Part shown: in pieces, positions 1 through 24,010 of the stretch
How the letters are laid out: every line of letters begins with the position of its first letter
How positions within the stretch are numbered: the stretch's first letter is position 1
IMG/VR virus record: IMGVR_UViG_3300042542_001192
Location: 1-24,010 of that record
From: a virus
Length of the DNA stretch: 24,010 nucleotides
Direction: 5' to 3' (one strand)
Program-made: the position numbers and the translations under genes
The notes under the pieces: model-generated
What the model was told of the DNA's origin: nothing
The model's database searches: none
What the model saw: the letters and a program-made list of their open reading frames with translations, nothing else

Positions 1-43
1 CCTCGGCGTGCAGTTCCTCCAGATCCTTGTTCAGATCCGCCAT
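1..43 (-). CDS. 5' end of an unidentified gene (partial)
   Basis: ATG at 43 opens MADLNKDLEELHAE and runs off the window. AGGAG sits eight bases before the ATG, a good ribosome site, and the previous stop is two bases away. The charged helical start could belong to a small terminase subunit, which follows the holin in T7, or to another small late protein; 14 residues cannot decide. Confidence 0.6.
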   Translation of the reverse strand, partial: MADLNKDLEELHAE

Positions 44-45
44 TG

Positions 46-564
46 TCAGCTCTCCTGGTACACCGACACGAACATCTTGCCGCGCTTCAGGCGGGGCATG
101 ATGTGATCGCGCAGATCAGCGTTATGGCAGCGGATGCAGCCATGCGTTGGCAGCAGGGCCTGACGAGGCTGCCAGCAGCCGGGCCAGCCAAGCCCCGACC
201 CGCCGCCATGGATAGCGATGCCAGCACGCCCGTAGCGGCGCTCCTGCGCTTCCAGCTCGATCAGATCCAGCGTGTACCAGCCATAAGGCATCAGCTCTGG
301 TTGGCGGCCGGGGGCATCACCCAGGCGGTCGTAATCACGCCACACCGAACCCACCCGGTACAGGCCAGGCGGTGTGTCGGTGTTGGGCTCACCCCATTGG
401 TTGTCACGTCCCTGCCCACGGGCCAATGCCGTGAGCTTGAACAGTTGGGTGCCTTCGAAACTCCAACCGGTCAGCGTTTCGCTCTGATCGTTGACGACCA
501 GATGGGTGTCACCCAGCTGGAACCCCCAGTCCTGCGGTTTGGTCTTCGGGCCGATGAGTGTCAT
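46..564 (-). CDS. L,D-transpeptidase (YkuD)-fold enzyme, candidate endolysin
   Basis: 172 aa. The YkuD catalytic signature is clear: H119 in GIAIHGGG, then THGCIRCHN with the nucleophile C143 and H141 (residues 140-148). Upstream, TPPGLYRVGSVW (64-75) is the usual 'TPxGxY' strand. Bacterial members cross-link or trim peptidoglycan at meso-diaminopimelate; a phage copy in the lysis region could cut or remodel peptidoglycan instead. The stand-alone domain has no signal peptide or wall-binding module, so release would need a holin; two small hydrophobic proteins are encoded close upstream. The start ATG follows the previous stop by five bases with no clear Shine-Dalgarno. Family call is firm; endolysin role is inference, since no T7-type amidase is in the window. 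Confidence 0.9.
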   Translation of the reverse strand: MTLIGPKTKPQDWGFQLGDTHLVVNDQSETLTGWSFEGTQLFKLTALARGQGRDNQWGEPNTDTPPGLYRVGSVWRDYDRLGDAPGRQPELMPYGWYTLDLIELEAQERRYGRAGIAIHGGGSGLGWPGCWQPRQALLPTHGCIRCHNADLRDHIMPRLKRGKMFVSVYQES

Positions 565-569
565 GACGA

Positions 570-1379
570 TCAGGCAAAGGCGATGAACCCAGACACGTCG
601 TTGGCAGCCAGGCCGGTGGCCGTGTTGTCGGTCAGACCCTTGGCTGAGGTGACGCTGTAGGTGATCGCTGTGGCAAAGCCCAGGCCGCCATCCAGCGCCC
701 GAGAAACAGCGCCGCCAGCAGGGATGTCAACCTCAAACGCTGCAGCTGTGGTGCCAAGTGTTGGCGCCGTGGCGTTGAAGATTTTGACCGAGCGCAGTGC
801 TGCCCCACTGTTCTGCAGGTGGTAGCCGAGCAGGCGACCGGCGGAGGCCTTCACGGTTGCCACCGCTGGCGTTGCCGGGCTCAGGACGCTCACGAATGAG
901 GCTGCACCGGTGGCGTTGGCCCGGTACTGAACGCCGACATCACCAATGGCGTTGGTGCTGGCGCCCGCAGTGACAGGCTGCGTGGCCAGCCACATCTGCT
1001 TGCCATCGTCGAACTGGATGACCGCAAACGTGGTGGTGCCGGCTGTGGTGGCAGTGCTGAGGCGCAGCCGCAGGAAACGCGCGACCACTGGCAGCACGAA
1101 CAGACCAGCAGCACTGATCGTGGCTGCGGTGGCCCCAAGCGGTGTGAGCAGAGTGCCCGGCTGCCAGTTCACGTTGTCGTTGGACCACTCCGGTGTCACC
1201 ACACCGGTGGTGCCCATCGCCACGCACTGGATGCTGACCGACCGATAGAAGGTGCAGTCCAGGGGCATCAGGATCGTGTTGATCGGGATGACGCCGGCCA
1301 CGCTGTAGGAAGTCAGCCGGGCTTCCAGCGGCAGGCGCTGCGTGAGGCCCGGGGTTTGGATGGTGGGTGTTTGAGTCAT
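570..1379 (-). CDS. probable virion surface/accessory protein, Ala/Thr-rich beta
   Basis: 269 aa. Almost wholly Ala/Thr/Val/Gly with alternating hydrophobic pattern, indicating a beta-rich protein; no signal peptide or long membrane span. The C-terminal half (GRLLGYHLQNSGAALRSVKI, FNATAPTLGTTAAAFEVDIP, AGGAVSRALDGGLGFATAIT, SGFIAFA) looks like a jelly-roll-type domain found in many phage structural proteins of unknown role. The N-terminal half (VVTPEWSNDNVNWQPGTLLT) resembles a discoidin/carbohydrate-binding-like sandwich. A head- or tail-decorating protein is the likeliest call, made from composition and neighbourhood. Start by ATGA overlap with the 63-aa gene; no clear Shine-Dalgarno. Confidence 0.75.
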   Translation of the reverse strand: MTQTPTIQTPGLTQRLPLEARLTSYSVAGVIPINTILMPLDCTFYRSVSIQCVAMGTTGVVTPEWSNDNVNWQPGTLLTPLGATAATISAAGLFVLPVVARFLRLRLSTATTAGTTTFAVIQFDDGKQMWLATQPVTAGASTNAIGDVGVQYRANATGAASFVSVLSPATPAVATVKASAGRLLGYHLQNSGAALRSVKIFNATAPTLGTTAAAFEVDIPAGGAVSRALDGGLGFATAITYSVTSAKGLTDNTATGLAANDVSGFIAFA

Positions 1380-1567
1380 CGTTTGACGTTGGGGGAATTG
1401 AAGATGCCGGCCATCAGCTCGATGGCGCGGTAGAGCTTGACGACCAGTCGCCGGTAGGTGCCCAGCGCCTCGTTGTCCTTGGGTGTGGGGGTGATGTTCA
1501 CCACCACCACGGCAACGCCATGAATGGCGATGGCCAGATTCACGTAGTCGGCCAGGTGCTTGGTCAC
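1376..1567 (-). CDS. 63-aa small hydrophobic protein (possible holin partner)
   Basis: 63 aa, GTG start with GGAGAG six bases upstream; its first codon overlaps the stop of the 59-aa gene, and its stop overlaps the next ATG (ATGA). Residues about 7-26 (DYVNLAIAIHGVAVVVVNIT) are hydrophobic, followed by TPTPKDNEALG and a basic helix (YRRLVVKLYRAIELMAGIFN). Small proteins with an 'ITPTPKD' turn near lysis or structural genes seem common in T7-like and marine phages from memory, but I know no established function. A membrane-associated lysis accessory is inferred from hydrophobicity and context. Confidence 0.75.
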   Translation of the reverse strand: MTKHLADYVNLAIAIHGVAVVVVNITPTPKDNEALGTYRRLVVKLYRAIELMAGIFNSPNVKR

Positions 1568-1743
1568 AGCTTGCTCTCCACGCTGCGAAGGCGGTCTTCG
1601 TGGTCCTTGAGCATCACCTGGACGCCTTCAAGGATCGTGGTGGTGCGGGACTCAAACCGCCCGAGGCCATTGGCGATCTTCCAGAGCGCCATGACGCCGG
1701 AAGCTCCCAGGCTCACCAATGCGATCACTGAAGCTGGGTCCAC
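1564..1743 (-). CDS. 59-aa membrane-anchored coiled-coil protein (lysis candidate)
   Basis: A GTG-initiated frame of 59 codons: MDPASVIALVSLGASGVMAL, then WKIANGLGRFESRTTTILEG and a charged helical tail ending DRLRSVESKL. Residues 4-24 form one hydrophobic segment; the rest is a likely coiled coil with a heptad-like pattern. The next gene's GTG overlaps its TGA, which supports translation of this frame. One membrane span with a cytoplasmic or periplasmic coil fits a small holin-like or inner-membrane spanin-like protein, and the neighbouring YkuD enzyme makes a lysis role plausible. No Shine-Dalgarno is evident before GTG 1743, so the exact start is uncertain. Confidence 0.65.
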   Translation of the reverse strand: MDPASVIALVSLGASGVMALWKIANGLGRFESRTTTILEGVQVMLKDHEDRLRSVESKL

Positions 1744-1751
1744 GCTGGCAA

Positions 1752-1771
1752 GAGGACTGCACCCATGCAGG
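1752..1771 (+). promoter_or_regulatory. inverted copy of the tail tubular A leader palindrome
   Basis: The plus strand reads GAGGACTGCACCCATGCAGG. The minus strand at 19155-19174 reads the same except for one base (C for the A at position 14). Here it lies in the 35-base gap before the 59-aa gene but in the opposite orientation relative to transcription. It contains CTGCA-N4-TGCAG. Confidence 0.45.
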
Positions 1772-1778
1772 GTAGCGG

Positions 1779-1922
1779 CTATGCCGCGCCATCTGCCAGA
1801 TCGGCTTGAGCGATGGTGCCGTCCTGTACGTCCGTGCCTGTGAGCGAAACGTCCTGAACGTCACCGCCGGTCAGCGAGCCGTCTTGCACATCGGCGGCGC
1901 CGATGCTGCCGTCTTTAACGTC
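1779..1922 (-). repeat. 30-bp coding repeat array (decapeptides)
   Basis: Four and a half units with a 30-base period encode the DVQDGSLTGG-type decapeptides of the 66-aa protein. DNA similarity between units is moderate, so this is a protein-level repeat rather than a recent expansion. Confidence 0.8.
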
Positions 1923-1979
1923 GTCTGAGGTGATCGTCGAGTCCGACACCATGGCGCCGGGGATTCTTTGGAGTGGCAT
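1779..1979 (-). CDS. stand-alone decapeptide-repeat protein next to tail fibre
   Basis: 66 aa. From residue 20 it is almost pure ten-residue repeat: DVKDGSIGAA, DVQDGSLTGG, DVQDVSLTGT, DVQDGTIAQA and DLADGAA. The same repeat style occurs in the stalk of the tail fibre just upstream (KIQDGAVTSG). It starts 25 bases after the fibre stop and has no good Shine-Dalgarno, so translation may depend on coupling. It might be a small fibre-associated or trimer-stalk protein, or the remnant of a second fibre gene whose other domains were lost. An internal ATG at codon 10 is a possible alternative start. No homologue recognised. Confidence 0.65.
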   Translation of the reverse strand: MPLQRIPGAMVSDSTITSDDVKDGSIGAADVQDGSLTGGDVQDVSLTGTDVQDGTIAQADLADGAA

Positions 1980-2004
1980 GAGTCAGGGGGTGAAGGGAGC
2001 ACCG

Positions 2005-4005
2005 TCACTGGTGCCGTATAAGCAGCCAGCCAAAGCTGTTGCTGCTTGAAACATCAGAATCAACTGTGAATGTCGTTGTGCTTCTTGCGCTGACCCACAG
2101 CCTTTGATTGGCACGGGCTTCAAGAAAGATCAGATAGTTTGCGTCTGCCTCTGCAACCGGCAGAGTCACAACACGTTGCGTTGAAGCTGCAAAGGTTGCT
2201 GTTGAAGCAAGATTGTTTGCGGCAGTATCTCTAGCCGCAATTCCTTGGCACCCTTTAATTGTCAGCGGGCGATACGACGGGCTGTATGACCCAGCTAATT
2301 GCATCCCAATGCCACCAGCTGCGTTGGAATACGCCAGCGAGCCAAGCACCGCACCGTCAGAGTTTCTTCGCAGCCGCAAACCCTTCCCTAAAGCTGAAAT
2401 GCCTACCGTCAATGTATCAAATGTCCCATCCCAATTATCAATGATTAGCCCTTCTTTGTTATACATCTTGGCTGGCCCCATGGGGGAGCCAACACCAACA
2501 AAATCGAGCATCACAACTGGGATGCTTAAAGAGTTCACGATGTAGTTTGTGACGCTAGTGTCCGCGTAGTTGCCAGCGAAGTATGCTGGCAGCTGAACCG
2601 TTGTGCCTGTTCCAGTAAAAGTGGCTGCGTTTGTCAGCCCCTCAAACCTATTATTTGTAATGCGGGTGCCACTTACATGGTAAATAACTGCACCACCATT
2701 CAGTTCGATTCCAGTTGCCGCAGCGGGTGCTTCAAAGAAGTTGCCATCAATTACAACGGCATTGGGCATGTATGCTTGCCCAGCATGGGGGCCAAGCCAG
2801 ACATGCGTTGTAGCTCCGCTGAAAACATTTCCTTGTAGCGTCAAAGCATTTGCAGCACCAGTAGCCTTAACCCCATAAGCCCCAAAGCCCTCAGCACCGC
2901 CCCACGGGCGTACAGAACAGCGCTCAATCCGGCACCAAAAGCAACCGGAGTCTGGATCGGAAGGCGTAAGATTCTCCAGACTGAACGCCGCGTACCCTGC
3001 TGGCAATGACCCGCTAACTACAACACTAACGTCAGAGCATGTAACCAAGCTAGCTCCGATCATTCGGATTCCAGCAACCGCTTGCGTGTTGTTCCGGTGG
3101 TAAATCGTAAAACCTTCTATTCGGCTTTGGTATGGCTGAAATCCACCACGAACATCAAAGGCAGAAATTGCACCGCTGGTTCTGATCTCAGCACCGTAAC
3201 CAGAGATCAGCAGGTTGCGCTCACCCACAAAGCCACCGCCAAGCGGAGCTCCTGTGCGGTTGATCGTGACTTGCGATCCAAACAAGTATTTACCAGGTGG
3301 GAACAATACGGACCCGCCAAGCGTCTCCACAGTGTCGATGGCAGCCTGAACTGCTGCCGCATCATCAGCAACCCCATCACCAACGGCGCCAAAGTCTTTG
3401 ACGCTGACAACATCCTTCAACTTGCTGTCGACAGTGCGAGTGACAGCGCCAGCACCGCTTTGAGTAAACGACAGCTTGCTGGCCACGATGCCAGCGGAAG
3501 CGTTCACATCAGCGTTGACGATTGCACCGTCCTGGATCTTGCCGCTGGTAACCGCACCGTCCTGGATTTTGATTGTGGTGACGGCATCACTTGATAACTT
3601 GTTGGCTGTGATTGACCCGTCTGTGACGTTTGTGTTGGGGTTGATCCCCAATACCTCGATGTAGTCCTTGTGTTCCTGGATAGCGTAGAAGTTCTGCAGG
3701 TCAGCGGTATCCAGCGCATCAGCGGTCAAGGCGCTGCCATCGTTCCAATCCACCAAGCGGCTGGTGGTTGGTGTTTCGCGGCGGATGCTCAGCGTTTGGC
3801 CAACAACCGGCGCGGCACTGAGCTGCACCTGTGTAGCACTCGTCCAGGTGTAGTTGACGCCATCGGCCAGCAGCTGCGTGTACCCCCCGCTCTGCAAGCT
3901 CAACCCGTAGTACAGCTTGACGTGTGCCCGCAGCAGGTACGGGAACGGCACTGTGAACGTGACCGTTGACCCGTTGCCCGGGTACTGCACGTAGGAGAAG
4001 GGCAC
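2005..4005 (-). CDS. tail fibre / tailspike with pectate-lyase-like beta-helix (T7 gp17-type N-terminus)
   Basis: 666 aa. Residues 1-120 resemble the T7 gp17 tail-attachment domain (FTVPFPYLLRAHVKLYYG, then LSIRRETPTTSRLVDWNDGS and ALTADALDTADLQNFYAIQE). Residues about 126-170 are decapeptide repeats (KIQDGAVTSG, KIQDGAIVNA). Residues about 200-530 begin VVSVKDFGAVGDGVADDAAA, the entry of the pectate-lyase-superfamily right-handed beta-helix, as in capsule- or LPS-degrading tailspikes. The C-terminus (SDVSSSNSFGWLLIRHQ) looks like a trimerisation or receptor tip. The start is GTG with no clear Shine-Dalgarno but a hairpin leader. The DNA for the beta-helix and tip (about 2010-3100) is visibly richer in A and T than its neighbours, suggesting exchange of the host-recognition part. 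The substrate cannot be predicted. Confidence 0.93.
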   Translation of the reverse strand: MPFSYVQYPGNGSTVTFTVPFPYLLRAHVKLYYGLSLQSGGYTQLLADGVNYTWTSATQVQLSAAPVVGQTLSIRRETPTTSRLVDWNDGSALTADALDTADLQNFYAIQEHKDYIEVLGINPNTNVTDGSITANKLSSDAVTTIKIQDGAVTSGKIQDGAIVNADVNASAGIVASKLSFTQSGAGAVTRTVDSKLKDVVSVKDFGAVGDGVADDAAAVQAAIDTVETLGGSVLFPPGKYLFGSQVTINRTGAPLGGGFVGERNLLISGYGAEIRTSGAISAFDVRGGFQPYQSRIEGFTIYHRNNTQAVAGIRMIGASLVTCSDVSVVVSGSLPAGYAAFSLENLTPSDPDSGCFWCRIERCSVRPWGGAEGFGAYGVKATGAANALTLQGNVFSGATTHVWLGPHAGQAYMPNAVVIDGNFFEAPAAATGIELNGGAVIYHVSGTRITNNRFEGLTNAATFTGTGTTVQLPAYFAGNYADTSVTNYIVNSLSIPVVMLDFVGVGSPMGPAKMYNKEGLIIDNWDGTFDTLTVGISALGKGLRLRRNSDGAVLGSLAYSNAAGGIGMQLAGSYSPSYRPLTIKGCQGIAARDTAANNLASTATFAASTQRVVTLPVAEADANYLIFLEARANQRLWVSARSTTTFTVDSDVSSSNSFGWLLIRHQ

Positions 4006-4010
4006 GGCTA

Positions 4011-4045
4011 GGTCTGCAGGGCTGTAGACCTATTGTGCCCGCTGC
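4011..4045 (-). promoter_or_regulatory. 35-nt leader element before tail fibre gene
   Basis: The minus strand includes GCAGCG, AGGTCTACAG and CCCTGCAGACC, ending six bases before the tail fibre GTG. It matches the tail tubular A leader (19153-19187) at 24 of 35 positions and can fold as GGTCTACAG / CTGCAGACC with a small loop and one mismatch. No normal Shine-Dalgarno is present here. T7 has a promoter (phi17) at this point, so a phage-polymerase promoter or an RNA hairpin controlling translation are the two main readings. Confidence 0.5.
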
Positions 4046-4046
4046 G

Positions 4047-7000
4047 CTACTGGCGTGTCCAACCAAGAACGCTGAGCGCTTCCTCACGCTTCCGCAGCTG
4101 CTCACTGCGGCTGCGCACCATCGCCTCGTAGCGCTTGGTGAAGCTCTTGGATGCCGGGTGATCGCTACCCATCAGCTCGACCAGGGCCAGCATGTCGTAG
4201 TAGCGAATGATCTCGTCGATTGGCTGGTAGCCCTCGGACTTCTTTCGATCGGTCAGCTTGGCCTTGTTCACCCGCTTGTCGGGCCCTTCCGGGTCGATGT
4301 TTACCCATGAGCGGTAGACGGGATCGCGCATCAGCGCCCGCAGCGCTTCCGCCATGGTGCGGCCTTGAACGAACTGATCAATCGGAACACGCGCCGTGCC
4401 AAGCACATCGGCAGCGGGCCGCTCACCACGGATCGTGGACATCTGCTCGCGGTAGAAGCCCTCCTCGTCGTTCGTCATCTGCATCCCAACGCTCAGACCG
4501 TCGTCTGTTCCGACCTTCCCATCAGGCCGCGGCTTGGTGGTAATGCCGGCATCATTCAGCCACAGGTAGAGCGGATCCTGAGGCTGCAGAACGGGCATGA
4601 ACGGCACCACCGCTTCGGCGGGGATGCCAAACGGACGCTCGACCTTGGCGCCAAGCCAGTCACGGCGCACCGGTGCTTTGAGCAGCTGATTGGCACCCGG
4701 ATACGGCCGGGCAACTTTCTCGCCCACTGCCTGCACGAACTGCAGCACAGGGGCAACGAGTTCGGCATAGATCGGATCCATCCCCAACGCCTTCTTCTCC
4801 TCGGCCGACATGAACCGCCGTTTCTCGGTGGCTTCCATGGCACCTCTGCCCATCGCAGAGATGCGGCCTGCCAGGCCAGAAAGTGGAAACAGCCCTCCCA
4901 TGGAACTGGCCAACACGTCAGCCATGTCGGTGCGATCGGGCTGTGTCATGGCGTTCAGCACCGTTGTGGTGTTGAGAAGGCTGGCCTTGTTGTTGAACAT
5001 GCGGGCCAGCGCTGTGACCAGGCCTGTGCTGGCTTGCATGTAGTCGCCTTCGCTGATGCCCTCCTCCATCACCAGCTGCTGCAGATCGGCATAGAGCCCC
5101 AGGATGTCGATGGGATCGAGCCCCCCCACTCGGAACCGTGCAGCCGGAATCACCTTGCCGCCGAGCTGGAAGCTGTAGGGCGTGTTCACGCGCCGCCAGC
5201 GCTGGTATTCCTCTGGATCGGATGGGCCGCCGCCGGTGAACACGCCGCTGCTGATCGCCCCTGCACCCATCGTCAGGAACATGGCTGAGACGATCGCTTG
5301 CGCACGGGCATCAGCAATCTCGGCCGGTGTGGCGTTGGTGGTGTTGGTGCGCAGCGCTTTCAGCACAGACGGCACGATGGTTTGATCAAGCGACCAGATC
5401 AGGCTGTTCAGCGGTGTCTTGAAGAACGGCAGCTGCCACGCCACCAAGGCGTTCTGCCGCGTAACCCCTAGGCCCTGGATGATCGGATCCTTGATCGTTT
5501 CGGTGAACGTGACCTGCGCAGCACGTTGCAACCCGATCTGCCCGAGCTCGTCATCAGCGCGGGGGACGCCCTTGAGATCGTTGAAGGCCATCAGGCGCAG
5601 AACGTCATCTGGCAATTCCTCGCCAGGCGGCAGCCCGCGTTCCCGGCGCAGCTTCACCAGATCCTCAGCGCTCATGTAGCCGCTGAACATCGAATCTTCA
5701 GCCAGCTGTTCGGCGCGTTGCGCCACCCAGTCGGAACCAACCTGACGGCCGGTGGTTGAGTCCACGGTTTGCTTGGCCTCATCCCAGGCCCGCACGTAGG
5801 CCTCATGGTTCACCTTCCAGGCGTAGGCCATGCTGCGCACCGCCTCGTCGCCGGCACCCAGCAAGCGGAACGCCGGTAGGTAGCCGCCATTCCAACCCAA
5901 ATACCGCTCACCCAGCCCGCCCAGCACCTTGCTGACGCTTGCGTTCAGCACATTCATCAGCGTCACCGCTGGGCCCATGCCAGCCGTGTTGGCCCAGTAG
6001 CTGGGTCGCTGCAGCAGTGCTACCCCGGTGGTGAGGGCGTCGTCGATCATCTGCTTCTCGCGCTCGATGATCTCCGGCGCCACCTCCATGGCGTTGTCGA
6101 GGCCCATCCGCGCCTTGCCGGTGCCGAGATAGGTGATGCCGTTCTTCCACGCCATCTGCGTGGCATCCAGGGTTGCGCGGTTGGCAAAGAAAGCCGCCTC
6201 CATGCCGCCCCTGGCGCCAGCCCTGAGGGCACCAGCGGTGATGTCCTGCAGCCCTCGGTAGAAGGCCACCCCCAGACCGCTCACCGGGTTGCGCACCAGC
6301 CATGTGGTCGGGCTGGTGAGCATGTTGTTCCGCCGGAAGTTGTTGAGCAGGTGCAGCTGCGAGAAGAACGGCGCCTCGTTGATGCTGGTGCGCGTGATGC
6401 TGTTGGTCCGGGCTGCTGCGGCCAGTTGCCGCAGCTTCATCACGTCGCCGCGCTCGATGTGTTCCATCACCTGGCCCACCAGCGTTTCGCCGTTGATGTC
6501 CTGAATCGTCAGCCGCGCCAGGTTGGGATCTGGCCCGAACAGCTCAAAGCCGGCATCGCTGAAGTCGTACTGCAGGCCGCGCATGGCTTGGCCAACCCGG
6601 CGACGGGCCGCAGCGTCCAGGTTCTCGAAGAAGTGGGCCCACTGCGCCGCATAACCCAGCTCAACCCTGAGCTCGTCGCCCAGGGCGCCCACTTCCATCG
6701 CGTTGGCCGCCTGCTCGATCTTGGCGGCGTACTGGCTGACGGAATCCCAGCGGGCCTTGGCGACTGACACAATCGTTTCAGGCAGCTTGTCGATGCCTTT
6801 GAGGCGAGCGTTCAGCGCCGATGCGATGGCCTCAGCGCTGGCGTTGTTCTCCCGCATGAAGCGGATGAGGGCATTGCCGGCCACGGTGCTGGTGAACTTG
6901 CGCTTCAGCTGCACACCCTTGGGGGTGTTGGCCCGCTCAACGCCAATCGTCTCCATCAGCGCCGCAATGTTCTCGTCGCTTGGCGCAACCTTGCTGTAGT

Positions 7001-7322
7001 CGGGGAAGCCGATGCCGTAGTTCACCATTCGGCCGGTCTCACCCCGCGGGCCTTCCTTGTTGCGGAAGCCCATCTCAACCAGATCGCGGATCACCTTGCC
7101 GCCCATCGCAACCATGTCCTGCTCGGACTGCTTCACCCACGCCTCGCGGGACAGGCCGATCTCCTGCCCGGTGTAAGTGCGCAGCACATTGCGGCTGGGC
7201 CCTGCTGCTGGCAGCCCCTCGGTGTCGAGGATGGAATCGGCCGCGGCCTCCAGCTCGTCCAGCTGGCGCAGTCGATCTTCAAGATCCTGGAGCTGTTTCG
7301 TCAGATCGTTGCAGTCAGCCAT
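4047..7322 (-). CDS. internal virion / ejection protein (gp16-like, LPD-type)
   Basis: 1091 aa; T7 gp16 is 1318 aa. The N-terminus is a short coiled coil (residues 5-30). The block NMLTSPTTWLVRNPVSGLGV (333-352), the segment TFTETIKDPIIQ to LPFFKTPLNSLIWSL (605-645) and the membrane-like AQAIVSAMFLTMGAGAISSG (674-693) followed by GGPSDPEEYQRWRRVNTPYS and RVGGLDPIDILG resemble the C-terminal part of gp16-type and large polyvalent injected proteins. In T7 gp16 spans the inner membrane and pulls in the first DNA. The T7 gp16 N-terminal lytic transglycosylase domain is not visible here. ATG 7322 overlaps the upstream stop as TGATG, with AAGGAGG nine bases before it. Confidence 0.85.
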   Translation of the reverse strand: MADCNDLTKQLQDLEDRLRQLDELEAAADSILDTEGLPAAGPSRNVLRTYTGQEIGLSREAWVKQSEQDMVAMGGKVIRDLVEMGFRNKEGPRGETGRMVNYGIGFPDYSKVAPSDENIAALMETIGVERANTPKGVQLKRKFTSTVAGNALIRFMRENNASAEAIASALNARLKGIDKLPETIVSVAKARWDSVSQYAAKIEQAANAMEVGALGDELRVELGYAAQWAHFFENLDAAARRRVGQAMRGLQYDFSDAGFELFGPDPNLARLTIQDINGETLVGQVMEHIERGDVMKLRQLAAAARTNSITRTSINEAPFFSQLHLLNNFRRNNMLTSPTTWLVRNPVSGLGVAFYRGLQDITAGALRAGARGGMEAAFFANRATLDATQMAWKNGITYLGTGKARMGLDNAMEVAPEIIEREKQMIDDALTTGVALLQRPSYWANTAGMGPAVTLMNVLNASVSKVLGGLGERYLGWNGGYLPAFRLLGAGDEAVRSMAYAWKVNHEAYVRAWDEAKQTVDSTTGRQVGSDWVAQRAEQLAEDSMFSGYMSAEDLVKLRRERGLPPGEELPDDVLRLMAFNDLKGVPRADDELGQIGLQRAAQVTFTETIKDPIIQGLGVTRQNALVAWQLPFFKTPLNSLIWSLDQTIVPSVLKALRTNTTNATPAEIADARAQAIVSAMFLTMGAGAISSGVFTGGGPSDPEEYQRWRRVNTPYSFQLGGKVIPAARFRVGGLDPIDILGLYADLQQLVMEEGISEGDYMQASTGLVTALARMFNNKASLLNTTTVLNAMTQPDRTDMADVLASSMGGLFPLSGLAGRISAMGRGAMEATEKRRFMSAEEKKALGMDPIYAELVAPVLQFVQAVGEKVARPYPGANQLLKAPVRRDWLGAKVERPFGIPAEAVVPFMPVLQPQDPLYLWLNDAGITTKPRPDGKVGTDDGLSVGMQMTNDEEGFYREQMSTIRGERPAADVLGTARVPIDQFVQGRTMAEALRALMRDPVYRSWVNIDPEGPDKRVNKAKLTDRKKSEGYQPIDEIIRYYDMLALVELMGSDHPASKSFTKRYEAMVRSRSEQLRKREEALSVLGWTRQ

Positions 7323-10300
7323 CAGCAGGAACCTCCTTGGTGTTTCTTGCGCAGCTCCTCAAGCTGCTGGCGCAGGGCCGCACGCTCTGAGGCGATGTCG
7401 GCCTTGGCTTGCGTGGCCTGCTGCTGCATCGGTGTGGCAGCCGCCTTGCCCTTGCCCTTGGGCTGCGCCTTGGGCTTGGGCTGCGCCTTGCCAGCCTTTG
7501 CTGCATCTGCGGCGGGCGCGGACGCCTGGCTCACCGCATCTTTCGGCACCACCATCGGTTGGCCGTTGATGCTGACGAACACATCCGCGGTGTCGTAGGT
7601 CTGCGGTTTGCGATCGGGCTTCGCCTTCAGCTCTGGCGTGAACGGCGCGACGTTCTGCGCCGCGGCCGATCCCTCGCCTCGATACGGCTGCGCGGTGCGC
7701 TCGCCGCCGACCGGCAGCTCTGGCGTGAACGGCGCGACGTTCTGCGCCGCGGCCGTTCCCTCGCCTCGATACGGCTGCGCGGTGCGCTCGCCGCCGACCG
7801 GCAGCTCTGGCGTGAACTCCGGTGTCGGTGGCCGCACCTGATCAAGCGGTGCTGCCAGATCGTCGCGGCTGAACGCGAACATGCCGCGGCCCATCAGCCC
7901 GAGCCGCTTTTTCTCGTCCCAGCTCAGGGTGTCCCAACCCTTTGAGGCCATCCAGGCATCCTGCAGCGCCTGCTGCGCCTTGGCATCGAGCACGTTGTAC
8001 TCAAACCGCAGCCGCATCTCGTCGATCAGCGCATCAGCGTTCTTGCCGCCGGCCTTGTAGGGCGGCAGCACATCGTTGAGGAACTGCAGCGGCAGCTGAC
8101 CGCTCGGGTCGGCCAGCAGATCGTCGGCAAAGCTGCCCTGGTTGAAATACTGCGGGCCGTTGGGGCGGTTGGGGATTGGTGTCACCGGTGCCTGCACCTC
8201 ACCGTTGTCGATGGCACGGCGCAGGATCTCGGCCTTCAGCCGCTCGCGTGTTTGCGCATCCATGCCACGGGGCTGGTAGTCATCCATCGGCACGGTGATG
8301 GGGTTGCCATCGGCATCAACGGCTTGCCCCATCCGGCTGGTGGTGCCCAGATCAGCCGGCACATCCAGCAGCGGTGCATCGGCTTCGCCTGCCAGGTTGC
8401 GCGTCAGCTGCAGGCCCAGCTGGTCCGCCTCTGGCGGAAGGAACATGCCCCGGCGGGTGCTGAGCTCTACCAGGGCATCAATGATGTCGGACTTCTTGGC
8501 ACTCCACACCCGCCGGCCGGTGCGGAGCTTGACCAGTGCTGCCACTTCGGGAGAGGAATCGGGCATGGACAGGCGGCGCAGCGTGTCACGCGGCCACCCC
8601 TCCAGCGCCGAGCGGTAATCGTCTGGCGTGCGGTAGCCGTATTCCCCCGGTCCACGGGCAATCTGCTGAAGCGGTGGCAGCTGAATGTCAGGCGCCAGAT
8701 CAAGGCCCGGCTGCCAATTCATGGACATCTCCAGCTGCTGCCCAACGGTGGTTTCCGGGACGGCCATCCGCTGCTGGATTGCCTGCAGCTGCAGCTGGGC
8801 TGCTTGCAGTTCGCGTTCGGCGCGAGTGATCAACCCCTTGGCGCCACGCGGCGTGATCTCGCCGGCCGCCTGGCGAGCGTTGATCTCCTCCAGCCGTTGC
8901 GTCAGCTGTTGCACCTGCTCTTGCGTGGCAGTCAGCTCCTGCGCATTGCGCTCGGCTCCTACTTCACGCCAGACGCGGGAATGAATCTCGCGCAGCTGAG
9001 GATCGCTGAGCTCGTCCAGTTGCGCGAGGTAGGTGTCGAGCTCTGGTCTGGTGTCCAGGTCCAGCTCTGTTTGACGGCTACCCCGTGGTGCCAGGAACTG
9101 CTCAGTGGTGCCGCTGAGTGTCAGGTCCGCTACCTGAGTGTCAAGCTCGTCGAGCTGCTTTGAGATTTCCTTGGCGGCATCAGGTTGCTCGCTCAGGCGC
9201 TGCAGCAGCAGGCCCCGCTCGCCCTGCAGCTGGCGGATCTGCTGCGCCACTTCAGGGTCAGCCGTGTCCGCAATGCTCAGATCGAGCTGGCCACCTTCAC
9301 CCTGTTTGACCAGGCCGGCATCGAGCAGCCGCTGGCGCTGCTGTTCCACTTGGCGAATCTGGGTGGCCTCATCGAAGTAGCGCTCGATTGCGCTGCCATT
9401 GGGGGTGGCCGGCACCATCGCCCCGCCCGGTTGATAGGTGGGCAGCTGCGGCAGGCCGGGCGGGGTGCCCGGCAGTGTTCCGCCGGGGGTGTCCAGGTTG
9501 ATGGCAACCGGCGTGATCGGGCTGCCATCGGCGGCGGCCTGCATCTGAGCGCTCGGCAGCTGCGGCAGGCCGAACGGGGTGCCCGGCAGTGTTCCGCCGG
9601 GGGTGTCCAGGTTGATGGCAACCGGCGTGATCGGGCTGCCATCAGCAGCGGCCTGCATCTGAGCGCTCGGCAGCTGGGGGGCGCCGGGGCCCGGGGGGAG
9701 CTGCGGCTGCCGGAAGTTGCGCCACTGGCGGGTGTAGGGCTCCAGCTCCTGATCGGCCAGGTCATCCAGCCACTGCACGCCCTCGCCGCCGAACATGGCC
9801 CGGCGTGCTGCAGGTAGGAAGGACAGGGCACCGATAGCGGTAAGCGGGGCCGCAAGCCCCTCGACCATCACACCCTTGCCGAAGGCCTCCAGGTAGTTGT
9901 CGTCCTTCTCGACGCGCCCGGGCAGCCGCCAGCCAAACGCATCGGGCACGTTCGCCAGGTTGCCCGTGCTGTAGTCAACGAACGGCGCTGCCAGCGTGGT
10001 TCCGACCAAGGCCTCACCGACGTTCTTGCCAACCTGCACCGCCGTGCGCAGGGGGGCGCTGGCCCGTTGCGCCACAGCAAGCCCCCGCACCGCGCGGGTG
10101 GCCTTGGCCGCATCCGCAGCCCGCTTGAGCAGCCCCACCTGCCCCAGCCGGCGCAGCAGCGTGGCGCCGGTGGCGGCACCAAGCACTTCGGCACCGATGG
10201 CCCCGCCCAGCGACAGGCCGGGGTCATCAGCGGGCGTCACCTCGTTGTAGTTCGGGCCAATCCGAAATGGGTTCAGCTGCCGAGCAGCGGCCTTGGGGAT

Positions 10301-10642
10301 TTGCCAGGCATCGCTGGTGTCGATCGGCTTGCGCTGCACCGCATCGCCAATGGCGTTGGTGAGCTTGCTGACTGCATTGATCGGACCCACCACCAGGCCC
10401 GCCTTTGTGTCAGGCGAAGCCAGCGTGTTCATGAACTGCGCAAACGGTTTCAGCGGGCCGGCCTGGCTTTCCAGTCGCCGTTCCCAGAAGGCCCGATTAG
10501 GCCTCGGTCGTGCGGCCTGCGTGCCGCCACCCTGCTGGGGCTTCCCGCCGCCGCCGCCCTGCTGGGGCACCGGACGCACATCAGGAAGCACCGGCTCGAT
10601 GTCCGAGAAATCGTCGATCTGTGGAAGGTTGAAAGCGGGCAT
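7322..10642 (-). CDS. large internal/ejection protein with tandem linker duplications
   Basis: 1106 aa from ATG 10642; AAAGGAG lies seven bases upstream, a GTG one codon earlier is less well placed, and the stop of the gp15-like gene overlaps as TGATG. A Gly/Pro/Gln-rich N-terminus leads into hydrophobic Gly/Ala segments (LSLGGAIGAEVLGAATGATL near residues 142-165; APLTAIGALSF near 270) that could enter a membrane. Then come two 38-residue Pro-rich repeats (about 325-401), a coiled coil (about 520-640), a stretch SAKKSDIIDALVELSTRRG like short helix-extended-helix DNA-binding motifs, two 29-residue repeats (about 948-1005) and a basic Ala/Lys-rich tail. No lysozyme-like or other catalytic motif is evident. 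Its position between gp15- and gp16-like genes suggests an ejection-core component; no firm family is recognised. Confidence 0.8.
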   Translation of the reverse strand: MPAFNLPQIDDFSDIEPVLPDVRPVPQQGGGGGKPQQGGGTQAARPRPNRAFWERRLESQAGPLKPFAQFMNTLASPDTKAGLVVGPINAVSKLTNAIGDAVQRKPIDTSDAWQIPKAAARQLNPFRIGPNYNEVTPADDPGLSLGGAIGAEVLGAATGATLLRRLGQVGLLKRAADAAKATRAVRGLAVAQRASAPLRTAVQVGKNVGEALVGTTLAAPFVDYSTGNLANVPDAFGWRLPGRVEKDDNYLEAFGKGVMVEGLAAPLTAIGALSFLPAARRAMFGGEGVQWLDDLADQELEPYTRQWRNFRQPQLPPGPGAPQLPSAQMQAAADGSPITPVAINLDTPGGTLPGTPFGLPQLPSAQMQAAADGSPITPVAINLDTPGGTLPGTPPGLPQLPTYQPGGAMVPATPNGSAIERYFDEATQIRQVEQQRQRLLDAGLVKQGEGGQLDLSIADTADPEVAQQIRQLQGERGLLLQRLSEQPDAAKEISKQLDELDTQVADLTLSGTTEQFLAPRGSRQTELDLDTRPELDTYLAQLDELSDPQLREIHSRVWREVGAERNAQELTATQEQVQQLTQRLEEINARQAAGEITPRGAKGLITRAERELQAAQLQLQAIQQRMAVPETTVGQQLEMSMNWQPGLDLAPDIQLPPLQQIARGPGEYGYRTPDDYRSALEGWPRDTLRRLSMPDSSPEVAALVKLRTGRRVWSAKKSDIIDALVELSTRRGMFLPPEADQLGLQLTRNLAGEADAPLLDVPADLGTTSRMGQAVDADGNPITVPMDDYQPRGMDAQTRERLKAEILRRAIDNGEVQAPVTPIPNRPNGPQYFNQGSFADDLLADPSGQLPLQFLNDVLPPYKAGGKNADALIDEMRLRFEYNVLDAKAQQALQDAWMASKGWDTLSWDEKKRLGLMGRGMFAFSRDDLAAPLDQVRPPTPEFTPELPVGGERTAQPYRGEGTAAAQNVAPFTPELPVGGERTAQPYRGEGSAAAQNVAPFTPELKAKPDRKPQTYDTADVFVSINGQPMVVPKDAVSQASAPAADAAKAGKAQPKPKAQPKGKGKAAATPMQQQATQAKADIASERAALRQQLEELRKKHQGGSC
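7629..7802 (-). repeat. two tandem 87-bp repeats (29 aa each)
   Basis: Units 7629-7715 and 7716-7802, with a partial third copy from 7803. I see a single base difference between the two full units. Encoded unit: TPELPVGGERTAQPYRGEG followed by TAAAQNVAPF. In frame, near the C-terminus of the 1106-aa protein; near identity implies a very recent duplication or active homogenisation. Confidence 0.95.
9441..9668 (-). repeat. two tandem 114-bp repeats (38 aa each)
   Basis: Units 9441-9554 and 9555-9668, with the start of a third from 9669. They differ at only a few bases. Encoded unit: PSAQMQAAADGSPITPVAIN followed by LDTPGGTLPGTPFGLPQL. The in-frame period and near identity point to a recent tandem duplication in a Pro-rich linker. 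Confidence 0.95.
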
Positions 10643-13600
10643 CACTTCACTCCTTTAATGCGGATGCGGCCCGTGCCACGTTGGGTGCTGCCAAATAACT
10701 TGCGGAACGCAGCTGGCGACAGATCAATCACCCTGGGGTCAGTGCGATTGATGGATTGCTCGGTGCCTCCCATCTGCCCAACATCGTTCACCCACACCCG
10801 CACAGACCTGCCGGTGTCGAGGTCTTCTACCGTCACCCACTTGTTCAGATACTTCCCACGCTGAGACCACTGCACAGCAGCCGTCATCTTGTTTGGATCG
10901 TAGATTTCACCATTGGCTGTAGGGCCGCCAGCCACACCATCTGAACCGCCGCTGCCGTTGTAGTAAGTGGCAATGCCCGTAAGGCCGCCGCCGGGTCGCG
11001 TTGTAGGAGTGGCCATGCTGATCTGCGTAGATGAACTGGTTGATCTGCCGCCGCTCACCATGCGACTGGTGACAAACCGACGCAGGCCATCAAAGTCTTG
11101 GTAAGGGGTCATGTCTCTGCTGCCAGCTGGCCGCGGCGCAAGGAAGTCAACCGAAGCAATCGTGCCGTCAGCAGATTTCACATTGCCGGTTCCGCCTTGC
11201 TTGCCAATCAACTGGCCGGCGTTGATCGTTTGCCCCTGGCGCACATAGACCCCGCCATCTGGCAAGTGGCCATAAAGCACATCAACCGTCTGCCCGTTGC
11301 GTGGGTCGGTGGACTCGACAACCACATAGTTCCCATAGCGAGGTTCGCGGCCAACGTCCTTTACCCGACCGGTGAGAACAGCAGGGAACTGCTTGGAGCG
11401 GAACCAGTAATCAACACCGGGCTGGTTGCCTCGCCCTGGGCGCTCGTAGACGACTGACTCAGGCTTCTCAAACTGCCCCGGGCTGCCTGCCGGAAATCTC
11501 TCCGCACCACCCATGAAGCTCGGCGGCAAGGTGGCAGCTGCAGCCGGCGGCGCAATCATGCTCATCAGCCAGCCGCCAGCCGCCAGCGGGTTCCAGCCAC
11601 CAAGCCCATCACGCACGACCGAGCTCACCTGATTGCCGGCCACCGTTCTCGCTGGTCTCTGCTGCCTGATCTTCTCCTCAAGCCAGCGCTTTGCCTCGCC
11701 CTTGGGGTCAAGGGTTGGGTACATCTTCAGCTGTTCCAGCAGGTAGTTGAAGGTGGTGGTATTGGCGCGACGGGCCATGTTGTAGAGCTCGGGGCTCACC
11801 GGCTTGCCGCGCTGCAGCTGCTGCAGTTCCCCGTACACCCACCGCGGCTCCATGACCGGCCGGCTTTGATACGTGCGGATCGTGTCGTCTGAAAGCTTCC
11901 TGGCGCCTTCACGGGGCACCCCGCGGGCATCCCTGGGGTTGGTGCCCACCTTGCGCGGGCCAAGCTCCCCGGGCTGGCGGCCGGTGAGCTCCTTGATGAT
12001 CTGCACATACTGCGGTGACTTGCGGGCCCGAGCCGCCGCTTCCGACATTTCAACGCTGCGCTGCGCGGGGCTGAGCTGACGACCTGGGTTCTCGGCCTTC
12101 CAGTTGCGGATGCCCGTAGACAGTTCTCGCTCGTAGAGCGCCGTGAGCCGATTCGCGGCTGCGGTGAGCTGGGCGTTCTGGTAGGTGGAGGCCACAGCGG
12201 CTGACACCGAAACGCCACTGCCTATCTGACTTGCCATCATCTGAGACAGCATTGGACCCTGCTTGCCGCCGACTTTCTGCTTGTCACGGATCTGGCGAAC
12301 CGCATCGCTATCGAGATCCTGCAGCACCTCCTGTTGCACGCGATCGCGCACACCCGCATCAAAATCAGCCGCACTGGAACGGGCCTTGTCGATCTTGCCG
12401 ACCAATAGCTGGTAGGTTTCTCGCTGCCCTTCCGGTGTTGGCTCCTGGCTTGCAATCTGCTGGGCCTGCCTCAGCGCATTGGCGTAGGCGTTCGGGTCAT
12501 CAGTCCATGCTGATGGCGGCATCATGCCAATCTCAACCGCAAAGTTCTCGGCGAGGAATGGATCGGGCGGCCTGACCACTTGGATGTATTCGCTGCGTTC
12601 TTTCCCACGCCGAATCACATAAGACTCCACATCCAAGAAGCCAAGAGCCGCGGCCTTGATCTGAAAATCTCGGATTGTTGGCAGCCAGTTCGGATCGCCC
12701 CGGGTAAGCCTGCCGGGCCCGGCATCCCAGATCTCATCAACCTTGAGCTTCAGCGTCTGCTGCTTCAAATCGTGCTGCTCTTGCGTGGCCTTCATGCCAC
12801 GCACCTGCAGCTCCTGCATCTCCAGTGGTGCCATGGCACCCCATGTCGGCCGCTTCTCGTAAGGCATCGACGGATCGCCGCCTCGGATGCTCTGCAGCAA
12901 TCCGGCGGCAAACGGCCCGGCGTTGCCATACGTGCCGCCCACCTGTGCGCGGATGTACTGGATCGCACGCGCACGGGCTTCTGGGTCGAGCAACCGCAGC
13001 TGCTGATCCAGTCCCTGCGTGAGCACCGCCGCACCGTATTCACGCCACTCCGCTGTGCCGCGCTTGTAGGTGACGCCATCCACCACAGCGTCGTTTTTCA
13101 GGATCTGATCAACAGTGGCGCCCAGCGCTGCAGTAGCAGCAGACGTTGTTGAATCCTCGACTGCCTTGTTGTAGAACTTCCGCTGCTTGTCGGTGTACTG
13201 CTCAGAGGCCTTGTTGACCCGCGGCGTCACGTAGAAGTTGACCTCCAGCTCGTCGCCGGTCAGCCCGTAGCGACCCAGCGCCTGGCTGGTGAGCTGCACC
13301 TGCCGCGCTTTCAGCGCAGGACTGCCTGGCTTCATCTGTGCCAGTAAGCCAGCACTGTTGACCAGATCGTCCTCCAGGGCGTTTTCGACATCGGCTGCTA
13401 CAAGCTGCGCCACTGCTCGCCGCTGACCGATCAGTGCCCACGGGTTGGATTCCTTCAGCAGTTGCGCTGCCTCTGGGTCGCGCTTCTGCAGCTGGCCAAT
13501 CGTGCTCGCAGCATCCGCTGCACCGGTTTCCGCCTGCACCTGCAGGCTGAGCTGTGCCCGTGCGTATTGGTTGCGGGCCCTGTAGTAGCCCTCCTCGATC

Positions 13601-13869
13601 TTGCCCTTCGCGTAGCTCTCGTATCCCGTCTCTGCCGTTTTCATCAGCGCACTGCTGAACGGCGCCAAGGCTGCAGCCAGTTGCTGGAACTGGTTGAACC
13701 CCTGCACGTTCGTGGTGCCGCTCTGCTGCAGCGTGTCGATCCCACGCGCCGCGGGGAGCTCTACCGGTCGCGCTGGTCCCGGAGTGTCCTGCTGGGCAGC
13801 CTGCACAAACGCGCCGATCGGCCGCGCCGTTGGCGTCACCTGTCCGAATGGCAGCATCCGATCAGCCAT
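10642..13869 (-). CDS. internal virion protein (gp15-like) with M23-like and RlpA-like C-terminus
   Basis: 1075 aa, longer than T7 gp15 (747 aa). Residues 1 to about 780 are mostly helical, Gln/Ala/Arg-rich, in keeping with gp15, which extends the ejection channel through the periplasm. Residues about 817-912 resemble an M23 peptidase domain (PGVDYWF, GNYVVVES, DVLYGHL, INAGQLIGKQGGTG), but the first His ligand is Gln/Pro and the final HLH is replaced by ASVDFLA; D820 and H868 remain, so it is probably not an active zinc peptidase. Residues 962-1075 resemble the RlpA double-psi barrel (GIATYYNG, TANGE, VNDVG, VIDLSPAAFRKLFG), with the acid pair E988 and D1029 kept. An accessory murein-cutting or binding role during DNA entry is inferred. 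The start is three bases after gp14. Confidence 0.85.
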   Translation of the reverse strand: MADRMLPFGQVTPTARPIGAFVQAAQQDTPGPARPVELPAARGIDTLQQSGTTNVQGFNQFQQLAAALAPFSSALMKTAETGYESYAKGKIEEGYYRARNQYARAQLSLQVQAETGAADAASTIGQLQKRDPEAAQLLKESNPWALIGQRRAVAQLVAADVENALEDDLVNSAGLLAQMKPGSPALKARQVQLTSQALGRYGLTGDELEVNFYVTPRVNKASEQYTDKQRKFYNKAVEDSTTSAATAALGATVDQILKNDAVVDGVTYKRGTAEWREYGAAVLTQGLDQQLRLLDPEARARAIQYIRAQVGGTYGNAGPFAAGLLQSIRGGDPSMPYEKRPTWGAMAPLEMQELQVRGMKATQEQHDLKQQTLKLKVDEIWDAGPGRLTRGDPNWLPTIRDFQIKAAALGFLDVESYVIRRGKERSEYIQVVRPPDPFLAENFAVEIGMMPPSAWTDDPNAYANALRQAQQIASQEPTPEGQRETYQLLVGKIDKARSSAADFDAGVRDRVQQEVLQDLDSDAVRQIRDKQKVGGKQGPMLSQMMASQIGSGVSVSAAVASTYQNAQLTAAANRLTALYERELSTGIRNWKAENPGRQLSPAQRSVEMSEAAARARKSPQYVQIIKELTGRQPGELGPRKVGTNPRDARGVPREGARKLSDDTIRTYQSRPVMEPRWVYGELQQLQRGKPVSPELYNMARRANTTTFNYLLEQLKMYPTLDPKGEAKRWLEEKIRQQRPARTVAGNQVSSVVRDGLGGWNPLAAGGWLMSMIAPPAAAATLPPSFMGGAERFPAGSPGQFEKPESVVYERPGRGNQPGVDYWFRSKQFPAVLTGRVKDVGREPRYGNYVVVESTDPRNGQTVDVLYGHLPDGGVYVRQGQTINAGQLIGKQGGTGNVKSADGTIASVDFLAPRPAGSRDMTPYQDFDGLRRFVTSRMVSGGRSTSSSTQISMATPTTRPGGGLTGIATYYNGSGGSDGVAGGPTANGEIYDPNKMTAAVQWSQRGKYLNKWVTVEDLDTGRSVRVWVNDVGQMGGTEQSINRTDPRVIDLSPAAFRKLFGSTQRGTGRIRIKGVK

Positions 13870-13872
13870 GCG

Positions 13873-14754
13873 TCAGGTCCCCCCCAGCGAGTTGAGGCCG
13901 CTGAACGCCAAGCCGGTTCTGCTTGTTCCAGGGCCTGATGAGCTGGAAGGGATTTTCAGGGAGTTCATGGTTCCCTGCATCGAGATGCCCGCCTGCACGC
14001 CACCCAACACCGCTGTGCCGATGTTCAGCGCCGTGGCCGCACCGCTCGGACCACCGCCCGTCATGGATGGCGGCGGCGGTTGCAGCAGCGTCGGCAGCGG
14101 CGCAAACGGTGCCACCGGGTCGATGTAGGGCTGCTCCTCGTAGAACTGCTGGCTGTTCCACCGGCTCAGATACTGCGCCACCTGGCCCGCTTGCTCGCGC
14201 GTGTACTGCCGGCTGCGCAGCTTCTGGTTGATCCCCTGCAGCGTCTCGAAATCACCCTGCTGCCGCGCGAAGTCGTTGACGATTCGATCCACCGATCGCC
14301 CCTCTTGCCCCATCGCCTGCACCGAGGCCCGCCCCTGCAGCGCCCGCCACTGGTACTGCTGCATCGCAACGGCATCCTGCATTGATGCCTCAGCCATCGC
14401 CTGGCTCAGCGCCTCGCTGTCACGCACATACGAGGCCCCAGCCGCTGAGCGGGTTTGGCCAACGACATCGGCCTGCCGTGCAGCCTTGACCAGCTCCATG
14501 TTGCGCAGCCCATTCACATAGGCGAGCTGCTGGTTGTAATTGACCGTTTCCTGCCAGTAGCGGTACTGCCCGTTGGCATCGGAGATCCGCGCATTGAAGC
14601 CCGCCTGCCATTGCGCGAAGCGTGAATTGGCGTCCTGAAACGCCCGCTGGTTGAGGTAGTCCTGCTCCTGTGCCTTGGCGCTGGCGCTGGCGCCAAAGAT
14701 CCCCAGGCCAGCTTGGGCAACGCCAAATGCAACCGAGATGGGGTCGATCACCAT
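13873..14754 (-). CDS. internal virion protein (T7 gp14-like)
   Basis: 293 aa; T7 gp14 is about 196 aa. In T7 gp14 is an inner-core protein ejected first, forming a pore in the outer membrane. The N-terminus here (DPISVAFGVAQAGLGIFGAS, residues 4-23) is a hydrophobic Gly/Ala-rich segment suited to membrane insertion. It is followed by a long Gln/Ala-rich helical region (about 25-200) and a Pro-rich linker (APFAPLPTLLQPPPPSM) with a second Gly/Ala hydrophobic stretch (AATALNIGTAVLGGVQAGIS). GGAGGG seven bases before the ATG and a TGATG overlap fix the start. Place and architecture match gp14; sequence similarity to T7 itself is low, as expected. Confidence 0.85.
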   Translation of the reverse strand: MVIDPISVAFGVAQAGLGIFGASASAKAQEQDYLNQRAFQDANSRFAQWQAGFNARISDANGQYRYWQETVNYNQQLAYVNGLRNMELVKAARQADVVGQTRSAAGASYVRDSEALSQAMAEASMQDAVAMQQYQWRALQGRASVQAMGQEGRSVDRIVNDFARQQGDFETLQGINQKLRSRQYTREQAGQVAQYLSRWNSQQFYEEQPYIDPVAPFAPLPTLLQPPPPSMTGGGPSGAATALNIGTAVLGGVQAGISMQGTMNSLKIPSSSSGPGTSRTGLAFSGLNSLGGT

Positions 14755-15212
14755 CAGGCTGCCCTCCAGAAGTGGCAGAACAGCTGGCAGCTGCGCCCCA
14801 TCGGCTCAGGCGTGTCGATCGTGAACCCGAGATGCCGCAGCCATCGCAGCGTGGTCAGGTTGCTCGCCAGCGCCCAGTTCTCCAGATACCGAAAGCCGTG
14901 CCGCTCAAACAGCGAATCCACCCACCGCCGACCTTCCCGCAGAAACTGACGCCGATTACCGGCAGTGGCCAACAGCTCATCGGTGGCCAGCAGCCAGATC
15001 ACGCTGCCCCCGTCGCCACCGACGCCACAGATGCCCACAGCGCTCCCGTCTTCTGCACCAATGCAACGACAGATTGAGGACATGCGCCAGCTCTCTTGCA
15101 CGGCCAATTCTGCCGTCAGCTGGTGGCTGTAGAGGACTTCCAGCCGATCCTGGTAACGCATCCGCTCGGCAATGCGCTGCACCCCTGCAGGTGTTGGTTC
15201 AGTCCACCTCAT
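14754..15212 (-). CDS. gp13-like virion-associated protein (DUF2833 / GNAT-like)
   Basis: 152 aa, close to T7 gp13 (138 aa). The frame opens upstream, but ATG 15212 is chosen because GAGGAG lies six bases before it and it overlaps the tail tubular B stop in an AATGA arrangement. The sequence resembles the DUF2833/gp13 family, which has an acetyltransferase-like fold: RIAERMRYQDRLEV near the N-terminus, a central strand GSAVGICGVGGDGGSVIWLL, and a C-terminal helix-strand pair (ENWALASNLTTLRWLRHLGF) like the end of GNAT domains. In T7, gp13 is needed for proper internal virion protein assembly; its enzymatic activity, if any, is unproven. The position between gp12 and gp14 supports the call. 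Confidence 0.82.
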   Translation of the reverse strand: MRWTEPTPAGVQRIAERMRYQDRLEVLYSHQLTAELAVQESWRMSSICRCIGAEDGSAVGICGVGGDGGSVIWLLATDELLATAGNRRQFLREGRRWVDSLFERHGFRYLENWALASNLTTLRWLRHLGFTIDTPEPMGRSCQLFCHFWRAA

Positions 15213-18200
15213 TGCAGGCTCCTCGCCTGGCCGGTCATCAGGCCCACCCACTCGCACGAACTGAACTTGCAGGGGTGTGGCGTGTCGTTCAGCAGCTCAA
15301 CGACGCAGTTCTCGCCGCGACTGTTGATCGGGATGCGGAACACCCCCTCGGCGTAACGCATCGCCTCGGCCTCGGCCTGGTTCAGCGAGCTGCCGATCAG
15401 CGAATTGCGGCTGCCCAGAATCGTGCCATCAAACGTATAAGTGGCCGCATCGCGCCGTTCCGCCATCACCTGCACCCTGAAATAGAAGGTTTCGTGGTAA
15501 CGCAACTTGGCATGACGCACTTGCGTTCTCATCACATTGGCTGCAGTCTTACCGCCGCCGATGTCCCGATACAGCTTGAATCGCGTGAACCGATAGCGGA
15601 AGGTGAACGCCTCCCCGAAGAACACCGGCGCCGTGCTCCAGTTGCCAAATGCTGTGATCGTGTTGCCGCTGCTTGCCTGCCCCAGCAGCACGCCACCGTT
15701 GACGGTCGCAGTCCAACCGCTCCATGCCTGCGTCAGCGCTTGGATGGTGTACGGCAGCGTCCAGGTGGTGGTGTTTTGCACAGCGTTGTAGGTGCCGGCC
15801 GCCACGCGCAGCGCCACAGGCGTCGCCGTGGTTGTGGTCACCGTCCGATCCAGCAGCAGCAGCGATGGGCTTGGGCTGGCACTGGTCATCCGGTCAGTCA
15901 CTGGCATCGACTCCAGCCAGACCTCCGTCCCGTACCGCACCAGCAGGTACAGCACTTCCTCCACGCACAGGATCGAGAGGATCTCGTCAGCCCCGCTCAG
16001 CTCCCAGTGGCTCCAGCTGGACTGGGCGCGTTCCACGCCGCCACCGGTGTTGCGGTAGAGGTATTTGTAGACGTAGATCCGTTTCTGGTAACCGCTGGCG
16101 CTTGAGATAGCAAACCAAGCATTGCCCGTATCATTAGCCGTCAGCTTGAATGTCCCGGATGGGATGTAGCTGGACACTGCCATCGTTAGATCCGACGCAT
16201 CCGCAATCAGCGCAGTGCCCGCGCCGCGCACACTGAACTCGCGGAACTGACTCCACTGCCCGTTGGCCATGCAGAACACAATCGTGCCCTGCACCGGAAT
16301 CGGCCGGCAGTTGGGATCCATCTCGTAGCTGGTCAGCACCGTGATCTGCGCTGTGCTGGGTGTCAGCACGGTTTCAGCAGCGTTGAACCGGAACTGGATC
16401 TGATCGGAGAAGATGATCAGCTCGTCCTGGTATGGCACCGCATACCGCAGCACGCTTACCCGGTTGTTGCTGGCCGCAAGGTCGATCGGGTCTGAATCCA
16501 GAATCGCCGTGACCGTTTCCGGGAAGAACTCAAAGAAGTCCCGCGCCCGGCTGAGGATCACGTTCTCGTCTGCCAGGAACCCGAGCCGGTTCTTGTAGAT
16601 GAACACGTCCTGGATCGGCTGGCCGATGAACGATGGATCCGGTGCCGTCTCGTAGTCGCCGGCCGTGCGCTGCCCCCAGGTGGGGATCGTGACGCCGCTC
16701 ACGATGGCGCCATTGGCCGGGCCAAACCAGAACGCGCCGGTTGGCAGCCGCACCAACAGATGCGGCATCGTGCCCTGATCAATCCGGTACTCAACGCCGG
16801 GGCTGACCGTTTCCTGCCAGCTGCCCTCGCCAAACGTGCCGCTGCGGCAGGTGAAGGACACGTAGTAGCCGTCGAACTTGTTACCCGGATCGCCCACCAC
16901 CTCGATCTGATAGCCGGACGGTGCGATCGTCGGCAGCTCGGTGAACGCCTGCACGCTGTTGGTGATCGCCGTGATGTCTGCGTTAGCCCTGGCATCGGTG
17001 GCAGCAAGCGTGATCGCGCTGCTGCTGGTGAGATGCAGCACCGAACCGCTGCGAGCAATCGTGACCCCCGTCAGCGGGCCGGCCGCGGCGGTGCTCACCG
17101 TTGCCACCTGAACCGCTGTTTCGTCAATCACATGGGCTTTCACCGTGGCAATCTGCATCGCCGTGGTGTCGGAGTTGGTGACCGCTGTGATCGTGGCAAC
17201 GTGAACCTGCGTCGTGTCCGATCCGCTGCCGTCCAGAACGTTCCTGGCAATGTAAATCTTGGAGCCAATGTGATACCGCACGCCAGCAGCGTTGACGGTG
17301 ATGGCAGTCACCGCCGTGCCATTGCCGGTGACATTCAGCGTCAGGCCAGTGCCTCCGGTGTTGGTCGTGGTGGCCAGGCCGGTGGCAGTGGCATTAAGCG
17401 TTGTGGTTGCGCCCTGGTTGCTGAGCGTGCTGACGGGGCCACCCTGCAAGCGGTTTCGAGCTACTGAGATGGCGCCATCCGCTCGATAGCCGCTGCCTGG
17501 GTTGTTGCCAACAACCGTTGCCGTCAGCTTTGCGCCATCGCCTGTGATCGTCACAGTCAGCCCGCTGCCGCTGCCGCCAGTGGTCGGCACGTCAATCAAG
17601 GTGCCGTTCAGCGTGCTGCCGGCTCCCTCGTTGTTCAAAGCCGTCACCGCGCCACCGTTCAGCAGCCCGCGCTGCACGAACACCCTGTCACCGGCGCGAT
17701 AGCCCGATCCGGCAACATTGATCGCCGCAGCTGTGATGACGCTGCCGTTGCCGGTCACATTCACGGTCAGCCCGCTGCCGCCCTCGTCGGTGGTCGTCGC
17801 AGTGCCGGTGACGGTGCCGTTCAGCGTGGTCGCCGAACCCTGCACGGTGATGGCCGAAGGTGCGCCACCCAGCAGCGCCCCACGAAGTCGCGCAGCAATC
17901 TCTGCCGTGCTGACCCGGTTCTCGGTCGTCGTGCTGCCATTCACCACCACAGGCGCCACAGCGGTGGCCACCGTGACCTGCTGGCTGTTGATGTTGAGCG
18001 TGTAGCGCTGGCCGTAGTTGGCCGCCTTCACCCACACCAGCGCTTCGTTCGCGGCTGGCCGGGCCACAGCAGGCGCCAGGGCAGTGTCCATCGCTGGCAC
18101 GGCCTTGGTGTTGCTGATGAATGTGTAGTCGGCGATCGAGGCGGCCCGGATGTCGGCCTTTGCGCTCACCACCGACGACAGATAGCTGAACGCACCGCTG

Positions 18201-18499
18201 GCGACGGTGACCGTCCGCTCGACGCCCGTCAGATCAAACACCCGGATGGCCGTCTTGCTGATCACCGCCAGGTACTGCTCGGTGGCATCGCGCAGGATCT
18301 GATGGAAGAACACGTCGCCGAAGCTGGTGGTGCTCACCCGTGCGATGCAGCTGCTGCCTTCGCGCTTGCGCAGCCCCTCCGCAGCAGAGCTCATCCCATT
18401 GATCTGCACCTCACCTTGTGTGGGGTCGCGCTGAGCATCCGGTTGCTGGCTGATCCCCTGGAACAGATTGGGGATGGAATAGGAGACGAGATCAGCCAC
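15209..18499 (-). CDS. tail tubular protein B (T7 gp12-like nozzle) with triple insert
   Basis: 1096 aa, far longer than T7 gp12 (about 794 aa). The protein forms the hexameric tail nozzle below the gp11 ring. I start it at GTG 18499 because the product then begins MADLVSYSIPNLFQGISQQP, matching the T7 gp12 N-terminus with its GISQQPD and NGxSS signatures; the open frame extends 11 codons further up but lies inside tail tubular A. Residues about 221-426 hold three tandem copies of a 62-73-residue beta module (TLNGT, then SGLTVNVTGNG, then GSGYRAG), followed by a degenerate stretch to about 475, all apparently inserted between the family blocks NRVSTAEIAARLRGAL and SVQAFTELPTIAPSGYQIEV. Residues 520-1096 (KNRLGFLADENVILSRARDF, SDQIQFRF, and so on) are standard nozzle sequence. 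Confidence 0.94.
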   Translation of the reverse strand: MADLVSYSIPNLFQGISQQPDAQRDPTQGEVQINGMSSAAEGLRKREGSSCIARVSTTSFGDVFFHQILRDATEQYLAVISKTAIRVFDLTGVERTVTVASGAFSYLSSVVSAKADIRAASIADYTFISNTKAVPAMDTALAPAVARPAANEALVWVKAANYGQRYTLNINSQQVTVATAVAPVVVNGSTTTENRVSTAEIAARLRGALLGGAPSAITVQGSATTLNGTVTGTATTTDEGGSGLTVNVTGNGSVITAAAINVAGSGYRAGDRVFVQRGLLNGGAVTALNNEGAGSTLNGTLIDVPTTGGSGSGLTVTITGDGAKLTATVVGNNPGSGYRADGAISVARNRLQGGPVSTLSNQGATTTLNATATGLATTTNTGGTGLTLNVTGNGTAVTAITVNAAGVRYHIGSKIYIARNVLDGSGSDTTQVHVATITAVTNSDTTAMQIATVKAHVIDETAVQVATVSTAAAGPLTGVTIARSGSVLHLTSSSAITLAATDARANADITAITNSVQAFTELPTIAPSGYQIEVVGDPGNKFDGYYVSFTCRSGTFGEGSWQETVSPGVEYRIDQGTMPHLLVRLPTGAFWFGPANGAIVSGVTIPTWGQRTAGDYETAPDPSFIGQPIQDVFIYKNRLGFLADENVILSRARDFFEFFPETVTAILDSDPIDLAASNNRVSVLRYAVPYQDELIIFSDQIQFRFNAAETVLTPSTAQITVLTSYEMDPNCRPIPVQGTIVFCMANGQWSQFREFSVRGAGTALIADASDLTMAVSSYIPSGTFKLTANDTGNAWFAISSASGYQKRIYVYKYLYRNTGGGVERAQSSWSHWELSGADEILSILCVEEVLYLLVRYGTEVWLESMPVTDRMTSASPSPSLLLLDRTVTTTTATPVALRVAAGTYNAVQNTTTWTLPYTIQALTQAWSGWTATVNGGVLLGQASSGNTITAFGNWSTAPVFFGEAFTFRYRFTRFKLYRDIGGGKTAANVMRTQVRHAKLRYHETFYFRVQVMAERRDAATYTFDGTILGSRNSLIGSSLNQAEAEAMRYAEGVFRIPINSRGENCVVELLNDTPHPCKFSSCEWVGLMTGQARSLQ
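17222..17839 (-). repeat. three tandem coding repeats inside tail tubular B
   Basis: Copies are residues 221-293, 294-364 and 365-426 of the protein (17621-17839, 17408-17620, 17222-17407). Each has a TLNxT entry, a GGSGLTVNVTGNG-like strand pair, a GSGYRAGDRVFV-like strand and an LxGGxVTALxNxGA exit. Copy 3 is the most diverged (VRYHIGSKIYIARN replaces the GSGYRAG region). They are protein-level repeats, not near-identical DNA, so the duplication is old or under selection to diverge. Confidence 0.85.
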
Positions 18500-19148
18500 G
18501 CAGGTAGCCCCGGTTGCGGCCCAGCAGACCAAGACCTGGCGAGTAGGTGGGGAACGGCCTCATCCCGGGACCGCCGGTCAGGCTGTTCGCCTGCAGCTGA
18601 TCCATCTCAACCGCCTGCAGCGCTGTCAACGCCGCCTGCTCATCCACCGCCGTGTACCGGAACGAGGAGGAGTCGCCCAGCACGCGACCGCTGAACACCC
18701 GCGCTGAGCGGATCGTCACCCATCGGTTGAACGCTTCAGGGCTCTCGTCCCACGACAAGAGGAACACCACATCAGCCTTGAGGGATGTGACATCACTGCC
18801 CAGGGAATAGGTGCGCTTCTCGCGGTCGTACACCCGCTGGCCGCGCAGCTGAAACCGGCCGGCCCACTCGTAGGCATCCGCGGCCCACCTGACCACATTG
18901 GTCGGCACCACGATCTCGTTGTTGTTGTCCTTGGTGAACTCGTAGGCCTGTTCGCTGTTCCAGCTCCAGCCGTTGACCTGCCCCTCCTTGTGGAACTCCA
19001 GCAGGGTGCGCTCAGCCATCGAGGCCTCAACGATCTGCTGGGTTTCCAGCGTGTTGACCGGCTGCTCGCCGATCACGGCCAGCAGGGTATTGACCGCTTC
19101 CAGCAGGGTCGTGCGGCCCGGCGTCACTGCCTGGTTGGAGATCGGCAC
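18492..19148 (-). CDS. tail tubular protein A (T7 gp11-like, gatekeeper)
   Basis: 218 aa, near the 196 aa of T7 gp11. It forms the dodecameric adaptor ring under the portal that holds the DNA in and carries the nozzle. Family-like features are the N-terminal TLLEAVNTLLAVIGEQPVNT segment, the EFHKEGQVNGWSWNSEQAYE motif (residues 51-70) and the central FLLSWDESPEAFNRWVTIRS stretch followed by ARVFSGRVLG. The start is GTG with a weak GCAGG six bases upstream; no ATG lies upstream in frame, so this start is the best available. It follows the capsid terminator, and its last codons overlap tail tubular B by eight bases. Confidence 0.94.
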   Translation of the reverse strand: MPISNQAVTPGRTTLLEAVNTLLAVIGEQPVNTLETQQIVEASMAERTLLEFHKEGQVNGWSWNSEQAYEFTKDNNNEIVVPTNVVRWAADAYEWAGRFQLRGQRVYDREKRTYSLGSDVTSLKADVVFLLSWDESPEAFNRWVTIRSARVFSGRVLGDSSSFRYTAVDEQAALTALQAVEMDQLQANSLTGGPGMRPFPTYSPGLGLLGRNRGYLRG

Positions 19149-19152
19149 GACT

Positions 19153-19187
19153 GGCCTGCAGGGGTGCAGTCCTCATGCTATCGCTGC
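19153..19187 (-). promoter_or_regulatory. 35-nt leader element before tail tubular A gene
   Basis: The minus strand runs from GCAGCG through AGGACTGCACCCCTGCAGGCC and ends four bases before the GTG start. Aligned without gaps to the leader of the tail fibre gene (4011-4045), 24 of 35 bases match, including the six-base GCAGCG and the block CCCTGCAG. It contains a CTGCA-CCCC-TGCAG hairpin. It lies just after the terminator, where a new promoter or a translation-control hairpin would make sense. Confidence 0.5.
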
Positions 19188-19191
19188 CAGC

Positions 19192-19221
19192 AAAAAGCCC
19201 CCCGCCAAAACGGCAGGGGGC
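19192..19221 (-). terminator. intrinsic terminator after capsid gene (Tphi-like position)
   Basis: The minus strand reads GCCCCCTGCC, loop GTTTT, then GGCGGGGGGC and five T residues. The ten-pair stem (one G-T pair) plus T-run is a textbook rho-independent terminator. It sits 34 bases after the capsid stop and before tail tubular A, the position of the single late terminator Tphi in T7, where partial read-through sets a high ratio of capsid to tail transcripts. Confidence 0.9.
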
Positions 19222-19255
19222 AGTTCCCCATCGACCCATCGGGATCGGTTGGAGT

Positions 19256-20500
19256 TTAGGGGATCTCGATGACCCCGGCGCACTCAGGCCGCAACACGCT
19301 CATGCCGATCGCCATGCGAGCAACCATCAGCGTGGCCTGGTACATGATGTTGAAATCCCCTCCCTGGGGCGTGACCTGCAGGCCGATGTTCTTCAGGGTG
19401 AGAACACCGATCGCGTCTTTGTGGAACACCATGCCGCGACACTTCGACAGATCCTGCTGATAGGCAGTGTTCCGATCGAGCGTGTTGTTGGTGTACGCCG
19501 GCTGGGTGACGTGGTTGGACCACATCACCGGGATGCCCTTGACGCGCATGATGCGACCTTCGGCAATGGTGCCGTTGCCGCCACCGGCGCCGTTGAAGTC
19601 GGCGTTGATCGCCCTGGTTGAATCCAGAAGGCAGTCATACTCCGACGGGGGCACCACGGCGATCATGTCCTCAACGGGCACGTCCTTGGCCTGCATCTGC
19701 ACCTTCAGTGCCGAGATGGCAGCAATCAGGCTGTCACCACGGCTGTTGGTGGTGGCAGTGGTGTAGCCGGCAGGCAGGGTCTGGGTCTGGCCAATGCGGC
19801 CAGCGCTCGGACCGCCAACGGCAGTCACCGTGGTGGAGGCTGCCGTCTGCGACACCGACACCGTGTAGGTGCCGCGCAGACCGATTGCATCGCCGCTGGT
19901 CTGGGTCAGCTGGGCGGTGATCACGGTGCCGGCGGTGATGCCGCTACCGCTGATCGTCTGTCCCGGGTAGATGCGACCGCTGGTGACAGCGGTGACGGTC
20001 AGGGTGGTCGTGGCAATCGAGCCGGTCACCACCGCACCACCACCGGAGAGCAGCGGTTCCGTTGTGGTCTTGGCTGCGCCAAAGATCACGCGGGCGGCCC
20101 GCTGGTCCCACTCCCGAGCCAGTGCCTGGCCGAGCTGATGGGTCAGGTCTTGCCGCTGGTCCACGTAATTCATGAGCTCGTCGAGCTCATAGATCACTTC
20201 GGACGCAACCAGCAGACCATCGAGGTTGATGATGTACTCGTTGCGGTCAGCGTTGGTGGCGCTGGGATCGCCCAGAATCGCGGTGCCAGGTGTGTGATAC
20301 GAAGCCGTGTGGCGGCCGGTCACCTGGAAGGCAGCGCTCTTGCCGCCGCGGATGTTGCGCTCCTTGACCTTGCCCTTGAACACGCATTTGCGGTCGAAGG
20401 CGTCAAGAATCTCGGTCATGCCGAGCTTCAGGAACAGGGCATTGACATCCCCTGCCTGTTTGATCTGACCAAGACGGTCGAGGTTGGTGAGACTGGTCAC
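19256..20500 (-). CDS. major capsid protein (T7 gp10-like) with extra beta domain
   Basis: 414 aa; T7 gp10A is 345 aa. It forms the HK97-fold shell. The N-arm and E-loop region (residues about 45-95), a spine-helix-like stretch ([20 protein letters not shown], 122-141), the P-domain block [20 protein letters not shown] (253-272) and the C-terminal [20 protein letters not shown] (386-405) fit the T7-type shell protein. Residues about 161-227 are a Thr/Val/Gly-rich beta segment ([11 protein letters not shown] to [18 protein letters not shown]) that looks inserted and resembles modules seen in phage surface proteins. The start is GTG; the nearest AGGAG (20520-20524) is 19 bases upstream, so initiation is unusual. 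A strong terminator follows the gene. Confidence 0.95.
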
Positions 20501-20551
20501 TGGTTTAAGTGATTGTCAGCTCCTGCCTCACAGATCGCCGAGTCGGGGTGT

Positions 20552-20563
20552 CTCCCGAAGGAG
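20552..20563 (-). promoter_or_regulatory. UUCG-tetraloop hairpin in capsid leader
   Basis: The minus strand reads CTCCTTCGGGAG: four perfect pairs closed by a TTCG loop, a very stable RNA hairpin. There is no T-run after it, so it is not a classical terminator. It lies 52 bases before the capsid GTG start and could be an mRNA stabilising or processing structure. Confidence 0.45.
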
Positions 20564-20573
20564 GCCCGTTCAA

Positions 20574-20587
20574 CTGCACTGCTGCAG
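20574..20587 (-). promoter_or_regulatory. CTGCA-N4-TGCAG palindrome in scaffold-capsid gap
   Basis: On the minus strand this reads CTGCAGCAGTGCAG, a five-base inverted repeat around a four-base loop, located between the scaffold stop and the capsid start. Similar palindromes lie just before the tail tubular A, tail fibre and 59-aa genes and just inside the gp13-like gene. Role unknown: phage promoter part, protein-binding site or RNA hairpin. Confidence 0.35.
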
Positions 20588-20604
20588 AGAAACTGTTGTC
20601 CCCA

Positions 20605-21492
20605 TTATGTGGGATAGTTCGATCGCGCAAGGGTTTTCTCGTACCACGCCCGGTACTTCTGGTCGCTGTCGTACAACCGCTTGCCCTTGCTGTCGGTCTT
20701 CCGGTAAGCCGCCAGGGCTTCCTGCTGGCTGGCGAACACATCCACCTGGGCCGGGCGACCGCCGCCGATCAGTTCCGGTTCGCCCTGCTGTTGCGCTTGC
20801 ACCGTGGTGGCCCGGGCCTGCATCGCCCGCAGCGCCAATCGCACCGCGGCCTTGTTGCCGCTGTCCACCGCGGCGTTGTAATCCGCCAGCTCGTCGGCGC
20901 CCATGTTCGTTGCCGCCCACTGGCTGAGTCGCGCGAACTCCTGCTCGCCGCCCACCAGCGTCTTGAGCTCGCTCACGTCCGCATCGCTGAAGCCCTGCTG
21001 CGCTGCGCCGGTATCAGCCGGCTGCGCCTGGGGGCGGAACGCTGCTTCGTACTGCTCGATCAGCTGCACCGGGATGTTGGTGCGTGCCGCCAGCTTCTCC
21101 CGCAAATCTGCGGTGTCCTCGCCCTTCCGCACGGCGGCATCCCATGCGCTCAGATCGAGGCCTTCCTCCTCGGCAGCGCTGGCAATGAACTCGCCATAGC
21201 GCTCGGAAGCCTGCTCGCGGGTGAGCGGTTCGGGCGCTGCTTCCGCCGGCTCCGGTGCCTCGGCCTTGGCCCCCAGCTTGCGCTCCAGTTCCTTGTAGCC
21301 GCGCTCCAGCTCCTCGGCGCTCTTGAACTTGCCAGCCAGTAATGCCGGCTCGGGTGCTGGTGCGTCCTGTTCGGCAGCCTGGATCGCAGCGTTCTGCTGG
21401 TCCAGCTCAGCGAAGAACTCATCCAGCACCGCCTCCTGGCCGGGGGCGACCATGGCGCGGGGATCCAGCTGTTCGGTGGGTGTTGCAGTCAT
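20605..21492 (-). CDS. capsid assembly scaffold protein (T7 gp9-like)
   Basis: 295 aa, comparable with T7 gp9 (about 307 aa). Scaffold proteins fill the procapsid, direct correct capsid curvature with the portal and leave before or during packaging. The sequence is highly acidic in its first two thirds with many Ala/Glu/Gln residues and predicted helices, and has a basic C-terminal region (residues about 262-295: KTDSKGKRLYDSDQKYRAWY and onwards) of the kind that binds capsid subunits. Assignment rests on composition and on its fixed place between portal and capsid. No Shine-Dalgarno is visible before the ATG; the start sits in an ATGA overlap with the portal stop, so translation is probably coupled. 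Confidence 0.92.
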   Translation of the reverse strand: MTATPTEQLDPRAMVAPGQEAVLDEFFAELDQQNAAIQAAEQDAPAPEPALLAGKFKSAEELERGYKELERKLGAKAEAPEPAEAAPEPLTREQASERYGEFIASAAEEEGLDLSAWDAAVRKGEDTADLREKLAARTNIPVQLIEQYEAAFRPQAQPADTGAAQQGFSDADVSELKTLVGGEQEFARLSQWAATNMGADELADYNAAVDSGNKAAVRLALRAMQARATTVQAQQQGEPELIGGGRPAQVDVFASQQEALAAYRKTDSKGKRLYDSDQKYRAWYEKTLARSNYPT

Positions 21493-23144
21493 GGGGTTGG
21501 TTGTTGTTCAGGTGGTGCATCAGCCGGCGGCGGCGCGGCCATCTCCTGGCTGATGGCCGCGGCGTTCGCCAGCTTCTGTGGGTCTGCCATGCCGCCTTGC
21601 ATCGCCTGCTGCGCCATGGCCATCTGCTGCTGTTTCTGCTGCTCGGCCGCCATCTGCTCGTCGGTCTTGACCAGCCCAAGGGTGTCCATGCCCATCGAGG
21701 CCGCCAGGCGGCGGATCAGCTCAGCCGGCATCACGTAGGTGGCGATCCCTTCTGGGCCGATCGACTGCTGCAGGATCTGCATGAACCTTGCGGTCCTCTC
21801 CAGATCGTTGCCGCGGCCCACGGCTGCCAGGCCAACACTGACCACGGGCTTCACCATGTCGGGCAGCTTCGGCAGCTTCCCCGCGCGCATCAGCAGCGCC
21901 AGCTTCCGCGCCACATAGGGCTGCTGGAACTCCGTGGTGAGGATGCTGTAGATCGAGCCGAGGCTGTTCTCGATCTGCAGTGCATGAAGGCGCACCTCTT
22001 CGGCTGTGGTGCGTTCGCTGTCGCGCACGTCGGCCAGCATGAACGCTTGCCCCAGTCGGGCCTCCACCCTGGCCAAGCCCTCCATTGCCACCCGCAGATC
22101 CGAGGCCTTGTTGACCTGGATGGTGAACACGTCATCCGGGTTGCCGGGCAGGTAGGCGCCATTGGCGCTGTCGGCCAGCTTCTTCGGGTTGGCGACGCCA
22201 CTGGGCTTCACCAGATGCTTCACCTGGGCGCTGACCAACGAGCCCTCGGCGATGGCCTGGCTCAGCGCTTCAGCGGTCTGCAGATCAGCTAGACATGCCG
22301 CCTCGATGTAGCCCGGCGAGTAGTGGTGCCCGTCGATGCGGTACATCCGCAGCGGCAGCCAGGGTGACTCGCTGACCTTGGCGGTCCCCTTGGTGCCGGG
22401 GATCTCCCGGCCCTTCACCTCCTGATACCACGTAACTGTGTTGTCCTCCCATTCGACGCAGGTGAACAGCTTCACCGTCCGGTCGTATTCGGAGGCGTCG
22501 TCGTCACCGTCCTCGTCGTCGATGCCGGCGATCCTGTCGCCATCCTCCTCATCGAGAACAGCCTTCACCCGCGGCGGGAGGTTCTCAACGCTGAGTTCCT
22601 CGCACACGATCGCCTGCAGGGGGTTGCCCATCGGATCGCGCCGCAGCACATAGCGGTCGAGGTGGAAACACCGCAGCCCCTTCTCGCTGACGTAGAGCAG
22701 CGCATTGCCGCCCACGATCAGGTGCATCAGCATTTCGTGGCACGCCACCCGGTCGTTGCTGGTTTCGATGCTGCGCAGCACGGCGCGTTCGAGTTTGGCC
22801 AGGCCCAGATCAAACGTGCTCTTGCCCTTGGCCAGATCCTCGGGTGTGGCGCCGGCCGCCAGGGCTTCCTGCTCCTGGGTGGCCAGCTCGATCTCGTCAA
22901 TCGTGAACCGGAAGAACGCCTCCGTTGGCGGCAGCAACGCCAACGTCAACCGGCTGGTGATGTTGTGAACGCCGCGAGCGCCAAGGCCATTCCAGGGCAG
23001 CCCCCACTGCTGGTTCTGCCCCGGGGTGTAGCTGTCGCTGAGCGGGATCAGGTACGGCAAGGTGTACCGGGCAGCGGTGCGGGCCCGCTCCAGGTAGTTG
23101 TTCCTGTCGCCTTCCAGCTGCCGGTAGTCGCGTTCGCAACCCAT
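21489..23144 (-). CDS. portal / head-tail connector protein (T7 gp8-like)
   Basis: 551 aa, close to the roughly 535 aa of T7 gp8. The portal forms the dodecameric ring at one head vertex that nucleates capsid assembly, passes DNA during packaging and docks the tail. Family-like features are the N-terminal RNNYLERARTAARYTLPYLI segment, the WGLPWNGLGARGVHNITSRL stretch near residues 47-66, and the block from about residue 250 to 400 (SPGYIEAACLADLQTAEALS, then RLGQAFMLADVRDSERTTAEEV). The acidic DEEDGDRIAGIDDEDGDDD loop near residues 194-212 is a local peculiarity. The Gln/Met-rich C-terminal tail (QQKQQQMAMAQQAMQGG) is typical of these connectors. The gene overlaps the scaffold gene by four bases (ATGA), fitting coupled translation of assembly partners. 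Confidence 0.95.
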   Translation of the reverse strand: MGCERDYRQLEGDRNNYLERARTAARYTLPYLIPLSDSYTPGQNQQWGLPWNGLGARGVHNITSRLTLALLPPTEAFFRFTIDEIELATQEQEALAAGATPEDLAKGKSTFDLGLAKLERAVLRSIETSNDRVACHEMLMHLIVGGNALLYVSEKGLRCFHLDRYVLRRDPMGNPLQAIVCEELSVENLPPRVKAVLDEEDGDRIAGIDDEDGDDDASEYDRTVKLFTCVEWEDNTVTWYQEVKGREIPGTKGTAKVSESPWLPLRMYRIDGHHYSPGYIEAACLADLQTAEALSQAIAEGSLVSAQVKHLVKPSGVANPKKLADSANGAYLPGNPDDVFTIQVNKASDLRVAMEGLARVEARLGQAFMLADVRDSERTTAEEVRLHALQIENSLGSIYSILTTEFQQPYVARKLALLMRAGKLPKLPDMVKPVVSVGLAAVGRGNDLERTARFMQILQQSIGPEGIATYVMPAELIRRLAASMGMDTLGLVKTDEQMAAEQQKQQQMAMAQQAMQGGMADPQKLANAAAISQEMAAPPPADAPPEQQPTP

Positions 23145-23145
23145 G

Positions 23146-23535
23146 TCACACCCCGATGTTCAGGCCGGTGCCGGCTGATGCAGCAGTGGAACCGGGCGCG
23201 ATCTTGAGGCCGGTGCGGGGCTTGTCCTTGGCCTTCATCGCAGTGGTGCTCTGCACTGCTGTAGGTGTCTCCTGCGTGGTCTGGACGGCATAGGCGCCCT
23301 GCTGAATCAATGCACGCGCAGACATGGCCTGCTCCTCAGCAAGCCGCGTCTGCTGTTCCGCCATGCGCGTGTTCGCCGTGTCGATCTGCTGCTGCAGTTG
23401 ATCGGCCAACAGCTTCTGCTGCTGAGCGGCCTGCTGCCGGTATGTCTCCATGGATGCGTTCTGCCGTGCGATGTCTTCTTCGCTCGGACCCTGGTAGACA
23501 ATCTGCGGGGGCTGTGGCCGTGATCCGAAGCACAT
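23146..23535 (-). CDS. small MCFG-type protein upstream of portal (copy 2)
   Basis: 129 aa when started at the ATG at 23535. A TTG two codons upstream is in frame, but AGGAG lies seven bases before the ATG and only one base before the TTG, and the paralogous gene upstream also begins MCFG, so the ATG is preferred. Residues about 18-75 form a Gln/Ala-rich predicted coiled coil. The C-terminus reads RTGLKIAPGS, a short linker, then AGTGLNIGV, matching the end of copy 1. The gene starts two bases after the stop of copy 1, and its own stop is one base from the portal start, so the three genes are one transcription unit. Function unknown; a virion or assembly role is inferred from position. Confidence 0.8.
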   Translation of the reverse strand: MCFGSRPQPPQIVYQGPSEEDIARQNASMETYRQQAAQQQKLLADQLQQQIDTANTRMAEQQTRLAEEQAMSARALIQQGAYAVQTTQETPTAVQSTTAMKAKDKPRTGLKIAPGSTAASAGTGLNIGV

Positions 23536-23537
23536 GG

Positions 23538-23942
23538 TCAAACTCCTGATGTGATGTTGAGTCCGGTGCCAGCGCCGGCCGTGGTGGGCGTAGCCCGGTC
23601 GATGCGCAGCCCGCGCTTGCCAGCCGGGCGGCTCATCTCGGCGCGGTCACTGCCCAGCACGGGCGCCGTTGCCGCCTTGTCCGGCGGTGGCGTGCCGATC
23701 AGCGCTGCCATCCGCGCGGCATTGGCAGCGGTGTCATTCGCGCGAGCAGTCTTGACATCGCGCAGCTGAGCCAGTGATTCCTGTTGCGCAGTCAGCGCCT
23801 GGTTCAGCTCGCCCTGCTTGACCTTGATGGCGCCATCCTGCGACTGGCGCATGGCATCCATCTGCATCTGCGCCAGCCGGTCATAAGCGCCGGTGTCGGG
23901 CATCGTGATGGTGGCCGGGCTGCCGCCCCCTCCAAAGCACAT
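23538..23942 (-). CDS. small MCFG-type protein upstream of portal (copy 1)
   Basis: 134 aa, beginning MCFGGGGSP and ending AGTGLNITSGV. The middle (about residues 15-70) is Gln/Ala-rich and looks helical or coiled-coil; the C-terminal third has an RGLRIDRATP stretch. The start is supported by GGAGG seven bases upstream of the ATG and by the TGATG overlap with the preceding gene. The next gene encodes a second protein with the same N-terminal MCFG and C-terminal GTGLNI signatures, so the two look like tandem paralogues. Proteins of this look sit just before the portal in T7-like marine phages (recollection, not checked). A minor head or connector-associated virion component is possible by position only; no catalytic motif is visible. 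Confidence 0.8.
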   Translation of the reverse strand: MCFGGGGSPATITMPDTGAYDRLAQMQMDAMRQSQDGAIKVKQGELNQALTAQQESLAQLRDVKTARANDTAANAARMAALIGTPPPDKAATAPVLGSDRAEMSRPAGKRGLRIDRATPTTAGAGTGLNITSGV

Positions 23943-24010
23943 CAGAGATCCTCCACGTTGAGCGGCAAATCTTTCTCCTCCTCCAGCAACCGCTGCAGGT
24001 AGGTCACTAC
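23942..24010 (-). CDS. 3' end of an unidentified gene (partial)
   Basis: Only the last 22 codons are inside the window. They read VVTYLQRLLEEEKDLPLNVE followed by DL and a TGA stop, an acidic, probably helical tail. The stop overlaps the ATG of the next gene in a TGATG arrangement, the same coupling seen between other genes of this cluster, so it is very likely a real coding end in the same operon. In T7-like phages this position just before the portal holds small accessory or virion genes. The fragment is too short to assign a family. Confidence 0.6.
   Translation of the reverse strand, partial: VVTYLQRLLEEEKDLPLNVEDL

Follow-up and report, generated by a model that had tools for sequence, protein, structure and literature searches.

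A 1075-residue protein from a T7-like relative of the Synechococcus podoviruses is best read as a gp15-type tunnel protein with an exchangeable C-terminal murein cassette. In this reading, which we consider fairly likely, an RlpA-like double-psi β-barrel would cut the glycan strands, and a LytM-fold domain would grip peptidoglycan or position or activate the cutter. The protein is encoded in a 24,010-nucleotide fragment of an IMG/VR virus contig (the window, meaning the whole stretch of DNA analyzed), whose minus strand encodes the structural proteins of a T7-like phage. The features on which the argument draws are the following:

10642–13869, minus strand: gp15-type ejection (internal virion) protein, 1075 aa, assigned from synteny, body fold, and homologs in phage S-SRP02 and many IMG/VR contigs
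11560–13869, minus strand: helical gp15 body, residues 1–770, from the predicted model and Foldseek; conserved in 63 relatives
11056–11475, minus strand: M23/LytM-fold domain with an altered active center, residues 799–938, from Pfam M23, VIA, and relatives
10645–10986, minus strand: RlpA-like double-psi β-barrel, residues 962–1075, from Pfam DPBB_1 and VIA
7322–10645, minus strand: 1107-aa protein between the gp15 and gp16 types; no lytic domain detected
4047–7322, minus strand: 1091-aa gp16-type protein, matching phrog_6651 (internal virion protein; E = 2.1e-7 at residues 678–822); no lytic domain detected

Gene order and fold of the gp15-type protein

The minus-strand genes encode a portal and a scaffold protein (both named from position and comparison with S-SRP02), the capsid protein, gp11/gp12-type tail proteins, a gp13-type protein, a protein in the gp14 position, the 1075-aa, 1107-aa, and 1091-aa gp16-type proteins, and a T7-type tail fiber. 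The nearest isolate, the freshwater Synechococcus podovirus S-SRP02, has an identical gene order. Based on Pfam and PHROG matches, the central order is gp13, gp14, gp15, the 1107-aa protein, and the gp16-type protein, the gp14 match being itself weak (E = 0.026). The 1075-aa gene thus lies between gp14 and a large gp16-type protein, which is the position of the tubular ejection protein gp15 in T7.

Using a model of the body predicted separately from the C-terminal domains, we found that the best four Foldseek matches are all T7 gp15 (9jyy, 7k5c, 6yt5, and 6ysz; best E = 9.9e-4). Comparison with T7 gp15 in VIA gave Z scores of 8.6–9.1, which are modest for a helical protein; the phiM1 OEP and the A-4L internal protein stand lower in the same match list. 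Because the predicted fold matches T7 gp15 first, the gp15-type identity is supported beyond synteny, and by gene order and modeled fold together the 1075-aa protein is a gp15-type ejection protein, as the first-pass annotation had it. Decay of the gene or of its frame is ruled out by the intact open reading frame and by purifying selection.

Neither of the other two large proteins, nor any of their relatives, yielded a lytic-enzyme domain in Pfam, PHROG, or NCBIfam searches, which bears out the first-pass reading. A profile comparison with small in-house seed sets gave no lytic match either but had little power, its positive control (SLTK-SLT) scoring a probability of just 11%. Where gp15 carries no such domain (L105, L106, and S38C3), no compensating lytic domain was found on the neighbors. 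The 1107-aa protein contains two repeats within its sequence as well as a stretch resembling a coiled coil, and is conserved in relatives; its matches to a tape-measure PHROG (E = 0.026) and to an NCBIfam SMC model are weak and coiled-coil-like, and were set aside.

Three further minus-strand genes have additional domains or repeats. At 2005–4005, the N-terminus of a T7-type tail fiber is joined to a pectate-lyase/β-helix domain, possibly a depolymerase. The gp12-type nozzle protein (15209–18532) contains about three glycine-rich repeats at residues ~230–440, apparently outside the nozzle family model, and residues 154–234 of the major capsid protein (19256–20500) form an insert that matches another family, phrog_21413.

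Domain exchange at the C-terminus

Relatives were gathered by body, barrel, and M23-like domain, and their C-termini were classified with Pfam, PHROG, and small in-house profiles, several partner classes being defined by motif, PHROG, or in-house profiles only. The combination of M23-like domain and barrel occurs in the window and in L023, L061, L078, L080, L082, L085, and L094. Elsewhere, the barrel is joined to an M15 domain, a canonical M23 domain (L062/L063), a divergent M23-like domain (L066/L068), a C39/C70-type domain (L012), or an unnamed His-rich domain (L071), or it stands without a recognized partner (L056, L057, L064, and L065). Slots that have no barrel hold a glucosaminidase, lysozyme-like, SLT-like, or CHAP-like domain (the last named by eye; its PHROG is endolysin) or nothing recognizable, and a search of gp15 in L105, L106, L125, S38C3, and S37C6 found no recognizable murein domain. 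In most of the family the slot is filled by murein domains, namely SLT, glucosaminidase, M15, canonical M23, or lysozyme-like. The gp15-type C-termini of L073, L076, and L095 extend 200–260 residues of unrecognized kind beyond the lytic domain.

On a tree of 64 bodies we counted at least 25–26 changes of architecture, compared with about 44 when labels were shuffled; the tree is a quick one with several long branches, which makes the count approximate. Close pairs are independent of the tree. Bodies that are 84–95% identical carry different domains in L080/L084, L089/L095, L058/L061, and L137/L140, and in the first of these pairs (84% identity) the M23-like domain and barrel of one member face an SLT-like domain in the other. 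Judged from these sequences, murein-acting cassettes are rapidly exchanged at the gp15 C-terminus.

The choice of partners follows a pattern. A peptidase-type fold adjoins the barrel in 20 of 22 cases and a glycosidase-type domain accompanies it in none of the 22, although the phylogenetically independent pairs, 5:0 for each rule (sign test, p = 0.06), are too few for significance. When the barrel is absent, the M23-like domain pairs with SLT or lysozyme-like domains (S-CBP4, L026, L028–L030, and L045). Since the barrel is never found with a glycosidase-type domain and the M23-like domain acquires an SLT or lysozyme-like partner in its absence, the barrel seems to stand in for a glycan cutter. 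This pattern matches both RlpA chemistry and the A-1(L) hub barrel.

The RlpA-like barrel and the altered LytM-fold domain

Residues 817–1075 (11421–10645, minus strand) had been described in the first-pass annotation as a degenerate M23 domain followed by an RlpA-like barrel, and its coordinates and residue assignments (GVDY and YGHL kept, first His and HLH absent, E988 and D1029 present, TAAV in place of TAAH) all proved correct. The barrel is matched by Pfam DPBB_1 at residues 964–1070 (E = 1.7e-11, 44.6 bits against a cut-off of 28.8; E = 1.5e-14 in another search). The structure search that had been recommended for the C-terminus returned an RlpA-like fold: in VIA, the AlphaFold2 model of the C-terminal domains, which has a moderate pLDDT of 74 and several low-confidence loops, aligns with the RlpA-like protein PA4485 (4avr) at Z 14.8 (rmsd 1.8 over 94 residues) and with residues 285–391 of the cyanophage A-1(L) hub at Z 13.2. 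Three positions are central:

10906–10908, minus strand: E988, acidic in 25 of 25 barrels (Glu in 20, Asp in 5)
10873–10875, minus strand: V999, at the position of the RlpA TAAH His, Val in 25 of 25 barrels
10783–10785, minus strand: D1029, equivalent of the RlpA catalytic Asp, present in 25 of 25 barrels and aligned with the Asp of INDRG in 4avr

D1049 is also invariant among the barrels, and the RGPF loop of RlpA is replaced. The RlpA of P. aeruginosa is a lytic transglycosylase (PMC6895207, PMC9712689) whose catalytic Asp is D168 (PMC9712689). The window barrel shares the double-psi fold and this Asp but differs in having Val for the His, in being part of a larger protein rather than a separate lipoprotein, in lacking a SPOR domain (no Pfam match in the 1075-aa protein), and in falling below the cut-off of the RlpA family model TIGR00413 (32.9 bits against 82.15). 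A genome-contig scan with barrel profile patterns found no relative of the barrel that could represent a cellular source.

The loss of the RlpA His points to altered chemistry, and with the RGPF loop also replaced, catalysis may be altered or lost. On the other side, E. coli RlpA, which has Ser for the Asp, is inactive (PMC9712689), so retention of the Asp in the phage barrels points to activity. In addition, the 'endoglucanase' domain of the A-1(L) hub (residues 266–430) can lyse Anabaena cells, and single substitutions at its conserved residues lead to loss of activity or expression (PMC10966104); given the structural alignment with this hub, we count that result in favor of cutting. P. aeruginosa RlpA requires glycans freed of peptides (PMC6895207), and since the barrel has no neighboring amidase gene in the window, this requirement counts against cutting. 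Taking fold and residues together, the barrel probably cuts glycan strands.

The barrel could instead be non-cutting, binding peptidoglycan or loosening it in the manner of expansins and, with an inactive LytM domain, anchoring the tunnel in the wall. Expansins, kiwellin, and loosenin do share the fold match, both domains deviate from the enzyme consensus, and the uniform replacement of His by Val and the inactivity of the E. coli protein are both compatible with such a role. However, D1029 is invariant and position 988 is always acidic, and among bodies 84% identical the cassette stands in the place of an SLT-like domain, so that a non-cutting barrel would leave those phages with no recognized murein cutter. 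We regard this alternative as unlikely.

The preceding domain is matched by Pfam Peptidase_M23 at residues 818–898 (E = 7.9e-9, 36.0 bits against a cut-off of 28.7), and in the same AlphaFold2 model VIA aligns it with LytM (2b13) at Z 13.8 and with the LytM domains of DipM and EnvC at Z 12.8 and 12.7, confirming the M23 fold that had been called degenerate. Its former active center reads as follows:

11422–11424, minus strand: Q816, replacing the first M23 zinc His, invariant in 29 regex-selected relatives and in a set of 20
11410–11412, minus strand: D820, the retained M23 zinc Asp, invariant in relatives
11266–11268, minus strand: H868 of YGHL, retained, invariant in relatives
11146–11154, minus strand: S906-V907-D908, replacing His-x-His, with Ser and Asp invariant in relatives

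Instead of the HxxxD motif and the second His of HxH that supply the M23 zinc ligands, the domain has Q816xxxD820 and S906-x-D908. Two of three zinc ligands are lost, as is the first His of HxH. The altered center (Gln-x3-Asp, the YxHL His, and Ser-x-Asp) does not vary among the close relatives; the regex behind the 29-sequence alignment required QPGxD, on loci chosen beforehand by six different peptide patterns, and these residues are equally invariant in the second set of 20. In the divergent relative L066, Glu takes the place of Gln. For both the M23-like domain and the barrel, dN/dS is mostly 0.05–0.2, indicating purifying selection; one M23-like pair (L030/L031) gave 0.72 on very few changes. 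The M23-like domain is also common to three body families without detectable similarity to one another. A match of the M23-like profile to the designed repeat protein SAKe6BC is a repeat artifact.

The invariant center, the selection on it, its presence in three body families, and its SLT or lysozyme-like partners elsewhere mark the domain as a maintained module, and the residue pattern with low dN/dS indicates that the old M23 cleft keeps a maintained function. The first-pass annotation's 'M23 relic' is therefore too weak a term, and the binding role it proposed is one option next to that of a LytM regulator. A LytM fold with its catalytic residues lost is what defines the degenerate regulators EnvC, NlpD, and DipM, and the parallel with DipM and EnvC offers a lead toward a regulator role, although here the domain is fused in cis to a putative wall-cutting domain, in a virus. 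Cellular LytM domains that are inactive but have a cleft of this kind bind to amidases and activate them; both AmiC and a lytic transglycosylase are stimulated by DipM (PMC10336132). We tentatively raise the possibility, in which we place limited confidence, that this LytM-fold domain is a distinct phage module and not a dead peptidase. It would be a viral DipM/EnvC counterpart that activates or guides SLT, lysozyme-like, or RlpA-like cutters in cis, and it might also bring in the host amidase and so provide the barrel with glycan stripped of peptides.

That the domain is still a hydrolase, with a center rebuilt from Q816, D820, D908, H868, and S906 and the barrel as an accessory, is quite improbable. 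Those five polar positions are invariant among relatives, and the domain is under purifying selection and takes the place of M15, C39/C70, or canonical M23 domains in relatives, but only one of the three zinc ligands remains, the general-base His is missing, and many carriers also have an SLT or lysozyme-like domain. Against it we also count that we know of no M23 peptidase with ligands of this type.

Related systems and a proposed role in infection

The earlier proposal that the cutting job moved to gp15 agrees with the finding of no lytic domain on the gp16-type side, but such a location is not new, since gp15-type proteins with a murein-active domain have been described before, namely phiKMV gp36, K1-5/K1E (PMC5380687, PMC8954989), and the phiM1 OEP (PMC11440229). 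As in the window protein, the murein-active domain of phiKMV gp36 and the phiM1 OEP is C-terminal on the gp15-type protein and not confined to gp16 (PMC5380687, PMC11440229); theirs is of lysozyme type, whereas the window protein has an RlpA-like barrel and an altered LytM domain, and phiM1 differs further in having an endolysin-like domain on its gp16-type protein as well. The internal protein of Anabaena phage A-4L (PDB 9K2V, AGR48555), whose pre-ejectosome structure is among the structural matches of the window protein, also occupies the gp15 position and carries an M23 domain (E = 1.3e-21) followed by a lysozyme-like stretch. Thus, by sequence, an M23-plus-lysozyme arrangement is already present there, with a canonical M23 (HxxxD, HLH) and no barrel. 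The hub gp15 of the Anabaena myophage A-1(L) (PDB 8KEA) likewise combines two domains in a single virion protein, a double-psi barrel and a peptidase, each of which lyses Anabaena (PMC10966104). It is a baseplate hub rather than an ejection protein, however, and retains TAAH in the barrel and HLH in the M23 domain.

In the mechanism we favor, the gp15-type protein would exit the capsid at infection and its body would build a periplasmic tunnel, around which the terminal barrel would cleave glycan strands locally, with D1029 as general acid/base assisted by E988. The LytM-fold domain would cut no peptides; its conserved cleft would hold peptidoglycan or position or activate the glycan cutter. 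A role in end-of-infection lysis was proposed for the S-SRP02 homolog ORF45 (L002:10001–12907), published as an amidase lysis gene in a genome where no lysozyme gene was found (PMC8790148); for the 1075-aa protein it is hardly credible, as both its place in the gene order and its fold correspond to gp15 ejection proteins and the window has a separate YkuD-type gene (46–564), whose S-CBS4 homolog is annotated as endolysin. The 172-aa product of that minus-strand gene has an L,D-transpeptidase fold with the HGCIR motif, and its homologs occur in the Synechococcus phages S-CBS4, S-CRM01, and B23. ORF45 itself is a gp15-type homolog of the window protein with a lysozyme-like C-terminus, suggesting that what was named an 'amidase lysis gene' in S-SRP02 encodes an ejection protein.

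As far as we found in the literature, an RlpA-like barrel on a podovirus ejection protein is new, as are the LytM module with its conserved altered center, the rate at which domains are exchanged, and the rules that this exchange follows. The comparison brings to light a widely shared, uncharacterized LytM-fold module and offers naturally occurring sets of almost identical bodies that differ in their cutters. Podoviruses of the cyanophage type repeatedly swap the wall-breaching tool on their tunnel protein while the tunnel body is retained.

Follow-up and report, generated by a model that had tools for sequence, protein, structure and literature searches.

The window, by which we mean the whole stretch of 24,010 nucleotides analysed here (positions 1 to 24,010 of virus record IMGVR_UViG_3300042542_001192), carries on its minus strand the structural genes of a T7-like cyanophage, encoding the portal, scaffold, major capsid, tail tubular A, internal virion and tail fibre proteins. 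Its nearest named relatives are the uncultured MedDCM phages S37-C6, S31-C1 and S38-C3 (hereafter S37C6, S31C1 and S38C3) and Synechococcus phage S-SRP02, whose tail tubular A is 77% identical. The genes that concern us are the following.

18492..19148, minus strand: tail tubular protein A gene (T7 gp11-like), GTG start; phrog_446, E 2e-42
2005..4005, minus strand: tail fibre gene (T7 gp17 N-terminal domain), GTG start
19256..20500, minus strand: major capsid protein gene; phrog_267
1564..1743, minus strand: holin-like ORF of 59 aa, GTG start; one putative membrane segment and a coiled coil (by eye)

Since the 59-aa ORF matched no Pfam family, its name is inferred from these features. Past it, in the late region at 46-564 on the minus strand, lies an L,D-transpeptidase (YkuD) domain (E 1.4e-9), and the protein is possibly a lysis enzyme. 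The GC content of positions 2001-4000, the tail fibre region, is 0.54, compared to 0.62-0.67 elsewhere in the window, which suggests that this region has a different origin. No prophage carrying this tail tubular A gene turned up in a search of contigs from bacterial and archaeal genomes.

The original prediction, made from the letters of the window alone, held that the leaders of the tail tubular A and tail fibre genes share a 35-nt element, aligned without gaps at 24 positions. The match is real, and on recounting, minus-strand positions 19187-19153 and 4045-4011 proved identical at 25 of 35 positions, again ungapped. When the best 35-nt match was sought between the two 60-nt leaders it scored these 25, whereas 397 random pairs of 60-nt stretches of the window gave a mean of 17.0 and a maximum of 22, none of them (0/397) reaching 25. 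Both elements end shortly before a GTG, as had been described, lying 4 and 5 nt ahead of the starts at 19148 and 4005. The GAGG of the tail tubular A leader stands about 22 nt before the GTG, too distant for an ordinary Shine-Dalgarno. The dyad written as CTRCA-N4-TGCAG is present in both leaders, although A faces C at one pair of the tail fibre copy. The parts of the two elements are as follows.

19174..19180, minus strand: tail tubular A element, upstream box TAGCATG (consensus YANMATG), with A at -10 and T at -6 kept
19156..19169, minus strand: tail tubular A element, dyad core CTGCACCCCTGCAG, in the same register in 89/89 distinct leaders
4031..4037, minus strand: tail fibre element, upstream box CACAATA
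4014..4027, minus strand: tail fibre element, dyad core CTACAGCCCTGCAG, scoring p=0.012 within the window

For comparison, 160 viral loci were collected by their tail tubular A protein and pooled with the four named phages, yielding 89 distinct alignable leaders, a set from which loci with less than 70 nt upstream or with a match starting after residue 14 were left out. All 89 carry one ungapped 28-nt unit, YANMATG-N4-CWRCR-N4-YGYAG, in a single register 2-8 nt ahead of the tail tubular A start, and this element stays constant while the region between the capsid gene and the terminator described below varies. Among the 77 distinct elements (36-mers), G11 and A13 of the core are invariant (77/77) and C4 is found in 73; in the upstream box, A at -10 and T at -6 are each kept in 72 of 77. 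The right half of the core is more conserved than the left, and the mirror positions of G11 and A13 are not invariant. The elements fall into two sequence classes, TGCAC...TGCAG in the window, S-SRP02, S38C3 and their relatives, and ACR...YGTAG in S37C6, S31C1 and theirs, and both half-sites of the core switch together between the classes.

The tail fibre copies were scored out-of-sample, with a weight matrix trained on the tail tubular A cores alone; the denominators of this and the other leader tests exclude genomes lacking an identified gene or a leader of sufficient length. Every tail fibre leader scored at p<0.05 (25/25) and 18/25 at p<0.01. The core is sense-oriented there in 7 of 8 genomes of the ACG/CGTAG phages; in the TGCAC phages its orientation is ambiguous, the core being nearly palindromic with central bases that run either way, and the antisense score too reaches p<0.01 in 18/25 tail fibre leaders, drawn from both classes. 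Moreover, the class switches jointly at tail tubular A and tail fibre. Loss of the element from these two genes in close relatives had been named as the observation that would speak against it; it was found at both genes in every relative tested. The element is a real, strongly conserved and repeated late-gene control element, which agrees with the earlier view of it as a lineage-specific one.

Such conservation bears directly on the idea that the two leaders share merely a duplicated or recombined segment devoid of function. The lower GC of the tail fibre region and the L135-like phages, in which other sequence has taken the place of that upstream of the element and the match begins at the element, would fit that idea, but the element is kept in 89/89 and 25/25 leaders despite strongly diverged proteins; we regard functionless residual homology as refuted by this conservation, and any chance left to it as minute. 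Most close relatives (L135-L148) differ from the window upstream of the tail fibre element, and because the common sequence begins at the element's GGCACAATAGG, a recombination joint is placed at this element.

Between the major capsid and tail tubular A genes lies a further feature.

19192..19221, minus strand: intrinsic terminator in the major capsid / tail tubular A gap, an 11-pair stem followed by TTTTT

It is the sole terminator-like site in 19100-19330, where shuffled sequences gave a mean of 0.1, and it shows the GC-rich stem and subsequent T run of an intrinsic terminator just upstream of the tail tubular A element. A counterpart was detected by a strict rule in 60 of the 89 relatives; of the 29 leaders that this rule missed, 25 have a T5+ run by reading, bringing leaders with such a run to 85/89. 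The distance from the terminator to the tail tubular A start codon is about 40 nt, with little there besides the element. Transcription ended by this terminator would need a new start before tail tubular A, and the element, standing between terminator and start codon, is the place for it.

Copies of the core were also found at other genes, which the original prediction had not mentioned, and those in the window are listed here together with a hairpin that accompanies one of them.

20574..20587, minus strand: major capsid leader, dyad core CTGCAGCAGTGCAG at the T7 phi10 position, rank 2 of 23,997 positions, p=0.0075
20544..20568, minus strand: conserved hairpin CGGGCCTCCTTCGGGAGACACCCCG just downstream of the capsid-leader core
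1757..1770, minus strand: dyad core CTGCATGGGTGCAG ahead of the holin-like gene, with a same-gene match in SRP02, G003, G007 and G027
15177..15190, minus strand: doubtful core copy (CTGCACCCCTGCAG on the plus strand) inside the start of the gp13-like gene, at the T7 phi13 position

With a symmetrised matrix, 14/27 capsid leaders and 15/25 leaders at the position after the exonuclease gene scored at p<0.05. In the capsid leader the spacing to the upstream box differs by 3 nt, and a clear copy is absent in most ACG/CGTAG genomes as well as some marine TGCAC genomes. Right after the capsid-leader core, relatives keep the hairpin in the form GGCCTCCTTCGGGAGATACC / GGCCCCTGCGGGGATAACC; a similar hairpin is seen in the capsid leaders of S37C6 and S31C1, where the core itself is unclear. 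The RNA polymerase leader gave a weaker signal (13/21 sense and 9/21 antisense at p<0.05, weight matrix). A whole-window search returned an additional match at 1748-1771 on the opposite strand, which is palindromic and therefore also reads on the minus strand before the small holin-like gene; this copy is present in five of the six genomes matched for the gene, the window included, and the remaining match, in G004 at 30% identity, probably does not represent an orthologue. A core copy at 11-12 of 12 positions lies within the opening codons of the gp13-like gene in the window (15177-15190), in L083 (31627-31640) and in G003, G004 and G005; the specific codons are kept only in the freshwater group and lost in the others, and the protein sequence may explain this copy by coding alone. 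We make no claim for a copy before the MarR-like gene, whose leaders showed no significant enrichment of the core (4/18 at p<0.05, weight matrix).

At the level of whole genomes, intergenic core matches at 10 or more of 12 positions number 7 in S-SRP02, compared to 0.25 for permuted consensus sequences, and 10 in S38C3, compared to 0.11. The same threshold for the TGCAC core gave 0 intergenic matches in S31C1 and 2 in S37C6, both of which carry the other class; in S37C6 the three best-scoring sites genome-wide are all intergenic and lie in the leaders of tail tubular A and tail fibre and in the gap after the exonuclease gene. The same motif is repeated before middle and late operons within one genome.

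The original prediction offered two interpretations, a start site for a phage polymerase or a hairpin that loops out so that the upstream GAGG comes near the GTG, and of these the former has gained support and the latter has not. More broadly, an RNA hairpin in the leader might present GAGG to the start codon or might protect or process late mRNAs. It is in favor of such a function that standard base pairs form at core positions 3-12 in 69% and at 5-10 in 94% of 49 distinct cores, a level that column shuffles reached in 0/1000 trials each (relatedness being ignored), and that the stem is part of the folds of the window's two leaders (-10.4 and -11.8 kcal/mol). However, much of this pairing is accounted for by two clades, and the compensatory changes that had been proposed as a sign of a hairpin appear at two of five pairs only, the second pair (2-13) being A-A in 27/49 distinct cores. 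The core stem belongs to the best fold in just 27/77 elements, with a mean z of -0.56, and a long distance separates core and start codon in capsid and post-exonuclease leaders, about 75 nt in the case of the capsid-leader dyad. Nor does an RNA stem predict the greater conservation of the right half, and no Rfam family matches the element. With the stem broken in most sequences, a hairpin as the main function was rejected, and the reading as a whole appears quite improbable.

Another possibility lies in the host machinery. YANMATG could be a -10 hexamer for the cyanobacterial polymerase, working without a -35, and the core could be bound by a dimeric phage regulator, e.g., a MarR-like protein, which would silence late genes in lysogeny. 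Box 1 agrees with TATAAT at 4 or 5 of 6 positions in 78/89 leaders, the core is dyad-symmetric with half-sites that change together, and in almost every complete relative genes for a MarR-like protein and an integrase neighbour the polymerase gene. Furthermore, a role for MarR at phage promoters has been proposed for phage LUZ100 (PMC10134795). Yet a -35 hexamer at a spacing of 16-18 occurs in 1/89 leaders, below the shuffles (11), and none was found near the window's tail tubular A leader; hence a classical sigma-70 promoter with a -35 was discarded, the -10-like box itself being real. The window's tail fibre leader does contain a TGGACA-18-CACAAT match, but TGGACA is absent from most window-like tail fibre leaders, whose upstream sequence differs. 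The core also occurs without the box in the capsid and polymerase leaders, its invariant A13 and G11 have mirror positions that vary, and the MarR gene has its own distinct conserved palindrome, ACTCCTAGGAGT, about 25 nt upstream, in leaders where the core is not significantly enriched. Taken together, we consider the combination of host-type promoter and operator unlikely.

The palindrome, in the form ACTCCTAGGAGT(CG), was seen about 25 nt before the MarR-like gene in L083 (about 13570-13625) and in the MarR leaders of G001, G003, G004, G005, G007 and G027, and it is a candidate MarR operator, distinct from the late element. A separate observation concerns the RNA polymerase leaders L231-L242, in which a stretch resembling a tRNA anticodon arm lies slightly upstream of the first motif copy. 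By eye, the anticodon would be CAT in L231, L235, L237 and L238 and TAA in L232-L234, L236 and L239-L242, and the stretch could be an attachment site for the integrase, one that varies among closely related phages.

On the sequence evidence assembled here, the element is probably a lineage-specific late promoter of the phage's own T7-type single-subunit RNA polymerase. This promoter reading is supported by its conservation at both genes, by the tail tubular A copy directly after a terminator, by positions like those of T7 promoters and by intact polymerases. The polymerase gene lies outside the window and was seen in relatives, the S-SRP02 enzyme matching T7 RNAP at E 2e-52; the T7 catalytic residues D537, K631, Y639, H811 and D812 are kept in 22/22 aligned lineage polymerases. 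Their specificity loops come in two styles that match TGCAC/TGCAG and ACG/CGTAG, a correspondence that follows phylogeny and is not independent evidence. Transcription would end at the intrinsic terminator after the capsid gene and restart at the element before tail tubular A, with the second element copy providing a separate start for the tail fibre, and the other copies would drive the capsid gene, the holin-like gene, the genes that follow the exonuclease and probably also the polymerase gene. What the polymerase recognises in common would be the 14-bp core (CWRCR-N4-YGYAG), assisted at tail tubular A and tail fibre by the AT-rich upstream box YANMATG. A start near the 3′ end of the core would produce very short leaders for the tail genes and a capsid leader opening with the hairpin. 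Recognition by the phage polymerase, the start site and the strength are what we infer from this arrangement.

Several features count against the promoter reading. The TGCAC core is near-palindromic, whereas a one-subunit polymerase needs no dyad, and the joint change of half-sites suits a dimer or a hairpin. Further points against it are the 3-nt difference in upstream-box spacing at the capsid leader, the genomes that have no clear capsid-leader copy, the scant or absent enrichment of the TGCAC core in S31C1 and S37C6, and the non-significant result at the MarR leaders. A near-perfect dyad core whose half-sites change jointly is not known for T7-family promoters. It is because of the dyad and the joint change that the operator described above is kept in consideration, as is a promoter that depends on its dyad. 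In the latter case, a T7-type polymerase would use dyad-built promoters whose half-sites drift together (TGCAC/GTGCA vs. TACG/CGTA), the dyad being extruded as a hairpin, as in phage N4, or doubling as the operator of a lysogeny regulator that shuts all late operons in temperate T7-like cyanophages; we judge this unlikely.

T7 has class III promoters phi10, phi13 and phi17 and the terminator T-phi, and its capsid mRNA begins with a hairpin. The lineage resembles T7 in its copies before the capsid and tail fibre genes, which fall at the places of phi10 and phi17, in a terminator after the capsid gene, in a single-subunit RNA polymerase (in relatives) and in a capsid-leader hairpin that starts a few nt after the core. 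On the contrary, the element is unrelated to TAATACGACTCACTATAG, an extra copy stands before tail tubular A for the restart, and the core is an imperfect dyad. The virion RNA polymerase of phage N4, also of the T7 family, uses hairpin promoters; a short stem with a small loop as a promoter part is common to both, although the stem is broken in most members of the lineage. Syn5 is a cyanophage with a T7-type polymerase as well, whose promoter has been described as ATTGGGCACCCGTAA, and a GCACCYGT-like stretch is common to it and the TGCAC class, as is CCCGTA to it and the other class. However, the Syn5 promoter occurs twice in the Syn5 genome, one copy lying inside the polymerase gene and none at tail leaders. 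No match to ATTGGGCACCCGTAA was found in the window within 3 mismatches, a search that recovered both Syn5 copies as a control, and the 27 lineage genomes yielded one match at up to 2 mismatches (G015), away from these leaders; a Syn5-type promoter is therefore absent from the lineage leaders. The distant temperate T7-like Pseudomonas phage LUZ100, for which transcripts have been mapped, has phage promoters before and after the polymerase gene, a local promoter at the capsid gene and, behind this gene, a strong terminator (PMC10134795). It resembles the lineage in its temperate-type, T7-like genome, which encodes MarR, integrase and RNA polymerase, and in its layout of promoters and terminator; its motif AATTACCACACAG...GGA differs in having no dyad, and no phage promoter is annotated before tail tubular A or tail fibre.

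Among cyanophage T7-type polymerases, Syn5 is the one for which we found a promoter described in print. In the papers that our literature searches brought up, neither the element nor any promoter of the S-SRP02/Oinezvirus/Nohivirus group is described, and a word search of the text of the S-SRP02 paper returned no mention of promoters. The element is a ready, testable candidate promoter for a new group of polymerases, and it marks out transcription units in uncultured cyanophages from both fresh and marine waters. A restart straight after the capsid terminator would be a clear variation on the T7 plan, and a dyad in two sequence classes raises the question of how promoter and polymerase have co-evolved.
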